DNA from: an uncultured Bacteroidota bacterium | Lineage (GTDB): Bacteria > Bacteroidota > Bacteroidia > UKL13-3 | Direction: 5' to 3' | Assembly: GCA_903883965.1 (NCBI GenBank) | Contig: CAISCU010000014.1 | Span: 1 to 64,000, forward strand | DNA length: 64,000 nucleotides | Shown here: positions 1 to 64,000 of the stretch, one piece after another | Layout: each line of letters begins with the position of its first letter | How positions within the stretch are numbered: position 1 is the first letter of the stretch | Program-made: the position numbers and the translations under genes | The notes under the pieces: generated by a model | Seen by the model: the letters and a program-made list of their open reading frames with translations, nothing else | What the model was told of the DNA's origin: nothing | The model's database searches: none

Positions 1-109
1 ATGGATAAGACTCGTTCTCAACTCGACACTCAAAATTTTGTGCCATCAAGTTGAGCGTCATCATTACGCCTAGCGCGGCAATGATGCCTCTTTTGATCAT
101 GTTTTTCAT
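1..109 (-). CDS. 5' part of a secreted protein running off the window edge (MKNMIKRGIIAALGVMMTLNLMAQNFECRVENESYP...)
   Basis: Manual reading of the minus strand: ATG at 107-109, open to base 1, hydrophobic signal peptide followed by AQNFECRVENESY, similar to AQGFSCRIENEDY of the 54885..55670 ORF. Confidence 0.65.
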   Translation of the reverse strand, partial: MKNMIKRGIIAALGVMMTLNLMAQNFECRVENESYP

Positions 110-332
110 ATAGTGTAGTTTTTAATTTATATTGTTTTTATTTACAGTGTTATTCAAATTTATTAGTTTTTGGGATTAAAAAAAATATTTTCAAGTATTT
201 TTAATTCACATGTTATGTACTATTATTATTTTGCACAAATTTCACATTATCATGAATATCTGCAAGTTAACTTTAGGTTAAATTGCGACTATTAAAATAT
301 GAACTAAATTACTCTCCTAAATTTAAAGATAC

Positions 333-2639
333 ATGAATAAAAACAACATCCTATTTTCATTTCTACTATTTTTCACATTTGTCGCATTTCAAATTTCAGG
401 ACAAAACATCATTCCAGCACCAATTAAAAAAATCCATTCAAATGGCTATTTTATATTTAAAAACCTGAATTACTTAAAAAATGAATGTAAAGGAAAAGAA
501 TTTGGGAATACCGTCAATTCATTTATTGAAACATTTCAAAATAAAACAGGGTATCAAATTCAAAAGAAACATTTTGGATCCGCTACAATTGAGATCCTTT
601 TAGATCAAACCTTACTGAATAAAGAAGCTTATCGCATTCAAATTGATACCAATCAAATAAGCATTTCTATATCCGATGTAAAGGGTTTGTTTTATGCCTT
701 TCAAAGCATTTATCAGCTTTTGCCTGCAGTCAGAAACAATGCAGAGATAAAAATTCCATGCATGCAAATTCAAGACCAACCAGCGTTTACATGGAGAGGA
801 ATGCATTTGGATGTAAGCAGGCATTATTTTTCAATGGAGACCATTAAACAGTATTTAGACCTGATGGCAACGTATAAAATGAATAAATTTCATTGGCATT
901 TGGTAGATGACCAAGGCTGGAGAATTGAAATTAAAAAATTCCCAAAATTGACTCAAATTGGCGCCTGGAGGGTAAATAAAAATGAATATTGGTGGAATGA
1001 CCGACCTCAAGCGAGTGCAAATGAAGAAGCCAATTATGGAGGATATTATACTCAAAATCAAATCAGAGAAATAATAGCCTATGCAGCATCAAAACAAATT
1101 GAGGTAATACCTGAAATTGAGATGCCTGGGCACGTAGCAAGTGCCATAGCCTCATATTCTGAATTGAGTTGTAAACAAAATACACAATTACAAATGACAG
1201 GAGGCAACTATACAGCTATTTCCTCAAACTATTGTGCTGGAAATGAGCAAGTATTTGATTTTATAGAAGCTGTATTAAAGGAAGTATTTGAATTGTTTCC
1301 TTCTAAATATGTTCATGTTGGAGGTGATGAAGTTGATAAAACCAGTTGGGAAAATTGCAACAAATGTCAATTGAGGATGAAAACTGAAAACCTGAAAGAT
1401 GAAGAAGAATTACAGAGCTATTTTATGAAAAGAATTGGTGCCTACATAGAACAAAATCATAAAAAAATGATTGGATGGGATGAAATTTTACAAGGAGGTT
1501 TAGCTAAAGGTGCAATTGTGATGAGCTGGAGAGGAGAAATTGGAGGCATTGAAGCTGCAAAAATGAAACACAATGTGATTATGACACCTGGTAGCCCTTG
1601 TTATTTTGACCATTACCAAGGAAATGCTTCGTACGAACCCAAAGCATTCAATGGATTTAACTCTCTTAAAAATGTATACAATTACCGCCCTATTCCAGCT
1701 CAACTGCCTGATTCATTGCACCATTATGTATTGGGTGCTCAAGGAAATGTATGGAGCGAATACATTCAAAGTACCAATCAATTAGAATACATGATTTTAC
1801 CTCGTATGCTTGCACTCTCAGAAGTATTATGGGGCAATGACACTACCAGAAAATGGGACGAATTTTATAACCGTATTCAAAGCCATTTTGAACGTTTCGA
1901 CCTCATGGGATTGAATTATGCACCCATCAACACCAAAATAAAATTTGAAACCTTTTACAAAGATTCGGCACTTTATTTAAACATGAGTAGTGATTATCCG
2001 GATGGTCAAATTTATTTTACAAAAGACAATTCCATGCCTGGATTACAAAGTGTATTATATGAAAAACCAATTTTAATTGATTCTTCAGCTCAATTTCAGA
2101 CCTTATTATTTAAAAACAATCGCCCAATGAGTCCAATTGCTTCAAGCCAAGAGTTTGTTATACATAAAGCTATTGGCGGAAAAGTTACATACAATTTACC
2201 CATTAGTAAACAATACAAAGCAGAAGGAGACATTAGTTTAATCAATGGCATTAGAGGCCCTCTCGAGACCAAAAGAAACTGGCAAGGAGTGATCAAAGAA
2301 AATTTAAATATAACCGTTGAATTGCCTCAAATGACATCCATTTCTAAATTGGCTTTGGGCTGTTTAAATTATTACAAAGCTTGGGTATTTCTCCCTGATT
2401 CAGTTCTCTACTCAATATCTAAAGATGGTAAGCAATTTGAAAGTATTGGGAATGTCATCAGTGAATTCAATTCAGGATCTGACAGCTTATTTACAGCTGA
2501 TTTTGAATTAAAATTGGCTAAATCAAAACAGGCCAAATACATTAAAGTAGAAGCCATTAACAGAAAAGTTTGCCCTAAAGGTCATCCAGGAGAAGGTCAA
2601 GGTTCGTGGATATTTACCGACGAACTGATTGTGCAATAA
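333..2639 (+). CDS. Beta-N-acetylhexosaminidase (GH20) with C-terminal extension
   Basis: Signal peptide; GH20 motifs WRGMHLDVSRHYF, FHWHLVDDQGWRIEI, HVGGDEV. Confidence 0.92.
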   Translation: MNKNNILFSFLLFFTFVAFQISGQNIIPAPIKKIHSNGYFIFKNLNYLKNECKGKEFGNTVNSFIETFQNKTGYQIQKKHFGSATIEILLDQTLLNKEAYRIQIDTNQISISISDVKGLFYAFQSIYQLLPAVRNNAEIKIPCMQIQDQPAFTWRGMHLDVSRHYFSMETIKQYLDLMATYKMNKFHWHLVDDQGWRIEIKKFPKLTQIGAWRVNKNEYWWNDRPQASANEEANYGGYYTQNQIREIIAYAASKQIEVIPEIEMPGHVASAIASYSELSCKQNTQLQMTGGNYTAISSNYCAGNEQVFDFIEAVLKEVFELFPSKYVHVGGDEVDKTSWENCNKCQLRMKTENLKDEEELQSYFMKRIGAYIEQNHKKMIGWDEILQGGLAKGAIVMSWRGEIGGIEAAKMKHNVIMTPGSPCYFDHYQGNASYEPKAFNGFNSLKNVYNYRPIPAQLPDSLHHYVLGAQGNVWSEYIQSTNQLEYMILPRMLALSEVLWGNDTTRKWDEFYNRIQSHFERFDLMGLNYAPINTKIKFETFYKDSALYLNMSSDYPDGQIYFTKDNSMPGLQSVLYEKPILIDSSAQFQTLLFKNNRPMSPIASSQEFVIHKAIGGKVTYNLPISKQYKAEGDISLINGIRGPLETKRNWQGVIKENLNITVELPQMTSISKLALGCLNYYKAWVFLPDSVLYSISKDGKQFESIGNVISEFNSGSDSLFTADFELKLAKSKQAKYIKVEAINRKVCPKGHPGEGQGSWIFTDELIVQ

Positions 2640-2669
2640 ATACAATCATTTCTGCTTATCATTGAATCT

Positions 2670-4283
2670 ATGAGCATAAAACGTTTTTATTGGTTGTTTC
2701 TATTGGTTATTGTGTTTGCCAATGTTGGTTCTGCACAAAAACCGGCATTGATTCCTTACCCCAATAACCTTGTAACAAAAGCAGGAAGTTTTGATTTTCT
2801 GACTTTGACAGCTGTAAGTTATTCAAACATTGAATTTAAAAATGAAGCTAGTTATTTGGTTTCAGGTTTATTGGATTTAGCCAATCTCAAAGCCTATTCT
2901 TGCTTCTCAAAAAAAATTAAATCAAGGTCAATTGTTTTAAAAAAAGACCTAAAAATAAAACATACTGAGGCATATTCTTTGACAATCACAAACAATCAAA
3001 TTACCATAAAAGCAGCTAGCCCAAAAGGACTTTTTTATGGCATACAGACCCTATTACAATTGGTAGCAAATGCACCTAACAAGTTGTCTGTACAATGTCT
3101 AAGCATTGATAATGACCACCCTCAATTTGCATGGAGAGGCATGCATTTAGATTGTTCGAGACATTTCTTTAAACCCGAATTTATCAAAAAATACATAGAC
3201 CTAATGGCTGCTTATAAATTCAATTATTTCCATTGGCACTTAACCGATGACCAAGGTTGGAGAATTGAAATTAAAAAATACCCGAAACTAACTCAAATTG
3301 GTGCTTACAGAGCTGGCACCATGAAAGGTCATTACACAGCTCAACAATTTGACAGCATACCTTATGGTGGATTTTATACTCAATCGGAAATAAGAGAAAT
3401 AGTTGCCTATGCTCAAAACAGACATATTGAAATTGTTCCAGAAATAGACATGCCCGGGCATGCAAGGGCAGCAATAGCAGCCTATCCAGAACTGTCTTGT
3501 ACTGGAAATCAAGTTTCGGTTGGTATGAAATGGGGCATTGAAAAAGAGGTCCTCTGCCCTAGCCCATTTACTTTTCAATTCATCGATGATTTATTTGCAG
3601 AATTGACTCAATTGTTTCCGGGTACATACATCCATATTGGAGGAGACGAAGTGCTCAAAGATGAATGGAATGCTTCATTTTTTTGCAAAGAACTCATGCA
3701 AAAAGAACAACTAAAAGATGCCATTGAATTACAAGCCTTTTTTATGAATAAAATTGAAAAAATTGCAAATAAATACCATAAAAAAGCCATTGGTTGGGAT
3801 GAAATAATGGAGAAAAATAGCCAAACAAATGCTACCATTATGAGCTGGAGAGGCATGGAAGCTGGTATTGAAGCGGCAAAAAACAAACATGCAGTGATTA
3901 TGACTCCTATTGATTTTTGTTATTTTGACCATTACCAAAGCAAAAATGCAACAGAACCACTTGCCATAGGTGGGTTTACGCCATTAGAACAAGTTTATGA
4001 GTTCAATCCTTGCCCAGATTCAATTGCTGAACCAGACAAAAAATACATTTTAGGTGCACAAGGCAATGTTTGGACTGAATACCTTCAAACACCCGAAATG
4101 GTTGAATACATGGCAGTGCCCAGACTTTGCGCCTTGTCTGAAGTTTTATGGACAAGTCATGCAACTAAAAAACTTGGCTATTCAGATTTTAAAATCAGGC
4201 TAATTGCGCATCAGCCCTACTTAAATAAAAAACAGATTCATTACGCTAAAACATTCTTAATAAATGAGGCAGATAAAAAATAA
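2670..4283 (+). CDS. Beta-N-acetylhexosaminidase (GH20), paralogue of preceding gene
   Basis: WRGMHLDCSRHFF, FHWHLTDDQGWRIEI, HIGGDEV; signal peptide. Confidence 0.92.
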   Translation: MSIKRFYWLFLLVIVFANVGSAQKPALIPYPNNLVTKAGSFDFLTLTAVSYSNIEFKNEASYLVSGLLDLANLKAYSCFSKKIKSRSIVLKKDLKIKHTEAYSLTITNNQITIKAASPKGLFYGIQTLLQLVANAPNKLSVQCLSIDNDHPQFAWRGMHLDCSRHFFKPEFIKKYIDLMAAYKFNYFHWHLTDDQGWRIEIKKYPKLTQIGAYRAGTMKGHYTAQQFDSIPYGGFYTQSEIREIVAYAQNRHIEIVPEIDMPGHARAAIAAYPELSCTGNQVSVGMKWGIEKEVLCPSPFTFQFIDDLFAELTQLFPGTYIHIGGDEVLKDEWNASFFCKELMQKEQLKDAIELQAFFMNKIEKIANKYHKKAIGWDEIMEKNSQTNATIMSWRGMEAGIEAAKNKHAVIMTPIDFCYFDHYQSKNATEPLAIGGFTPLEQVYEFNPCPDSIAEPDKKYILGAQGNVWTEYLQTPEMVEYMAVPRLCALSEVLWTSHATKKLGYSDFKIRLIAHQPYLNKKQIHYAKTFLINEADKK

Positions 4284-5277
4284 CCGAAAAGCGTTCATTC
4301 AAAAAACAGGATTGGCTCTTATGGCTGGCATTTCCAAACCCTTAGTTGGGTTTGGTTTTACAGAAAAATCGCCAGTAATAAAAGGCTCAAATAACGAACT
4401 AAAACCCATTGTTATTTCTACCTGGGATTTTGGCTTAAAAGCCAATGAAGGGGCTTGGCAAGTGCTTAAAAATGGTGGCAATGCCATAGATGCCGTTGAA
4501 ACTGGAGTTAAAGTTACAGAAGCAGACCCCAATGAACGCAGTGTAGGTTATGGTGGCAGACCCGATAGAGATGGGAAAGTAACCTTAGATGCCTGTATCA
4601 TGGACCACCAATTCAATATAGGGTCTGTAGCTGCTTTGGAATCTATTAAACACCCTGTTTCTGTTGCCAGAGCAGTTATGGAAAAAACCCCGCACGTGAT
4701 GTTGGTTGGCGACGGTGCTTTGCAGTTTGCAATATCTCAAGGATTTACCAAAGAAAACCTACTCATTGAAGCTTCACAAAAAGAATACGAGCAATGGCTC
4801 ATCAAATCTGAATACAAACCTAAGGTAAACATAGAAAATCACGATACCATTGGTATGCTGGCCTTAGATGTAAATGGCAATTTATCAGGAGCTTGTACTA
4901 CTAGTGGAATGGCATTTAAAATGCATGGGCGTGTGGGCGATTCTCCAATTATAGGTGCTGGCTTATATGTAGACAATGAAATAGGTGCAGCAACAGCCAC
5001 AGGGCATGGAGAAGAAGTTATTCGAATGACTGGATCTCATTTGGTTGTAGAATTAATGAGAATGGGCTATTCTCCTGAAAAAGCTTGTAAAAAAGCAGTT
5101 GAAAGAATTATTGGGATTTGTAAACAACGCAATAAAAATATCCGAGATATTCAAGTAGGATTCATTGCCTTAAACAAAAAGGGCGAATTTGGTTCATACT
5201 GCGTGCAATCAGGGTTTCAATATGCTGTTTACAACCAAAATGGCAACAATTTGCACAAATCGGATCATGTCATTTAA
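4264..5277 (+). CDS. N4-(beta-N-acetylglucosaminyl)-L-asparaginase (glycosylasparaginase, Ntn hydrolase)
   Basis: GGNAIDAVETGV, NHDTIGMLALD (autocleavage Asp-Thr), GACTTSGMAFKMHGRVGDSPIIGAGLY. Confidence 0.92.
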   Translation: MRQIKNNRKAFIQKTGLALMAGISKPLVGFGFTEKSPVIKGSNNELKPIVISTWDFGLKANEGAWQVLKNGGNAIDAVETGVKVTEADPNERSVGYGGRPDRDGKVTLDACIMDHQFNIGSVAALESIKHPVSVARAVMEKTPHVMLVGDGALQFAISQGFTKENLLIEASQKEYEQWLIKSEYKPKVNIENHDTIGMLALDVNGNLSGACTTSGMAFKMHGRVGDSPIIGAGLYVDNEIGAATATGHGEEVIRMTGSHLVVELMRMGYSPEKACKKAVERIIGICKQRNKNIRDIQVGFIALNKKGEFGSYCVQSGFQYAVYNQNGNNLHKSDHVI

Positions 5278-5281
5278 AACA

Positions 5282-5968
5282 ATGTCCAAGCTAAAATGCC
5301 CCCTTCTGGAACTTGCTACTTTTGGCACTGAGAATTTAGCGTTGGTTCAAAAGGGCACTGTCAAAAGAATTGAATTGTGCAGCAATAAACTAGCCGATGG
5401 ATTGACTCCAGATTTGGCTGTATTTGTACAATACAGGGTATTTCCAGACTTAGACATACGCGTAATGATAAGGCCTAAAGCGGGTCATTTTACTTACACT
5501 GAAATTGAATTTGAACAAATGCAAAACGAATTGCTCACTTTTAAAAACAAAGGTGCCAATGGGTTTGTATTTGGAATTTTAAATTCAGATGGCACAATTA
5601 ATACCGGTAAAAACAAGCAGTTAGTAGATTTGGCATACCCTCTACCCTGTACCTTTCACAAAGCTTTTGATTCATTACCTGATTACAAATTGGGCATTGA
5701 ACAATGCATACAAATAGGATTTAAACAGGTGCTCAGTTCGGGGCTAAAACCAAGTGTTATTGAAGGGATTGACACTTTAAAAAAAATGATTCAGTTAGCA
5801 GCCAATCAGCTCTGCATCATTCCTGGAGGTGGTATTAGGTCAAGTAATTTAGAGGCTATACACCAACAATTAAACTGTGAAATTTACCACAGCGCAGCCA
5901 TTACAGATAATAGCAACCAAGCTAATTTAAACGAAGTAAAACAACTTTTAACCCTATTGGAATGTTGA
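5282..5968 (+). CDS. cutC: CutC family protein (copper homeostasis)
   Basis: DLDIRVMIRPKAGHFTYTEIE, GANGFVFGILNSDGTI, FHKAFDSL, VLSSG, GGGIR; the longer ORF start at 5189 is probably not used (ATG at 5267 or 5282). Confidence 0.85.
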   Translation: MSKLKCPLLELATFGTENLALVQKGTVKRIELCSNKLADGLTPDLAVFVQYRVFPDLDIRVMIRPKAGHFTYTEIEFEQMQNELLTFKNKGANGFVFGILNSDGTINTGKNKQLVDLAYPLPCTFHKAFDSLPDYKLGIEQCIQIGFKQVLSSGLKPSVIEGIDTLKKMIQLAANQLCIIPGGGIRSSNLEAIHQQLNCEIYHSAAITDNSNQANLNEVKQLLTLLEC

Positions 5969-8463
5969 TGAAACGGCTTGTATTAGGTATGTTTTTATTG
6001 CTTACTTGTAGTTTAAGGGCTCAGGATATGTTAGGCTTAAACAATTTAAATTGGAAGGGTAACTTAATTTCAGGTGCAATGCCATTTAATAGCAAAGTAC
6101 CTTTTAATGTGCATACAGATTTACTAAAACAACAGTTGATTATTGACCCCTATCTTGGAAACAATGAACAACAATTGCAATGGATTTCAGACAGTACATG
6201 GGTGTATGAAACCTCATTTATGATTGAAAAGGATTTTTTCAAACACCAACAAATTGAGTTGGTTTTAGAGAATCCTGACACCTATTGCAACATCTTTTTA
6301 AACGGGAACTTTGTTGGTTCAACCAATAACCAATTTATGAATTGGGCATACAATTGTAAACAATACATGCATGTAGGATCAAATCAATTGAAACTGGTAT
6401 TTGACCCTATAACAAAATATGCTCCAATTGGCCAACAAGTATTACCTATTGAACCCTATGCACTTCACCGCAAACCTGCCTACCAATTTGGATGGGATTG
6501 GGGACCTAAATTGATAACAGTTGGTTTAAAAAATGCCTACCTAAAAGCATTCAATGACATTCAGTTTTTAAATTTCAAACAAAGCCAAACATTTCAATCT
6601 GATCAATCTGTAGATTTAAATTTAAGTTTTCAATTCAGTGTAAAAAATCGAGTAAAAATGAGTTACCAATTGAGCTGCCTTTCTGACAGCAATTTAAGCA
6701 TTCAACAACTTCAAACTACTTTTACAGACAGTACCTATTTTTTAAATTTTAAAGTACATTTAAACAACCCAAAACTATGGTGGACTGCAGCATTGGGCAA
6801 CCCATACAGGTACCAATTTCAATTAACAGTTCAAGAAAACAAACATGTCGCATTTCAGAAAAACATAGAAATTGGAATAAGAAAGCTTGAATTAGTTCAA
6901 GAACCCGACCATACAGGAAATGGCAAATCATTCTATTTTAAATTGAACAATACTCCCCTTTTCATGAAGGGAGCAAACCTCATTCCACCTAGTAGTTTCA
7001 TGCATCAATTACCTTTAACGCATTATGCTAAATTGACAGATGAAGCACTGAATATGCACATGAACATGATTCGAATTTGGGGAGGTGGCACCTATTTACC
7101 CGATGAATTTTATGAATTATGCGACCAAAAAGGCATACTCATTTGGCAAGACTTCATGTTTGCAGGATCTATGTATCCAGCCGATTCATTTTTTTGTCAT
7201 TCAGTAAAAGAAGAAGTGCAACAACAAGTGAGTAGATTGCAAAACCATCCTTGCTTGGCTTTGTTTTGCGGCAACAATGAAATCAGTGAGGCATGGCACA
7301 ATTGGGGCTGGCAAAAACAATATGCCATCAATGCTTCAGATTCACTTCAGCTGATTAAAAACTACAAATGGCTTTTTGAAAAAGCCATTCCAAATTGGAT
7401 AGCAGCAATTGCTCCTGTTATCTATTGGCCGTCATCACCTGCATATGGATGGGGAAGAAAACAAAGTTACTTGGAGGGTGATTCTCATTACTGGGGAGTT
7501 TGGTGGGGAGAAGCACCCTTTTCAGCTTACCAAAATCATACCGGTAGGTTTGTGAGTGAATATGGCTTTCAGGGCATGCCAGACCTAGCTGTATTGAATA
7601 AATACATGCACAGCAATGCTTTTTATATAGATTCATTGGCGCTTAAAAATCACCAAAAACACAAAAGAGGTTATGAACTGATCCGCATGTATATGGGTCA
7701 ACATTACAAGGTTCCAAAGCAATTCAATGCATTTGTATACACCTCTCAACTTTTACAGGCACATGCATTAAAAATTGCCATCGAAAGCCATCGAAAGCAA
7801 ATGCCTTATTGCATGGGCAGCCTCATTTGGCAACTAAACGATTGTTGGCCAGTTACATCTTGGAGTTTACTCGATTTTGAAAACAACCGCAAAGCAGCTT
7901 ATTACCAAGTTAAACACAGTTTCAGTCCTTTGCTGATTGCGTTTACTCAAACAACAGATTCGTTATGGATTCAATTATTAGACGACCGAAAACTAACAGA
8001 AAAAGGAAATTTAAACGTACGTTTAATAGACTTCGATGGAACTGTTAAATACCAGTACAGCGATTCTGTAACTTTATATAACAATGCAAACAACCTGCAA
8101 AAAGCCATCTCATTCAAGCAACTCATTAAACAACCAAAAGACAGCAATTCGCTTGTTTTAGAAGCCACATACAGCAGTGCGACAACTTGTATTCAATCTT
8201 TACATTATTTTACAGAGCCCAAAGACTTAGCCTTAAAAAAGGCCAAAATCAATTGTGAAATAATAGGTCCAAATTTAATAAAATTACAAAGCAGTACCCT
8301 CCACAAAAATGTATGGATTTATTCTACAGAAGGTAGTTATCAATTGAGTGATAATTTAATGGACCTCCTACCAAATCAACCCAAAACCATTGAACTAGAG
8401 AGTGGAAGTTTTGAGCAATTTAAACCCAGCTTCATGAGCTTGAACCAACAGGGAATTGAATAA
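5962..8463 (+). CDS. Beta-mannosidase-like glycoside hydrolase family 2
   Basis: FGWDWGPK, NMIRIWGGGTYLPDEFYELCDQKGILIWQDFMFA, CGNNEI, FVSEYGFQGMP. Confidence 0.92.
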   Translation: MLMKRLVLGMFLLLTCSLRAQDMLGLNNLNWKGNLISGAMPFNSKVPFNVHTDLLKQQLIIDPYLGNNEQQLQWISDSTWVYETSFMIEKDFFKHQQIELVLENPDTYCNIFLNGNFVGSTNNQFMNWAYNCKQYMHVGSNQLKLVFDPITKYAPIGQQVLPIEPYALHRKPAYQFGWDWGPKLITVGLKNAYLKAFNDIQFLNFKQSQTFQSDQSVDLNLSFQFSVKNRVKMSYQLSCLSDSNLSIQQLQTTFTDSTYFLNFKVHLNNPKLWWTAALGNPYRYQFQLTVQENKHVAFQKNIEIGIRKLELVQEPDHTGNGKSFYFKLNNTPLFMKGANLIPPSSFMHQLPLTHYAKLTDEALNMHMNMIRIWGGGTYLPDEFYELCDQKGILIWQDFMFAGSMYPADSFFCHSVKEEVQQQVSRLQNHPCLALFCGNNEISEAWHNWGWQKQYAINASDSLQLIKNYKWLFEKAIPNWIAAIAPVIYWPSSPAYGWGRKQSYLEGDSHYWGVWWGEAPFSAYQNHTGRFVSEYGFQGMPDLAVLNKYMHSNAFYIDSLALKNHQKHKRGYELIRMYMGQHYKVPKQFNAFVYTSQLLQAHALKIAIESHRKQMPYCMGSLIWQLNDCWPVTSWSLLDFENNRKAAYYQVKHSFSPLLIAFTQTTDSLWIQLLDDRKLTEKGNLNVRLIDFDGTVKYQYSDSVTLYNNANNLQKAISFKQLIKQPKDSNSLVLEATYSSATTCIQSLHYFTEPKDLALKKAKINCEIIGPNLIKLQSSTLHKNVWIYSTEGSYQLSDNLMDLLPNQPKTIELESGSFEQFKPSFMSLNQQGIE

Positions 8464-8518
8464 TATGATTTATGTCTTTTAATTGTTTTTTTGATTGTCA
8501 AAAACTTAGCTTTGAGCT

Positions 8519-9592
8519 ATGAAACATGTGATTGTTATGCTTAGCTTCATTACCCTTATTGGTTGTGGTAAGAAAAAAGAAACCTTTGCCGTTGAAACTG
8601 GTAACATCACTGAAGCTGTTTATGCCTCAGGAAAAATAAAAGCTAAAAATCAATATACGGCTTATTTACCTGTAAATGGCATCGTGAATCAGCTTTTTGT
8701 AGAAGAGGGCGATTTCATAAAAAAAGGAATGCCTATTTTGAGTTTGGCACATGAAACGCAAAAAATAGGCATCAACAATGCTGCATCAAATGCCAACTAT
8801 GCCCAGTTAAAAGCCAATCAAGATAAATTAGAAGAGGCAAAAGCAATGGTGGAATTTACTCAAAACAAACTCAAACTCGATTCTTTGAATTACCTCCGTC
8901 AACAAGCACTTTGGAACAAACAAATTGGCTCACAATTAGACTTAGAGCAAAAACTGGTTAACTATAAAAATGCAATGAGTGCTAATGTAAGTGCCAGCAG
9001 TAAATTGAAAGATTTAAAAAGACAATTGGACTTGAACGCCCAACTGACATCTGGAAATTTAAAAATGAGCAATCAACAAGCAAAAGATTTTACTTTATTC
9101 AGTGAAACAGATGGCAGGGTGTTTGAATTGTATAAGAAAATTGGCGAGTTGGCTACTGCACAATCTGCCTTGGCTGTCATCGGTTCTGAGAAAGATTTTA
9201 TATTGGAACTCCAAGTAGACGAATATGATGTTACCAAAATAGCATTGGGTCAACAGGTAATGGTAAAACTCGACAGTTACAAAGGCAAAGTATTTGAAGC
9301 GGTCATCAGTAAAATCATACCTATTATGAATGAACGAACCAAATCATTTACTGTAGAAGCCTTGTTCACGAAAGCCCCTTCTGTATTGTACCCTAACCTC
9401 AGTTTCGAGGCAAATATTGTCATTCAAACCAAATCAAATGTGTTATTGATTCCAAGAAATTACCTTTTCAACGACAGTTTGGTAACCAAAGAAAATGGAG
9501 AACAAGTAGTTGTTCATACAGGATTAATGGATTACCAAAAGGTTGAAATTTTAAACGGAATTTCTGCTAACGAAACTTTGCTGAAACCTTAA
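8519..9592 (+). CDS. Efflux transporter periplasmic adaptor (HlyD/MacA-like)
   Basis: Lipoprotein-like N-terminus (LIGCGKKK), biotinyl-lipoyl-like and beta-barrel regions; directly followed by permease and ATPase. Confidence 0.85.
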   Translation: MKHVIVMLSFITLIGCGKKKETFAVETGNITEAVYASGKIKAKNQYTAYLPVNGIVNQLFVEEGDFIKKGMPILSLAHETQKIGINNAASNANYAQLKANQDKLEEAKAMVEFTQNKLKLDSLNYLRQQALWNKQIGSQLDLEQKLVNYKNAMSANVSASSKLKDLKRQLDLNAQLTSGNLKMSNQQAKDFTLFSETDGRVFELYKKIGELATAQSALAVIGSEKDFILELQVDEYDVTKIALGQQVMVKLDSYKGKVFEAVISKIIPIMNERTKSFTVEALFTKAPSVLYPNLSFEANIVIQTKSNVLLIPRNYLFNDSLVTKENGEQVVVHTGLMDYQKVEILNGISANETLLKP

Positions 9593-9594
9593 AC

Positions 9595-10854
9595 ATGAAT
9601 TTTAAATTATTGTACAGTGTTTCGCTGGCATTGTTGCTGGCTAGGTGGAAGCAAACTTTGGTGGCTGCTATAGGGGTCACATTTAGTATTACCATGTTCA
9701 TTACCTTGCTGAGTTTTATGTCTGGATTGAACGATATGCTAGATGGCTTAATCATTAACAGAACACCACATATTCGGCTGTACAACGAACTCAAGGCCAG
9801 CGAGCATCAGGCATTGACAGAATCTGAACAATACAAAAACTCGCATGGATTTATTCATTCAGTAAAACCCAAAAGCGACCGTAAAGGATTGTACAATGCA
9901 GGAGCAATCATTTCATATTTAAAAACCGATTCAAGGGTATTGGGAATAGCGCCCAAAATTGCCACCCAAGTATTTTATACAGTTGGTTCGATTGACTTAG
10001 CAGGATCTATTAACGGTATTGAGGTTGAAGCCGAAAACAAACTTTTTTATTTTCAAGATTATGTAGTTGCTGGAAATATTTTTGACCTTAAAAACACACC
10101 AAATAGCATTATTCTAGGCAAAGGAGCTGCAGAAAAAATGATGGTTCAAATTGGCGATATGATTCAAATTACCAATAATAAAGGCGAAATTTTTCCTTTA
10201 AAAGTAGTGGGCTTTTTTCAATCAGGTTTATCTGAGATAGATAAGGTTCAAAGTTACTGCTCAATGGAAACCACTCAAAAAATACTGGGAGAATCGGGCA
10301 GTTTTATGACAGATATTCAAGTTAAACTTACCCGTATAGAAGATGCGCCAGCAGTGGCAAAATATTACCAACATTTATTTGGTTGCGAAGCCATAGACAT
10401 TCAAACTGCAAATTCTCAATTTGAAACAGGAAGTACCGTCAGAACCCTTATTTCCTATGTAGTTGGCATTACATTATTGGTGGTTGCCGGTTTTGGCATT
10501 TACAATATTTTGAACATGATGATTTACGAAAAAATGGATACCATTGCCATTTTAAAAGCAACTGGATTTTCTGGTAACGATGTGAATGCGGTTTTCATTT
10601 CCATAGCCCTAAGTATTGGCATTTTTGGAGGCATCATGGGAATGTTTTTTGGGTTTGGCTTGACACATCTCATTGATATGATTCCTTTCAATACAGCAGC
10701 GTTACCTACCATTACTACCTACCCTATTAATTACAATCCAAAATTCTATATCATCTCAATCGTGTTTTCAATTGTAACTACCTATTTTGCCGGTTTCTTA
10801 CCTGCAAGAAAGGCCAGTAGAATTGACCCGGTTGTCATTATCAGGGGTAAATAA
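9595..10854 (+). CDS. ABC transporter permease (MacB/FtsX-like)
   Basis: N-terminal TM, periplasmic core domain, C-terminal FtsX-like TMs ending FLPARKASRIDPVVIIRGK. Confidence 0.9.
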   Translation: MNFKLLYSVSLALLLARWKQTLVAAIGVTFSITMFITLLSFMSGLNDMLDGLIINRTPHIRLYNELKASEHQALTESEQYKNSHGFIHSVKPKSDRKGLYNAGAIISYLKTDSRVLGIAPKIATQVFYTVGSIDLAGSINGIEVEAENKLFYFQDYVVAGNIFDLKNTPNSIILGKGAAEKMMVQIGDMIQITNNKGEIFPLKVVGFFQSGLSEIDKVQSYCSMETTQKILGESGSFMTDIQVKLTRIEDAPAVAKYYQHLFGCEAIDIQTANSQFETGSTVRTLISYVVGITLLVVAGFGIYNILNMMIYEKMDTIAILKATGFSGNDVNAVFISIALSIGIFGGIMGMFFGFGLTHLIDMIPFNTAALPTITTYPINYNPKFYIISIVFSIVTTYFAGFLPARKASRIDPVVIIRGK

Positions 10855-10855
10855 C

Positions 10856-11539
10856 ATGAGCAAGGTTATACTAGAAGCCAAGTCCATTCAGAAGTTTTTT
10901 CATGACCCTACAACTGTAGAAGTCTTGAAACAAATTTCGTTTACAATAAATGCTGGTGAATTTGTTTCAGTTATTGGTAAATCTGGTTGCGGCAAATCTA
11001 CACTCTTGTATATTTTGTCTACCATGGATACCGATTACAATGGCGAATTGTTCATAGATGGTCAAAACATGCGCAACAAAAAAGAGTATGAATTGGCCAG
11101 GGTGCGCAATGAATTGATTGGGTTTGTTTTTCAATTTCATTACTTACTCAATGAATTTACTGTACTTAGAAATGTGATGTTACCTGGTTTAAAACTAGGT
11201 AAATACAGCGAACAAGAAGTTGAACACAGGGCATTAGAAAAACTGAAAATATTAGGTATTGATAACGAAGCACTCAAAAAACCAAACCAATTGTCTGGCG
11301 GACAAAAACAACGAGTTGCCATTGCCCGGGCTTTGATAAACGACCCCATTATTTTAATGGGCGACGAACCAACAGGTAATTTAGACAAACGCAATACCGA
11401 TGTGGTATTTGATATTTTTAAAGAATTGAGTGCTGAATACAAACAGTCCTTACTCATTGTAACCCACGACAATGAATTTGCCAAACAAACCAGCCGTATT
11501 ATTGAAATGTCTGATGGTAAAATTATCTCAGACAAGTAA
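10856..11539 (+). CDS. ABC transporter ATP-binding protein (LolD/MacB-type)
   Basis: Walker A GKSGCGKST, signature LSGGQKQRVAIARAL, Walker B ILMGDEPTGNLD; ATG at 10856 just after the permease stop. Confidence 0.92.
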   Translation: MSKVILEAKSIQKFFHDPTTVEVLKQISFTINAGEFVSVIGKSGCGKSTLLYILSTMDTDYNGELFIDGQNMRNKKEYELARVRNELIGFVFQFHYLLNEFTVLRNVMLPGLKLGKYSEQEVEHRALEKLKILGIDNEALKKPNQLSGGQKQRVAIARALINDPIILMGDEPTGNLDKRNTDVVFDIFKELSAEYKQSLLIVTHDNEFAKQTSRIIEMSDGKIISDK

Positions 11540-11542
11540 TGC

Positions 11543-12844
11543 TTACAGGCCTCCCTTGCCTCTGTATAATTTCAAAGTACCATCAAGTTGGAGCTTTAAT
11601 ACTGTTAGGTAATTGTCTTGTAATGCAGGTGGAATGTCAAAATAAACCAAACCAGGCACTTGACTCCAACTAATTTTACCAACAACTGTTGGTTTGATTT
11701 GCAGACCCGTTCCAAGTACCTCTGCATGTATAATTTTATTTTGTAAGCCTTTTAAATAACATGTGGCAGCCTGGGTACTTGATAGAAACAAATACAGGGT
11801 TTGACTGTCTTTAGACAAAGTACTTGGCCCATAGAAATGTCCTGCAGGCAATCCAGCAATGCTTGAAAATACAGCTTCTTGGTGTTTGCGGTTCCATTTA
11901 CCCAATTCTTTTAAAATATGAACTTGTTGTGCAGGAATGGTGCCATCTGCTTTGGGCCCAATATCTAATAATAAATTACCCCCCATGCCTATGCAATCAG
12001 CAAAAATACTGATAATTTGATAGGGTGTTTTAAAATTGGAATCAATGAATCGGAAGCCCCAATTGTCGTTGGTAGTTAAACACAGTTCCCAATAGTTTTG
12101 AGCAGGCCTGCTCACTGGAAAATTTTGTTCAGGGGTGTCATAATCGCCAAAGCCTTGCAAACGTCCATTCAATATGGCATTGGGATTGGCATCTAAGATC
12201 ATTTTTCTGGTACCAGCTGCATCCCAAGTTTGGGCATTGTGCTCCCAATCGCCATCAAACCAAAACAAATCTGGGTTGTACTGACTAATCAATTCTTGTA
12301 ATTGCCCTTTGTAAAAGCTTTGAAAACGTTTCCACCTCAGGGTATCTTGGTCTGCTTTATAGCGACTCGAATCTTTTGTAAAACCTGTATAATCAGGGTG
12401 AGACCAATCTAACAAAGAATAATATGCCCCAAATTTGAGTTGCTTTTCTCTTAAAGCATTGACGAATGGAGTGAGTACATCTTTGGCAACAGGTGCTAGT
12501 TTGGGAATGCTCAACTTGTTTTGTTTGGTATTCCATAAGGCTACACCGTCGTGGTGTTTGGTTGTTATTACGGCATATTTTGCACCTGATTGTGCAATTA
12601 ACTCAGCCCATACTTTAGGTTGGTATTGCTTGGCTTTGAACCCTTTTATTTGATTCATATATGTAGCATAAGGCACTTTTTTATTGTAAAAAGCCCATGA
12701 TTCACTGGTGCCATCAACGGCATAAATGCCCCAATGAATGAATATACCCAATTTGGCATCGGCAAACCAATCCATCTTATTTTGTACCTGAGCATTGAGT
12801 TGATTACAAAGCATCAACAACAGTATTATACCCCATTTTTGCAT
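11543..12844 (-). CDS. Alpha-L-fucosidase (GH29)
   Basis: WFADAKLGIFIHWGIYA, TTKHHDGVALW, YYSLLDWSHPDY, DLFWFDGDWEH. Confidence 0.92.
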   Translation of the reverse strand: MQKWGIILLLMLCNQLNAQVQNKMDWFADAKLGIFIHWGIYAVDGTSESWAFYNKKVPYATYMNQIKGFKAKQYQPKVWAELIAQSGAKYAVITTKHHDGVALWNTKQNKLSIPKLAPVAKDVLTPFVNALREKQLKFGAYYSLLDWSHPDYTGFTKDSSRYKADQDTLRWKRFQSFYKGQLQELISQYNPDLFWFDGDWEHNAQTWDAAGTRKMILDANPNAILNGRLQGFGDYDTPEQNFPVSRPAQNYWELCLTTNDNWGFRFIDSNFKTPYQIISIFADCIGMGGNLLLDIGPKADGTIPAQQVHILKELGKWNRKHQEAVFSSIAGLPAGHFYGPSTLSKDSQTLYLFLSSTQAATCYLKGLQNKIIHAEVLGTGLQIKPTVVGKISWSQVPGLVYFDIPPALQDNYLTVLKLQLDGTLKLYRGKGGL

Positions 12845-12965
12845 GGCTTAAATATATTATTTTTAATTTGATGACTCCTATCCGTTGACAATAAAAAGTG
12901 TATCTGCTTGAAATTGTTTGCGAATGCAAGTATTTATTGCAACATTTGTTAAAAATCTAAATAAA

Positions 12966-13310
12966 ATGGCTGAAACTCCTTGTCCGGTATGTGGTTCTGA
13001 ATATCCTTATGCTTCTGGTTTGTTAATGATTTGTCCTGAATGTGCGCACGAATGGAACCCTGAAGAAGTAGAAGAAGTGGAAGCAGATGATGATACTTTG
13101 GTTATCAAAGATTCCAATGGAGCTATTTTAAAAGATGGTGATTCAGTGATTGTTATCAAAGATTTACCTGTGAAAGGATTTTCAAAATCTATTAAAGTAG
13201 GTACCAAAGTAAACAATATCAGACTTACTGGTGGCGACCACAATATTGATTGCAAAATTGGTGAATTTGGCGCCATGTCTCTCAAAAGCGAGTTTGTTAA
13301 AAAGGCATAA
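12966..13310 (+). CDS. YjdM/PhnA-type zinc ribbon protein
   Basis: [25 protein letters not shown] and [23 protein letters not shown]; likely start is the internal ATG at 12966. Confidence 0.9.
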
Positions 13311-13320
13311 AAGCTTTTTC

Positions 13321-13740
13321 TCAGAGTTGTACCAGAAAATAAATTGTTGAAGCCAATAAGCTTCCAATGATATGGTATGCACCATCTATCCAAAAAATAA
13401 TGGCTGGCTTTTGTAAGTATATAAAACCCATTGACATGGCTGCAAAGCCTGCCAAGCCAACCAATACCCCATTTTGCAAGTATTCTGTTAAAGTAGTTGA
13501 ATGAGCGCCAATGCACAAATGTGCTACCAATAAACTCAACAATACGGTACATAACATAGAAAGTGTAAACAATTTTGCCATATTGGTATTCTTTCTGAGT
13601 TCTGGATCCATTTTAACACCATGACCTTGCGCCCATTTGGTTCCTAAAAATAATGGACTATACCAAAATCCACCTAAAGCAAAATAAACAAAACTGGCAA
13701 CTAAAATTTGCCACCAATTTGAAGTAAAAGTTGTAAGCAT
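13321..13740 (-). CDS. DUF1761-like integral membrane protein
   Basis: Four hydrophobic helices; ALGGFWYSPLFLGTKWAQ motif. Confidence 0.75.
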   Translation of the reverse strand: MLTTFTSNWWQILVASFVYFALGGFWYSPLFLGTKWAQGHGVKMDPELRKNTNMAKLFTLSMLCTVLLSLLVAHLCIGAHSTTLTEYLQNGVLVGLAGFAAMSMGFIYLQKPAIIFWIDGAYHIIGSLLASTIYFLVQL

Positions 13741-13825
13741 TGACTTTTTTTAAGCCAATTTATTTAAAAACAAGCTTATTTTCAAGCATTCAAAACAAGT
13801 ATACTGAAATTGGGTTTATTATTTA

Positions 13826-14431
13826 ATGTTGATTCAATTGATACTTTTATGGCATTTGATAGCCAATTCGCTTCCCACCGAAAACTTGAATTGGAAATTG
13901 GTGAGAGACGAATCAGCCATTCAGGTATATACTGCTCAAGCCAAAGGCGATGCCTTCAAACATATTTATGCAACAGCCATTTTACCAGCTCCTGTTTCAA
14001 GCGTTGTCAACTTGGTAAAGAATGTAAACCGATACAATGAATGGGGTTATTATTGTCAAAAAAGTGAGTTGTTAGTAGCCAAGCCAAACGAAATTATTTT
14101 TTACTATGTATCAAATGTGCCATGGCCTTTGAGCAAAAGAGATTTGGTTTCAAAAATGACCATATATGAAATCAACAAAGAAGAAGTAATGATTCGCTCG
14201 CATCAACTTAACGATTACAAACCCGTTCAACCCAATTTGGTACGCATACCTGAATCGAATGCAGTATGGCATTTCAAAGCCTTGTCAAATGGATCAACCA
14301 GAGCCACCTATACCTTACAGTTGAATCCTGGTGGCAATATTCCAGCCTGGATAGTAAACCCCTTTATTGCCATAGGGCCTTATGAAACACTCAAAAAACT
14401 ACAAGATTTGTGTGTAAGAAATGGTAAATAG
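13826..14431 (+). CDS. START domain-containing protein
   Basis: NLNWKLVRDESAIQVYTAQ...VPWPLSKRDLVS...NPGGNIPAWIVN, typical bacterial START-like lipid-binding domain. Confidence 0.75.
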   Translation: MLIQLILLWHLIANSLPTENLNWKLVRDESAIQVYTAQAKGDAFKHIYATAILPAPVSSVVNLVKNVNRYNEWGYYCQKSELLVAKPNEIIFYYVSNVPWPLSKRDLVSKMTIYEINKEEVMIRSHQLNDYKPVQPNLVRIPESNAVWHFKALSNGSTRATYTLQLNPGGNIPAWIVNPFIAIGPYETLKKLQDLCVRNGK

Positions 14432-14434
14432 AAA

Positions 14435-15271
14435 TTACACCAAAGACACCATATTGCTCACCAAATTGTATGTAAACCATCCGTCTATGTTTGAAAATAT
14501 TTGAGGTTTGGCACTCACACCATCTTTTAACAATCCGCATCCATCGTCAAAAGGTTCAATGGTTACAAGCTTTGTATATGGAGTTTTAAAACTTTTTTTG
14601 TCAGAAGAAAACCAAACATGTTTGTTGGTAAATGCCAAAATTCCAGTTGAAATGTACCTGAGTTCATTGGTAACTACTGGATTGCCTTTAAATGAACTGG
14701 TTCTGTAATAAACCCCTTTTGCAATTCTAACACTAACACCCTGTGAACGGCCAACATATACTGTTTTATTAACCCTTTCGTGGTATGCAACATTGGTAAA
14801 TACCCATAAAAACTCTTCTCCTTTTTGTATCAAAAACGGAACGTTACCTACATAATTAATTCTACTTTTAGGCAAATTACCATTTAATAAATCACGCAAA
14901 ATCAAAGATTTTATTACCTTAAGTATGGAGTCATTTGTATCTATTCTAGTATCAAAATCTTCAAATTGCGCTTTAAAGTTCCCAATTTTTGATTCTTCTT
15001 CTTCGGTAATGACTCCATCTTCTAAAATATGATTGACAGCTTGGTCAAAACCTTTTCCATACAAGGCATTCAATTCTTCTATTTGTATAAAGTTTTCAGA
15101 AGCAATTTGCTGCACTTTGGATTTCAAGTTTTCAAATTCTTCTTTGTGAAGAATAAATTGTTCAACTTCTTGAATGATGCTGGTTTGACCAGCTATTTTT
15201 TGTGCTTCACACGCTTTGTGTTTGCTTCTAAACAAACCAGCTTTTTGGCCACAATATTTACAAAGTCCCAT
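14435..15271 (-). CDS. Hypothetical protein with N-terminal CxxC zinc-knuckle-like motif and possible PH-like C-terminus
   Basis: MGLCKYCGQKAGLFRSKHKAC; C-terminal region with GILAFTNKHVWF as in bacterial PH-like proteins. Confidence 0.5.
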   Translation of the reverse strand: MGLCKYCGQKAGLFRSKHKACEAQKIAGQTSIIQEVEQFILHKEEFENLKSKVQQIASENFIQIEELNALYGKGFDQAVNHILEDGVITEEEESKIGNFKAQFEDFDTRIDTNDSILKVIKSLILRDLLNGNLPKSRINYVGNVPFLIQKGEEFLWVFTNVAYHERVNKTVYVGRSQGVSVRIAKGVYYRTSSFKGNPVVTNELRYISTGILAFTNKHVWFSSDKKSFKTPYTKLVTIEPFDDGCGLLKDGVSAKPQIFSNIDGWFTYNLVSNMVSLV

Positions 15272-15448
15272 TTTAAAATTTTAGGTAGATTTATTCAAAT
15301 GTAAGCGCTAAAAATTAAATTTTCTTAGTCTAAATGAAAGGTGCTCTTAAACTTGTTCCATAGTCTGCTCCTATTTTATTTTCATAAGGCCTCATTGATT
15401 TGTCGGCTTTTAGTGTTAAGATTTTTTAGCTGTTTTGGTTTTTATTTT

Positions 15449-16927
15449 TTAAGGCCTTACCAATTTTGAAACAATGGTTTTGCCTTCTGTTTGGGCAAAA
15501 GCTGTTTTTTTGATGGCATAAATTTGGTCAACCATAGCTTTGTGTTTGCCCTGTAATTCAATAATGGGTGCAGGGTAATCCACTCCTATTTTAAACCGAT
15601 ACATGTCCGCTTCTAATGGGCTAATCAACCATGGTTGGGCAATCAATTGAGTAGGTAATTTTGACAATTCAGGAATCCATTTTTTAATAAATTCAGCATC
15701 AGGGTCGTGTTCCAATGCATTTTTAACTGGGTTATATACCCGCAAAGTATTTACCCCTGTAGTACCTGCCTGCATTTGAAATTGCGTATAATGAATACCT
15801 GGCTCATAATCTAAGAACAACTGAGCCAAATGATATACCCCCAATTTCCAATCAATGTCTAAATGGTGGGTTAAAAAACTCACCAACAATGCACGCATCC
15901 TAAAATTGACCCAACCTGTTTGCATCAATGCACGCATATTGGCATCTACCAATGGAATTCCGGTATTGCCTGTTTTCCATGCTTGTAAAAAATGGGCATT
16001 GTTTGAAGCTTTAAGTTGCTCAAAAGCTTTGTTAATGGCTTTGGTTTCGTAAGTACAGGCTTGTTCAAATTTTTGTACAAAATGATCATGCCATTTCAAA
16101 CGGGTTAAGAAAGCTTGCAGTGGTCTTTTATTTTTAAGTGTTGCTTGTTTTTGCTTGCTAGCATAGTACACCTGCCTCAAAGACAAATTGCCCCAAGCTA
16201 TATAAGGCGAAAGCCGGCTACACGATTTTCTACTTTGTGCTGGTTTTGAAATATGGAATGGATAATTGTAAAAGCGTTCGTTCAAAAAACTCTGTAAGTA
16301 TTGCCATGCATGCACTTCGCCTCCAGGCTGAAACAGTGCCTCTTTTGCCGACCATTGTTTTATAAGCGTAATTGGTACTTGAAACGGATGTTGCGTTATA
16401 AAAGCTTCAAAAAAACTTGGATTCAACCCTGCTGAGTAGGTATTTATTAATGGCTTTTCAGCCATATAAGTATGCCACTGTGCATCCCATTTTTTTCTGT
16501 TTTGTATGGCTCTCAATACGCTATTTCGTTGGTATTGATGCCATTGAATGCCCTTTGATTTAAAAAATGAGGCAACTTGAAGGTCTCTTTGGAATGTTTT
16601 TTCTATTCCTGATTCTTGGTAAGAAAATAATTGATGAATTTTAAAATTTTCATTGAACCATTGAAACACTTCAATGGCCTCTGCATAAAACAATACAGGA
16701 ACACGATTGGTTTCAGACCAACTTAGTTGCATGCTTTGCAAAGATTGAAATTGGAAACGCAGGTGTCTATCAGCACAATCAGGATAAGCAAGCATACTTG
16801 GTTCAAAAATAAACAGCACTACATAAGGCAAACCATTCAATTCTGCTTCCGCCAAAGGAAAGTGGTCTTGGGTGCGCAAATCGCGTTTTAACCAAACCAA
16901 ATTGAGTTGTTGCTTTGCTGCTTGCAT
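15449..16927 (-). CDS. Cryptochrome/DNA photolyase family protein
   Basis: N-terminal LVWLKRDLRTQDH, RLSPYIAWGNLSLRQV, GIPLVDANMRALMQTGWVNFRMR, LDYEPGIHYTQ. Confidence 0.9.
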   Translation of the reverse strand: MQAAKQQLNLVWLKRDLRTQDHFPLAEAELNGLPYVVLFIFEPSMLAYPDCADRHLRFQFQSLQSMQLSWSETNRVPVLFYAEAIEVFQWFNENFKIHQLFSYQESGIEKTFQRDLQVASFFKSKGIQWHQYQRNSVLRAIQNRKKWDAQWHTYMAEKPLINTYSAGLNPSFFEAFITQHPFQVPITLIKQWSAKEALFQPGGEVHAWQYLQSFLNERFYNYPFHISKPAQSRKSCSRLSPYIAWGNLSLRQVYYASKQKQATLKNKRPLQAFLTRLKWHDHFVQKFEQACTYETKAINKAFEQLKASNNAHFLQAWKTGNTGIPLVDANMRALMQTGWVNFRMRALLVSFLTHHLDIDWKLGVYHLAQLFLDYEPGIHYTQFQMQAGTTGVNTLRVYNPVKNALEHDPDAEFIKKWIPELSKLPTQLIAQPWLISPLEADMYRFKIGVDYPAPIIELQGKHKAMVDQIYAIKKTAFAQTEGKTIVSKLVRP

Positions 16928-16939
16928 TGTTAGTTGAAT

Positions 16940-18040
16940 TTATTTACTGGAATACTTTTTTTCCAAAGCCTTCTCACATTTTTTCCAATAATTAAAAAAA
17001 GAAATAGCTGGCACAGAACTATCGGTCAATAGCCAATTCCTTGCTTCTTCTGTTCCTCTATAATGTTTGTTCAAGGGATGCTCTTTGAATACAAACTTTG
17101 CATTTGGAAAAGCAATTTGCAAGCTGTCAAAATCTCCTACATACAGGTTTAAGTCTGGAATTTCTTTGGCCAATTCTAAAGCAAAATCCAAACAATTATT
17201 TGAAATGGGGTATTGCTCAAAATGTGAAGGCTCTAGTATCAATACCCTATTTACCTTTTCATTTGAATGCCAAGTTGGCGAAAGGTTGTAATAGTTATAC
17301 AATAAAACAGTTAAACTTTCATCTATATCAAAAGCTTCTGCAATGGGCAATTGAGTGCTGAGCATCAAGGGAGATGCTGCTTTAAAACTTTCAGGAATTT
17401 GCAAAGTTTCTAAAGCTTCATACGAACAATCAATCAGAGTTCCTATTTGGTTTGACCCAGTAAATCGGTTGATATTTTCTTGATTGGCAATGTATTTTTT
17501 GTTAGAAAAAGAGCCTGCTACCCATTGCCAAGAAAGGGCATTGGATCCCCAGTCTCCATCTTTTAAATAGTAATACATCCATTTTGCAGGTTTGAGCCAA
17601 TGGGCACCCATTACATTACAGGCTAAAAATGCCGTGTACATGCGCACATGGTTGTGCATATAACCTTCTTTTTCTAACTCAAGAATTGCCTGATCAATGG
17701 CAGCTATACCTGTATGTGCCTCTATAATAGCACTTGGAATTTGATGATGCAAGACTCCTGTTTGAGCTTGTTTTAAATCCGAATCAATGGCTGTTAATTG
17801 TTGTTGCCATACCCGTTGAAAAAAATCACGCCAAGCCAATTGTTGGGCAAAGCCTTTGACCTCATTGAAACTGTAACCCTCTTGCATCAAGGTATCCAAT
17901 ACCAATGAAGTATCTATGACCCCACGGGCAATATATGCAGAGAGTCTACTAACTGCGCCATTGGTATAATTTCTACTTTTGGCATACCCAATTGGATCTA
18001 TCGACTGGATGTTTTTGATAAGGTTTAAATAGGTTTGCAT
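16940..18040 (-). CDS. Photolyase-like FAD-binding-domain protein lacking the N-terminal antenna domain and with an additional C-terminal domain
   Basis: Starts with FAD-domain motifs RNYTNGAVSRLSAYIARGVID, LAWRDFFQRVW, GYMHNHVRMYTAFL, LSWQWVAGSFSNKKYIANQENINRFTG; ~100 aa C-terminal extension. Confidence 0.8.
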   Translation of the reverse strand: MQTYLNLIKNIQSIDPIGYAKSRNYTNGAVSRLSAYIARGVIDTSLVLDTLMQEGYSFNEVKGFAQQLAWRDFFQRVWQQQLTAIDSDLKQAQTGVLHHQIPSAIIEAHTGIAAIDQAILELEKEGYMHNHVRMYTAFLACNVMGAHWLKPAKWMYYYLKDGDWGSNALSWQWVAGSFSNKKYIANQENINRFTGSNQIGTLIDCSYEALETLQIPESFKAASPLMLSTQLPIAEAFDIDESLTVLLYNYYNLSPTWHSNEKVNRVLILEPSHFEQYPISNNCLDFALELAKEIPDLNLYVGDFDSLQIAFPNAKFVFKEHPLNKHYRGTEEARNWLLTDSSVPAISFFNYWKKCEKALEKKYSSK

Positions 18041-19539
18041 GTCGCTTGGTCAAGTTTTGATAAAAATTGTTGGGCCGTATTCAATAGTTGGGTCTGTTTT
18101 TCAGGGAGCATTCTATCAAACGAATGTACCATCATACCCATTCTAGGATTGCTCAGAAAAAAATCACGGTGAACATGCACAAATCGCCAATACAAGGCAT
18201 CCCATGTTAGGGTCCAATTGCCCTTTTCAAAATCACCCATTTTTAACAAATAATTACTACCACAGATGTAGGGCTTGGTGCTCATCAATCCGCCATCGGC
18301 AAACTGCCCCATGCCATATACATTTGGAACCATCACCCAATCATAAGCATCTACAAACAACTCCATAAACCAGGTATAAACAGCATTGGGCTTTATTTCG
18401 CACAACAACATCAAATTGCTCAATACCATTAAGCGTTCAATATGGTGGCAATAGGCATTGTTCAATACTTTTTGTAAAACATTGTCAAAAGGCAACAAAC
18501 CTGTATTGCCTGTATAAAAACTGTCAGGCATTTCTCGGGTAAATTGCCAAAAATTACGGGTTCTTTGTTGGCGACCTTTGCTGTAATAAACACCTCTAAT
18601 GAACTCTCTCCACCCAACCAATTGCCTTACAAAACCTTCTGTTTGGTTCAAAGCAATTTGCTTGTTTTGAGCGGCTTGTAATACCATTTCTAAAACTTGT
18701 TGCGGACTTTTCAAACCATTGTTTAAAAACACCGACAATAAGCTGTGGTGTAGCAAAGGTGCTTGCACAAGCATGGCATCTTCATAGGTTCCAAACAGTT
18801 CAAAACGCTTTTCAATGAAATCTTGCAACCACAATTGAGCCCCTTTGTGCGAAACCGGGTACTTGAAATCGCCGTTGAACTGACCTAAAGCCTCAGGAAA
18901 ATACATTTGCACATATTGCTCAGCTTCTAAAATAAGCTTTGCATCTGAATCTGAAACACATTGTGGCAAGGCTGGAACGGCTTGGTTTTTAGGAAAGCGT
19001 TTGCGGTTGTCTTCATCAAAACTCCATTTACCACCCATGGGCTGATTGCCATCCATTAACAAGTTAAAATACTTGCGTTGGGCTGTATAAAAATTGGCTT
19101 GTAAAAAGCTTTTTTTGTTATCGAAATAAGCTCCAATTTGTTTTAAACTCAATAGAAACTGCCGGTTTTCATACCAAGTTAGTTGTATATTTAGATGTGA
19201 TGCAGCATGTATAATTTTAGTTTTCAACCAATCATCGTCAGGTTCATAAAAAGCCAATTGTGAACAATTGTTCTTTGCCCAATGGACCATTAAATCTGAA
19301 ATGGAAATAGATTGCCCCTCTGAAGCAATGTATTGAACTTGAACTGGCTTCTGTTGCAAATAGGCCTGATAATATTGCATGGAGGCCCTGTGCAAAACCA
19401 ATTTTTGTTTGTGAAAATGCAATTGCGTAAAAAACAACTCCTCTTCTACCAGAGCAACTGAATGAACTGTTTCAGGCAATGCCTCGAATAGCTGATTTGG
19501 GAAAACGACTAACAAAAATGAAGGAGTTGAACTATTCAT
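18025..19539 (-). CDS. Deoxyribodipyrimidine photolyase-related protein (FeS-BCP/CryB-like family, Fe-S cysteines apparently absent)
   Basis: LVVFPNQLFEAL, GGKWSFDEDNRKRFP, VRQLVGWREFIRGVYY, HHIERLMVLSN, VPNVYGMGQFADGGLMSTKPYICG; start probably the internal ATG at 19539. Confidence 0.82.
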   Translation of the reverse strand: MNSSTPSFLLVVFPNQLFEALPETVHSVALVEEELFFTQLHFHKQKLVLHRASMQYYQAYLQQKPVQVQYIASEGQSISISDLMVHWAKNNCSQLAFYEPDDDWLKTKIIHAASHLNIQLTWYENRQFLLSLKQIGAYFDNKKSFLQANFYTAQRKYFNLLMDGNQPMGGKWSFDEDNRKRFPKNQAVPALPQCVSDSDAKLILEAEQYVQMYFPEALGQFNGDFKYPVSHKGAQLWLQDFIEKRFELFGTYEDAMLVQAPLLHHSLLSVFLNNGLKSPQQVLEMVLQAAQNKQIALNQTEGFVRQLVGWREFIRGVYYSKGRQQRTRNFWQFTREMPDSFYTGNTGLLPFDNVLQKVLNNAYCHHIERLMVLSNLMLLCEIKPNAVYTWFMELFVDAYDWVMVPNVYGMGQFADGGLMSTKPYICGSNYLLKMGDFEKGNWTLTWDALYWRFVHVHRDFFLSNPRMGMMVHSFDRMLPEKQTQLLNTAQQFLSKLDQATCKPI

Positions 19540-19607
19540 TCTAATCCAACAATTCAGTTTTTTTTTAGTTTTGGTAATTGAGATAAAATTCAATTACAAC
19601 TGTAGTT

Positions 19608-21653
19608 TTAATTTCCTCCATCAAACAACAACACGTCATCTAACCTGTAAGAGGTACTTGAACCTGTTTGGGTAAAACGAATGTACAAGCAAGGGCATTG
19701 GTTAATATTACTCGTGCTGCTGGTAGTAAACCACTTGGCAGTGCCTGTTCCACTTGGTAATAAACTAAATGAAACTGGGGTATAATTGATGCCATTGCAA
19801 CTACTTTCAACGATAAAATCAGAGGCAGTTGAAGAAGTTGTTGACTTATACAAACCAAACTGCATTGTTGGTTTGTTCATGTTTGAGGTGTTTATTCCTG
19901 AAATGACAAAATTCTTACCTGGTGTATTTGTAAAAAACACATTGGCATTTCCAGAGGCATTCATGTAACCCAATGAAGGGCTTGTATTTCTAATATCGGC
20001 AGTACCTGAAAAACTCAACTGTGAACTGTTGAATTTTTGATTGGCAATGGCTGTTGTAGTTGATACCTTGCCCATGCTTTCGTAAAAAATAGATTTGTTG
20101 CTGCCACAATTACAGAGGTTCATCATAGAGGTGCTGGGTATGTTCCCATCTGTTTTGTAATTAATTTGAACCCCCGAATTGGTGAACGGAAAAATGCTAT
20201 AATAGTAAGCGGTATTGGTTTTTAAATTCAACAAGGTTTTGCTTTGGTAACCTGGTAAAACCACTACTGAATTTGAATCGTTTACTGCTGGCATACCATC
20301 TACAGGAAGCAAATTAGCCTGATTGGCTTGTTGTGAAATTTTAATCAAATAGCCATCGGGTAAAACACCTGTTGTAGGATCGGTCCATTCTAAATGAAAG
20401 TTGTTTAAATTGAGTGCTCTGCCCGTAAAACTGCTAGGGTAAGCACTTGGTTCAGACTTCACAAGCGAGTTGGTAATGGTATATTTGTACCAATTTGAAG
20501 TGGTACTGGCAGCATCATTGTCTATGGCCGTCACTTTAACATAAATATTTGAACTTACTTGAGCTGGAATTGGGTTGATGCTTTTGAAGGTATTGCCACT
20601 CACCCATTGCATTACAATATTGTTGTTGAGTTGAAGACTGTCTGTGCCCCATTGAACAATGGCATTTGTTACGGTGCCATCATCTGTAATGGTAGCAGAA
20701 ACTGAAACCGTGTCCAATTGTGTTGGACTGGAATTAGAAAAAGTAATGCCAGAAATAGTTGGAGGAACTGCGCATACACTCCCACCCCAAACCATGCACA
20801 CATATTCAGGATGGTCAACAAAAGGGTTTCGGTTGTGCTGTGGTGTTAAATAATAAATGGCATTATTGCGGTTCACTTCTTTTTGGCTTACGGGGTCGTT
20901 TTTGTGCCAAGTGAGCAACATGTTCAAAAACCAAGGTTTGAAATCGTAAGTGAGTGTATCAATGATGTTTTTGGCTTCAGTTGTTGGGTAATTTTTGGCC
21001 CATGTTCCTATATCGTCCATGTAGCGGGTTGCCATGTACAAATAAGCCCTGGCAAAATCACCTTTGTATTCGTTGATGGGTTCAAAAACAGTACCCGTAT
21101 AACCCGAAACCGAACAAGGCCCCACTTTACAACCATTGCTTGAAACCCATGTTGGGTTTGTAATTTGACCTAATGGGTAATTGCTCTTTTTGTTGTTTAC
21201 ATATTGGTCGGCAGGAAACAAATGGTGCAAATCGGAGTATTGCGGATTGGCAGCGTTGTCCAAACCACCCCACCAAGAATTGGGCATGCAATGTTCACGG
21301 GCATAACAATCGCCTTCGGCAGCAGCAGTGCCACATTGGTTGGTGTATATTTTAAAATAGTAATTGGGCGTACTTCCAGGTTTGTCAGAATACATGTCCC
21401 ACAAAAAAGAATCGAGCGGAGCGGGTCTTAAATCGGTATAAGCATAAGCATTCCAAACATCAAAAGCGGTACTGGTATAAGGCAACTTCACATGCCCTGT
21501 TTTAGCTATGTCTCTTAAACTTGCTTTTAAGGTATTGCCTGTTTTACCAATGGCATTGTTGTAAAAATTGCTCGGAATTTGTGCGATACTGGTCGAATAA
21601 ATCGTCAGTAAAAGGCCCAATATGAGTAACCTAAATTGAAAATGTTTAAACAT
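19608..21653 (-). CDS. Secreted endonuclease I family protein with additional extracellular domains
   Basis: YNNAIGKTG...DCYAREHCMPNSWWGG...YSDLHHLFPADQYVNNKKSNYPLG; signal peptide. Confidence 0.85.
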   Translation of the reverse strand: MFKHFQFRLLILGLLLTIYSTSIAQIPSNFYNNAIGKTGNTLKASLRDIAKTGHVKLPYTSTAFDVWNAYAYTDLRPAPLDSFLWDMYSDKPGSTPNYYFKIYTNQCGTAAAEGDCYAREHCMPNSWWGGLDNAANPQYSDLHHLFPADQYVNNKKSNYPLGQITNPTWVSSNGCKVGPCSVSGYTGTVFEPINEYKGDFARAYLYMATRYMDDIGTWAKNYPTTEAKNIIDTLTYDFKPWFLNMLLTWHKNDPVSQKEVNRNNAIYYLTPQHNRNPFVDHPEYVCMVWGGSVCAVPPTISGITFSNSSPTQLDTVSVSATITDDGTVTNAIVQWGTDSLQLNNNIVMQWVSGNTFKSINPIPAQVSSNIYVKVTAIDNDAASTTSNWYKYTITNSLVKSEPSAYPSSFTGRALNLNNFHLEWTDPTTGVLPDGYLIKISQQANQANLLPVDGMPAVNDSNSVVVLPGYQSKTLLNLKTNTAYYYSIFPFTNSGVQINYKTDGNIPSTSMMNLCNCGSNKSIFYESMGKVSTTTAIANQKFNSSQLSFSGTADIRNTSPSLGYMNASGNANVFFTNTPGKNFVISGINTSNMNKPTMQFGLYKSTTSSTASDFIVESSCNGINYTPVSFSLLPSGTGTAKWFTTSSTSNINQCPCLYIRFTQTGSSTSYRLDDVLLFDGGN

Positions 21654-22090
21654 AAAAAACGGTTTAGACACCTGCCTTGGGGCCTAAACAGGTGGTTTTC
21701 TTGCTAAAGAATTGCTATTTGGTAAAGAAATCACCCAATGTTAAAAGCAGTCAAGCCATACCAAAAGTGTAAGCACTTTTAAGCTAAATTGATTCCTTTA
21801 AACGATTGTTTGATTGGGTAGAAAGCTGTTTCTATAAAGGGTTGTTACTGGAACAGCTGATGTTTCTTTGGAAATACTAAGGTACTACTTTTATAGTAAT
21901 TTTAAATAATTATCAAAATTAATAATTAGTCCTTTTATATATGATTATAAATAGCATTGATCAGCCGTTTGACTTGTTAATGAAACAATATAATTGAGAA
22001 GTAAACATATAACTTGACTATTTCAACTATTTAGTAAAGTTATTTCTTGACTAATTAGTTTAACAGAGGACAGAATTAAAAACGCTAAAG

Positions 22091-22105
22091 TTACTTTCCG
22101 ATACA
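22091..22105. repeat. Distal att-like copy of the 15-bp direct repeat TTACTTTCCGATACA
   Basis: Exact copy of the mnmE 3' end (27039..27053). Confidence 0.75.
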
Positions 22106-22181
22106 TGAAACGATAAGAAACAAAAAACGCTGAAACCCTTGTAAAAAGTGAATTTCGAGAAGTATTTCGAGCAACAAGTGA

Positions 22182-22433
22182 AAAACCGAAATCAACAGCT
22201 TGAAAAATCCTATTGACGATTTTACTTCAAAAAGGTTAGACACTTAAGATATGATGCAAATGCTTCGTGTCAGTCACCGCACCATGGACAATTATATCAA
22301 AGCTGGGAAACTCACCCCTACTCGAATCAATAAACGCAATTACTTCGCGATTAATCAAGTTAAGGGATTGATGCGTATTCCTGAAGTTCCCAAACCCAGT
22401 TCCTTCCAGGAAATACATTTGACTAACATCTGA
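22182..22433 (+). pseudogene. Decayed HTH (MerR/excisionase-like) gene of the type found in Bacteroidota mobile elements
   Basis: In-frame reading ...KNPIDDFTSKRLDT*DMMQMLRVSHRTMDNYIKAGKLTPTRINKRNYF; in-frame TAA at 22245-22247 interrupts the HTH region. Confidence 0.6.
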
Positions 22434-22511
22434 TGAATAGGAAAGCAAAAGAGGAAAACAATTATTTTGTTCAAATGGCGGTTCAATTTTGTGAACTGAA
22501 CTAGCACTAAC

Positions 22512-23675
22512 TTACACCTCATCACGAACTGGCAAAAAGCCTTTGTCGCCTAGCTGTTTGATAATGCTCCTAATTAAATAACTATTATCAAATCTTAAAA
22601 CGTACTTGCGTGTACCCTCTTTCTCTGGGATTAACATTTTACGATCAATTAATTTTCTGATTTGTCGAGATACTTCCGCATCCGCTTTCCCTGAAAAAAA
22701 ATCTTTTATATCAGATGCTGAAATTACCTGCTTATCTACAACTCTTTTAAGAATTTTAGCCTCAACGTCTGTGATGAACTTTCTTTCTAGAGAATGATGG
22801 ATTGACGGAAGCAAAATCTCCTTGCGTAAGAAATCATAATCAGACAACTTATCAATCTTTTCAATCTCATCTTTTAGGCCTTTTAAAACATACTCAATCC
22901 ATGAAGTAAGACCTTCAACTGTACCTTTGTCGGCTTCAGACAAAAAGTTGTAATAGTCATTCCTATTGCTGCAAAACACCGCTGTTGGATTAATAATCCT
23001 ACCAACATTTACGTTGAAGCCAGCTTTAACAAGCATGGCGTATGTAAACAACCTTACGGTTCTACCATTTCCGTTTCCAAATGGGTGAATCCAAACAAAA
23101 CGATGATGTGCGATTGCTGTTTTAAGTAAATCATATTTGGGACTATCACCTTTATTTACAAATTCAAGTAATTCATTCATGTAATCTTCAACTGCTAACC
23201 ATTCAGGCGGCTTATGTGAAGATTTATTTATTTTTAAATTTACTTTTCTGTAATCCCCAGGAGTTGAATCACCTTCTCCATCTGGTGGTGGAAGTAAACC
23301 ATCAACTATCTTTTTATGCATCTCACTAAGAAAAGCCCTATTTATTGGATAGTCGCTAACGTTCTCTTCTATAAAAGCCATCGCTTTTTCAATATTCTGA
23401 ATTTCACGAATACTTGGAGTATCGACTTTGATGTCCGATAATTTTGTCTCTATGTATTCAGCAATTGTTGTGTTATTCCCTTCAATTCTTGCTGATCCGA
23501 TACTTTCTAAAGTATGAAAGATGTGTTTCAGTTGAAAAAACACTTTAGGGTGAGTTGAGCCACTTAACTGCTTCTTACGCAAGTGATCCAATTCGATGAT
23601 TAAATCAGTTAGAGCGGAATCGAAAGTCGGCTCTACCAATTTCAAATCATAATGTTTAAATACTGCTTCTGACAT
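22512..23675 (-). CDS. Fic family protein (putative AMPylase) with N-terminal inhibitory motif
   Basis: Fic motif HPFGNGNGR; SARIEGN fits the (S/T)xxxE(G/N) inhibitory helix; C-terminal winged-helix-like region. Confidence 0.92.
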   Translation of the reverse strand: MSEAVFKHYDLKLVEPTFDSALTDLIIELDHLRKKQLSGSTHPKVFFQLKHIFHTLESIGSARIEGNNTTIAEYIETKLSDIKVDTPSIREIQNIEKAMAFIEENVSDYPINRAFLSEMHKKIVDGLLPPPDGEGDSTPGDYRKVNLKINKSSHKPPEWLAVEDYMNELLEFVNKGDSPKYDLLKTAIAHHRFVWIHPFGNGNGRTVRLFTYAMLVKAGFNVNVGRIINPTAVFCSNRNDYYNFLSEADKGTVEGLTSWIEYVLKGLKDEIEKIDKLSDYDFLRKEILLPSIHHSLERKFITDVEAKILKRVVDKQVISASDIKDFFSGKADAEVSRQIRKLIDRKMLIPEKEGTRKYVLRFDNSYLIRSIIKQLGDKGFLPVRDEV

Positions 23676-23926
23676 TTGAAATATCTTTTTTGATGAATTA
23701 ACAGATTACATTTTAATGAATTAACACTATTAATTGATTATTCCTTATTTATCAATACTTTACAAGTATACGTCATTTTTCATTAATTTACATTTCCAGA
23801 TTGAAACATTTGCATTCTGCATGTTTAACAATTAAACATCAATGAATAATTATTTGTCAAATTTCCATCAAAACAGGTATAAAAATGAGCACTGTCTTAG
23901 CGAGATTTATCAATCACAAAACACGC

Positions 23927-24256
23927 CTATTCTTCAAGTATCCTTTTCTTAAACTTTGGCGCTCTCTTCTTAGTCAATATCCCCGCATCTTGAAGTTTCC
24001 TTCCTAAAATATCCTCTCCAGCAACCTTTAATAGGTCTTTTTCTAAACCTACAACAAATAGTACTTGCAGATAGCTGCCGATTGAAACGGTTGGACTTCC
24101 TTGCTCAATGTTGTAAATCGTTTTTCTACTTGTACCTGTCCTTTCCGACATTTGTTCTGAGCTTATTCTGCGGCGTAATCGCGCTAGTTTGATATTCTCT
24201 CCTAATTCTTTGAGAATTTTGAGATTCTTAGGCAATATAGCTGGTGCTGTTTTCAT
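23927..24256 (-). CDS. Xre-family HTH regulator (HipB-like)
   Basis: LGENIKLARLRRRISSEQMSERTGTSRKTIYNIEQGSPTVSIGSYLQVLFVVGL. Confidence 0.88.
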   Translation of the reverse strand: MKTAPAILPKNLKILKELGENIKLARLRRRISSEQMSERTGTSRKTIYNIEQGSPTVSIGSYLQVLFVVGLEKDLLKVAGEDILGRKLQDAGILTKKRAPKFKKRILEE

Positions 24257-24315
24257 TTAATGTGTTATATAAGTTACAAATATTGGATATTTTGAGTAAT
24301 TTATAACACATTAAA
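24256..24315. promoter_or_regulatory. 14-bp perfect inverted repeat TTTAATGTGTTATA-N32-TATAACACATTAAA at the xre start, probable autoregulatory operator
   Basis: Direct reading: 24256-24269 and 24302-24315 are exact reverse complements. Confidence 0.6.
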
Positions 24316-24504
24316 AAATTTATCTGGTTCAATAATTCATCCAAATGCATGAATTTTTCCAATTTTTTCATGCAATATGGATAGGATATTCTTATAAGCC
24401 AGGGACCTGATAACTTTCTGTTTTAGGAATGAAGCTAATACCATGGTAAAATACTCCTACAATTCAACAATAAAGGTAGCGCACTTCTGAGTTTGTTGAT
24501 CCAT

Positions 24505-26676
24505 TTAAATCAAAACCTTTCTAAAAATCCCAACTACCCTCAAGTTTTGGGTTTCTTCATTGCGAAGTACAATAGGCTCGTATGCCATTGTAGATTTTGG
24601 CAATAGTTGAATCTCCAAATGCTCAAATGATTCCTCAGAAATCACTTTCTTGCTGCGATACTCCTTCACCGTATAATTCGATCCAAAATCTGAATCTTTG
24701 AAATCCGTTAATTCCACCAGCGTTATTAACCCATTGCGCGATCCATGTTGGTATCGCTCAAACAAACAAATCGATCCATTGGGAATGATTTTATTCATGG
24801 ACTCCCCAACAACCTTACATGCAAAAAAATCGTTCTTATTCTTTAATTGCGATTCCAATTCAATAAACTGTAACGATTCAACCTTCTGAATTCCACTAAA
24901 TAACCCTGCCGCAATTTTTAAATCGTAAAAAGGAATTGTGAATGAATTCGGTTCATCCAATATCCGCAAAGAAACGGAATTATTAGCCGCCTCAAAAGTT
25001 CTAAAATAGCCTTTTAAATACTTGCGCATTCCTTGATTACAAGCATATATAAAAGTTCCTTTCATCCCCCTTAGCATAATGGTTCTGTAAATATTGATTA
25101 TAAAATTATGAAGAACGTCATAGTCTGTAATGGTATTTTTACCAGCCTTATCCTTATAATTTTCCTTTATCACAATTAATTTCTGCTTCTCAAAATCATA
25201 ATCAATCTCAGGCCCAATAATTACACCTGTATAATTCAAATCATAGCCCTGGGTAGTATGAATGCAGCCTACTTCATTAATCGCATTTGTAGAATTCACC
25301 CAATCAATCGCCAAACTATTCCATCGTAGTTTTACATCCTGAATCTCAATATCAAAAACTAATTTATCCTTCTTCGACTTCCATTCCCAAGCATATCCTG
25401 CCACCATTCTTGACAAACCATCCATTTTATCTTTCCTACCAATCGCTTCCACCATATCCTGAATATTATCATAAATTAAGCATTCATATTCGGGCGACTG
25501 ATATGTTGAACCAGAAGAAATTTTGCCACTAAAAACATCATTCAGCAAATTCACATATTCATTTCCACCTTTGCAACGGAACTGTGTTTTCAAAACTTCA
25601 ATTCTCGTATATTCACTATGCTCTAATGCATCAAATCTTTCACGCAACACATCTGATGGTTTCACACTTTGATTGCGGTCATAAAATAATAACAACTTAT
25701 TCGATTGTTTAATTAACCAATCTAACTCAGATGCTTTTGAATGATCAAAACCTAATTGAGCACATACCTCATCAAAAGGTTTAAAATAAGGACCCAAATT
25801 AACCCTTCTCCTCAATCGATGTGCCTCATCAACAATCACCAAATCATATTTTCTTTTCGCCAAATCCGACGGTCCGATTACCATATTCGGCGATAACCCT
25901 TGAATATTTTTAAAAACCCTAGAAATGGTTTTTCTAAACGATGCCATGGGGATGCACAAAGCCATTTCCAAGTCGCCATAATGCAATCTTACTTGTTTCA
26001 GCAAATCAAACAACTCCTCATCTTGCTCATCAAAATCAGCGAAATTAAAATCATCTAAGTTTGTTTTGAGCAATTTGAATAAAAATATCGCTAAAATAGA
26101 CTTTCCAGTACCAGCCCCTCCTTGTATCAAACTTACTTTATTACCTTTATCAAGCAGGCATTCCAAAATCAATTTCAAACTTGTAACTTGCTCAGCAGAC
26201 AGAGATTTGTAAGGCGAATATTTAAACAAATCAGAATTACTAATATGTTCCAATGAATGCCTAGCAATTCCCAAAGTCCTCAACTCACTCCATATATCTG
26301 CGAATAAGTTCCAATACTCCTGTTTCTGATAATAGCGATGGTTGGCAATTCCCAAATTGCCATTCTTCAATTGATATTGCCCATCAGCATTAATGTATCG
26401 TATTAAATTCGACTCAACGTCCAAAGTGGCCGATTTATTAAAAAGCTCACTGAGTATCAAGCTCACAGAGGAAAGTTCCTTTTTATTGATCGATTTAGAA
26501 TGAGCGCGCATTCTTTTTATGACATCGGTTGTTTCCCCTACATATGCGCTTTTATTTTTATTATTATTTAAAAAATAAACTAGCGGCCAAGAAACAAAAT
26601 CTCTATGATTTAAGATAATTTCCGACTCTAAATCGGTATCAAAATTATAATTAGAAATTGTAAACTGTTTGCCCAT
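24505..26676 (-). CDS. GIY-YIG nuclease-like / DUF2075 (Schlafen group 3-like) helicase / LexA-S24-like peptidase fusion
   Basis: N-term LVYFLNNNKNKSAYVGETTDVIKRMRAH...VESNLIRYI; Walker A QGGAGTGKSIL, VIVDEAHRLRR; C-term KIAAG...VVGESM...YTVKEY resembling the LexA/UmuD AG cleavage site and Ser-Lys dyad. Confidence 0.85.
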   Translation of the reverse strand: MGKQFTISNYNFDTDLESEIILNHRDFVSWPLVYFLNNNKNKSAYVGETTDVIKRMRAHSKSINKKELSSVSLILSELFNKSATLDVESNLIRYINADGQYQLKNGNLGIANHRYYQKQEYWNLFADIWSELRTLGIARHSLEHISNSDLFKYSPYKSLSAEQVTSLKLILECLLDKGNKVSLIQGGAGTGKSILAIFLFKLLKTNLDDFNFADFDEQDEELFDLLKQVRLHYGDLEMALCIPMASFRKTISRVFKNIQGLSPNMVIGPSDLAKRKYDLVIVDEAHRLRRRVNLGPYFKPFDEVCAQLGFDHSKASELDWLIKQSNKLLLFYDRNQSVKPSDVLRERFDALEHSEYTRIEVLKTQFRCKGGNEYVNLLNDVFSGKISSGSTYQSPEYECLIYDNIQDMVEAIGRKDKMDGLSRMVAGYAWEWKSKKDKLVFDIEIQDVKLRWNSLAIDWVNSTNAINEVGCIHTTQGYDLNYTGVIIGPEIDYDFEKQKLIVIKENYKDKAGKNTITDYDVLHNFIINIYRTIMLRGMKGTFIYACNQGMRKYLKGYFRTFEAANNSVSLRILDEPNSFTIPFYDLKIAAGLFSGIQKVESLQFIELESQLKNKNDFFACKVVGESMNKIIPNGSICLFERYQHGSRNGLITLVELTDFKDSDFGSNYTVKEYRSKKVISEESFEHLEIQLLPKSTMAYEPIVLRNEETQNLRVVGIFRKVLI

Positions 26677-27009
26677 CTACAAAGAATTGTATTTATCGGC
26701 TTTTCCTTTAGATTTTTCAACCGGATATTTAGCAGCATTTTTAGCAATCTTTGAATCAATAATCGTAGTAAAATCTAAATTATAATGATTCATGAGTAAA
26801 AGCGCATATGAAAATACATCGGCCAATTCTTCTTTAACTTTCTCTAGATTGGCATTATTAGGTGATTTCCATAAGTACAATTCCATCAATTCATTGGCTT
26901 CTATAGATAGTGCAATAGCCAAATCTTTAGGATTGTGAAATTGCTCCCAATCTCTTTCATTTCTGAATTGAATAAGCTTCTGAACGGTATCTTTTATATC
27001 CTCTGTCAT
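26677..27009 (-). CDS. MazG-like nucleotide pyrophosphohydrolase
   Basis: RDWEQFHNPKDLAIALSIEANELMELYLW...VKEELADVFSYALLL (MazG-type E-E-E-D metal-binding pattern). Confidence 0.9.
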   Translation of the reverse strand: MTEDIKDTVQKLIQFRNERDWEQFHNPKDLAIALSIEANELMELYLWKSPNNANLEKVKEELADVFSYALLLMNHYNLDFTTIIDSKIAKNAAKYPVEKSKGKADKYNSL

Positions 27010-27038
27010 TCATCAAATTTAATGAATTTGTATGAGTT

Positions 27039-27053
27039 TTACTTTCCGATACA
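27039..27053. repeat. Proximal copy of the 15-bp direct repeat, at the mnmE 3' end
   Basis: TTACTTTCCGATACA = reverse complement of TGT ATC GGA AAG TAA (C I G K stop). Confidence 0.75.
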
Positions 27054-28412
27054 AAACTTGCTAAAAATATTCCCCAGCAAGTCGTCTGTAGTAATTTCGC
27101 CAGTTATTTCACCTAAATGGTGCAGGGCTTTGCGAATATCAAAGGCCAAAAGCTCTCCACTCCTACCCATTTCCATTGATTGAATTACCGCTTGCAAGGC
27201 ATTGCGGGCATGTGTAAGGGCTTCAAAATGCCTGAGGTTGGTAACCAACACATCGTTCTTCACTTGCTCTTTGTTGACAATTTCTAACAGGGCTTTTTCT
27301 AAATGGGCTAAACCCAATTTTTCTTTGCTTGAAATAGCAACCAAACCCGGTATGCTTTCAAACAAAGGTGCATTGTTGAGCAAATCAATTTTATTGGCTA
27401 CAGGAACCACAACGGCTTGTAAATTGTTGAAGCTTTGCAATTCAGCTTGCAAGCTTTCTAAACTTGTAGAAGCGGCATCAAACACATACAATACAATGCT
27501 GGCTTGTTGAATGCGCTCCATGGTTTTTTCTATGCCCATGTTTTCAATGATATCGGCACTCCCCTCTCTAATACCTGCTGTATCAATTAAACGGAACAAA
27601 ACACCTTCAATGACAAAGCCTTCTTCAATGACATCACGGGTGGTTCCAGCAATGTCGCTCACCAAGGCTCTTTCGTCTTGCAACAAGGCATTGAGCAAGG
27701 TGCTTTTTCCGGCATTGGGCTTGCCTGCAATAACGGTGGGTATGCCGTTTTTAATGGCGTTGCCATAGGCAAACGAATCAATCAATACACTTAAATTGAC
27801 AATCAGTTGTTGAACCAATGCAGTTAAATCTTTGCGGCTGGCAAATTCTACATCTTCTTCTGAAAAATCCAATTCCAATTCAATCAAGGAGGCAAAATTC
27901 ACTAACTTTTCTCTGAGCACACTCAATTGTTTAGAAAAGCCGCCACGCATTTGCTGCAAGGCACTTTGGTGGGTTGCAGAACTTTGTGAGGCAATTAAAT
28001 CGGCTACGGCTTCGGCTTGGGTTAGGTCCATTTTGCCATTTAAAAATGAACGCAAGGTAAACTCTCCAGGCTGTGCCATTCTTGCGCCTTGTTTCACCAA
28101 AACTTCTAAAATGCGTTTTAAAATATAGGGAGAACCATGCCCGCTTAATTCAACAGTATGTTCTCCAGTATAGCTTTTAGGCCCAACAAAAACAGCTGCC
28201 AATACCTCATCTATCCATTCGGTTCCATCTAAAATTTTTCCAAAATGAAGGGTATGCCCTGCTACTTGGGTTAAATCTGCACCTTTGAAACAACTGTTGC
28301 AAATTTCCAAGGCTTTTGGACCACTGACTCTGATAACGCCTATGGCACCTACTCCCGAAGGGGTGGCCAATGCACAAATGGTTTCTCCTAATTGGGTTTT
28401 GGAATAATTCAT
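27039..28412 (-). CDS. mnmE: tRNA uridine-5-carboxymethylaminomethyl(34) synthesis GTPase MnmE
   Basis: ETICALATPSGVGAIGVIRVSG, GKPNAGKSTLLNALLQDERALVSDIAGTTRD, C-terminal NIFSKFCIGK; likely start is the internal ATG at 28412. Confidence 0.97.
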   Translation of the reverse strand: MNYSKTQLGETICALATPSGVGAIGVIRVSGPKALEICNSCFKGADLTQVAGHTLHFGKILDGTEWIDEVLAAVFVGPKSYTGEHTVELSGHGSPYILKRILEVLVKQGARMAQPGEFTLRSFLNGKMDLTQAEAVADLIASQSSATHQSALQQMRGGFSKQLSVLREKLVNFASLIELELDFSEEDVEFASRKDLTALVQQLIVNLSVLIDSFAYGNAIKNGIPTVIAGKPNAGKSTLLNALLQDERALVSDIAGTTRDVIEEGFVIEGVLFRLIDTAGIREGSADIIENMGIEKTMERIQQASIVLYVFDAASTSLESLQAELQSFNNLQAVVVPVANKIDLLNNAPLFESIPGLVAISSKEKLGLAHLEKALLEIVNKEQVKNDVLVTNLRHFEALTHARNALQAVIQSMEMGRSGELLAFDIRKALHHLGEITGEITTDDLLGNIFSKFCIGK

Positions 28413-28474
28413 TGGCACAAAAGTAATTGATTCTGCGCAGGACTCTGTTTCTTTGGGCATTAATTTTATAAATT

Positions 28475-29422
28475 GTGCCTATGAAAAATTGCATTTGCTT
28501 ACTTGGCATTTTATGGGCTCAATGGGCTTGGTCGCAGAACCCAACTAAACAAGCACTGCCAGTAAAAGACAGCCTTATTCAGTTGATTTTCAAAAGCCAA
28601 TTGATAGGCGACAGAACCATTACCCTATGGTTGCCAGCAGCTACAAAAGCCAATGAAAAACTAGCTGTAGTGTATATGCACGATGGGCAAATGTTGTTTG
28701 ATTCTACAAATACTTGGAACAAACAAGAATGGAATGTAGATGAAACCCTTAATGCCTTGTTTAAAGACAGCAATCTAACCCGGTGCATGGTGGTGGGTAT
28801 TTGGAACAATGGACCGCTCAGGCATTACGAATACAGCCCTCAGCAGGCCATAGAAAAGTATTTGAGTGCTACTGAACAAGCGCAGTTGATGCAGCAGTTG
28901 CACGAATCAAAAAAAACAAGAAATGAGAATAAACAACAATTGTTAGGTGATGATTACTTGAAATTTATAATAGAAGAGCTAAAACCATACATTGACCAAC
29001 ACTACCATACATACCCCGATGCAGCACATACCAGCATCATGGGTTCGAGCATGGGTGGTATCATCTCTTTTTACGGACTATGCCAATACCCTCAAATTTT
29101 TGGAAACGCACTTTGCCTATCAACGCATTGGCCGGGTTTATACGTACTCAAAGACAACCTGTTTCAAAAAGCCATTTTAAGTTATGCCAAAGCCAACATA
29201 CCACGATTGCCTGCTAGTGCCAAGTTCTATTTTGACAGAGGAACCACTACTCTAGACAGTTTATACGAATTTGGACAAGGACAAATTGACCAATTGTTGC
29301 AAAAACACTTACAAGCCAAGCAATACCAAAGTTTGGTTTTTGAAGGAGCCAACCATACCGAAAAAGCATGGGCTGCAAGGCTTGCCTTACCTTTTAGGTT
29401 TGCCTTAAAAAACAAGAACTGA
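28475..29422 (+). CDS. Secreted alpha/beta-hydrolase, esterase (IroE/esterase D-like) family
   Basis: VVYMHDGQMLFDSTNTW, GSSMGGIISFYGL nucleophile elbow, FEGANHTEKAW. Confidence 0.85.
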   Translation: MPMKNCICLLGILWAQWAWSQNPTKQALPVKDSLIQLIFKSQLIGDRTITLWLPAATKANEKLAVVYMHDGQMLFDSTNTWNKQEWNVDETLNALFKDSNLTRCMVVGIWNNGPLRHYEYSPQQAIEKYLSATEQAQLMQQLHESKKTRNENKQQLLGDDYLKFIIEELKPYIDQHYHTYPDAAHTSIMGSSMGGIISFYGLCQYPQIFGNALCLSTHWPGLYVLKDNLFQKAILSYAKANIPRLPASAKFYFDRGTTTLDSLYEFGQGQIDQLLQKHLQAKQYQSLVFEGANHTEKAWAARLALPFRFALKNKN

Positions 29423-29481
29423 GATAAGTCATTGCCACTAACAAATTATTGGGCGTAATTGCAGGCTCAAATTTGACTAAA

Positions 29482-29886
29482 ATGGAATTAAAACCATACC
29501 TCATTTTTCAGGGCAATGCTGAAGCTGCCATGAATTTTTATATAGCTTGTTTTCAGGCAGAAATTGTTGGCATTAACCGTTACGACAATGCCCCAATGGA
29601 AATACCAGAAAATTACACCAACAAAATCTTGCATGCCGAAATTAAAATAGGCAGCCAATCTATGTTATTCTGTGATATTTTACCCGACCGACCTTTTGTG
29701 CAAGGCAGCAATTTCTCTATGTCGGTAGACATTCCTCAAGTTATGGAAATGGATAAAGTTTTCAATCAATTGGCGGTAAACGGTAAGGTTGAAATGCCCT
29801 TACAAGATACTTTTTGGGGAGCCCGTTTTGGCATTTTAATTGACCAATTTGGCATTAGGTGGATGTTGAACTGCGATTTAAATTAA
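29482..29886 (+). CDS. VOC family (PhnB-like) protein
   Basis: YLIFQGNAEAAMNFY...ILHAEIKIGSQSMLFCD...DTFWGARFGILIDQFGIRWMLN. Confidence 0.85.
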   Translation: MELKPYLIFQGNAEAAMNFYIACFQAEIVGINRYDNAPMEIPENYTNKILHAEIKIGSQSMLFCDILPDRPFVQGSNFSMSVDIPQVMEMDKVFNQLAVNGKVEMPLQDTFWGARFGILIDQFGIRWMLNCDLN

Positions 29887-30859
29887 AAGTTTTATATACT
29901 GCTTTTAAACGCAAAAAGGTATTGTAACAATTGGGGGTTTGTTCACCTTTAACCCTGGCCATATACCTAATTTTACCTAGCAAAATACGCACAAAATGTT
30001 GTTCGTTTGCAATGGCCTTGTGTTGATTTTTGCGCGCGTAATTTTGCATAGCATGGGTTAATCCATTCGTTTCTGCATCATGCAAAATGGCGCGCAACAA
30101 ACGGTAATACCGCCTGTCTAAATTCATTTTTTGATTCACTTTAATACCCGTTACATACTTGGCCTGATGGGGCCCAGCCATTCTGTATTTTTTAGGGTTC
30201 ACCTCAAAGCCTTCTTTCCATAAGAGTTCCATCACCAATTGGTCAAAGAAAATTGGGAAAGGAGTATGGCTCGAAAAACTCAAATCATCGGCATAACGGG
30301 TATAAATAATTGAGGAATTTAAATGCGATTCCAACAGTTGTTGCATCCTAAAATCTAAATGCCTGCAAACAATATTCGACAACAACGGAGAACTGGGCGC
30401 ACCCATAGGCAAACGCCCATCAATTGTGCACAACAATGCAAATTGAACCGCCATTTCATAAGTAAAACCAAAGGGTTCCAATTGCAATGCTGACACTACT
30501 TTTTTGGTGCTGATGGCATGAAAAAAATCTTTGATATCTAAGTTCAACAAATATGCCTTTTTCAAATGGCTGGTGGCATTGCTAAGGTTATTCCTATTAG
30601 AAAAAAAGGGTCCATTTTTCACAAAACCATGTACCTGATCTGGAGCTTGATACAGTTTGTTCAAATAACTGACAATGGCCAATTGTACACTTTTTAAATC
30701 CGGCTCTGGCGACTCAATGGTTCTTTTGCCCCCACTTTTCTTTGGAATTTGAAATGTGGTATATTTAGGGTTAGACATGAGTTCCATACAACGCAATATG
30801 TCTATGCGGTATGCTTCGCAAAAACTATCTAAACTATTGTATTTAATTGGATTGTTCAT
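29855..30859 (-). CDS. Retron reverse transcriptase
   Basis: SNATSH (NAxxH), LNLDIKDFF, GRLPMGAPSSPLLSN, YTRYADDLSFS catalytic motif, YVTGIKVN (VTG). Confidence 0.92.
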   Translation of the reverse strand: MNNPIKYNSLDSFCEAYRIDILRCMELMSNPKYTTFQIPKKSGGKRTIESPEPDLKSVQLAIVSYLNKLYQAPDQVHGFVKNGPFFSNRNNLSNATSHLKKAYLLNLDIKDFFHAISTKKVVSALQLEPFGFTYEMAVQFALLCTIDGRLPMGAPSSPLLSNIVCRHLDFRMQQLLESHLNSSIIYTRYADDLSFSSHTPFPIFFDQLVMELLWKEGFEVNPKKYRMAGPHQAKYVTGIKVNQKMNLDRRYYRLLRAILHDAETNGLTHAMQNYARKNQHKAIANEQHFVRILLGKIRYMARVKGEQTPNCYNTFLRLKAVYKTFNLNRSSTST

Positions 30860-30867
30860 GTACTTAA

Positions 30868-31013
30868 AAACCAGTGCTGCTTGTTTGATCTATTTACCAA
30901 TAGGACACATTTTCGCAGAAAATGCTAACCCATTGCCCCTAGTTACACAGACTGCAGTTACACAGCCAAAGACGGGTATTTCTTCATCAATTTTTGCAAG
31001 CAAGCACTGGCTC
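30868..31013 (-). ncRNA. Candidate retron msr-msd ncRNA
   Basis: Immediately upstream of the RT; flanking inverted repeats CCAGTGCTTGCTTG (a1, 30997-31010) and CAAGCAGCACTGG (a2, 30871-30883) pair over 13 bp with one bulge; internal hairpin 30898-30935 containing CATTTTC-TGC-GAAAATG. Confidence 0.7.
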
Positions 31014-31019
31014 ATTATT

Positions 31020-32360
31020 TTAAAGTTCTTTCAATCTGTTTACTGGAATGGTACTTTTAACTTGGCTTGATGTATTGAATCTGCCAAATACATCATATGA
31101 AATACGCACTGTTCCTGTTTGAAAACGGTTGTTTTTGGCCACCACCAATTCGGCTTGGTTCTGCGCGTTGGTACCATCTTCCCATTCGCACAAATGGTAA
31201 TAAGAAGGCCTGTATAAAAAAACCACTTGATCGGCCAATTCTTCTAACCAACCACTGTCTTTTAAATCTGATAAAATGGGCCTATTGGCATAACCTCTTT
31301 TTTCAGCATTTCTACTAATTTCAGAACCAATCAACAAACTAAAATTGTACAAAGTTGCCAGTCTTTTTAGTTCTTTGAGCACATTGCCTATGTATTTTTC
31401 TCGAGTGGTTGCCGTATTGAATTCAGGTTGTTGCAGGTATTGTATGCTATCTATGATAACCATATCTACTGGTGTCACAATCACTTGTTTTAAAATACTT
31501 GTCAGTAAATATTTTTCGTTACTTTCTAACAAATTGCAAAACTGAAACAAGCCCTCATTTTCTAATTGGTTGAGCTGTTCTATTTCTTTGTTCAATTCAG
31601 CTTCATTGGGTATTTCAAATTCAACATGATTTTCTAACGGAACTCCAAATAAATAGGCTTTTAAAAAACGTTGAGCGGTCATGCCATAGCTTAAAAACAA
31701 TACTTTTTTGCCTTGTTTAACGGTGATATCTTTGAACATAGACAACATCAATCTGGTTTTTCCCATTCCTGTTCTAGCGCCCAATACAGTCATTTGACCA
31801 GGTTCAAATCCTCCTCCTAACAATTGGTCCAATGCAGCAAAACCACTCGATAACAAATGGGTGTTTTTACGATGTACAATCTCATCTAATTGAGACAGCA
31901 ACAATCCAGAAAAAAACTGTGTAGATTGAACCGAATTGCGTTGTTTCAATTGAACCAATGAAAGCAAAGCCTGATCTATTTTTTCAGATAAACAGGATTT
32001 GGACGATGTCATTTGAGCAGCAATTTCGTTAAGCGTTCTAAGTTGATCGGCTTCAACAATCAAGGCAATACAATCTTCAACTTTAGAGGGTTCAATTTGG
32101 CATTGATTTAACCCATAAAACCACTCATTCCAAACAATTTCAGGATACTTTTCATAAACAGTTTGCTTAATTAATAAACTATCAAATGTTTGGTTCTGTT
32201 TAATTTTTTCAGCAATTGCACTAAAAATAAACCGATAAACCTGGGTTTGAATAAAGTGCTCATGTACTTGCAAAATACTCATCTGAAACACCTCTGGATA
32301 TTTCAATAAGCCTGCAATAAAATATTTCTCAAGTTCTTGAGTCTGAAACTGGGTAGTCAT
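31020..32360 (-). CDS. Divergent DnaB-like replicative helicase paralogue, candidate retron-associated gene
   Basis: SSGFAALDQLLGGGFEPGQMTVLGARTGMGKTRLML, DMVIIDSIQYLQ, RPILSDLKDSGWLEELADQVVFLYRP, AELVVAKNNRFQTGTVRISYD; N-terminal domain divergent. Confidence 0.87.
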   Translation of the reverse strand: MTTQFQTQELEKYFIAGLLKYPEVFQMSILQVHEHFIQTQVYRFIFSAIAEKIKQNQTFDSLLIKQTVYEKYPEIVWNEWFYGLNQCQIEPSKVEDCIALIVEADQLRTLNEIAAQMTSSKSCLSEKIDQALLSLVQLKQRNSVQSTQFFSGLLLSQLDEIVHRKNTHLLSSGFAALDQLLGGGFEPGQMTVLGARTGMGKTRLMLSMFKDITVKQGKKVLFLSYGMTAQRFLKAYLFGVPLENHVEFEIPNEAELNKEIEQLNQLENEGLFQFCNLLESNEKYLLTSILKQVIVTPVDMVIIDSIQYLQQPEFNTATTREKYIGNVLKELKRLATLYNFSLLIGSEISRNAEKRGYANRPILSDLKDSGWLEELADQVVFLYRPSYYHLCEWEDGTNAQNQAELVVAKNNRFQTGTVRISYDVFGRFNTSSQVKSTIPVNRLKEL

Positions 32361-32538
32361 TGTTTTCTCGAATTTTGAAATACAATAGTAATTTTAAACA
32401 GCTGTACATTTTAATAATTTAATTCACATCAAATGTAAATGCACTGATACAAAGGCTTGGCAATTTTCCACAGCAACAAAACCCTTGTTTAAACTAACTT
32501 ATATATTGTGAACAAATTTTAACAGCAAATCAATCAGG

Positions 32539-32907
32539 TTAATAAGACGGATAAAAAGCATCTTTGAAATGCGTAAAATTCATTTTTCCAGCATGCAAGT
32601 TGATGGCAACAATATCAAACCGAACTGTTTTAAAATTTGGATGCATTTTTAGGTATTCCTCAATGCCATTGATGAGTATTTTTTGTTGGTTTTTACTCAC
32701 AGATTTTTCAGGTTCTAACAAAGCATTGTACCTAGTTTTTACCTCAACAACCACCAGCTCGTTGTTGTCTTTCATCAAAATATCAATCTCGGCTCTCCTG
32801 ATTCTGTAATTGGTTGCGAGCAATTCGTAACCTAGTTGTAGTAAAAATTCTAACGCTTTTTGTTCGCCCCATTTACCGGTCTGTTGTTTGTTGTTTGTAG
32901 TTGCCAA
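32539..32907 (-). CDS. YraN family (UPF0102) endonuclease-like protein
   Basis: GKWGEQKALEFLLQLGYELLATNYRIRRAEIDILMKDNNELVVVEVKTR. Confidence 0.92.
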   Translation of the reverse strand: MATTNNKQQTGKWGEQKALEFLLQLGYELLATNYRIRRAEIDILMKDNNELVVVEVKTRYNALLEPEKSVSKNQQKILINGIEEYLKMHPNFKTVRFDIVAINLHAGKMNFTHFKDAFYPSY

Positions 32908-33787
32908 TTTGTGTGCTTTTACCTACTAAATATACACCCAATACCGTTAACAACAAGGCCCCAATGGTTTGAACATTCATAGGCTCTGACAACCAATACC
33001 AACCCAATAACAGGCCAACTGCAGTATTGATATAGGCATAGGTTGAAACAATACTAGCTGGCAGTTTTTTTAACACATACATGTACGATCCAAATGCAAT
33101 CCAGCTTCCAAACACTATCAAATATGCAACAGACATGATTGATTCAAATGAAACAGAAATAGCCTGATTGGTTTCGCCCAATAACACAGAAAAAAACACC
33201 AATACAATTGCGGCAGCTACCATTTGAAAGCCCGATGAAAATAAGGGATGTACCGAACTAACATGGTGCTTAGAATAAACTGTACCAATGGCCCACAATA
33301 AATTACTGAATACAATTGCCACTATGCCCATCCAAAAATGTTCCGATTGATGAGAGCCTAAACGCGAAGAAAAAATCAAAACCTGACCCGCCAAACATAT
33401 CAAAAATCCAAATATGGTTAAGCCGTTGATTTGTTCTTTTTTGCCAATTAATAAATTGAACAACACAATCCAAACAGGTGTCAAGGCGCATATCAAAGAA
33501 GTGAGTCCACTGTCTACATACTGCATGCCCCAAGTTATGATACCATTGCCTCCAGCAAGCATGATGATGCCAGTAAAAAAGAAACTTTTTAAATCTTGTT
33601 TACTAGGTAATTGATATGCTCTGAACATAAAATAGAGCAGCAAACAAATACCTGCAACTCCTTGCCGAATGGCTGCCATTAAAAATGGCGGAAAAGTTTG
33701 CACCCCAATGCGTGTAGCCAAATAGGTGGTTCCCCAAAAAAAAGATACAGCAAAAAAGGCCAACCAAGGCACTAAGTTTTTATTCAC
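32873..33787 (-). CDS. EamA/DMT family transporter
   Basis: Ten hydrophobic segments, AVSFFWGTTYLATRIGVQTFPPFLMAAIRQ; GTG start at 33787 gives a 4-nt overlap with the upstream gene. Confidence 0.88.
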   Translation of the reverse strand: MNKNLVPWLAFFAVSFFWGTTYLATRIGVQTFPPFLMAAIRQGVAGICLLLYFMFRAYQLPSKQDLKSFFFTGIIMLAGGNGIITWGMQYVDSGLTSLICALTPVWIVLFNLLIGKKEQINGLTIFGFLICLAGQVLIFSSRLGSHQSEHFWMGIVAIVFSNLLWAIGTVYSKHHVSSVHPLFSSGFQMVAAAIVLVFFSVLLGETNQAISVSFESIMSVAYLIVFGSWIAFGSYMYVLKKLPASIVSTYAYINTAVGLLLGWYWLSEPMNVQTIGALLLTVLGVYLVGKSTQIGNYKQQTTDR

Positions 33788-34593
33788 AGCATTGATTTCA
33801 TTTGGGTCATACTTTCTAAAAATTGGAGTTTGGCATGGAGCAATCTTGATCCATACCAACTAAAATGTTCGCCATCAACCAATACACAGGGTATTTGTAG
33901 GCCTTCAGCTTGCATTTCCAAAATGTGTTTTTCTTTAAACGGAAAGGGTTCTGACGACAACAATAGCAGGTTTATATTTTTGTTATTTAATTCAGCAATG
34001 CTGGTTTCAGGATACCTGCTATTGGCCTGTGCAAATACATTTACCATGCCAGCCTGTTTGAGCATATCGTCAATATAGGTATTTGCTGCAACTGCCATAT
34101 AAGGCGCTTTCCAAATTAAATAAGCCACTTTGATTACAGGACTATTGAGTTCATTGACAGTAGCAATGATTTGTTGGTGCTTTACAATGATCGCATTTGC
34201 TGCAGCATTAACACCCAAAAGATGTCCCATATCTCTTGTAAATTGATACGAGGCTTCTATGGTGTTTATTTCACTGATATAGACTGGAAATGCTTCAGCC
34301 AATGCGGCAATCTGTTCTTGTGTATTTTCTTCTTTGTTAGCAATGATCAAATCGGGCTGAAGCTGTTGTATCTGTTCTATTTTGAGCGTTTTGGTTCCTC
34401 CAATTTTAGGGATTGTTTTAATGATTGATGCTGGATGAATGCAAAACAATGTTCGGCCTACCAAGCAATCAGCTAAACCCAAATCTACTAGCAATTCAGT
34501 AATGGATGGTACCAATGAAACAATGCGTTGTGGCGCTTTTTCAAAATGTAATGGACGACCCAATTGATCGTTGATGTTGATGGCACTTGACAT
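33784..34593 (-). CDS. BtuF-like helical-backbone metal receptor (cobalamin/iron ABC substrate-binding family)
   Basis: RIVSLVPSITELLVDLGLADCLVGRTLFCIHP, PKIGGTKTLKIEQIQQLQPDLIIANKEEN. Confidence 0.85.
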   Translation of the reverse strand: MSSAININDQLGRPLHFEKAPQRIVSLVPSITELLVDLGLADCLVGRTLFCIHPASIIKTIPKIGGTKTLKIEQIQQLQPDLIIANKEENTQEQIAALAEAFPVYISEINTIEASYQFTRDMGHLLGVNAAANAIIVKHQQIIATVNELNSPVIKVAYLIWKAPYMAVAANTYIDDMLKQAGMVNVFAQANSRYPETSIAELNNKNINLLLLSSEPFPFKEKHILEMQAEGLQIPCVLVDGEHFSWYGSRLLHAKLQFLESMTQMKSML

Positions 34594-34730
34594 GTGTTTT
34601 CAAATTTGGCATTTTCAGCCCTTAGAACCTATTTTTTAAAAATTAAAATCAAAATTTTGGAGACAGCAAGAATTTAGGCGCTATTTTGTATGTTCGCAAG
34701 TAGAATTTCACATCATAAAATTATTTATTC

Positions 34731-35441
34731 ATGGGAAGAGTATTTGAAAAAAGAAAACACAAAATGTTTGCCCGCTATGCCAAAATGAGCAAAGCATTCA
34801 CCAAGTTCGGAAAAGAGATTCATATTGCTGTAAAAGCAGGTGGAACAGACCCAGAATCAAACTCAAGATTAAGAGCAATTATAGCCAATGCAAAAGCGGC
34901 CAATATGCCCAAAGCAAATATTGACGCAGCCATCAATAGAGCAAACAACAAAGACGATAAAAACTTTGAAGAAATTGCTTACGAAGGCAAAGGACCACAT
35001 GGAGTTGCCATGATTATTGAAACAGCTACCGACAACCCTACCCGTACCATTGCCAATTTGCGTTCGCATTTCAACAAAACCGGTGGCCAAATGATGGTAT
35101 CTGGCAGTTTAGATTTTTTATTTGAAAGAAAAGGCATTTTCAGAATTCCTACAACAGGCATCAACCCTGAAGAATTTGAATTGGAAATGATTGACTTTGG
35201 CATGGAAGAAATGGAAGATGACGGAGAAGGGTTTTATATGATTTCAGTTCCATTCACTGAATTTGGCGCTATGCAAAAAGCATTGGAGGAAAGAAAAATT
35301 GAAATTACCAATGCAGAATTGCAAAGAATTCCAACTACCTCAGTTGAATTGAACGAAGAGCAAGAAGCTGAATTCAATAAATTGATGGATCGCTTAGACG
35401 AAGATGACGATGTGACCAATATTTGGCACAACTTAAAATAA
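34731..35441 (+). CDS. YebC/PmpR family protein
   Basis: GRVFEKRKHKMFARYAKMSKAFTKFGKEI, RLRAIIANAKAANMPKANIDAAI, EGKGPHGVAMIIETATDN. Confidence 0.95.
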   Translation: MGRVFEKRKHKMFARYAKMSKAFTKFGKEIHIAVKAGGTDPESNSRLRAIIANAKAANMPKANIDAAINRANNKDDKNFEEIAYEGKGPHGVAMIIETATDNPTRTIANLRSHFNKTGGQMMVSGSLDFLFERKGIFRIPTTGINPEEFELEMIDFGMEEMEDDGEGFYMISVPFTEFGAMQKALEERKIEITNAELQRIPTTSVELNEEQEAEFNKLMDRLDEDDDVTNIWHNLK

Positions 35442-35453
35442 ACAAAACACTCC

Positions 35454-36986
35454 ATGAAAACCAGGTCGTCTAAGAAACCAATCTTAATTGAGCGCGCAGC
35501 AGAAAGGCATGATTTCAGTGAAATCATTGAACTGTCTAAAATTTGTTTTCCAAACAATGAACCTTGGACATACCAAATGCTCGACAGCCAATTCAAGTTG
35601 TTTCCAGATGGCATGCAGGTAATTGAATACGAAGGAAATATTGTAGGTTCTGCAACCAGTTTAATCATTAGTTGGGACGAATACGATGACGACCACAGTT
35701 GGAAAGAAATTTGCGACAATGGTTACATCACCAACCACGATGACGAAGGCGATACCTTGTACGGCATTGAGGTAATGGTTCACCCCGAATACCAAGGGCT
35801 TAAAATTGGCAGGCGTTTGTACGAAATGCGTAAAGTATTGTGCATTGAACGCAACCTCAAAAGAATTTTAATTGGAGGTCGTTTGCCCAATTACCACAAG
35901 AACAGCGAAGAATTTGGAATCAGGGCTTATGTAAAAAGGGTAATTGATAAAAAGATCAAAGACCCGGTGGTAACTTTTCAATTGAGCCAGGGTTATAACA
36001 TTACCCGAATCATCAAAGATTATTTACCTGAAGACAAAGAATCTGAAGGGTATGCATTGCTCTTAGAATGGATCAACTTAGATTACATTCCTGAAACCAG
36101 AGAGCGCAGCGTATTGATGAAAAAAGTACGTATATGCTGCATCCAATATGAACTCAGAAAAATCAGAGGCTTCAAAGAATTTGCACAACAATGCGAATAC
36201 TTTACAGACGTGGCTTCAAACTACAAATCAGACTTTGTATTGTTTCCTGAATTGTTTACAACACAATTGCTTTCACTGCACGAATACAAAAGTATGAGTC
36301 CAGAAGATTCTATCAGAAAACTCGACGAATACACCGAAGATTACATCAATTTGTTTTCGAGGCTTTCTTTAGAATACAATATCAATATCATTGCAGGCAC
36401 CCATTTGCAAGTGGAAGGAGACAACCTCTTTAACATTTCTTATTTGTTTAAAAGAGATGGTACCTACGAGAAACAATATAAAATACATATCACCAGTAAC
36501 GAATCAAAATGGTGGGGTGTAAAACCTGGTAATGAAATTAAAGTTTTCAATACCGATTGTGGCAAAGTAGCCATCAATGTATGTTATGATGTTGAGTTTC
36601 CTGAAATGGCTCGCATTGCATGTAATAAAGGCGCTAAAATTCTTTTTGTACCTTTTAGTACCGATGAAAAACATGGCCATTTAAGGGTTAAAATTTGTGC
36701 ACAAGCAAGGGCTGTAGAAAACCAAATTTTTGTTGCTACAGCTGGCACTATTGGTAATATTCCTTCGGTTGACAACATGGACATTAACTACGCTCAATCG
36801 GGTATTTATACGCCCAGTGATTTTGCCTTCCCACCCGATGCCATTGCTGGTGAATGCAATACCAATATTGAAACTGTAGTGATAGCAGACTTAGACTTAG
36901 CAGCACTTGAAAGAGCCCGAAATACAGGCACAGTGCTCAATTGGAAAGACCGCAGAAATGACATGTACGAAGTACTAGAAAAATAG
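35454..36986 (+). CDS. GNAT acetyltransferase / carbon-nitrogen hydrolase (nitrilase superfamily) fusion
   Basis: N-terminal GNAT (EVMVHPEYQGLKIGRRLY); C-terminal FPELFTTQ, INVCYDVEFPEMAR. Confidence 0.92.
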   Translation: MKTRSSKKPILIERAAERHDFSEIIELSKICFPNNEPWTYQMLDSQFKLFPDGMQVIEYEGNIVGSATSLIISWDEYDDDHSWKEICDNGYITNHDDEGDTLYGIEVMVHPEYQGLKIGRRLYEMRKVLCIERNLKRILIGGRLPNYHKNSEEFGIRAYVKRVIDKKIKDPVVTFQLSQGYNITRIIKDYLPEDKESEGYALLLEWINLDYIPETRERSVLMKKVRICCIQYELRKIRGFKEFAQQCEYFTDVASNYKSDFVLFPELFTTQLLSLHEYKSMSPEDSIRKLDEYTEDYINLFSRLSLEYNINIIAGTHLQVEGDNLFNISYLFKRDGTYEKQYKIHITSNESKWWGVKPGNEIKVFNTDCGKVAINVCYDVEFPEMARIACNKGAKILFVPFSTDEKHGHLRVKICAQARAVENQIFVATAGTIGNIPSVDNMDINYAQSGIYTPSDFAFPPDAIAGECNTNIETVVIADLDLAALERARNTGTVLNWKDRRNDMYEVLEK

Positions 36987-36989
36987 CCT

Positions 36990-38354
36990 TTATCTTTTAA
37001 AATTCACCTCAAACAAATTCTGATTCTGCCCTGGGCTGTTAAATGAAATACTTGCTTGGTGGTAACTCAAAATTCTTTGTATAATTCTTAAGCCCAATCC
37101 GCTTCCAGGTTTATCGTACGAATTGGTTCCTCTTGAAAACGCCTGAAACATAGGCGAATTGTCTTTAAATGCTGGCACTTCACCAGAATTAAAAACCTGA
37201 ACAATTTGCGTATTTCCTGTTAAAATATACGTTACTTTAACCTGGTGATTATCTGAGTAGGTATAGGCGTTCTTTAACAAATTGGTCATTGCAATTTTCA
37301 ACAAAGTTTCATCTCCTTTTACATCTAAAATTAATTCTTCATTGGTTTTATTTTCAATTTCAAATTGCAATTTAAAATCAGGCCAAATCTTCACTAATTT
37401 ATCTGTTACATCAAATATAATTTCGTCAATTCTAATTGGTTTAAAATTGTCTGTTTTAACACCCTCATCTAACCTCGATAAAATCAACAAAGAAGTAACC
37501 ACATCCGACAAGTGATAAACGTCTTCGTGTATGCTTCTTAAACTATTTTTTAGTTGGTTATCGACTGATTTTTCGTTTAATAAATTTTCAACCTGTGTAC
37601 CTATTCGGGCAATGGGAGTTCTCAATTCGTGAGAAGCATTTCCGGTAAATTCTCTTTGCCTTTTATAGGCTTTATCTATCCGTTCTAACATGTGATTGAA
37701 TGCACTTGCCAAAGCCGAAATTTCATCTTTTTTATTTTCAAATTGAATGGGATTATTCAAGTTTTGAAAAGTAATTTCTTGAACTTTTTCTCTGAGTCTA
37801 TCCATTGGAACCAACGCTCTCCTACTCAATTGATAAGAGAAAAACCACAACAAAATAAAACCAATTGAAAAGGTCCAATAAAATAAAACTTTCAAGTATT
37901 CTATTTTAGAATTTCCATAAAAATCTTCTGCAGAAACAATCACAATAAAATGTGCTGCTCCTTGTTTGAATAATTTAGCTACTGTTTCTATTTCATTGTT
38001 ACTAATATAAAATGGTTGAGAGGTAGACAGTGCTTCAAGCTGTTTAACAGTCAATTCAATTGGATTAGAATGACTGGTTTGAAAGACCTTTTTTCTGTTG
38101 ATGTCAATTACAGCAACCCTTTCGTTTACTAATTTGTAGGTAGTTTGAACATCTACATCAGTAATTAAAGCATTTGAACTTTTGTAATGCTTTTCAATTT
38201 CAAAAGAAATCTGATCTGCTTTGTTAATCAATCTGCTGTAAAAATCACCTTGTCTATAATCAGAAAACAAGGTATATACAATCAACAATACAACTGCAAA
38301 AAACAGTGTAAAAAATAAACTAAATAAAAGTGCAAACCTGTTTTTTAAAGTCAT
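36990..38354 (-). CDS. Sensor histidine kinase
   Basis: Two TMs, HAMP, ASHELRTPIARIGTQVE, NLLKNAYTYS, GSGLGLRI. Confidence 0.93.
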   Translation of the reverse strand: MTLKNRFALLFSLFFTLFFAVVLLIVYTLFSDYRQGDFYSRLINKADQISFEIEKHYKSSNALITDVDVQTTYKLVNERVAVIDINRKKVFQTSHSNPIELTVKQLEALSTSQPFYISNNEIETVAKLFKQGAAHFIVIVSAEDFYGNSKIEYLKVLFYWTFSIGFILLWFFSYQLSRRALVPMDRLREKVQEITFQNLNNPIQFENKKDEISALASAFNHMLERIDKAYKRQREFTGNASHELRTPIARIGTQVENLLNEKSVDNQLKNSLRSIHEDVYHLSDVVTSLLILSRLDEGVKTDNFKPIRIDEIIFDVTDKLVKIWPDFKLQFEIENKTNEELILDVKGDETLLKIAMTNLLKNAYTYSDNHQVKVTYILTGNTQIVQVFNSGEVPAFKDNSPMFQAFSRGTNSYDKPGSGLGLRIIQRILSYHQASISFNSPGQNQNLFEVNFKR

Positions 38355-38356
38355 TG

Positions 38357-39043
38357 TTAATCTACATTCAAATAATACCCAAAACCAGGCCTTGTCTTGA
38401 TCAATTTTACTTCAAAATCTTTGTCTATTTTATTTCTCAAGAAGTTAATATACACTTCAATTGTATTGGTGCCTGTTTCAAAATTGATGTTCCATACCTC
38501 TTCAGCAATAGATTGTTTTGAAATAGTTTTCCCATTTGCTTTTGCCAATGCTAATAACAATTTATATTCTTTGGGTGTTAACAATATTTGTTTACCTGCT
38601 CTTCTTACTTGCAAGGCATCTGTATTTATTTCAAGGTCTTTGATCACTATTTTTTCGTTCTCATTATTGAGCAACTTGTACCTTCTTATGAGCGCTTTTA
38701 CTCGTGCAGATAATTCTTCAAAATGAAATGGTTTTACCAAATAATCATCAGCACCCGATTCTAGGGCTTTTACCTTCACATTTACCTCTTCTAATGCAGT
38801 TAACATTAAAATAGGCACATCATTTTTAATGGCCCTTATTTTTGTACACACATCTATACCAGACATACCAGGCACAGAAATGTCTAAAATCAATAAATCA
38901 AATTGACTTTTTTTAAATAGTTCTACCGATTTGAGGCCATCGTTTACAACTTGACATTGAAAGTTTTGTTTTTGTAAATACAAACTAATTTCTGAAGCGA
39001 GTTTTTTGTCGTCTTCCAATAACAGGATTGATAGCATAAGCAA
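38357..39043 (-). CDS. OmpR-type response regulator
   Basis: LLEDDKKLA, LLILDISVPGMSG, KPFHFEEL, C-terminal winged helix TNTIEVYINFLRNKID. Confidence 0.94.
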   Translation of the reverse strand: MLMLSILLLEDDKKLASEISLYLQKQNFQCQVVNDGLKSVELFKKSQFDLLILDISVPGMSGIDVCTKIRAIKNDVPILMLTALEEVNVKVKALESGADDYLVKPFHFEELSARVKALIRRYKLLNNENEKIVIKDLEINTDALQVRRAGKQILLTPKEYKLLLALAKANGKTISKQSIAEEVWNINFETGTNTIEVYINFLRNKIDKDFEVKLIKTRPGFGYYLNVD

Positions 39044-39296
39044 AGATTGATTTTTTCAAAATTAGAGCAATTACTCTACCTAAACCTTAAATTCAAATTA
39101 AATCAATCATTTTATACTTATTTACACTATCTAATTTCCCAAAACCATTATTAACTTTTATTAATGCACAAATAATATAATTTTGATTATTAGGCACTTA
39201 TGTTATTTTCTTCATTAAATAATCTTTAATAATGTCGCATTTTTAAGGGAACCCTATTGTTTATGTACTTTTTTTTATAAATTGCTGTAAAATCTC

Positions 39297-42200
39297 ATGA
39301 CTATGATTATACAATACATAACGTCAAAGCAAAAACTGCTACTTGCAGTTGCGTCGAGAACCTTCAAAGTTCTCAGCTTACTGATCATCTTTTCAGTAGG
39401 CATCAACACGAACAATTTGTTCGCACAAGGAGTTCCAGCCAATCCAAATGATCCGGATCAGGCGCCAGCTCCTACCATTACTTCTCAACCATCTTCAATG
39501 ACTGCTTGTGCAGGAACTACTGCCAGCTTTAGCGTTTCAGCTACTGCCGGTTCAAGTATTTCTTACCAGTGGAAAAAGAATGGTGTAAACATTGGAGGTG
39601 CAACCAGTTCAACTTTAACGTTGAATGCTGTTACATCTGCTGATGCAGGTACTTATTCAGTTGTAGTTTCATCAAGTGGTGTTCCTGTTAATTCAAGCAC
39701 TGCATCTTTGGTGGTAACTACTCCAGCATTAAGTTATGCTGAAACTTTAAGCACATGTGCAGCTTCTTATGTTCTTGATGCTGGTACAGGTTACTCATCA
39801 GTTACTTGGAGTGCAAGTGCAGGTGGTTCTACTTTACCATCAAATCCTGGTGATCCTGATGGAAACAATTTAACACCTTCACAATATGTTGCTGCAAGCA
39901 ATGGTTGGTACAAGGTTGTTGCTGTTCCTGCATCTGGTTGTACTTTGGTTGACAGTGTTTATGTAATTGTAAACATGGGACCAACAGTTATTACTAGTCA
40001 GCCTTCAGGAAGCTCTATCAATGGTGGTGCTTCTGCAACTTTTAGCGTTTCAGCTACTGGTTTAGGTACTTTAACTTACCAATGGTTTAAAAATGGTGTT
40101 GCTATTTCTGGTGCTACAGGAACAAGCTATACTGTTTCAAATGCTACTGGCGCTGATGCTGGAAACTACACAGTTGATGTAACTGGTACTTGTGGTACTG
40201 TAACCTCAAATGCTGCTGCTTTAGTTGTAAACACGCTTACAATTACTTCACAACCAGTTTCTGCAACACAATGTGCTGGTACAAATGTAACTTTCAATGT
40301 AAGTGCTACTGTTTCATCTGGTAGCATCAGTTACCAATGGAAAAAGAATGGTTCAGCTATTTCAGGTGCAACCAACAGCTCTTTAACATTAACAGGAATA
40401 TCAGCAAGTGATGCTGGATCTTATTCAGTTGAAGCTACTTCAGGTTCTGTGTCTGCAACTTCAAATGCAGCTACTTTAACTGTAAACGCGCTTACAACAA
40501 TTAGTTCACAACCTGTAGATCAATCTATCTTTGCTAATGGCAATGCATCTTTCTCAGTTACTGCTTCAGGTACTGGTGCTTTAGCTTACCAATGGTCTGT
40601 AGATGGAATTGCAATTTCTGGTGAAACCAACCCTACATTGAATATCAACAATGCAACACCAAACAACGATGCTGATTATTCAGTAGAAGTTACAGGTGCT
40701 TGTGGTGTTGTAACTTCAAACAATGCACACTTAACTGTTACTGTTGTAAATCCTCCTGCAATTTCTGCTCAACCTGCTTCAGCTTCTCAGTGTGCAGGTT
40801 CAAATGTTAGTTTCAGTGTTACAGCTTCTGTAACTCATGGAAGCATGTCATACCAATGGTCTAAAAATGGTGTTAACATTGCTGGTGCAACTAGCAGTAC
40901 ATTGTCTTTATCAAATATCTTAGGAAGTGATGCTGGAAGCTATGCTGTTGTTGTTACAGGCATGGGAGGTTCTACAACTTCAACTACTGCTACTTTAACT
41001 GTAAACGCTGGTCCATCTATCGTAAACCAACCTGTCAATCAATTCAGAAATGCAGGTCAAAATGCATTGTTCAAAGTAATCCCTGGAAATGGTGTTACTG
41101 CATACACTTGGAAGAAAAATGGTACTACTTTAAACAATGGTGGTAAAATTACTGGAGCTCGTTCTTCAGAGTTATTCATTTCAAATATTTCTAGTACTGA
41201 TGCAGCTGATTATTCAGTTGAGTTAACTTTTGGTTCATGCGGAACTACTACATCTACTGATGCTAACTTAGCAGTATTGAGCAGCCAACCTACATCTACT
41301 GTAAGATGTGCTGGTCAAAATGCTACTTTCAGCGTAGGTGTGGCTAGCGGTTCAGCAAGCATTTCATACCAATGGTCTAAAAATGGTCTTGTTATTCCTG
41401 GAGCAACCAGTTCGTCTTTGACTTTGTCAAATGTTTCTGGTTCAGACAATGGTAATTACACAGTAGCTATTTCTGCAGGTAATATAGATGTAAATTCTTT
41501 AAACGCCTCTTTATCTGTTAATGCTGCAACTGTAATCACTGGCCAACCAGTAGGTGCAACTAAATTTGCAACTCAAGGTTATTTATTTGTAGCTAATGGT
41601 AATGGTAGCGGTAATATTTCATACCAATGGTTAAAAGATGGTAATGCCATAACTGGTGCTACTTCTCCTTCATTCAACATTTCAAGCATTACTGCTAGTT
41701 CAGCTGGTAACTATGCTTTAGCTGTAACTGGTGCTTGTGGAACTGCAACTTCAAACAATGCAGCTTTAACAGTAATCAGTTCTGTACCAACTGCAAATGC
41801 AGTTTGTGCGGGTTCAAGTACTTCTTTAAGTACAACTGTTAGCAGCCCATTAAGCGTTGCCTACCAATGGAAAAAGAATGGTACCAATATCAATGGTCAA
41901 ACCAATTCTACTTTAAGTTTTAGCAATGCTTCTGCTTCTGATAACGGAGTTTACTCGGTTGCTATCAATGTTGATGGTGTAACTACTACTGCAGGTTCAG
42001 CTTCTTTATTGGTAAATGCAAATACAGCAATCGTTTCTCACCCAGTAAGTCAAACTCGTCCAGCTGGTTCTGGTGTTACATTTACAGTAAATGCTACTGG
42101 AACTGGTGTAGTTGCTTACCAATGGGCTAAAGATGGTTCTCCAATTTTTGGTGAAACCAGCTATAAATTAGATTTAACCAACTTGGCTCCTTCTGATGCA

Positions 42201-44621
42201 GGTGCTTATAGCGTAACTGCTTCTACTTCATGTGGTTCTGCTTCATCAAACGCTGCTAATTTAACAGTACAAGTTGCTGCTCCAAACATCACAGTTAACC
42301 CATCTGCTTTGGTTAGACAATGTGCTGGTACTTCAGCTACTTTAAGTGTAACTGCTACTGGTTACGGTACATTGAACTACCAATGGAAAAAGAATGGTAC
42401 CAATATCAATGGTGCAACCAATTCTAGTTTGTCTTTGAGCAATATTTCAGCTTCTGATGCAGGAACTTATACAGTTGCAGTAAGCAACTTAGGTGGTACT
42501 GTAACTTCAAATTCATCAGTTGTTTCAATCAAAGCAGCAACTGCAATTACAGGTCAACCAATTTCAACATTGAGACGTACTGCTACAAGTTCATTCTTTG
42601 CTGTTAGTGCTACTGGTGCTGACGGAGGTTCTTTCCAATGGAAAAAGAATGGTTCAGCCATTTTAGGTGCTACTGGTTCTGTATTAAATTTTGCAAACAT
42701 AACAAGCAATAACGCTGGTGACTATTCTGTAGACGTTACATTTGGTTGCGGTACTGTTAGCTCAAATTCAGCTTCATTAACAGTATTGTCTTCAAATCCA
42801 GATAATACAAGCAAATGTGCTGGTCAAAACGCTTCATTCAGTGCAACTGTTGATGGTGGTTCAGATGCGATTAGCTACCAATGGACAAAAAATGGTGTAA
42901 ACTTAAGCGGTCAAACTTCAGCTACATTGAACTTATCTAGTGTATCAGTTTCTGATATTGGTAATTATGCAGTAAATATTACTGTTGGTGGTAATTCATT
43001 GTTGTCAAACAACGCTAGTTTAACTGTAAGTACAATTACTGGTCAACCAACTTCATTGTTGAGACGTGCTGGTCAAAGTGCTACATTTTTAGTAAACACA
43101 TCTTCTGCTGCTGCTTACCAATGGAAAAAAGATGGATCACCTATTTCAGGAGCAACATCTGCAACTTACACTGTTGCAAGCGCTGCTGATGCTAATGCAG
43201 GAGATTACACTGTAGATGTTTTTTTTGGTTGTGGAACAGTATCTTCTAATTCAGCATCTTTGGCTGTATTGACTGGTAACCCTTCAAATGTTACAAAATG
43301 TGCTGGCGAAAATGCTAGCTTCAGCGTATCAGGTGCAGGTGGTTCAGGTGCATTAAGTATCCAATGGTTAAAAAATAACGTGATCATGCCAGGTCAAACT
43401 GGATCTACACTCTCTCTAAGCAATGTAAGCGTAAGCGATGTAGCTAACTATTCTGCTCTATTAACTATGGGTTCAAGCTCATTGTTATCAAATGGTGCAA
43501 GTTTATTGGTGAATACTTCTGCAACTATTAGTTCTCAACCAGTAAGTGCAGTAAGATTTGCTACACAAAGTGTTGCTTTCAGTGCAATTGTAACTGGTAA
43601 CTTAAATGGTGTAACATACCAATGGACTAAAGATGGTTCACCTATCTCTAATTCAACTTCAGTATTTGGTGCTACCACATCAACTCTTTCTTTAACAGGT
43701 ACTACAACTGCATCAGCTGGTAGTTATGCATTACAAGTAACAGGTAATTGCGGTGTTATTACCTCTTCTGCAGCTGCTTTAGGAATTGTTTCTACATATA
43801 CTTTAGCTGACCAATCAATGTGTGCTGGTAACAATGCAACTTTCAGCGTTTCAGCTACTGGTTCAGGTTTAACTTACCAATGGAAGAAAAACGGTACTGA
43901 TATTTTAGGTGCTAAAAGTTCTAGCTATACAATGACTGGTGTAAGTGCATCTGATGCAGCTAACTACAGTGTAGCAGTTGGACTTGTTGGAGCTACTCCT
44001 GTAACAACTGGTTTTGGTATCTTAAATGTAAGAGCATTGCCTTCAGTTACTATCCAACCTTCAAACGTAAACGTTCCAGTAGGTGGAAATGCTAACTTCA
44101 GCATTTCAGCTACCAATGCAACTGCTTTCCGTTGGTTCAGAGTAAATAAAACAACTTTGGAAAACCCTGTAGCACCTGTTGGTGGAACAGTTGTTGGTCC
44201 ATTCACAAGCAACTTCTCTATGACAAGTGTAAAATCTGCGTTCAACAATTACAGATACATTTGTAAAGTAACTGGTGCTTGCGGTACTGTAAATTCAGAT
44301 ACCGTTAGATTAACAGTTGGTGGTTCTGCTAAAAATGAATTTGCTTCAGTAACCGAAAACTTAGAAATGAACTTGTTCCCAGTTCCTGCTCAAAATGTAA
44401 TTAACATGGTTACAAGTGGCGTTGCTGAAGGAACTTATTCTATCAGAATTTTAGACCAAACAGGTAAATTGGTAATGGACAGAAACACTTCTGGTTCAGA
44501 AGTAAATGCTGGTTTGTCAATTGAAATTTCAGACATGAGCACAGGTGCTTATTTCATGGAATTGAAAAATGCAAATGGCGAAGTTGTGTCTATGAGCAAG
44601 TTTATCAAAATTGGTAACTAA
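39297..44621 (+). CDS. Giant secreted protein with ~18 Ig-like repeats and a T9SS type A sorting domain
   Basis: Repeats of SQP...YQWKKNG..I.GAT...L.L.N....DAG.Y.V...; C-term NLFPVPAQNVINMV...GAYFMELKNANGEVVSMSKFIKI. Confidence 0.93.
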   Translation: MTMIIQYITSKQKLLLAVASRTFKVLSLLIIFSVGINTNNLFAQGVPANPNDPDQAPAPTITSQPSSMTACAGTTASFSVSATAGSSISYQWKKNGVNIGGATSSTLTLNAVTSADAGTYSVVVSSSGVPVNSSTASLVVTTPALSYAETLSTCAASYVLDAGTGYSSVTWSASAGGSTLPSNPGDPDGNNLTPSQYVAASNGWYKVVAVPASGCTLVDSVYVIVNMGPTVITSQPSGSSINGGASATFSVSATGLGTLTYQWFKNGVAISGATGTSYTVSNATGADAGNYTVDVTGTCGTVTSNAAALVVNTLTITSQPVSATQCAGTNVTFNVSATVSSGSISYQWKKNGSAISGATNSSLTLTGISASDAGSYSVEATSGSVSATSNAATLTVNALTTISSQPVDQSIFANGNASFSVTASGTGALAYQWSVDGIAISGETNPTLNINNATPNNDADYSVEVTGACGVVTSNNAHLTVTVVNPPAISAQPASASQCAGSNVSFSVTASVTHGSMSYQWSKNGVNIAGATSSTLSLSNILGSDAGSYAVVVTGMGGSTTSTTATLTVNAGPSIVNQPVNQFRNAGQNALFKVIPGNGVTAYTWKKNGTTLNNGGKITGARSSELFISNISSTDAADYSVELTFGSCGTTTSTDANLAVLSSQPTSTVRCAGQNATFSVGVASGSASISYQWSKNGLVIPGATSSSLTLSNVSGSDNGNYTVAISAGNIDVNSLNASLSVNAATVITGQPVGATKFATQGYLFVANGNGSGNISYQWLKDGNAITGATSPSFNISSITASSAGNYALAVTGACGTATSNNAALTVISSVPTANAVCAGSSTSLSTTVSSPLSVAYQWKKNGTNINGQTNSTLSFSNASASDNGVYSVAINVDGVTTTAGSASLLVNANTAIVSHPVSQTRPAGSGVTFTVNATGTGVVAYQWAKDGSPIFGETSYKLDLTNLAPSDAGAYSVTASTSCGSASSNAANLTVQVAAPNITVNPSALVRQCAGTSATLSVTATGYGTLNYQWKKNGTNINGATNSSLSLSNISASDAGTYTVAVSNLGGTVTSNSSVVSIKAATAITGQPISTLRRTATSSFFAVSATGADGGSFQWKKNGSAILGATGSVLNFANITSNNAGDYSVDVTFGCGTVSSNSASLTVLSSNPDNTSKCAGQNASFSATVDGGSDAISYQWTKNGVNLSGQTSATLNLSSVSVSDIGNYAVNITVGGNSLLSNNASLTVSTITGQPTSLLRRAGQSATFLVNTSSAAAYQWKKDGSPISGATSATYTVASAADANAGDYTVDVFFGCGTVSSNSASLAVLTGNPSNVTKCAGENASFSVSGAGGSGALSIQWLKNNVIMPGQTGSTLSLSNVSVSDVANYSALLTMGSSSLLSNGASLLVNTSATISSQPVSAVRFATQSVAFSAIVTGNLNGVTYQWTKDGSPISNSTSVFGATTSTLSLTGTTTASAGSYALQVTGNCGVITSSAAALGIVSTYTLADQSMCAGNNATFSVSATGSGLTYQWKKNGTDILGAKSSSYTMTGVSASDAANYSVAVGLVGATPVTTGFGILNVRALPSVTIQPSNVNVPVGGNANFSISATNATAFRWFRVNKTTLENPVAPVGGTVVGPFTSNFSMTSVKSAFNNYRYICKVTGACGTVNSDTVRLTVGGSAKNEFASVTENLEMNLFPVPAQNVINMVTSGVAEGTYSIRILDQTGKLVMDRNTSGSEVNAGLSIEISDMSTGAYFMELKNANGEVVSMSKFIKIGN

Positions 44622-44644
44622 TTCAGGATACTTCAAATCCAATA

Positions 44645-44672
44645 AAAAAGGCAACCTTCGGGTTGCCTTTTT
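44645..44672 (+). terminator. Rho-independent terminator of the Ig-repeat gene
   Basis: AAAAAGGCAACC-TTCG-GGTTGCCTTTTT stem-loop with T tract. Confidence 0.85.
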
Positions 44673-44855
44673 TTATGCTTAAAAAACCAGTTCAAATAAG
44701 CCCTAAACCTCTTTGATAACAGAAATATCAGTTAATGATATAAAATAGATATAATACCCTATAAATGGTAAAGCAATAGCTGTTTAACTAAATACAACCA
44801 TTCTAAAAGTCAGAAAAATGAAACTGAATGTAAAACTAGTAAAACCTGAAACTGA

Positions 44856-46520
44856 TTATTGGTTATTGATGAGCTCGTTTGCTGCTTTTAAAATGGTTTC
44901 TCCGGCATTTTCACCACTGATCATTCTGGCAATTTCTACTACCCTTTGATCTTTGTTTAACAACTCTATTGAAGTTTGAACACTTTCAGCAGATTGGTCT
45001 TTTTTAACCAAATAATGGTTGTCTGCTTTTCCAGCAATTTGTGGCAAATGTGTAATAGCAATGATTTGTTGTTGTTTGGCCAGCTTTTTCATAACCACTC
45101 CAACTTTAAGTGCAGCCTCTCCTGAAATACCCGTATCAATCTCATCAAATACAATTGAAGGCAAAGCTATTTTTTCTGCAACCAAAGCTTTTAAACTCAA
45201 CATCAGTCTGCTCATCTCTCCCCCACTTGCAACTTGATTAATTGGCGCCAATGTTGTTCCCTTATTCGCAGAAAAAAAATAATTGATTTTATTCAAACCA
45301 AATACAGACAATTGTTGGCTTTCTAATGCTGTTAATTCTATTTTAAACTGGGCATGAGGTATAGACAATTCAGCCAATAGTTGTTCAATTTCTTTTTCAA
45401 ATTGAGGCAAATGAGTCTTTCTTGAGCTATTTAACTGATTTGCCAATTGTATACAAGACTCTTTACTTTTTAATAAAGTCAATTCTAACTCAGCAACCTG
45501 GCTATTGAGAGCATCAATTGCTTGAAGTGCTTCCTTTTTAGCATCAAGCTGCTCCATTAAATCAATAGAATTTGAAACCCGATGTTTTTTAAGCAGGTTC
45601 AAAATATTACCCAATCTATGCTCTTTGAGTTCAAGTTCTTGAGGGTTTGGAACGATGTCCATTCCGACTGCAGTTAATTCTGCTGAAATGTCTTTTAAAT
45701 CAACAATATTGGATTGAATTCTATTGGCCAATTGCGAAAGTGAATCTATTCCTTTAGACGCATATTGAATGGTAGATACTATTTTATTCAATTGGTCTAC
45801 CACATTGTATTCTCCATTTTCAATTAAATCTGTGCCTTGGGAACACATTTGCTGAATTTGTTCTGCATTAGCGAGTTTAGTAATTTCTGATTCTAGTTGC
45901 TCTTCTTCATTTGGCAATAGCCTTAACTCTTCTATTTCTTCAATTAAATACCTTAAATACGATTCTTCCTGAATAGCTTGGGCAATTTTTTCCTTTAGCG
46001 TATGTAGGTTTTTCTCGTGTAATTTAAACTGGTTAAAATGCTGTTGGTAATCTTGTACCAATAACAAATTACCAGCATATGCATCTAATAATTGAAATTG
46101 AATGCGCTGGTCATACAATTGTAGGGTTTGGTGTTGCGATACAATATCAATTAATTGAACTCCTATTTCTTTGAGTAATTGCAAGCCAACAGGCGTATCA
46201 TTTACAAAAGCCCTTGATTTACCATTTGCGTTAATTTCGCGCCTTAATATTAACTGATTAGAAACATCTAAATCATTTTCAATTAGTAGGGCATTGATAA
46301 ATGTATCTGAAGAATTAAAACTACCCTCTACAATTAATTTGTCTGCACCCGGTTTGATTGATTTAGAATCAGACCTTTCTCCTAAAATAAGTCCTAAGGC
46401 ACCAAGTAAAATAGACTTACCTGCCCCTGTTTCTCCAGTGACAATATTCAAACCATAACCAAATTCAATTTCAGTTGAATTGATAATGGCATAATTTTTA
46501 ATTTTTAGCGATTGTAGCAT
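44856..46520 (-). CDS. recN: DNA repair protein RecN
   Basis: MLQSLKIKNYAIINSTEIEFGYGLNIVTGETGAGKSILLGALGLILGER; VASGGEMSRLMLSLKAL; IVFDEIDTGISG. Confidence 0.96.
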   Translation of the reverse strand: MLQSLKIKNYAIINSTEIEFGYGLNIVTGETGAGKSILLGALGLILGERSDSKSIKPGADKLIVEGSFNSSDTFINALLIENDLDVSNQLILRREINANGKSRAFVNDTPVGLQLLKEIGVQLIDIVSQHQTLQLYDQRIQFQLLDAYAGNLLLVQDYQQHFNQFKLHEKNLHTLKEKIAQAIQEESYLRYLIEEIEELRLLPNEEEQLESEITKLANAEQIQQMCSQGTDLIENGEYNVVDQLNKIVSTIQYASKGIDSLSQLANRIQSNIVDLKDISAELTAVGMDIVPNPQELELKEHRLGNILNLLKKHRVSNSIDLMEQLDAKKEALQAIDALNSQVAELELTLLKSKESCIQLANQLNSSRKTHLPQFEKEIEQLLAELSIPHAQFKIELTALESQQLSVFGLNKINYFFSANKGTTLAPINQVASGGEMSRLMLSLKALVAEKIALPSIVFDEIDTGISGEAALKVGVVMKKLAKQQQIIAITHLPQIAGKADNHYLVKKDQSAESVQTSIELLNKDQRVVEIARMISGENAGETILKAANELINNQ

Positions 46521-46569
46521 GTTTTATTCTACTGCGAATATAAACTGCTGTAAAGATTTTTTTCGAAAA

Positions 46570-47904
46570 CTATTCTACAACAAATGTGCATGTATTTTGA
46601 ATTGGCAGTTGGTCAATTTTAAAAATATAACAACCTTTTGCCAAACCACTGATATCAATAGTTTGAGCAGAATTTTGAACACTTACAGAACCTTGTAGAA
46701 GCAATTTTCCAGTTAAATCTAAAATTTGATACGACGAATTTTGAATTCGTTTCGACTCCAAATACAACACCCCAGATGCTGGATTAGGGTAAAGCTTAAA
46801 ATTGGCAACAAATGAATGTTCATTTATTCCAGTTGCTGCCGGCAAAACTTGAACAGCATTGGTTCTGAGAGTATCGTCCTTTCCACCAGAATAAGTAACA
46901 GATAATTTAATGTCATAATTACCAGATTGGTAAAATATTACCTTAGGATTAGCAGAAGTTTGGCTTGTACCGCCTACATAATCAAATTGGGTATTTGGTG
47001 CATTGATTTCCCATAAATAAGATTTGGGTGTTCCAAAACTTCTGTTTGTTAAAAACAAGGTATCTCCCGCATTAACAGGATTTGGACTGGCCGTAAAATT
47101 TGCCTGATTGACAAAAATTTCTGGCCTGTAACTGTCTTTATACCTAATGGTTCTTGCCCCTAGTAATGAGGCTGGCTCTACCACTTCCAATACCGGTATC
47201 TTTTGATTTTTAGCCAACCATCGGTATTCGGTTCTGTTGTTTGGCAACGGAATACTATTGGCACCAAAAGTGATGCTATCAATTTCTATTACTATTGATT
47301 TAACTCTGATACATTCAAAACTACCAAATGGGGTTTTTAAAGTTCCCCAACCATCAACCATATTGGTTCTGTTACCCGATTGTGACAACGACCCAAAACC
47401 TGCAAATCCGGCACCTCCAACAAAAGGACTCGAAAATGAGTCTAAATAATTGAGCGGAAATTTATACAAAGTATCTTTTGGAGTATAAACCAATGAAAGT
47501 GGAATGCCTTGAACACTTGCTCCTCTTCCTAAGTAAACATATGCTGAGGCACTTTTTTTAACAAAGGTATATGGATCGGTTAAAGGACTTGCTGCTCCCA
47601 TATTGCCCAAATTAGGTAACAATGATTCCGGAAAGCCATAGGTCATTGAAGCAAATTGCAACCTATAAGTAAATGGCAATTGACTGGGCGCATAAAAACT
47701 TTGAATATCTTGAGTTACTGGAATTAAGTTACTGTAGTCCCATATTTGATTTGGGCCAGTTTGATTGGTATTTAAAAGCGAAGTAGTAACTGAATAACGA
47801 ATGGTATCACTTGCCGATGCCAAATCAGTTGCATTGATTGTAATTTGAGCTTTGCCTGAGAAAGCAATAAAAGCCAAGCTGCATGCTAAAAATAATTGTT
47901 TCAT
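46570..47904 (-). CDS. Secreted PKD-like domain protein with T9SS type A sorting domain
   Basis: Signal peptide; PKD-like SYLWEINAPN...GNYDIKLSV; C-term FKLYPNPASGVLYL...GCYIFKID. Confidence 0.82.
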   Translation of the reverse strand: MKQLFLACSLAFIAFSGKAQITINATDLASASDTIRYSVTTSLLNTNQTGPNQIWDYSNLIPVTQDIQSFYAPSQLPFTYRLQFASMTYGFPESLLPNLGNMGAASPLTDPYTFVKKSASAYVYLGRGASVQGIPLSLVYTPKDTLYKFPLNYLDSFSSPFVGGAGFAGFGSLSQSGNRTNMVDGWGTLKTPFGSFECIRVKSIVIEIDSITFGANSIPLPNNRTEYRWLAKNQKIPVLEVVEPASLLGARTIRYKDSYRPEIFVNQANFTASPNPVNAGDTLFLTNRSFGTPKSYLWEINAPNTQFDYVGGTSQTSANPKVIFYQSGNYDIKLSVTYSGGKDDTLRTNAVQVLPAATGINEHSFVANFKLYPNPASGVLYLESKRIQNSSYQILDLTGKLLLQGSVSVQNSAQTIDISGLAKGCYIFKIDQLPIQNTCTFVVE

Positions 47905-48115
47905 AACTTTTACAAGATAAACCTAAAAACAAATAGAATAAAATTAATTTAAATTTAAAACAATTGAAAATGAAGCAACTTTGTCGCACTCGGCCAAGAT
48001 TTATAAAACAATAGGGTTTTTCTGGCATTCTTTGCTTATTTTTACAAAAAATTGTGAACACTTTGTGAATGAAACAACTTCCAAAAGGTGTTAATTTTGG
48101 TAAAACTTAAAAAGT

Positions 48116-49441
48116 TTGAGATTCAAAGATTTACATACGTTAGAGTTAGTCGCTCATTTTTTAAGACAAAGTAACGCTTGTTGCATTGCCGGTTTTGGTA
48201 TTTTCAGATTAGAAAAACTAAGCTCTCACATTGACCCTATTGCTCAGAAGTTCCAACCTATGGAGCTGATTCCTATCTTTACCCAAGGGCATTTCGAAAC
48301 TTCTACCAATTTCATATCTTATTGCGGTTCAGTTTGGGGCTTGTCTTTTGTTGAAGCCAATCAAAAAGTTAATCTACAACTTGAATTGGCTAACCATGAA
48401 TTGTTACATCATGGGAAATTGAACATTGAAGAATTGGGTATGTTTACGCAAGGTTTAAATGGAATGATCCAATTTGATTTTGCCAAAGACAAATGGACCG
48501 CAGCAAGTTCTTTCGGTTTAACTGGCATTCGGTTTATTCAAGAAAGTCAAAAACCTAAGAAAATTCTAGTAGATAGAACTGCAAAGCCGGGTGAACACGA
48601 AGATATAGATGAAACTAGAGAAAATGCTTTGAGAGAATTGAAGCAAATGTTAGAAGATGCTGGGGTTGATAACAATGTTACAGCTGACCCTAAAGTTCCT
48701 AAATCAAAGGTTTTTCCAATTTTAGCCACAGTTTTAACATTGATACTGATTATTAATGTGGTATTGTTCTTACAAAAACATCCGCAAGCTGCCAATCAAT
48801 CTGAGATTGCTAAAATGAACATGGCCGATTTGCCAACAGATTTAGATTCAGAAAACGAAACAACTCTTGCACCAAAAACAGAAGAAAATATTCAGCATTC
48901 GGCATCTCCTTCTGAAGGTAACCTATTGTTTAATCCAGGTTTTTCTATTTCTAAGGGAGAATTTGATTTTGACAGTACAGCATATTTTAACAACCTGAGC
49001 TTATTAAATTTAGTAAGCCAAGATGAAGTAAATATTCAAACCAATCAAGTAAATACAACAACAGAATTCGAGAAAACTATACCTAAACTTGCTGGTAATA
49101 AAATAGAGATTCTTAATGAAACCCCTAAAGAAACAGAGGTTAAATCTAACAAGAAAAATATAAAAGAGGCTGACAATACCATTCAACAAGTAAAAGTATC
49201 AGCTAGTCAGTCAATCAACTATTACATTATAGTTGGAGCCTTTGGTAATTACGACAATGCAGTTAACCTACAAAACACTTTCAAAGAAAAAGGTTTTGAA
49301 CAAGCCCAATTACTATCTTCAAACAAAAAAGGTATGACATTAGTAGCTATACAAAAAACTTCAACTGAAATTGAAGCAAATGATTTAAAAGCTACATTTG
49401 AAAGTCAAGGTATTGAATGCTGGGTATTCCCAAATCATTAA
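48116..49441 (+). CDS. HU-CCDC81-like and SPOR domain membrane protein
   Basis: N-term FLRQSNACCIAGFGIFRLEK...LIPIFTQGHFETSTNFISY; central TM; C-term YYIIVGAFGNYDNAVNLQNTFKEKG (SPOR); start codon read as TTG. Confidence 0.78.
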   Translation: MRFKDLHTLELVAHFLRQSNACCIAGFGIFRLEKLSSHIDPIAQKFQPMELIPIFTQGHFETSTNFISYCGSVWGLSFVEANQKVNLQLELANHELLHHGKLNIEELGMFTQGLNGMIQFDFAKDKWTAASSFGLTGIRFIQESQKPKKILVDRTAKPGEHEDIDETRENALRELKQMLEDAGVDNNVTADPKVPKSKVFPILATVLTLILIINVVLFLQKHPQAANQSEIAKMNMADLPTDLDSENETTLAPKTEENIQHSASPSEGNLLFNPGFSISKGEFDFDSTAYFNNLSLLNLVSQDEVNIQTNQVNTTTEFEKTIPKLAGNKIEILNETPKETEVKSNKKNIKEADNTIQQVKVSASQSINYYIIVGAFGNYDNAVNLQNTFKEKGFEQAQLLSSNKKGMTLVAIQKTSTEIEANDLKATFESQGIECWVFPNH

Positions 49442-49992
49442 TACCTTGGTCTCCAAGCTATTTCAGATGCACCTGCAACATGCACCAATTTCCTAGATAA
49501 CACAAACAAATAATCACTCAATCGGTTCAAATAAACAACTATAATTCCTGGAACCTCTGATTCAGTTTGTAAATGAACTACCAATCTTTCAGCCCTTCTG
49601 CACACACATCTGGCTACATGACAATAGGAAGCAGACAACAATCCACCAGGCAAGATAAAATTACTGAGTTCAGGCAATTGCTCATTCATGGCATCGATGC
49701 CCTGTTCTAAAAATTGAACATCCGATTCATGTAAATCTGGAATTTTCATTTTAGATTTTTCAGGATCACTAGCCAACACCGAGCCTATTGTAAACAAACG
49801 GTCTTGAATCTCTTGTAAGTCTTGCATTGTTTGAGTATCCAAAACGCTGTCTTTCACCAATCCGAGATACGAATTCAATTCATCAATGGTTCCATAACTT
49901 TCAATTCTTAAATGAAATTTAGGTACCCTTACTCCACCTATCAATGAAGTTTCTCCGGCATCTCCTGTTTTGGTATATATTTTAAATGTCAT
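49438..49992 (-). CDS. Cob(I)yrinic acid a,c-diamide adenosyltransferase (PduO type)
   Basis: KIYTKTGDAGETSLIGGVRVPK, DELNSYLG, FILPGG, CRRAERLV. Confidence 0.93.
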   Translation of the reverse strand: MTFKIYTKTGDAGETSLIGGVRVPKFHLRIESYGTIDELNSYLGLVKDSVLDTQTMQDLQEIQDRLFTIGSVLASDPEKSKMKIPDLHESDVQFLEQGIDAMNEQLPELSNFILPGGLLSASYCHVARCVCRRAERLVVHLQTESEVPGIIVVYLNRLSDYLFVLSRKLVHVAGASEIAWRPRY

Positions 49993-50150
49993 ACTAGTAA
50001 TATCAAATGAAACTGAATTTTGTTTGCTTTTTTATTTTTTTGATTGAATTTAATGTTCAACTTAAACCATTGCTAATCTGTTATTAGTCCAAAAGAGAGC
50101 AGCGAAATGCCTTTAAAATAAAAAATGCAATAGAGAAACGATGCAATTAA

Positions 50151-51293
50151 TTAAGCATTGCTTTGTTCAAGGTTGAACATTTTTACCAGCTTCATCACAA
50201 CTTGTTCTACCTCTTCTATGGTATTTTGTCTGCCAAATGAAAAACGAACCGATGGCCTGTCTGGTGAAACCTTTAATGCAGCCAATACATGAGAACCTAC
50301 ATTAGAACCTGATGAACAAGCACTACCACCAGAAGCAGAAACCCCTTCTATGTCTAATTTAAACAAAATCATTTCTGCAATTGGGGTTGGAGGAAAATTA
50401 ACACTCAATACTGTAAATAAAGAACTGCCCTCTGCATCCCCATTGAATTGTACGTCTGGAATGTGTGTTCTTAATTTTTGTATCATGTGGTCTTTAACAG
50501 CCTGAATCTGTTTGCTTTCATGTGGCAAATGATCAATGGCCAACTCCAAGGCCTTTGCCAGCCCTACAATTCCATATACATTTTCAGTTCCACCTCTCAT
50601 ATTGCGCTCTTGAGCACCACCAGATATATATGGATGAATTTTGTTCTTGGCATTGATATAGATAAAACCTACACCTTTAGGACCATTGAATTTATGGGCA
50701 CCACAGGCTAAAAAATCGATATTGGTTTGAGAGAGATCAATTTGAATATGCCCAATTGTTTGAACCGTATCACAATGAAATACGGCTTTGTAAGTTTGAC
50801 ACAACTCACCAACTTTGTCAATATCTAATAAATTTCCAATTTCATTGTTCGCATGCATCAATGAAACCAAAGCATTTGGATACGTTTTTAGCAACAATTC
50901 AAGATCCAATAAGTCTATGTGTCCATTTGGCAATAATTGAACCAAATGAGATTGGACCAAGCCTTTACGAGCCAATTCTTCAATGGTATGAGAAACTGCA
51001 TGGTGTTCAATTGGGGAACTGATGATATGCTTCACCCCTAAATCATCAACAGATTTGCGAATTGCCATGTTGTCTGCCTCTGTTCCACCTGATGTAAAAA
51101 AGATCTCTCCAGGAGTACAACCCATTATTTTGGCAACTTTTTTTCTTGCGTCTTCAATGTAAGTTCTCACTTTTCTTCCATGAGAATGGGTAGACGAAGG
51201 ATTGCCAAATTCTTCTCTCATTACATGTAACATCACTTCAATGACTCTTTCATCTATAGGAGTTGTTGCTGCATTGTCAAAGTAAATAGCCAT
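50151..51293 (-). CDS. Cysteine desulfurase family protein (IscS/NifS-like)
   Basis: YFDNAATTPID, TSGGTEADN, HANNEIG, CGAHKFNGPKGVGF, SGGSACSSGS. Confidence 0.94.
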   Translation of the reverse strand: MAIYFDNAATTPIDERVIEVMLHVMREEFGNPSSTHSHGRKVRTYIEDARKKVAKIMGCTPGEIFFTSGGTEADNMAIRKSVDDLGVKHIISSPIEHHAVSHTIEELARKGLVQSHLVQLLPNGHIDLLDLELLLKTYPNALVSLMHANNEIGNLLDIDKVGELCQTYKAVFHCDTVQTIGHIQIDLSQTNIDFLACGAHKFNGPKGVGFIYINAKNKIHPYISGGAQERNMRGGTENVYGIVGLAKALELAIDHLPHESKQIQAVKDHMIQKLRTHIPDVQFNGDAEGSSLFTVLSVNFPPTPIAEMILFKLDIEGVSASGGSACSSGSNVGSHVLAALKVSPDRPSVRFSFGRQNTIEEVEQVVMKLVKMFNLEQSNA

Positions 51294-52187
51294 TTATTTC
51301 TTTTTTAAAGTGTTAAATCCGATTAATTTATAGACCAATTTTGCCATGGTATACTCTGTTAATATATCGCCTTTTCTAGGTGCAATTTCAACCACGTCAA
51401 AACCAATGACATTTCTAGTTTCAAAAACAGTTTTTAAGAACGCCAAAGTTTCATTCCAAAGCATGCCATTGGGTTCTGCTGTTCCTACAGCAGGTACAAT
51501 ACTAGGGTCAAAACCATCTGCATCAATACTGATGTATACGTTTTTACCCAAAGTTTTTAAGGCATCTTTAGCCCAATTGGCATTGTTTCTAACTTGATGC
51601 GCATAAAAAGTATGTATGTCTTTGCTCTTTTGGATATGCTCAGCTTCTTCTTTACATTGAGCTCTGATACCAATTTGAGTCAATGGCACCCCTAGTTCAT
51701 GAACCCTTGCCATAACAGAGGCATGAGAATATTTATTACCATGGTAACTCGACCTCAAATCACTGTGTGCATCAATTTGTAACAGATGAAAATCTGGAGT
51801 AGCTTTCTTGAGTGCACGGGCTACACCTAGTGTAATGGTGTGTTCAGCGCCTAAAGTAATTGGAAACTTTTTATCCTTTATTAATTTGTCAGTTGATTTT
51901 TCAATTGCTTGAACAGCTTTTAAGTCAACCAAACCTTTAAAGTTGATTGGTTCAAGTGTACAGATTCCTCCTTTTTTGTAAGTTTCTTGATTTAACTCTT
52001 CATCATAAAACTCTACAAACTGAGAGGCTTTAATCATGGCGGCAGGGCCTTTATTTGAACCCGACAAATATGAAGAGGTATGCTCATATGGAGCCGATTG
52101 TATCACATATTTTGATTTTTCGTAATCAAACAATTCTTTTTCAGGAATGGCTAAAAAGTTCTTTTTGGTGTTTAAGTATTTCATCAC
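51294..52187 (-). CDS. speB: Agmatinase
   Basis: LGAEHTIT, LLQIDAHSDLR, SIDADGFDPSIVPAVGTAEPNG. Confidence 0.92.
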   Translation of the reverse strand: MMKYLNTKKNFLAIPEKELFDYEKSKYVIQSAPYEHTSSYLSGSNKGPAAMIKASQFVEFYDEELNQETYKKGGICTLEPINFKGLVDLKAVQAIEKSTDKLIKDKKFPITLGAEHTITLGVARALKKATPDFHLLQIDAHSDLRSSYHGNKYSHASVMARVHELGVPLTQIGIRAQCKEEAEHIQKSKDIHTFYAHQVRNNANWAKDALKTLGKNVYISIDADGFDPSIVPAVGTAEPNGMLWNETLAFLKTVFETRNVIGFDVVEIAPRKGDILTEYTMAKLVYKLIGFNTLKKK

Positions 52188-52189
52188 AT

Positions 52190-52996
52190 TTAAAATAGTT
52201 TACTGGGAATTTCAAATTCGTTGTTGACATCTGTCAAAACATAAGGCTTGGTTGTTGTAACACAAATGGTATGTTCAAATTGGGCAGAAAGTTTGCCATC
52301 AATTGTTCTGGCAGTCCATCCATCATGCTTATCTACTTTGCATCTTGCTTTTCCAGCATTGATCATGGGTTCAATTGTAAATACCATTCCTGGAGCTAAA
52401 ATTGGACCTGAATTTTTATCTGACACATGGCATATTTCTGGTTCTTCATGAAATTTTAAACCAACCCCATGTCCACAAAATTCATATACAACAGAATACC
52501 CAAATTGGGTGGCATATTTATTAATTTCGTAGCCAATATTTCCAACAAAATTCCCGGAGAAACTTTGGGCAATTCCAATATTCAAACATTGTTTGGTAAC
52601 TTCAACTAGTTTTTTGGCATGATCTGTTACTTGGCCAACCATAAACATAGAAGATGTATCTCCAAAGAATCCATTTAAAATAGTCGTTACATCAATATTG
52701 ACAATATCTCCATCTCTCAATTCGTATTTACCTGGTATTCCATGGCAAATGACATCATTGACAGAAATGCATGATTCTTTTGGATAACCATGGTATCCCA
52801 AAGTAGCTGGTTTTGCATGGTTATCGCGCATAAAATCAGCACATATTTTATTTAAAAAATCTGTGGTTACACCTGGTTTAACATAAGGAGCAACAACTTT
52901 TAATGTTTCTCCAGCCAGTTGTGAACTCAATCGAATGCCTTCAATTTGCTCAATTGTTTTAATGATGATTTTACTTTTGGTATCTCTAAATGCCAC
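52190..52996 (-). CDS. map: Type I methionyl aminopeptidase
   Basis: LGYHGYPKESCISVNDVICHGIP, GDIVNIDVT, GHGVGLKFHEEP, VFTIEPM. Confidence 0.96.
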   Translation of the reverse strand: MAFRDTKSKIIIKTIEQIEGIRLSSQLAGETLKVVAPYVKPGVTTDFLNKICADFMRDNHAKPATLGYHGYPKESCISVNDVICHGIPGKYELRDGDIVNIDVTTILNGFFGDTSSMFMVGQVTDHAKKLVEVTKQCLNIGIAQSFSGNFVGNIGYEINKYATQFGYSVVYEFCGHGVGLKFHEEPEICHVSDKNSGPILAPGMVFTIEPMINAGKARCKVDKHDGWTARTIDGKLSAQFEHTICVTTTKPYVLTDVNNEFEIPSKLF

Positions 52997-53011
52997 TTCT
53001 TTAATATTATA

Positions 53012-53353
53012 TTATTCAAATGTTTGTAGCGTTTTTTCAATCGCTTCAACTAATACTTTCATTTCAGACTGAACCTGTTGAATCAAGCCTGGAATTTGAT
53101 CAATTTGACTTGCTTCTTTTCCCATTTTCTCCAAACTCCTTACATGTTCTGGTAAATCTGACTGACAAATCATTTGAACTGGTGCTTTAATTTTGTGCGC
53201 AAGGCTTCCAATTGCAGTATAATTTTCATCTAACAGGAGTTGATCAAAACCAACAACTTCTGTTGCTGTTGTTTGGTTAAACATGAGTAACATGTCTTTT
53301 ATGAATTGTTTGTCTCCTCCAGAAATTTCATTTAAATAACTTAAGTTTACCAT
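53012..53353 (-). CDS. Hpt domain protein
   Basis: FIKDMLLMFNQT...LAHKIKAPVQMI (phospho-accepting His). Confidence 0.78.
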   Translation of the reverse strand: MVNLSYLNEISGGDKQFIKDMLLMFNQTTATEVVGFDQLLLDENYTAIGSLAHKIKAPVQMICQSDLPEHVRSLEKMGKEASQIDQIPGLIQQVQSEMKVLVEAIEKTLQTFE

Positions 53354-53456
53354 GATTTTAAAAGTGGGCACAAATTACAACTTATTAGGCTAATTTTAAA
53401 TTAAAAGCTCAAAGCTTTGCAATTTGATTTCTTGAATAATTGACTAATTTTGAGAC

Positions 53457-54203
53457 ATGTTAAAGAAAGGAATTTGCCATTTGTCAGTTATTCCGGTTAG
53501 GTCAAATGCTGGAAGTAAACATGAGATGGTTACCCAATTACTTTTTGGTGAAACTTATAAAGTGCTTGAAATTGTTGAAGATTGGCTCTATATAGAAAAC
53601 GATTCAGATAGCTACAAAGGATGGATCAGCAGCAATCAATTTTGTTTGTTCAATGACATTTCAATTGCCCCAAACCTAATCCTAACTTATTTCCCTTATA
53701 CAGAATTAAAGTTCAAAGAAAACAGTGTTTTGGCTGTTCCTGGAAGTCAAATTACTGAAATAGATGGAAATTTCAGTTTCAATGGAAACAGGTGTGAATT
53801 GAACCCCAATCTTGTTCCTATTCAACAAAACATCATCGATTTTGCAAAACTATTTATGAATACACCCTATTTGTGGGGCGGAAAAAGTTTCATGGGAATT
53901 GACTGCTCTGGTTTTACATCAGTTGTTTTTGCATGCTTTGGCATCAGAATTCCAAGAGATGCTTCAGAACAAGCACTCATAGGTAAAGACATTGCTTTTG
54001 TAAATGAAATACAGCCAGCTGACTTGGTGTTTTTTGCAAACAATGAAGGCAAAATTACACATGTTGGAATAGCAATCAATCAAGATTTAATCATACATGC
54101 TTCTGGATCTGTTAGAATAGATCATTTAGACAGTTTTGGTATTTTCAATCACAGTATGGGTAAACATACCCACTCCTTAAAATGTATCAAAAGATTGCTT
54201 TAA
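53457..54203 (+). CDS. C40 (NlpC/P60) peptidase with SH3-like N-terminus
   Basis: TPYLWGGKSFMGIDCSGFTSVVF, DLVFFAN...ITHVGIAIN. Confidence 0.92.
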   Translation: MLKKGICHLSVIPVRSNAGSKHEMVTQLLFGETYKVLEIVEDWLYIENDSDSYKGWISSNQFCLFNDISIAPNLILTYFPYTELKFKENSVLAVPGSQITEIDGNFSFNGNRCELNPNLVPIQQNIIDFAKLFMNTPYLWGGKSFMGIDCSGFTSVVFACFGIRIPRDASEQALIGKDIAFVNEIQPADLVFFANNEGKITHVGIAINQDLIIHASGSVRIDHLDSFGIFNHSMGKHTHSLKCIKRLL

Positions 54204-54247
54204 AACTTTTTGAGCAAACATTGGTTTAATAAAAATAAAAAAATAAC

Positions 54248-54718
54248 ATGGCATTACACATTGGCGACAAAGCCCCTTCATTCAAATTATTTGATACCGA
54301 CAAAAAAGAAGTTTCACTTTCTGATTTTGCTGGTAAAACATTGGTTCTACATTTTTTTCCTGCAGCTTTCACCGGAGTATGCACCACTCAATTGTGTACA
54401 GTTAGAGACAATATCAGTCTTTACCACAACGACAAATGTGATGTAGTAGCCATTTCAGTAGATAGCTTGTTTACATTGGCAAGTTTTAAACAGTCTCAAA
54501 ATTTAAACTTCACCTTGCTTTCTGATTTCAACAAAGAAGTTTCAAATGCATACCATGCGCAATACGAAGAGTTTGCTTTTGGCATGAAAGGTGTTGCCAG
54601 AAGGGCTGCATTTGTAATTGACGGCCACGGAGTTATTCAGTATGCTGAAGTATTGGAAAGCGCAGGCGATTTGCCAAATTTTGCAGCCATCGATGCTTGT
54701 ATTACCCAATTGGCTTAA
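54248..54718 (+). CDS. Peroxiredoxin
   Basis: LGDKAPSFKLFDTDKK, FFPAAFTGVCTTQLCTVRD. Confidence 0.93.
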   Translation: MALHIGDKAPSFKLFDTDKKEVSLSDFAGKTLVLHFFPAAFTGVCTTQLCTVRDNISLYHNDKCDVVAISVDSLFTLASFKQSQNLNFTLLSDFNKEVSNAYHAQYEEFAFGMKGVARRAAFVIDGHGVIQYAEVLESAGDLPNFAAIDACITQLA

Positions 54719-54778
54719 ATATTATTTAGATTTATTTGGGAGTTTAAAGGATTAAACCTACTTTTGCATTCCCAAAAT

Positions 54779-54852
54779 GGTTTCGTAGCTCAACTGAATA
54801 GAGCATCTGACTACGGATCAGAAGGTTACAGGTTTGAATCCTGTCGAGACCA
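54779..54852 (+). tRNA. tRNA-Arg (anticodon ACG)
   Basis: Cloverleaf read by eye: GGTTTCG/CGAGACC acceptor, TCTGA-CTACGGA-TCAGA anticodon arm, ACAGG-TTTGAAT-CCTGT T arm; CCA not encoded. Confidence 0.95.
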
Positions 54853-54853
54853 C

Positions 54854-54880
54854 AAAGGCTTTCTTCGGAAAGCCTTTTTT
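54854..54880 (+). terminator. Rho-independent terminator after tRNA-Arg
   Basis: AAAGGCTTTC-TTCG-GAAAGCCTTTTTT. Confidence 0.85.
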
Positions 54881-54884
54881 ACGC

Positions 54885-55670
54885 CTATTGTTTGGGTTTT
54901 GGAATGTTCAACACCCCATTTCCAATTAATTCTCCTTGTTTATTAAACTGGTGGCTAACATTGATTGTATGTCCTTGAAAATTGTGCTTTGCTCCTTTCT
55001 TCAATAGATAGTTTCTACAAGTAATACCAGCTTTAAGTGTACCAGAATAAATAACTGCATCTTTATTGTCTTCGGGTTGTTGATTCCATTTACCGCTGTA
55101 ATAAACAGGAGTAAAAAAGAACTTTTGTCCTTCAACAACTTTATTACTGGCCAATACTTTGTTTGATTTCTCTAGGTAAGCAATAACAGATGTGTTTGGT
55201 GCGTCCCACCTGAATGTTAAATTGGGTGCATTTTTAGATGAATAAGCTACAGAATTGATTAATTTAACACGACAAACCCGAACACCTTCCTTTTTAATAA
55301 TGGTGCCATTGCCATGTCCGGGAGGCGTTTTAGCCGCTATTGCTAGATAGTTTCCTGGTAACTTAAATCTGATTGCTTTTACTTGCTGAGCAACATTTAA
55401 CTGAGAAGTTCCTGCCAAAACCACTGCCTCAATTTGTCCACTATTTATAAAAGCTGGATCTATATCAATGTAATAAACGCCTAATGCATATTCCCAATTT
55501 TGTGAATCGTCATTGGCATATAATACCACATCAAACTCATATTCTTTGTCTGTAACATAGTCTTCATTTTCTATTCTACAGCTGAATCCTTGGGCAAAAA
55601 CCGAATTATAAAAAGCATTATTTAACAGCAGAAAAAAGATAGATAATTGAAATAGTCTGAAGTTCTTCAT
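54885..55670 (-). CDS. Secreted protein of unknown function (paralogue of the window-edge ORF at 1..109)
   Basis: Signal peptide followed by QGFSCRIENEDYVTDKEYEFDVVLY. Confidence 0.65.
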   Translation of the reverse strand: MKNFRLFQLSIFFLLLNNAFYNSVFAQGFSCRIENEDYVTDKEYEFDVVLYANDDSQNWEYALGVYYIDIDPAFINSGQIEAVVLAGTSQLNVAQQVKAIRFKLPGNYLAIAAKTPPGHGNGTIIKKEGVRVCRVKLINSVAYSSKNAPNLTFRWDAPNTSVIAYLEKSNKVLASNKVVEGQKFFFTPVYYSGKWNQQPEDNKDAVIYSGTLKAGITCRNYLLKKGAKHNFQGHTINVSHQFNKQGELIGNGVLNIPKPKQ

Positions 55671-55803
55671 TGAAATGTATTTAAATTAGTGGGTACCAAT
55701 TTACCTTATTTTAGAACATTTTTACAAAGTATGGATTGATTTTTACCTACTTTTAATGGAATGCTGTTTATTCCATTTCTAATACCTTATATTGCGTTAA
55801 GAA

Positions 55804-56496
55804 ATGGATACTTTAAGTTTAGAATACAATACAGAAAGAGGCAAATTATTGATCTCAGAATACGGCAGGTCAATTCAAAAAATGATTGAAGTAGCCGTTG
55901 CAGAACCAAACAAAGAAAAACGTCAATCAATTGCCAATGAAATCATCAAATTAATGGGTCAACTGAACCCTCATTTGAGAGATGTAGTTGATTATAAACA
56001 CAAACTCTGGGACCATTTGTTTGTCATGTCAGAATTCAAACTAGATGTAGACTCTCCGTATCCAATGCCAACCAAAGAGTCATTGTTGCAAAAACCTGAT
56101 GCGCTGAATTATCCTCAATCAAGAATCAAATACAGGTTTTACGGTAAGAATATTGCCGAAATGATTAAAAAGGCAGCTGAACTTGAAGAAGGAAACCTCA
56201 GAAAATCATATATCAATGCCATAGGTTCGTTTATGAAAATGAGCAGTAAGGCTTGGAACGAAGAAATGTTAAACGATGCCGAGGTTCTAGCCCATTTAGA
56301 AGAATTGAGTTCAGGAAAAATTAATCTAGCCGAAGACACCGACATTCAATTTAAACAAATGCAACAACGTAAAATTGCCAAGCCTCAAGAAAATTTCGGG
56401 GGTTCAGGTAATTTTAGAAACAAACATAAAAACAAAAACCGCAATAATGGCGGTGGTAATAATTCTTTTAATAAGAACTTTAAACGTCGGGGTTAA
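55804..56496 (+). CDS. DUF4290 family protein
   Basis: LEYNTERGKLLISEYGRSIQKMIEVAV...LNPHLRDVVDYKHKLWDHLFVMS; N/G-rich tail. Confidence 0.85.
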   Translation: MDTLSLEYNTERGKLLISEYGRSIQKMIEVAVAEPNKEKRQSIANEIIKLMGQLNPHLRDVVDYKHKLWDHLFVMSEFKLDVDSPYPMPTKESLLQKPDALNYPQSRIKYRFYGKNIAEMIKKAAELEEGNLRKSYINAIGSFMKMSSKAWNEEMLNDAEVLAHLEELSSGKINLAEDTDIQFKQMQQRKIAKPQENFGGSGNFRNKHKNKNRNNGGGNNSFNKNFKRRG

Positions 56497-57160
56497 ACCT
56501 ACTTAAACTCTCTGCTAGCCTTAAATCTTCTGGAGTGGTAATTTTAAAGTTCAACTCCTCTCCTTCTATTAAATGCAATGGATAACCTGCATGTTCCCAT
56601 ACCGAAGCATCATCTGTAAATACAGCCCCATTTTGAATGGCTTGGTAAGCCGCTTTTAACTTTGGCAATGTAAATGTTTGTGGCGTTTGAGTTAATCTAT
56701 ACTGAGACCTGTCTTTAGCTTGACTAGAGTCGTTTATCACCAAACGAATGCTGTCCTTCAACTGAATTGAATTGACAGCACTCCCATGCATCTCAGCCTC
56801 CTCAAAAGAACGATTTATCTGTTGGGTGCTTATAAATGGCCGAACGCCATCATGTATGGCTACAATAGCCTCCTCATCTGACAAGGCATTCAATGCATTC
56901 TTAACTGACTCAAAACGGGTATTGCCACCAATTACTACTGTAAGTGGGGCATTAAACCCAATGTATTCTTTGATTTTTTGCCAGTTAGACAATTGATTTT
57001 CAGGAAGCACCAATACCAATTGATTGGCTGAAGATGCTATAAATTTATTCAATGTTCTTACTAAAATAGGAACTCCATTCAGGTCAATAAATTGTTTGGG
57101 AATTTGAGCGCCCATTCTCTGACCCGAACCACCAGCAACTACTATTCCTATTCTTTTCAA
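56480..57160 (-). CDS. ispD: 2-C-methyl-D-erythritol 4-phosphate cytidylyltransferase
   Basis: IGIVVAGGSGQRMGAQIPKQFIDLNGVPIL, AIHDGVRPF, TQTPQTF, FTDDASVWE. Confidence 0.95.
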   Translation of the reverse strand: MKRIGIVVAGGSGQRMGAQIPKQFIDLNGVPILVRTLNKFIASSANQLVLVLPENQLSNWQKIKEYIGFNAPLTVVIGGNTRFESVKNALNALSDEEAIVAIHDGVRPFISTQQINRSFEEAEMHGSAVNSIQLKDSIRLVINDSSQAKDRSQYRLTQTPQTFTLPKLKAAYQAIQNGAVFTDDASVWEHAGYPLHLIEGEELNFKITTPEDLRLAESLSRFNPDV

Positions 57161-57164
57161 GTGA

Positions 57165-58211
57165 TTAAATAATCATCATGGCATCGCCATAAGCCAAGAA
57201 ACGGTATTTCTTTTTAACAGCTTCGTTATAGGCCTCTTGTAACAATTCAAAACCAGCAAATGCAGCAGTTGCCATTAACAAGGTTGACTCAGGTGGGTGA
57301 AAATTAGAAATCAACACATTGGCAATTTTAAAATCATGCGGTGGAAATAAAAATTTATCGGTCCAACCTGATAATGGATTGAGCCTATCAGCAGAAGAAA
57401 CAGATGATTCCAAGGCTCTCATAACAGAATTTCCAACAGCTACTATTTTACGTCTTTCTTCCAATCCATTGTTCACCAATGTGGCCGTTTCTGGATCAAT
57501 TTGATAAAACTCTGAATCCATTTTGTGTTTGGTTAAATCTTCTACCTCTACAGCACGGAATGAACCCAAACCATTGTGAAGAGTGATTTCAGAAAAACGA
57601 ACACCTTTAATTTCTAAACGCATCATCAATTCTTTGCTAAAGTGCAAACCTGCAGTTGGCGGAATAACTGCACCTATATTTTTTGCAAAAATGGTATTGA
57701 ATCTTTCTTTGTCATTTTTCTCAACCGCACGGTTCATGTATTTAGGAAGGGGCATTTCTCCCAATTTGTCTATGAGTTTCCAAAGTTCTTCATCAGAACC
57801 ATCGAATAAGAAACGGATGGTTCTTCCTCTACTTGTTGTATTGTCAACTACTTCAGCAACCAAATCATCATTACCAAAATATAATTTATTACCCACCCTA
57901 ATTTTACGGGCAGGATCAACCAAAACATCCCAAAGTTTCATTTCTTTGTTCAGCTCTCTCAACAAAAACACTTCAATTTTTGCACCAGTTTTTTCTTTAC
58001 TCCCGTATAACCTTGCAGGAAAAACCTTGGTATTATTTAAAATCATCACATCTCTGTCATTGAAATAGCCCAGTATATCAGAGAACTTCTTGTGCTCTAT
58101 TTTACCGGTTTCTCTGTTAATGACCATTAATTTTGCAGCATCTCTGTTTTCTGCAGGATGCTTAGCAATTAGGCTTTCGTTAAAAGCAAACTTAAACTGT
58201 GATAATTTCAT
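57165..58211 (-). CDS. queA: S-adenosylmethionine:tRNA ribosyltransferase-isomerase
   Basis: [49 protein letters not shown]. Confidence 0.95.
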
Positions 58212-58288
58212 TCAAAAATAATTAGGCAATATTTAGGCCAATTAACCTAAAAAATTGGAATGCAAATGTAAGGCTAAAATCAAAAAAA

Positions 58289-60775
58289 TCAACCCTTATT
58301 TTTCTCAAAATACGCTTTTACCTTCTCTTGAATAGCTTCTAAATGAATTTGGGTTTCTAAATTTCCTTGTTTGGCTGTTTTTTTCAAGATTTGTTTCAAC
58401 TGGTAGTTGATAGCAGCTTGTGAAATCGCATCCACCTGATTGTGAAGCATTCTATCAATATATTGGTCAACCAACGAATTTTGTAAATTTTGTCTAAATG
58501 TAGATAAATTGCTGTTATCGTCCCCAAAACAAGCTAGTGTAAGCTCGTTTAACATGGCTACTACACTGTATTGGTTGCCGTACAACCTGCTATCGGTTAA
58601 ACGTTTAATGACAACTGGATTTAGTAAATGAGCTAGAACCAATTCTTGTTGAGCTAATACTCTCTGATGAATTTTAGGATCTTCTGTGCTCGAATAAAAA
58701 TTAAAACCCCTTCTTTGGTTTTGCAAGTATGGAAGTGTTTTTATATGATGAATAAAAGCATCGTTTGCAAATGCATATTTCTTTAACAATTCCATGGCTT
58801 GTTTTTGAACCTTCAGTTCAATTGGGGTATATGGAACGCTTTTTTTAGTTCTGTCAACTTTTACGCCTCCAATGTATTTTGCAACTACTTGAATTTGATT
58901 AAAATATTCTGTTTGTGCAATGTCATACATCTGCTTGAGTTCTTGAAATCCAATACCTTTTTCAGCAAATCTATTTGGTATACTATCCATTAATTGATTC
59001 ACTAATTTCAATCTGTTTTCAGCAAAAACCAATGCATCTTTTCCCATATCGTTTACATTGATTCGTGGATCAATCCCTTTACCAACTGACCTCATATCGT
59101 CTGCATCATTTCCAAAAATATGCATTGAATCTGCTGCAAGTGAAAGTATTGAGGACAATTGTATAGCCGTTAAGCTGTCGTTTGAAGCTTCCGGAAGGTA
59201 TCCGTATTGAATAGCCCAATTGTCATAAGGGCCCGGAATAGTAGTAAAAAAATCACCTTGTTTGGATGGATCTTTAGACAAATTTACGGCAGGGTAATCC
59301 ATAACAGATGCCGTTAATCCAATTTGATGGGTTAAATTGGTATCGTTTAATTGGCTGCAATACAACATTTGAGAGGCCTTCATGTTGTGATTTAAGCCAA
59401 GAGTATGACCCATTTCATGCAAAGTCAAATAATAAATAGATTGTTCTAGATAGCGCTGTTTGAGAGCACTTTCAGCAGGCAAAAATTGTAATGCTGCAGC
59501 TGCAAACAAATTTGACTCTTGTAAATAATTTTCAGCTTGGCAAGCCCCTGCAGCTATTTCTTTGGTTATACATTGGTTTTCAAATAAATTTGATTGCTTG
59601 AGTTTATTGGTGACAAAAATATATTCAAGCATGATATCTGCCCCTAAAATTTGACCAGTTCTAGGGTCTACAAAGCTGGGACCATAACCTCCAAATGCTG
59701 GCTGAGGAGAGTTTACCCATCTAATTACATTGTATCTGATATCGCCAGCATCCCAACTAGCAGAGTCGGGTTGTTGTTTGATTTGAATGGCATTTTTAAA
59801 TCCAGCTTTTTCAAAAGCAAAATTCCAGCGCTCTCCAGCTTTTTGTATCATTGGTCTGAATTCAAGAGGTGTGGTTTTTTCCATCCACCAAACAATCGGC
59901 TCTATTGGCTCAGACATCAATGAATCTGGATACTTTTTTTGTAAATGCCAGCGATGAATCATGTCTTTATATGGCACTGACTGCTTGCTGGTCATATCAT
60001 CTACTTCTTCTATAAAATAACCTACTCTTGGATCATCCTTTCTGGGTTTGTAGTCATTTTTAGGTGCCTCAATGATACAGTGTTGTACTTGAATACTCGT
60101 AAATCTATCGTCGGCAATTTCTTTTCCACCACCAACAGTTGGCAAGGCATTTTCAAAAGCATACGCAATGGAAATAGCTATATTTTGAGGATAGTTTTTG
60201 ATGCCTGTATATTTGGTCTTATCTTTACTCAATGATCCTAAATTAAATCTATTTGGATTATTTGATTGTTTGATTTGACTCAGCGCTTCTTGTAAAAAAA
60301 TAGGAGCTGCATCTATGAGTATTTCTCCTGAACTTTTATTTTCAGCAATGATTTTAAGACTTGCAATCAATGCATCATTGATGTTTGCTGCCCCCGCTTT
60401 AGCAATGGGATTCTCAGGATCAAAATAATAACCCGTTTGCAAAAATTTCAATTCAATTTTATCAAAATAGCGATCAAATTGAATGAGCTTATTGTCTCTG
60501 TATCCACCTCTAATTTGTCCGGTAGCGGCTATACCATCTGTTGTATGAGAAAAGTAAATAAATGGTGTTTTTAACTGATTTTGTGTAATTACTAAATAAA
60601 CATTCCCATTTGTTGTATCCTGATAGATTGTAAACAATCCAAGTATTTTCTTGTAATTTTTTACTTTTTCTTGAATGGGATTGGCATTTGATAAATTTAC
60701 TTTCTGTTTACTTATTTGACAGGCAGACAGCATCAGTACAGCTATAAATACGGCTGAAATTATTTTATTAAACAT
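58289..60775 (-). CDS. Zinc-dependent metalloprotease (DUF5117-like)
   Basis: Lipoprotein signal LMLSACQ; zincin motif TLHEMGHTLGLNHN; PQPAFGGYGPSFVDPRTGQILGADIMLEY. Confidence 0.88.
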   Translation of the reverse strand: MFNKIISAVFIAVLMLSACQISKQKVNLSNANPIQEKVKNYKKILGLFTIYQDTTNGNVYLVITQNQLKTPFIYFSHTTDGIAATGQIRGGYRDNKLIQFDRYFDKIELKFLQTGYYFDPENPIAKAGAANINDALIASLKIIAENKSSGEILIDAAPIFLQEALSQIKQSNNPNRFNLGSLSKDKTKYTGIKNYPQNIAISIAYAFENALPTVGGGKEIADDRFTSIQVQHCIIEAPKNDYKPRKDDPRVGYFIEEVDDMTSKQSVPYKDMIHRWHLQKKYPDSLMSEPIEPIVWWMEKTTPLEFRPMIQKAGERWNFAFEKAGFKNAIQIKQQPDSASWDAGDIRYNVIRWVNSPQPAFGGYGPSFVDPRTGQILGADIMLEYIFVTNKLKQSNLFENQCITKEIAAGACQAENYLQESNLFAAAALQFLPAESALKQRYLEQSIYYLTLHEMGHTLGLNHNMKASQMLYCSQLNDTNLTHQIGLTASVMDYPAVNLSKDPSKQGDFFTTIPGPYDNWAIQYGYLPEASNDSLTAIQLSSILSLAADSMHIFGNDADDMRSVGKGIDPRINVNDMGKDALVFAENRLKLVNQLMDSIPNRFAEKGIGFQELKQMYDIAQTEYFNQIQVVAKYIGGVKVDRTKKSVPYTPIELKVQKQAMELLKKYAFANDAFIHHIKTLPYLQNQRRGFNFYSSTEDPKIHQRVLAQQELVLAHLLNPVVIKRLTDSRLYGNQYSVVAMLNELTLACFGDDNSNLSTFRQNLQNSLVDQYIDRMLHNQVDAISQAAINYQLKQILKKTAKQGNLETQIHLEAIQEKVKAYFEKNKG

Positions 60776-60786
60776 TGGAATTGAGT

Positions 60787-61548
60787 TTAAATAGTAGCTT
60801 TGTTGATCACAAAAGAAGGAGATACTTTGTATTGGTCTTTAAAGCATTTACAAAAATATGAAAGTGAATTAAAACCTACGGAAAATGCTACATCTGCTAC
60901 ACTTGAGTAATTGTTCTTAAACAATAAATAGGCTTTTTCTAATCTGTTTTTACGAATGTAAACCTTAGGGGTTTCATGAAAATATTTTTCAAAATAGCGT
61001 TCAAATGTAGAAAGACTCATTTCTAAACTATTTGCAATGAGTTTTACAGACAAATCTGGATTAGAGAGGTTTTCTGCAATGTACTTTTTGGTAGCATTGA
61101 CAAAAAGCGCATTCTTATCTGCAATATTGATTTGGTGTTCTTGCTTTAATACTCCAATTTCATGTTTTGATTTCCAATTTTCTCTGTCTTTTATAATATT
61201 CTGAGCTTTGAGTATAAGCTCTTTGGCATCAAAGGGTTTAAATAAGTAATCGATAGCACCTAATTCTAAGCCTTTATATTTGTCTTCTAATTCAGTTAAG
61301 GCTGTTATAAAAATCAAAGGAATATCTTTCGTTAATTCATTTGTTTTTAAGCTATCCAACATGGCCAGCCCATTGGTGTTAGGCATCATAATATCAGATA
61401 CTATTAAATCAGGCAGGTTATTCTCACAAATTTGAAGTGCTTTAGCGCCATCTTCAGCTACCAATAAATCAAAATAATCACCCAAAATGTCAATTAAAAT
61501 TTGGCGCATTGGTGGATAATCCTCCACAATGAGAACTTTTTGTTTCAT
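60787..61548 (-). CDS. Response regulator with AraC-type DNA-binding domain
   Basis: LIVEDYPPMRQ, LIVSDIMMPNTNG; C-term YIRKNRLEKAYLLFKNNYSSVADVAFSVGFNSLSYFCKCFKDQYKVSPS. Confidence 0.93.
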   Translation of the reverse strand: MKQKVLIVEDYPPMRQILIDILGDYFDLLVAEDGAKALQICENNLPDLIVSDIMMPNTNGLAMLDSLKTNELTKDIPLIFITALTELEDKYKGLELGAIDYLFKPFDAKELILKAQNIIKDRENWKSKHEIGVLKQEHQINIADKNALFVNATKKYIAENLSNPDLSVKLIANSLEMSLSTFERYFEKYFHETPKVYIRKNRLEKAYLLFKNNYSSVADVAFSVGFNSLSYFCKCFKDQYKVSPSFVINKATI

Positions 61549-61620
61549 CAGCTTAAAAAATACTTATAAAATTCGGCAAATATTGTGTTAAATTACAATT
61601 AATTTATTTAGAAACAACAA

Positions 61621-63087
61621 TTAACGCTGTCCATTCTGAAAATTGGGTATGCTAACCTTAAAAAGGGTTCCAACATCTAGATGAGACTCTAATTCAATGC
61701 TGCCATGGTGTAAATCAACAAAATTTTTGATAATTACCAAACCTAGCCCTGTTCCTTGAAAATGTATGCTGTTACTAGCCCTATAAAATGAATTGAATAA
61801 TTTGGATTGTTCGTTTGTTGGTATGCCAATACCAAAGTCTTCTACAACAACTGTTGTTTCATGAGTATTCTGTGAGATGTAAAGATTGATGTCATTTTGT
61901 GAATACTTTACCGCATTTGACAAAATATTTGAAAATACATGAAACATCAATTTGGAATCAATTTCTAAATCTTCGATAGGTGATTGCTTCAGAATTTTGA
62001 TTTTCCGATTCACTAAAAAACCGAAATTCTGTTCAATCATATTTTCAAGTAAAAGAAGCAAATTACTTTTTGTAAAACAAATAGGAGTTTGACTCACATC
62101 ATGCCTACCAATCATTAAAACATCGTTTAATAAAGTATTTAAATTATGAACTTCATTGTTGATGGTATTTATGTATTGGTTTATTTTTGGGTTTTCAATT
62201 TGGTTCTTTTCTAAAAAAATAGCCAATAAATCTATGCTTCCCTTTATGGTTGCTAAGGGAGTTCTGAACTCGTGTGAAATTGTACTTACAAACTTATTTT
62301 TCAACTGATTGAGTTCGGTTTGTTTTTCCAGGTTTTTGAGTGTTTCTAGTTCAGCTTTTTTTCTATCTGAAATATCTAACCCAAACCCTAAAACAAATTC
62401 TATCTCTCCCGTAGAATTGTAAATTGGTTTAAAATGTCGCAATACCCATTTGCTTGAACCGTCTGGTTGTTTGCCCTTGAACTCCTCTTCATATTCTATG
62501 AGCTTACCAGTGGTAATTACCTTTTTAAAAGTTTCTTGTCTTCCATTTAAATGAGATGGAGAAAGCTGATACTTTTGGGCATACTCTTTATCAGTTTTAC
62601 CAATTAACCAACTGCGTTTTTTTTCATCTGATAAGGCAATATTGTTGATATACAAATACCTATGATTGGGAGAAAAAACAACTACATCAACGGGTAAATG
62701 ATTGAGTAGGTTTTCATAAAAATCTTTGAGTTGTTCTAAACCACTATTTTCATTGAAATGAATAGAGGTTGGCCGAATATAAAATAGATACATTGCTACA
62801 GATTCATCGTATTGAATTTGCAATTGAACCCCTATTTTTTTTAAATCAGGACATTTCAAAAATGCAAAAAAGTCTATACTTGATTTATTCAACAATGGTT
62901 GAGTAAATGGAGATTCCTTTTCAACAATCAATTCAGAAATAGGTAAACCAATGTAATCTATTGCAAAATTTTCAATTGATTTTAAAGAACCTTTTGCATG
63001 TTTAATCAATCCAAACTCATCAGTAATGAGAATCAACTCATTTGTATTTTTATCTATGAGCTCCTGAAAATTGAATTGATCTGACAT
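61621..63087 (-). CDS. PAS domain sensor histidine kinase
   Basis: PAS region HRYLYINNIALSDEKKR; FVSTISHEFRTPLATIKGS; GTGLGLVI. Confidence 0.93.
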   Translation of the reverse strand: MSDQFNFQELIDKNTNELILITDEFGLIKHAKGSLKSIENFAIDYIGLPISELIVEKESPFTQPLLNKSSIDFFAFLKCPDLKKIGVQLQIQYDESVAMYLFYIRPTSIHFNENSGLEQLKDFYENLLNHLPVDVVVFSPNHRYLYINNIALSDEKKRSWLIGKTDKEYAQKYQLSPSHLNGRQETFKKVITTGKLIEYEEEFKGKQPDGSSKWVLRHFKPIYNSTGEIEFVLGFGLDISDRKKAELETLKNLEKQTELNQLKNKFVSTISHEFRTPLATIKGSIDLLAIFLEKNQIENPKINQYINTINNEVHNLNTLLNDVLMIGRHDVSQTPICFTKSNLLLLLENMIEQNFGFLVNRKIKILKQSPIEDLEIDSKLMFHVFSNILSNAVKYSQNDINLYISQNTHETTVVVEDFGIGIPTNEQSKLFNSFYRASNSIHFQGTGLGLVIIKNFVDLHHGSIELESHLDVGTLFKVSIPNFQNGQR

Positions 63088-63099
63088 GGTTAAAGGAAT

Positions 63100-64000
63100 T
63101 TAACCCAAGTAAAATTCAACTTTTTCAACCATATTCAAAGAACCCATAATAACTGGTACTCTTTGATGTAATTTTTCTGGAACGATATCTAAAATTCGTT
63201 GTCCTTTTCCGTTGGTAGCTTTTCCTCCTGCTTGTTCACATATATACGCCATTGGAATACCTTCAAACATTAGCCTGAGTTTGCCATTGGGTGATTTTGC
63301 GGTAGGTGGATAAATAAAAACCCCTCCTTTTAATAAATTTCTGTGAAAATCAGCAACCATAGAACCAATATACCTTGCTGTATAAGGACGTTTTTCTTCG
63401 CTATTTTTTTCTTTTGCCCAACTCAAATACTGTTTAATTCCTTCTGGAAACTCAGCTGCATTTCCTTCATTGATTGAATAAATTGACCCTGATTGTGGCG
63501 TTAGTACTGTTGATTGTGACAAACAAAATTCTCCAATAGATGGGTCTAAAGTAAATGCATTGACGCCTTTTCCTGTTGAAAACACCAACATAGTACTGGT
63601 ACCATAAACCACATAACCCGCTGCTACCAATTGGTTTCCTGCCTGCAACGCATCTTCAATAGTTGGTGTAGTTCCTGCAGGTGTGATTCTTCTGTAAATT
63701 GAAAAAATGGTACCAATTGAAACATTCACGTCTATATTGCTTGAACCATCTAATGGGTCAATACAAATAACATAGTTGCCATTTTTCGAAAATTCGCCTT
63801 CTAAGGGAATAACCTCATCATTTTCTTCGCTGGCCATCATGCATACTTCTCCTCCCCTGCTCAATGCCCAAATAAATGTTTCGTTGCCAATAATATCAAG
63901 CTTTTTCACATCTTCACCTTGAACATTCACTGAACCATGATCGCCTAAAATATGGGTCAACCCCGCTTTATTCACTTCTCTAGAAATCATTTTAGCTGCA
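63100..64000 (-). CDS. fbp: Class 1 fructose-1,6-bisphosphatase, truncated at the window edge
   Basis: [52 protein letters not shown]; frame open to base 64000. Confidence 0.95.

Follow-up and report, generated by a model that had tools for sequence, protein, structure and literature searches.

A conserved MazG and GIY-YIG nuclease-helicase gene pair as a candidate mobile restriction-type defence module

In the window, a 64,000-nt stretch of DNA from an uncultured Bacteroidota bacterium, a gene for a MazG-like pyrophosphohydrolase is followed by a gene for a protein that joins a nuclease, a helicase, and a LexA/UmuD-type S24 domain. The two genes constitute a real conserved two-gene unit. We consider, with a probability of about 0.5, that this pair is a mobile restriction-type defence module directed against DNA, in which the mark would likely be modified cytosine, the MazG-like enzyme would clean up modified dCTP, and the S24 domain would serve as a LexA-type fuse. 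By computation, we observed the gene pairing, the domain make-up, the intact active-site residues, the swapping of the nuclease, the sharing of the S24 module, and a parallel with pairs of NUDIX hydrolases and SauUSI-like enzymes.

Layout and conservation of the gene pair

Along the minus strand, a gap of 29 nt separates mnmE from the mazG-like gene, after which comes the gene of the 723-aa protein (Table 1). The mazG-like TAG occupies 26679-26677 and the helicase ATG 26676-26674, giving a spacer of zero, and the junction reads ...AATTCTTTG TAG ATG GGC... on the minus strand. The original prediction that the stop codon directly abuts the helicase start codon was thus borne out by the ORF coordinates and the minus-strand codons.

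Table 1 Features of the gene pair and its surroundings in the window.
Feature	Position	Strand	Basis or remark
Variable island	21672-27038		Flanked by the endonuclease I gene (19608-21671) and mnmE (27039-28460)
Nuclease-helicase-S24 gene, 723 aa	24505-26676	-	ORF call and Pfam domains
LexA/UmuD-type S24 autoprotease domain, aa 577-723	24508-24948	-	PF00717 Peptidase_S24, E=2e-6
SF1 helicase, Schlafen group 3 type, aa 180-546	25039-26139	-	SLFN-g3_helicase PF09848, E=1.4e-59
GIY-YIG nuclease core, aa 32-92	26401-26583	-	PF01541, E=2.5e-6
Abutting stop/start TAG ATG, candidate translational coupling	26674-26679	-	Read from sequence
mazG-like gene, 110 aa	26677-27009	-	ORF call; all-alpha NTP pyrophosphohydrolase, dCTPP1/RS21-C6 type

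Relatives were drawn from GTDB contigs and whole genomes. MazG was located immediately upstream of the helicase in 39 of the 41 distinct pairs, with a spacing of -119 to +18 nt; overlaps of 4 nt (10/41) and 14 nt (6/41) were the commonest. In the other two pairs, MazG was directly downstream in one, and a gene lay in between in the other. The pair was found in Bacteroidota, Actinomycetota, Bacillota, Verrucomicrobiota (Opitutae), Gemmatimonadota, and Uhrbacteria, as well as on a haloarchaeal plasmid, so this neighbourhood survey for co-occurring MazG showed that the pair is conserved beyond its own genome.

MazG of the window type is rare (27 of 395 Bacteroidota genomes). In the Bacteroidota sample, it accompanied all 11 GIY-YIG helicases inspected and six of the seven type C helicases, in which a putative PD-(D/E)XK domain takes the place of GIY-YIG, one of them with an intervening gene; altogether, 17 of the 18 inspected helicases of these two classes had MazG adjoining or in the same operon. 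Another PF09848 family has an E/D/E-K nuclease-like motif of its own; of its 20 members inspected, none had MazG alongside, and one had just 340 bp of upstream sequence (Fisher p ~4e-10 for MazG pairing, computed with 21 controls although 20 were inspected). Some distant Bacillota helicases were without MazG, and plasmid annotation is incomplete there. The members of this other family (L040-L059) are proteins of ca. 660 aa with an N-terminal E..IPRmG.R.D...EFK motif, which is PD-(D/E)XK-like; they are common in Bacteroidota and possibly represent a separate nuclease-helicase system.

Within the GIY-YIG class, MazG and helicase distances were correlated (r=0.83), whereas no such correlation was seen within type C (r=0.14), which fits partner exchange. 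Since the MazG tree intermixes GIY-YIG and type C partners and the type C distances are uncorrelated, MazG is the common part and the nuclease the exchanged one.

Several loci showed other arrangements. A three-gene form consists of MazG, a 363-aa protein without a Pfam match, and a type C helicase (L038:5821-9152). A GIY-YIG helicase gene without MazG was apparently frameshifted, with NUDIX and Vsr genes close by (L018:5956-9632), and another without MazG had a mobile-element protein gene before it and a macrodomain gene after it (L006:6007-8211). In a decayed pair, what follows MazG is a 231-aa remnant of the GIY-YIG helicase gene (L100:2578-3590).

Predicted enzymes, nuclease exchange, and the shared S24 module

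The MazG-like protein matched PF12643 (E=6.9e-15; 55.5 bits against a cut-off of 27), and its best sequence match in the PDB was dCTP pyrophosphatase 1 (dCTPP1/RS21-C6; E=1.6e-16), which is reported to hydrolyse dCTP and C5-modified dCTP (PMC7162842). E. coli Orf135 (a NUDIX enzyme), RS21-C6, and DCTPP1 have been described as 5-methyl-dCTP hydrolases (PMC10742078). The metal-binding E/E/E/D set of dCTPP1-type MazG is present as E37, E40, E61, and D64. These residues and W21, W47, and H25 did not vary among 41 homologues and are identical to E63, E66, E95, D98, W47, W73, and H51 of DCTPP1, in the same order. The invariance of every metal ligand and pocket residue means that catalysis by MazG is under selection.

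The 723-aa protein combines a nuclease and an NTPase motor, GIY-YIG and PF09848 (SLFN-g3_helicase, formerly DUF2075), with their motifs intact; SauUSI and McrBC likewise unite these two functions in a single protein or complex. The GIY-YIG residues Y34, Y45, G47, R55, H59, and E88 were invariant in a 26-sequence alignment, and both Walker A (GGAGTGKS, aa 186-193) and Walker B (VDEAH, aa 282-286) are intact, as are the scissile pair A590-G591, Ser626, and Lys671 of the S24 domain. In an AlphaFold2 model (mean pLDDT 80.5), the helicase part matched UvrD (Z=15.5), SLFN11 (Z=14.3), and SLFN14 (Z=14.0) with VIA-align, and Foldseek matches of the helicase were Dna2, Upf1, SLFN11/14, and RecD. Residues 577-723 of the model matched LexA 3k2z with Z=12.7 and 2.3 A over 119 residues. 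The Pfam domains and intact residues support the original prediction of a nuclease/helicase with a damage-sensing protease domain: the downstream protein joins a nuclease-helicase to a LexA-like, presumably self-cleaving domain. Pfam recognised no modified-base reader domain in it.

In type C helicases, GIY-YIG is replaced by an N-terminal domain of ca. 260 aa with invariant E69, D80, and E98-x-K100. The model of this N-terminus (pLDDT 81) had no significant Foldseek match in the PDB, and its VIA-align matches were mostly PD-(D/E)XK nucleases, namely Can2, Cdn1, Kpn2I, EndoMS, Cap4, and MspJI, with Z<=6.8. The modelled fold thus gives good but not conclusive support for a PD-(D/E)XK nuclease.

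A search of the 395 Bacteroidota genomes with the S24 region gave 18 hits, which were 10 GIY-YIG-SLFN helicases, five PLD-SF2 helicase-DUF3427 proteins, two HsdR, and one contig-end fragment; no stand-alone S24 protein of this subfamily was among them. Both S24-bearing HsdR type I subunits carry the domain at the C-terminus and adjoin HsdS (L168:5025-8570 and L169:3036-6584). In L168, AAA and HNH genes lie in between, in a Septu-like arrangement. S24 of the same kind also occurs on one Opitutae type C helicase. The Ala-Gly site, Ser, and Lys are kept across the S24 fusions wherever the segment is complete. The Actinomycetota members and the majority of type C helicases have no S24, so the switch is optional. 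The host genome encodes UmuD-like and UmuC-like proteins.

The DUF3427 proteins resemble SauUSI (PLDc-helicase-DUF3427), which cuts m5C and hm5C DNA (PMC3874153). A NUDIX hydrolase gene was directly upstream of six of the nine DUF3427 genes inspected in Bacteroidota and upstream of all five S24-bearing DUF3427 enzymes, two of which are near-identical. On an L. plantarum plasmid, the NUDIX, SauUSI-like, MazG, and GIY-YIG-Schlafen helicase genes are consecutive (L175:1249-6644). Genes for MrcB_N (McrB-N-type) and HNH adjoin the MazG-type C genes in Priestia and the GIY-SLFN gene in Paenibacillus. In four Bacteroidota loci, L103-L106, HNH genes lie next to MazG on its own, the match in L106 being weak. 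The HNH-motif genes beside MazG in these four loci (L103:7875-9965, L104:4232-5474, L105:5389-6619, and L106:8127-9451) encode proteins whose N-termini were judged EVE-like by eye; a HepT-like gene is also present in L103, and L105 has both a C5 methylase gene and one for a UvrD-PD-(D/E)XK protein.

Genomic site and mobility

The pair occupies a variable site. Genome G003, of the same genus, has a pair of MazG and a type C helicase between the same two flanking genes, in the place of the window's GIY-YIG pair; the flanking genes are 76-80% identical, and the interval contents are unrelated save for the relation of MazG and helicase. The helicase is sporadic, being matched in 10 of 58 relatives, several of them only via the type C class. 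Outside the genus, the matches closest to it include one in Chryseobacterium (62%), closer than those in same-family genomes (45-48%), which suggests on sequence grounds that the pair was horizontally transferred. Copies of the pair are present on plasmids and in phage records, four of which matched the helicase; an IMG/VR search by peptide patterns confirmed no relative. Stand-alone integration at an attachment site was considered and rejected, as the window contains no second copy of the 3' end of mnmE and no direct-repeat island boundary was found.

Known defence genes lie near some pairs, including a RADAR RdrB-like adenosine deaminase in two loci, Ppl, PDC-S14, and SoFic. Enrichment of defence genes around the pair relative to random regions was not demonstrated, the random control also containing CBASS and type I RM genes. 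In the window, a SoFic-like Fic gene (22512-24256, minus strand) comes after a HipB-like HTH gene, and the near-identical genome G001 has a 78%-identical HipB-like HTH gene followed by hipA instead of fic. A retron-type reverse transcriptase gene (29855-30859, minus strand) lies near mnmE, beside a DnaB-like gene (31020-32360); it is 74% identical and syntenic in G003 and was thus apparently inherited vertically.

Proposed mechanism, alternatives, and known systems

For the substrates of the nuclease and the hydrolase, the direction of the S24 switch, and the anti-phage activity, we infer the following. The pair probably restricts foreign DNA; this defence reading is supported by its occurrence in several phyla and on plasmids and phages, by the S24 domain that it shares with other restriction-type enzymes, and by the parallel with NUDIX and SauUSI-like enzymes. 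The GIY-YIG nuclease would cut incoming DNA, and the SF1 helicase/translocase would supply ATP-driven tracking. As in type IV restriction, the discriminating mark recognised by the nuclease-helicase may well be a modified cytosine. No cognate methyltransferase was found by eye among the ORFs around the pair, and none of the proteins of the host genome (G000) was a C5-cytosine methylase at E<=1e-10. Of 24 genomes with the pair, 10 had C5-cytosine methylases, against 15 of 24 genomes without it (p=0.25). This comparison, made to see whether carriers avoid such methylases, lends no support to a general 5mC target, so recognition of hmC or of a specific context is as likely.

MazG may protect the host by sanitising modified dCTP, a role suggested by analogy with dCTPP1. 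Its substrates would be modified forms of dCTP, 5-methyl- or 5-hydroxymethyl-dCTP for example, released in part from degraded phage DNA, and their hydrolysis would keep such bases out of the chromosome, so that the chromosome is not marked as a target. On RecA filaments, the S24 domain would undergo self-cleavage after Ala590, with loss of the last 133 residues. It is rather likely that this RecA-linked cleavage at A590 alters nuclease-helicase activity. Cleavage would be either an off-switch sparing a damaged chromosome, that is, a built-in restriction alleviation, or an on-switch; the HsdR fusions favour shut-off, by analogy with restriction alleviation.

To our knowledge, how modification-dependent nucleases spare the host when phage-derived modified nucleotides re-enter the pool has hardly been studied. 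If our reading is true, a paired modified-dCTP hydrolase would be a direct answer to the self-cutting problem of these nucleases, and restriction enzymes with a self-cleaving S24 domain would have an in-built switch for alleviation (or activation) of restriction. The new point is the LexA-type switch common to four nuclease architectures, for whose function we offer a hypothesis. Tentatively, a LexA-type self-cleaving module on at least four unrelated restriction nuclease-helicases (GIY-YIG/SF1, PD-(D/E)XK/SF1, SauUSI-like PLD/SF2, and HsdR) may make restriction depend on the condition of the host chromosome, and in the cases other than HsdR a dedicated modified-dCTP hydrolase (MazG or NUDIX) may clear the target base from the cell's own DNA. 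This would be an undescribed general design, in which autoimmunity is controlled via the nucleotide pool.

The original prediction had suggested a two-gene defence module combining nucleotide depletion with DNA/RNA attack. In such a system, MazG on infection would destroy dCTP or dNTPs broadly and starve phage replication, while the nuclease-helicase attacks DNA. The first part of the prediction stands: the unit is conserved, and both its occurrence across genomes and its surroundings are in keeping with mobile defence. Depletion as stated was not supported and is unlikely. Defence systems based on dCTP deaminase and dGTPase are precedents for it, and the catalytic residues of MazG are intact. 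dCTPP1 hydrolyses plain dCTP besides C5-modified dCTP (PMC7162842). However, MazG is small and has no visible sensor, inhibitor, or depletion trigger, and it is the exchangeable common part. The resemblance of the enzyme to dCTPP1, the restriction-type nuclease-helicases that are its partners, and the NUDIX hydrolases that take the same position beside SauUSI-like enzymes point to pool sanitising.

The same observations bear on two explanations without restriction. A DNA repair or house-cleaning operon, in which MazG sanitises damaged nucleotides and the nuclease-helicase performs repair under SOS control by S24, would accommodate the repair members of the MazG and GIY-YIG (UvrC) families and the LexA/UmuD fold of S24, but is improbable given the sporadic distribution (helicase in 10/58 relatives, MazG in 27/395 genomes), the plasmid and phage copies, the variable chromosomal site, and the presence of the same S24 on HsdR and SauUSI-like restriction enzymes. 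It is likewise improbable that the genes form a toxin-antitoxin-like pair, with a toxic nuclease-helicase neutralised by direct binding of MazG rather than by nucleotide hydrolysis. Although a small upstream gene that touches or overlaps its neighbour and co-varies with it within the GIY-YIG class would suit such a pair, the invariance of all metal ligands and pocket residues indicates selection for catalysis; moreover, MazG relatives swap between unrelated nucleases, and NUDIX takes the same place elsewhere.

The restriction-type module with pool cleaning that we favour appears, judged from sequence, to be a form of defence fitting no PADLOC model. In PADLOC-DB 2.0.0, MazG had no match, and the helicase had only partial weak matches, the best being to PDC-S14 over the GIY region (E=5.6e-9). 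DefensePredictor names MazG only as a predicted defence domain, and open-access full text yielded no paper combining MazG with DUF2075, DUF2075 with GIY-YIG, or DUF2075 with defense.

Among known systems, CMoRE is a GIY-YIG restriction enzyme for 5hmC/5ghmC DNA with a GIYxY motif and a C-terminal sensor (PMC12923530). It resembles the window protein in using a GIY-YIG nuclease in anti-phage restriction, but the CMoRE paper mentions no helicase (PMC12923530), whereas the window protein has a helicase and S24; the third Tyr of the CMoRE GIYxY-YIG motif (PMC12923530) is absent from the window protein, which reads LVYFL...AYVGET. With LexA/UmuD autoproteases, the window domain shares the fold, the Ala-Gly site, Ser, and Lys, but it is fused C-terminally to a nuclease-helicase and is neither a repressor nor a polymerase subunit. 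The likeness to human Schlafen group 3 proteins (SLFN11 and SLFN14) lies in the helicase fold and is limited to that part, the N-terminus in the window being GIY-YIG. Window MazG is close in sequence to dCTPP1/RS21-C6 and keeps every acidic ligand and aromatic pocket residue, but its gene belongs to a two-gene mobile module, and its substrate is predicted from likeness. Two Bacteroidota type I HsdR carry the same S24 module at the C-terminus, whereas no HsdS or HsdM adjoins the window pair. By Pfam, the window protein does not have the SauUSI-family set of PLDc nuclease, SF2 helicase, and DUF3427; it differs from SauUSI in having GIY-YIG and an SF1 Schlafen-type helicase without PLDc or DUF3427, and a MazG rather than a NUDIX partner. 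Nevertheless, SauUSI likewise unites a nuclease and an ATP-dependent helicase in a single chain, and the Bacteroidota SauUSI-like enzymes, like the window protein, carry S24 of this subfamily and have a nucleotide hydrolase gene directly upstream.

Follow-up and report, generated by a model that had tools for sequence, protein, structure and literature searches.

Retrons are grouped by their effectors into sixteen subtypes, with more being classified (PMC13405049). By PADLOC, NCBIfam and PDB profiles, the reverse transcriptase (RT) domains nearest to the one studied here are those of retron types XI (RT-protease) and XII (RT-TIR) and of Ec67/Eco2 (type I-C, RT-Toprim), in all of which the non-coding RNA (ncRNA) lies beside the RT, as it does in the window (the whole stretch of 64,000 nucleotides that was analysed). 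Their effectors are fused to the C-terminus of the RT, whereas the window RT is partnered by a DnaB-like gene that stands apart from it, upstream. Retron-Eco1 (Ec86, type II-A) has a separate effector gene, an ncRNA and a stand-alone RT, like the window locus, but the Eco1 effector is a nucleoside-deoxyribosyltransferase-like NADase and the window partner is an ATPase of the DnaB fold. The two-domain fold and the Walker motifs are common to the window protein and replicative DnaB (BstDnaB and Aquifex DnaB); however, the window protein falls in a separate clade, its equivalents of E241 and R420 are replaced, and a retron RT is adjacent to its gene. A weak match to divDNAB (PF20307, divergent DnaB-like ATPase) was shown by one retron-linked DnaB-like protein (L020, E=1e-8), whereas the main match of these proteins is PF03796 (DnaB_C), and we know of no link between divDNAB and RTs.

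The locus is filed as a retron on the sequence evidence of its RT, its RNA and its linked partner. At a probability of roughly 0.6, it is read as a three-part retron in which a DnaB-like ring is restrained by msDNA and, once freed, blocks both phage and host replication. The cassette is about 2.65 kb long and contains, in minus-strand order, the DnaB-like gene, the msr-msd RNA and the stand-alone RT (Table 1). Since no DnaB-like partner was found among the described retron types, the DnaB-linked retron probably represents a phage-defence system of a new kind. PADLOC, whose models encode the published retron types (I-XIII), matched no retron effector model to 18 DnaB-like proteins, and the weak matches obtained were to mad8 (MADS), AbiO and typeIV_DinG only. 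Full-text literature searches, with the supplement of the retron classification outside their scope, found no description of a DnaB-linked retron. Judged by these sources the type is new, and priority is not proven.

Table 1. Features of the DnaB-linked retron cassette (positions in the window)
Feature	Position	Strand	Remark
RT ORF	29855-30859	minus	stand-alone retron-type RT, 334 aa
Retron ncRNA (msr-msd)	30866-31015	minus	about 140-150 nt; covariance model, fold z-score
a2 outer arm CAAGCAGCACTGG	30871-30883	minus	pairs with a1
Inner a2 AUCAA	30885-30889	minus	partner of UUGAU
Predicted msd template	30890-30949	minus	placed by retron anatomy, between inner a2 and stem-loop 2
msd hairpin	30898-30935	minus	8-bp tip stem
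msr stem-loop 2 GGCUGUGUAACUGCAGUC	30950-30967	minus	GGUUGUGUUCCUGCAACC-type hairpin conserved among homologues
msr stem-loop 1 (AAGA..UCUU)	30969-30984	minus	covariation at 5/5 stem pairs in homologues
Predicted branching G	30985	minus	G of AUGA, first base past a1
Inner a1 UUGAU	30986-30990	minus	conserved inner helix beside the predicted branching G; homologue equivalent AAUUAU/AUAAUU
a1 outer arm CCAGTGCTTGCTTG	30997-31010	minus	13 bp with a2
Retron-associated DnaB-like ATPase	31020-32360	minus	446 aa, DnaB N- and C-domains; proposed effector

Analysis of the RT showed RVT_1 as its sole Pfam domain. The NAxxH, VTG and YADD motifs that the sequence-only reading had named on the minus strand were confirmed as NATSH (residues 94-98), YADD (189-192) and VTG (236-238), and these positions were invariant across the aligned RT homologues. 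A profile built from 16 relatives found solved retron RTs as its best matches in the PDB (Ec67, 214 bits; Ec86, 171 bits), and its best group II intron RT match reached just 61 bits. In PADLOC, the RT scored best against the models for the RT portion of types XI and XII. No fused effector was found on the 334-aa protein, in which the PADLOC profile coverage ends with the RT domain. Types XI, XII and I-C, with the RT fused to a protease, TIR or Toprim, were rejected as assignments, since the protein stops at 334 aa.

A different RT element (a group II intron remnant, DGR, DRT/Abi RT or CRISPR RT) is a very improbable explanation of the locus, given the VTG and NAxxH motifs, the retron RTs as best profile matches, the covarying msr-msd-type RNA and the result of an Rfam search, in which no intron RNA was found. 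What speaks for it is a sister RT lineage linked to cas1/cas2. The clade of DnaB-retron RTs contains four Saprospirales-type RTs that lie beside cas1 (L045/L019, L057, L060 and L086), with cas2 also adjacent in L060 and L086, and no retron RNA was found at these four loci. They are a persistent lineage of retron-derived, CRISPR-associated RTs. A retron-like CRISPR-associated RT from Haliscomenobacter, which unlike the window RT adjoins cas1/cas2 and is without a retron RNA, was described as one case and read as a possible recent insertion (PMC5541045). Judging by taxonomy, this RT and the cas1-linked sister RTs described above are probably of one lineage.

The sequence-only reading had proposed that the 160 nt upstream of the RT fold as a retron RNA, and both fold energy and a covariance model confirmed this. 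The 150-nt RNA folded at -50.3 kcal/mol against -36.4 +/- 3.6 kcal/mol for dinucleotide shuffles (z = -3.9), and none of the 200 shuffles folded as well. The positions earlier given for a1, a2 and the hairpin were all exact, as was the perfect tip CATTTTC-TGC-GAAAATG. The 13-bp pairing of a1 with a2 held as to its number of pairs and was refined in its layout, to 8 bp, a bulged U and 5 bp. The a1/a2 helix continues inward through UUGAU and AUCAA. At the end of inner a1, an AUG triplet was invariant in the 16 of 16 homologue RNAs (A22 T23 G24, alignment A3). By this homology and by retron anatomy, the branching G, earlier left unassigned, is predicted to be position 30985. The second msr stem-loop appears to resemble the GGAUGUUGUUUCGGCAUCC hairpin of Eco1. 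With the template placed as in Table 1, the msDNA is predicted to measure at most about 60 nt. The Rfam search at gathering scores found just a tRNA and no retron RNA in the window, so the RNA lies outside the catalogued families.

Comparison with the orthologue in a genome of the same genus (G003, RT 74% identical) showed that 13 of the 13 a1/a2 pairs were kept and none was broken. Three of them carried double changes (C-G to U-A, U-A to A-U and U-A to C-G). One G-U pair was changed to G-C in each of stem-loop 2 and the msd tip, and one pair was lost at the base of the msd and one in the inner helix. An independent alignment was made of 16 intergenic segments from distant homologues, excluding the window and its orthologue, and its common structure comprised the outer a1/a2, the inner a1/a2 and the two msr stem-loops. 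Double changes occurred at 18 of its 29 pairs, and covariation was 0.318, whereas shuffled alignments gave 0.127 +/- 0.014 and slid controls did not exceed 0.105. Compensatory variation, the test earlier set for the RNA, was thus present in both close (G003) and distant homologues. The covariance model from these 16 distant homologues (R2), although trained without the window, recovered the window RNA at 31009-30872(-) with 28.7 bits and E=1.9e-4 as the only significant match in 64 kb. A search of the genome (2.48 Mb) returned the window RNA as the only match (E=0.007). R2 also matched other DnaB-RT loci and gave no match in the tested loci that lack a DnaB-like gene. The reading of the locus as a retron is thereby supported by the RT motifs, the kinship to retron RTs and a covarying ncRNA.

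The DnaB-like gene belongs to the retron system. In a survey of loci taken from a relatives search and a genome scan, a DnaB-like gene was found directly upstream of the RNA and the RT in more than 30 loci, mainly of Bacteroidota and including one viral contig. Where the upstream genes of homologous RT loci were scanned, 10 of 10 were DnaB_C. In every uncut locus, the stand-alone RT of the clade was preceded on its own strand by the DnaB-like gene, L111 and the cas1-linked sister lineage excepted, and no DnaB-like gene lay beside the fused RTs of the same survey. The RT tree clade (support 98/85) holds 39 rows, 33 of them with a DnaB-like gene; the other six are L008 (contig end), L111 and the four cas1-adjacent Saprospirales-type RTs. 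Two loci (L089 and L099) were excluded as members because their DnaB matches were not adjacent to the RT. The gap was 630 nt in L021, and the gene in L024 is a more distant DnaB relative. Among 31 genomes, a second DnaB paralogue was present in 7 of the 7 with the RT and in 1 of the 24 others (Fisher p=3e-6), and the lone RT-less genome has it as an 889-aa frame, possibly with an intein. Distances between RTs and between DnaBs were correlated after dereplication (Mantel r=0.77; 0 of 5000 permutations).

The insertion site was compared among genomes of the genus. It is empty in G002, where the glyoxalase-like gene and yraN are convergent and about 50 bp apart. The RT-RNA-DnaB cassette of G000 and G003 lies exactly between these two genes. 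The unit gained or lost therefore consists of all three parts and nothing else. G001 was left out of this comparison since its contigs break there. The RT gene and the convergent glyoxalase-like gene overlap at their 3' ends by 32 nt (window 29855-29886), similarly in G003, which puts the joint of the cassette where the glyoxalase gene ends. The housekeeping neighbourhood earlier described stands for the outer flanks, but not for the gene immediately upstream, which is the retron-linked DnaB paralogue.

These results bear on whether the locus is an ordinary retron whose DnaB neighbour, as a housekeeping or passenger gene, is incidental. DnaB is a common gene, and vertical descent can fix gene order. 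Against this, the linkage spans divergent RTs of about 33-38% identity in unrelated flanks, presence and absence are coupled, the two genes coevolve, the empty site lacks both, and the pairing recurs on a viral contig (L170) and, in L074, with an RT of a different branch, so that an incidental neighbour is hardly credible. The viral contig (L170:2838-4852, IMGVR_UViG_3300005144_000001) contained the DnaB-like gene, an R2-type RNA (E=1.8e-5) and the RT, and in its DnaB-like protein the Walker A lysine is replaced by Arg (GMGRT). The Bacilli bin (L074:4067-5930) contained a 246-aa DnaB-like protein 130 nt upstream of the RT of the different branch, and no R2-type RNA was found there; it is perhaps a second, independent DnaB-RT pairing. 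At L096:5936-6901, in Chloroflexota, a retron-like RT is directly followed by an FRG-domain protein (PF08867), a possible other effector.

The product of the DnaB-like gene matched PF03796 with 139.9 bits. Its AlphaFold model (pLDDT 80) showed a two-domain DnaB fold, for which the top Foldseek matches in the PDB were all DnaB (E=4e-24). A role as the replicative helicase was rejected, as the true DnaB is encoded on another contig (G000:C13, 367 bits). The retron DnaBs were split from 29 housekeeping DnaBs in the tree with a support of 99, although several of the retron DnaBs are long branches.

Active-site residues were placed by alignment with BstDnaB (2r6a/4esv), whose E241 we take, as established knowledge, to be the DnaB catalytic glutamate. 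The window protein retained K201 of Walker A and D304 of Walker B, but the catalytic glutamate was replaced by G226 and the arginine finger R420 by N411. The Walker A Lys and the Walker B Asp were kept in the retron DnaBs. The catalytic position was Glu in 4 of 33 retron DnaBs, Asp in 17 and another residue in the rest, compared with Glu in 29 of 29 housekeeping DnaBs, and the equivalent of R420 was Arg in 14 of 33 compared with 29 of 29. A catalytic glutamate and K418/R420 are given as activating residues of DnaB in PMC8421360. Because the ATP-binding motifs are kept and the catalytic glutamate is replaced (in the window copy, the arginine finger too), a role as a clamp or roadblock is proposed, and the retron DnaBs would be ATP-binding switches or clamps and not processive helicases. 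With Asp in 17 and Glu in 4 of the 33, the loss of activity is not universal, and the Asp-bearing members may still hydrolyse ATP.

The same residues bear on the idea that the DnaB-like ATPase is an active helicase or translocase which processes or displays the msDNA as a sensor or maturation factor, with toxicity arising through an unlinked host pathway. The retron DnaBs show almost no variation in Walker A, Walker B, the Gln of H3 and several Arg/Lys residues of DnaB, and the Asp and Glu counts at the catalytic position agree with activity. We consider this unlikely, since the catalytic glutamate and the arginine finger are lost in many members including the window copy, and the cassette has no conserved third gene, which leaves no other effector in sight.

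Host DnaB is often captured by phages, and the DnaB-like ring could alternatively be a decoy that baits phage helicase loaders or helicase-binding proteins. The trigger would then be the binding of such a phage protein to the retron complex, and toxicity would come from the released msDNA-RT or from the bound ring. The retained DnaB fold, with DnaB as every top Foldseek match, and the many surface motifs kept would suit a decoy, as would a degraded active site, which is expected of a mimic. The retron DnaBs are, however, mostly 22-38% identical to the window copy and far from host DnaB, and many are missing the DnaB N-terminal domain. Such poor mimicry makes the decoy quite unlikely.

Under the preferred reading, a three-part retron with a restrained ring, the functional steps follow from anatomy, linkage and the established knowledge of other retrons. 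The RT would prime from G30985 and copy 30890-30949 into a small msDNA, and the particle of RT, RNA and msDNA would bind and restrain the DnaB-like protein. This protein probably forms DnaB-type rings, although ring formation is made uncertain by the many members without the N-terminal domain. The ring would be freed when a phage interferes with the msDNA or its partners. On single-stranded DNA or in replication forks, it would then serve as a clamp or roadblock, not as a processive helicase, and bring phage and host replication to a halt (abortive infection). That a catalytically crippled DnaB-family ring, held by the msDNA-RT, is itself the toxic effector and jams replication when released onto single-stranded DNA or replisomes is proposed tentatively, at somewhat short of an even chance. 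The context of the locus, in an uncultured genome and with no obvious defence island, speaks against the preferred reading.

Two other genes were observed in the window. The gene at 24505-26676(-) encodes a fusion of GIY-YIG, Schlafen group 3 helicase and Peptidase_S24, a candidate defence gene that had a weak PADLOC PDC-S14 match and whose counterpart in G001, of the same genus, is 97% identical. A Fic/DOC protein is encoded at 22512-23675(-) and matched the PADLOC SoFic model with 162 bits.

As small tools for making msDNA, the compact RNA (about 140 nt) and the stand-alone 334-aa RT also have interest. Should the ring be the effector, retron immunity would be linked directly to the replication fork, a new means by which phage replication could be stopped would be suggested, and the restraint of effectors by msDNA could be tested on one of the best-understood protein rings. 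If the reading of a crippled ring is true, the retron would have repurposed a replicative helicase for an attack on the replication fork.

Follow-up and report, generated by a model that had tools for sequence, protein, structure and literature searches.

A candidate retron with a divergent DnaB-like partner in an uncultured Bacteroidota bacterium

A gene for a DnaB-like protein, an intergenic RNA and a retron-type reverse transcriptase (RT) lie together in a 64,000-nucleotide stretch of DNA from an uncultured Bacteroidota bacterium, hereafter the window. The locus raises the question of whether these parts form a retron and, if so, what a relative of the replicative helicase contributes to it. 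A first-pass annotation had proposed a new association of the three, with a decoy or dominant-negative helicase freed when the msDNA is perturbed. It is very likely that the locus is a true retron in which the DnaB-like protein is the functional partner, its msDNA and role in defence being inferred.

The features of the locus are collected in Table 1. Read 5' to 3' on the minus strand, the unit consists of the DnaB-like gene, the ncRNA and the RT. A gap of 8 nt separates the DnaB stop from the outer repeat of the RNA, close to the 6 nt or so first estimated, and another of 10 nt separates the RNA from the RT start. The 3' end of the RT shares 32 nt with the VOC gene. The module occupies the same location, from the VOC gene to yraN, in the genome of the window and in a second genome (G026). 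In a congener (G025), the VOC and yraN genes are adjacent and only 45 nt apart with the module absent. This empty site indicates that the DnaB-like gene, the ncRNA and the RT were gained or lost jointly and that nothing else travelled with them. A comparison of neighbourhoods across members identified no further conserved gene that accompanies the unit and could be a toxin. Most members are found in ordinary chromosomal surroundings.

Table 1. Coordinates of the retron-type locus and its flanking genes within the window.
Feature	Position	Strand	Remarks
VOC/glyoxalase-like gene	29449-29886	+	One flank of the module
Inserted module, whole extent	29887-32538		Bounded by the VOC/glyoxalase-like gene and the yraN/UPF0102 gene
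Retron-type RT	29855-30859	-	ORF of 334 aa
Retron-type ncRNA (msr-msd)	30870-31011	-	142 nt, structured; between the DnaB-like gene and the RT
a2 repeat, outer stem 3' arm	30870-30883	-	Pairs with a1
Long msd-type hairpin	30896-30937	-	Proposed reverse-transcribed part (predicted)
msr hairpin 2	30950-30967	-	GGCTG-TGTAAC-TGCAGTC; most conserved element over all members
msr hairpin 1	30968-30985	-	From the fold; two-sided changes at all 5 pairs of helix 2 in alignment A3
Candidate branching guanosine	~30985, just inside a1	-	Uncertain
a1 repeat, outer stem 5' arm	30997-31011	-	Pairs with 30870-30883
DnaB-like gene	31020-32360	-	ORF of 446 aa; proposed effector
yraN/UPF0102 gene	32539-32907	-	Other flank of the module

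The flanking genes are only partly defence-like, and a defence-island test of ten flanking proteins gave a mixed result. Elsewhere in the window, a protein combining GIY-YIG, Schlafen-group-3 helicase and S24 peptidase-like regions (24505-26676, minus strand) adjoins a MazG-like protein and an HTH regulator (26677-27009 and 23927-24256), and has the appearance of a defence or conflict cluster.

The RT of the window is a retron RT as judged by profile, solved relatives and invariant motifs. It matches the PADLOC models for retrons XI, XII and I-C (1e-80 to 1e-84) and, within the PDB, the retron Ec86 RT (1.9e-32), with Ec78, Ec83 and Eco8 also matched. The YADD, NAxxH (region X) and VTG (region Y) motifs are intact, and an alignment of 15 RT relatives (A1) demonstrates that the retron motifs are invariant (N94 A95 H98, V236 T237 G238 and Y189-D192). 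The same genome encodes a second RT (G000:C39:29751-30407; RVT_1, 55 bits).

The intergenic RNA has the anatomy of a retron RNA in terms of a1/a2 repeats, msr and msd hairpins and strong covariation; its production of msDNA is inferred. The predicted fold of the window RNA has an energy of -47.9 kcal/mol (z -3.66), which was equalled by one of 200 shuffled sequences. All members share a common plan in which a1 near the DnaB stop is followed by a small stem, a hairpin with the core TGTTGTTxCTGCAG or TGTGTTCCTGCA, a long hairpin that varies and a2, after which a T-run often comes. The hairpin core may resemble the msr of Ec86. Over 24 loci, the offset from the DnaB stop to the outer repeat is conserved at 0-32 nt and is mostly 4-13 nt.

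Support for the structure comes from covariation. The consensus of 16 short-clade RNAs contains 21 pairs, 13 of which are altered on both sides with pairing kept. Pairing was observed in 92.7% of cells versus 80.4% in shuffled alignments and 22-43% when the alignment was slid, and none of 500 shuffles reached the observed covariation score. These 16 RNAs share an invariant ATG, with G23 placed just inside a1 as a possible branching guanosine; the long clade shows this pattern less plainly. Every pair of the a1/a2 stem is preserved between the window and its sister species, two-sided changes numbering three in the minimum-energy register and two in the centroid register. A covariance model (R1) made from the short-clade RNAs was searched over 534 kb and matched the window at 30868-31013 (19.4 bits, E 0.2), as well as G026 (23.7 bits) and the loci L065, L070, L020 and L164. 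The individual E-values are weak (0.02-0.5) and there was one chance match; however, the matches are convincing since they fall exactly in the gaps between DnaB-like gene and RT. An Rfam search of the window returned no retron RNA match.

The first-pass annotation had named two observations that would refute the association, namely that this is the only dnaB in the genome or that the neighbour is not conserved beside homologous RTs. Neither is the case. The genome of the window is 100% complete in 55 contigs and carries a canonical dnaB on a separate contig (G000:C13, 367 bits) with all catalytic residues intact. Relatives were sought by scanning genome contigs with an alignment query, a single-protein query alone having matched nothing. 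Among 64 genomes of the window's family there were 21 RT matches, and each of the 16 clade loci with enough upstream sequence has a same-strand DnaB-like gene directly 5' of the RT; one such gene is partial, truncated by the contig end. The remaining five comprise three matches at contig edges and two from other RT groups that have no DnaB-like gene. Of 80 named GTDB loci, 17 carry a DnaB-like gene whose distance upstream of the RT open frame is 34-237 nt. The named carriers belong to the Chitinophagales, Flavobacteriales, Cytophagales, Bacteroidales and Verrucomicrobiota and include a Bacilli MAG (L115), a MAG labelled Rhizobium (binning unchecked) and one viral contig (L164). The DnaB link in the Bacilli MAG looks independent because its RT falls among other RTs. 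A strict cut-off applied to 248 genomes sampled across the phylum yielded no additional DnaB-type member. Thus, this type of retron is common in the window's family (16-18 of 64 genomes) and rare outside it.

The pair also diverges together. Distances between the DnaB-like proteins correlate with those between the RTs (Mantel r 0.82 over 30 loci, with none of 5000 permutations as high), and the correlation remains 0.78 among divergent pairs only. When mapped on the RT tree, the DnaB label requires 5 changes versus 28 expected, a value as low being reached in 0 of 500 trials. In a FastTree phylogeny, all retron-linked DnaBs fall on one side of the branch that separates them from canonical DnaBs (support 1.0). 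By sequence, the three parts make up a compact, conserved and co-diverging unit that is gained or lost as a whole, and in this respect the proposed new association held, supported by the conserved adjacency, the RNA covariation and the empty site.

In five Saprospiraceae/Chitinophagales MAGs (L086, L097, L100, L103 and L138), an RT of about 348 aa is followed directly by a Cas1 gene, identified from its sequence with no profile search. These RTs form a separate retron-like group outside the DnaB group. An RT-CRISPR link for the window RT was rejected, as Cas1 neighbours were seen only in that different group.

The DnaB-like protein of the window may be considered in terms of its domains, fold and active site. 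The ORFs and coordinates of the first-pass annotation were confirmed, as were the motifs GARTGMGKT, DMVIIDSIQYL and RPILSDLKDSGWLEELAD. The protein scores 139.9 bits against Pfam DnaB_C, and the DnaB N domain lies just below its cut-off (19.8 versus 23 bits), which is passed by the relatives L057 and L071 (PF00772). Against the NCBI DnaB equivalog TIGR00665 the score is far below the cut-off (167.8 versus 385 bits). There was no match to PF20307 (divDNAB), and the 5027 PADLOC models gave no retron effector match, only weak hits to mad8 (3e-4) and DinG (5e-4). The claim that 446 aa is short for a DnaB did not hold, since the solved Aquifex chain has 434 and E. coli DnaB 471 residues. The claim of a divergent N-terminal domain held for the sequence; the predicted structure (mean pLDDT 84.5) still aligns over its full length with solved DnaB, namely Taq 2q6t (TM 0.67/0.71) and Aquifex 4nmn (0.66/0.71), the best TM of 0.71 being by target length. 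The model therefore predicts a full DnaB architecture of N domain and RecA-like C domain. Some other members are short forms of about 350 aa that lack the N domain and contain DnaB_C only, with scores of 255-263 bits; one of these (L079) approaches PF20307 below threshold (24.8 versus 26 bits), and another (L083) belongs to the cultured species Flavobacterium branchiophilum. An acidic tail ending in PF (DDSPF, EAPPF) was observed in canonical DnaBs (L001, L036-L055) and in short-form retron DnaBs. It resembles the C-terminal tip of SSB and is missing in the long form of the window, which ends IPVNRLKEL.

The active sites of 33 retron-linked DnaBs were compared with 21 canonical DnaBs of the same family, with K418 and the arginine finger R420 placed by alignment to Geobacillus DnaB and given in its numbering. 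All five key residues are kept in every canonical protein (21/21). The retron-linked proteins retain the Walker A lysine (31/33), the Walker B aspartate (32/33) and K418 (33/33); however, the catalytic glutamate is absent from 29 of 33 (present in 4, Asp in 15) and the arginine finger from 19 (present in 14). In the window protein, K201 of Walker A and D304 of Walker B are kept, the glutamate is replaced by glycine and the finger by asparagine. Most long forms, to which the window protein belongs, have lost both residues, with the exception of L059, which keeps both; the full five-residue set is found in L059 and L088. In short forms the glutamate is mostly an aspartate and the finger position is mostly Arg (or Lys). 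In one member (L071:7249-8661, in G030), neither the lysine of Walker A nor the aspartate of Walker B remains (GARPGIGIT, VGKIQ), and both DnaB domains and the RT neighbour are retained. From these residues, and without ATPase data, it is inferred that the window protein still binds nucleotide and that its ATP hydrolysis is poor or absent. The dN/dS of the gene relative to the sister species is 0.10 overall and 0.065 in the ATPase domain, indicating that the altered protein is under purifying selection; a decaying pseudogene is thereby ruled out for the window gene.

Two family members (L067 on G048:C2 and L068 on G049:C3) share an essentially identical block of 1.3-1.4 kb that takes in the RT, the ncRNA and ~85 residues at the C-terminal end of DnaB. 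The rest of their DnaB sequences are about 50% identical and the order of flanking genes differs. The block reads as the product of a recent exchange whose breakpoint fell within DnaB, unless it is an effect of metagenome assembly. It would follow that the C-terminal segment of DnaB may have to match or face the RT-msDNA, and these recombinants point to it as the likely contact; a breakpoint placed by chance remains possible.

Known retrons act through effectors held by msDNA, and the conserved third gene of characterised retrons is the effector (PMC13158370, PMC12548924). Retrons with a stand-alone RT and an upstream effector (II-A Ec86/Eco1, I-A Ec78/Ec83 and Eco8) share with the window the gene order effector-ncRNA-RT, the RT family, the a1/a2 repeats, the msr hairpins and the msd hairpin. 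Their known effectors are NDT-type NAD hydrolases, OLD ATPase/nucleases, HEPN, TM and cold-shock proteins, whereas that of the window is DnaB-derived. The closest RT models by score, XI (RT-protease), XII (RT-TIR) and I-C (RT-Toprim), have the effector fused to the RT, unlike the stand-alone RT and separate upstream gene seen here. Compared to canonical DnaB, the window protein has the fold over its full length and Walker A/B in common, but it is less than 30% identical, falls in a separate clade, is a second copy in addition to an intact dnaB, and belongs to a group that has lost the catalytic glutamate and arginine finger. The divDNAB family is likewise a divergent DnaB-like ATPase, with no retron link described in the literature searched. 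That literature contained no retron-DnaB pairing, the original 13-type classification paper and a 2021 RT review lying outside the search, and a 2026 preprint lists sixteen retron subtypes by effector with none being DnaB. The effector class thus appears to be undescribed, a statement based on the PADLOC models, on searches of full texts and on papers that quote type lists.

It is likely that the DnaB-like partner is a toxic effector rather than an accessory, its toxicity not having been shown. By analogy with known retrons, the RT would make msDNA from the ncRNA, and RT-msDNA would keep the DnaB-like protein in an inactive complex. A phage protein that binds, modifies or degrades the msDNA may then free the DnaB-like protein, which is inferred to bind nucleotide and to oligomerise or mix with DnaB-type rings. 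Since the freed protein is proposed to hydrolyse ATP poorly or not at all, it would block on ssDNA or in the replisome, and host and/or phage replication would stop. Whether toxicity arises by such jamming of DnaB-dependent replication could go either way without toxicity data. As an overall account, an undescribed retron type whose DnaB-derived pseudo-helicase jams replication on release is the best explanation at hand, with the odds balanced on its being correct as msDNA, toxicity and defence are all inferred. The decoy helicase of the first-pass annotation fits the full DnaB architecture, the lost glutamate and arginine finger and the purifying selection, and is therefore consistent but not shown. 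The short forms have no N domain and keep more of the active site, so a decoy may not suit all members. A RecA in which Glu96 is changed to Asp (E96D) is a slow-hydrolysing toxic protein, which may offer a parallel for the short forms.

A bolder reading, in which RT-msDNA guards a disabled replicative helicase that is freed on phage attack and poisons DnaB rings or ssDNA at forks, is tentative and we would lean slightly against it. If true, no earlier retron would be known to attack the replisome by means of a pseudo-enzyme derived from the replicative helicase of the host itself. The effector is what defines a retron type, and those known include nucleases, NAD-hydrolases, RNases and membrane proteins. 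If confirmed, a pseudo-helicase derived from DnaB would add replication arrest as a new retron output, and a toxin that is itself a degenerate paralogue of essential host machinery would be a new principle. With this locus, it becomes testable whether msDNA guards a replisome poison.

The rival that survives best, although unlikely, is that the DnaB-like protein is a structural or processing partner and not a toxin. As a nucleotide-binding oligomer it might scaffold RT-msDNA or aid msDNA synthesis or unwinding, and defence would come from a replication block by the whole complex or from an unidentified activity. The strong DnaB-RT co-divergence, the conservation of Walker A/B with loss of hydrolysis residues, the loss of even the Walker lysine and aspartate in the G030 member and the recombination of the DnaB C-terminal segment with ncRNA-RT all favor it; the loss of catalytic residues could possibly serve a purely structural role. 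Against it, no other conserved travelling gene could be the toxin, and the third gene is the effector in characterised retrons.

Also doubtful is that the protein, at least in its short forms, is an active ring motor with a direct antiviral role, which on infection would translocate on phage replication intermediates and strip or unwind them. The short forms score well against DnaB_C and retain K and D and, in most cases, the Arg finger, with Glu changed to Asp; it is possible that they are active motors, which counts against the jamming model, as does the full residue set of L059 and L088. This rival is opposed by the long form of the window, without Glu and Arg finger, and by the absence of Glu from most of the group.

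A non-defence origin as a domesticated or mobile-element replication module, with a phage or plasmid helicase and RT in some other role, is very unlikely. Many phages carry DnaB homologues, and one member is on a viral contig; however, most members have ordinary chromosomal neighbourhoods and the locus is a discrete three-part unit with a retron RT and ncRNA and an empty site in a congener. An unrelated neighbour placed by chance, an alternative that the first-pass annotation had kept, is all but excluded, since the pair is conserved in several orders and phyla, diverges together and is absent together; no point was found in its favour.

Besides the preferred reading of a DnaB-type retron, another retron-helicase association may exist. 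At two loci (L108:4207-5550 and L118:4148-5530), a stand-alone retron-type RT is preceded by a PIF1/RecD-like helicase of about 450 aa, and at a third (L080:3287-4636) such a helicase is directly upstream of the DnaB-like gene.
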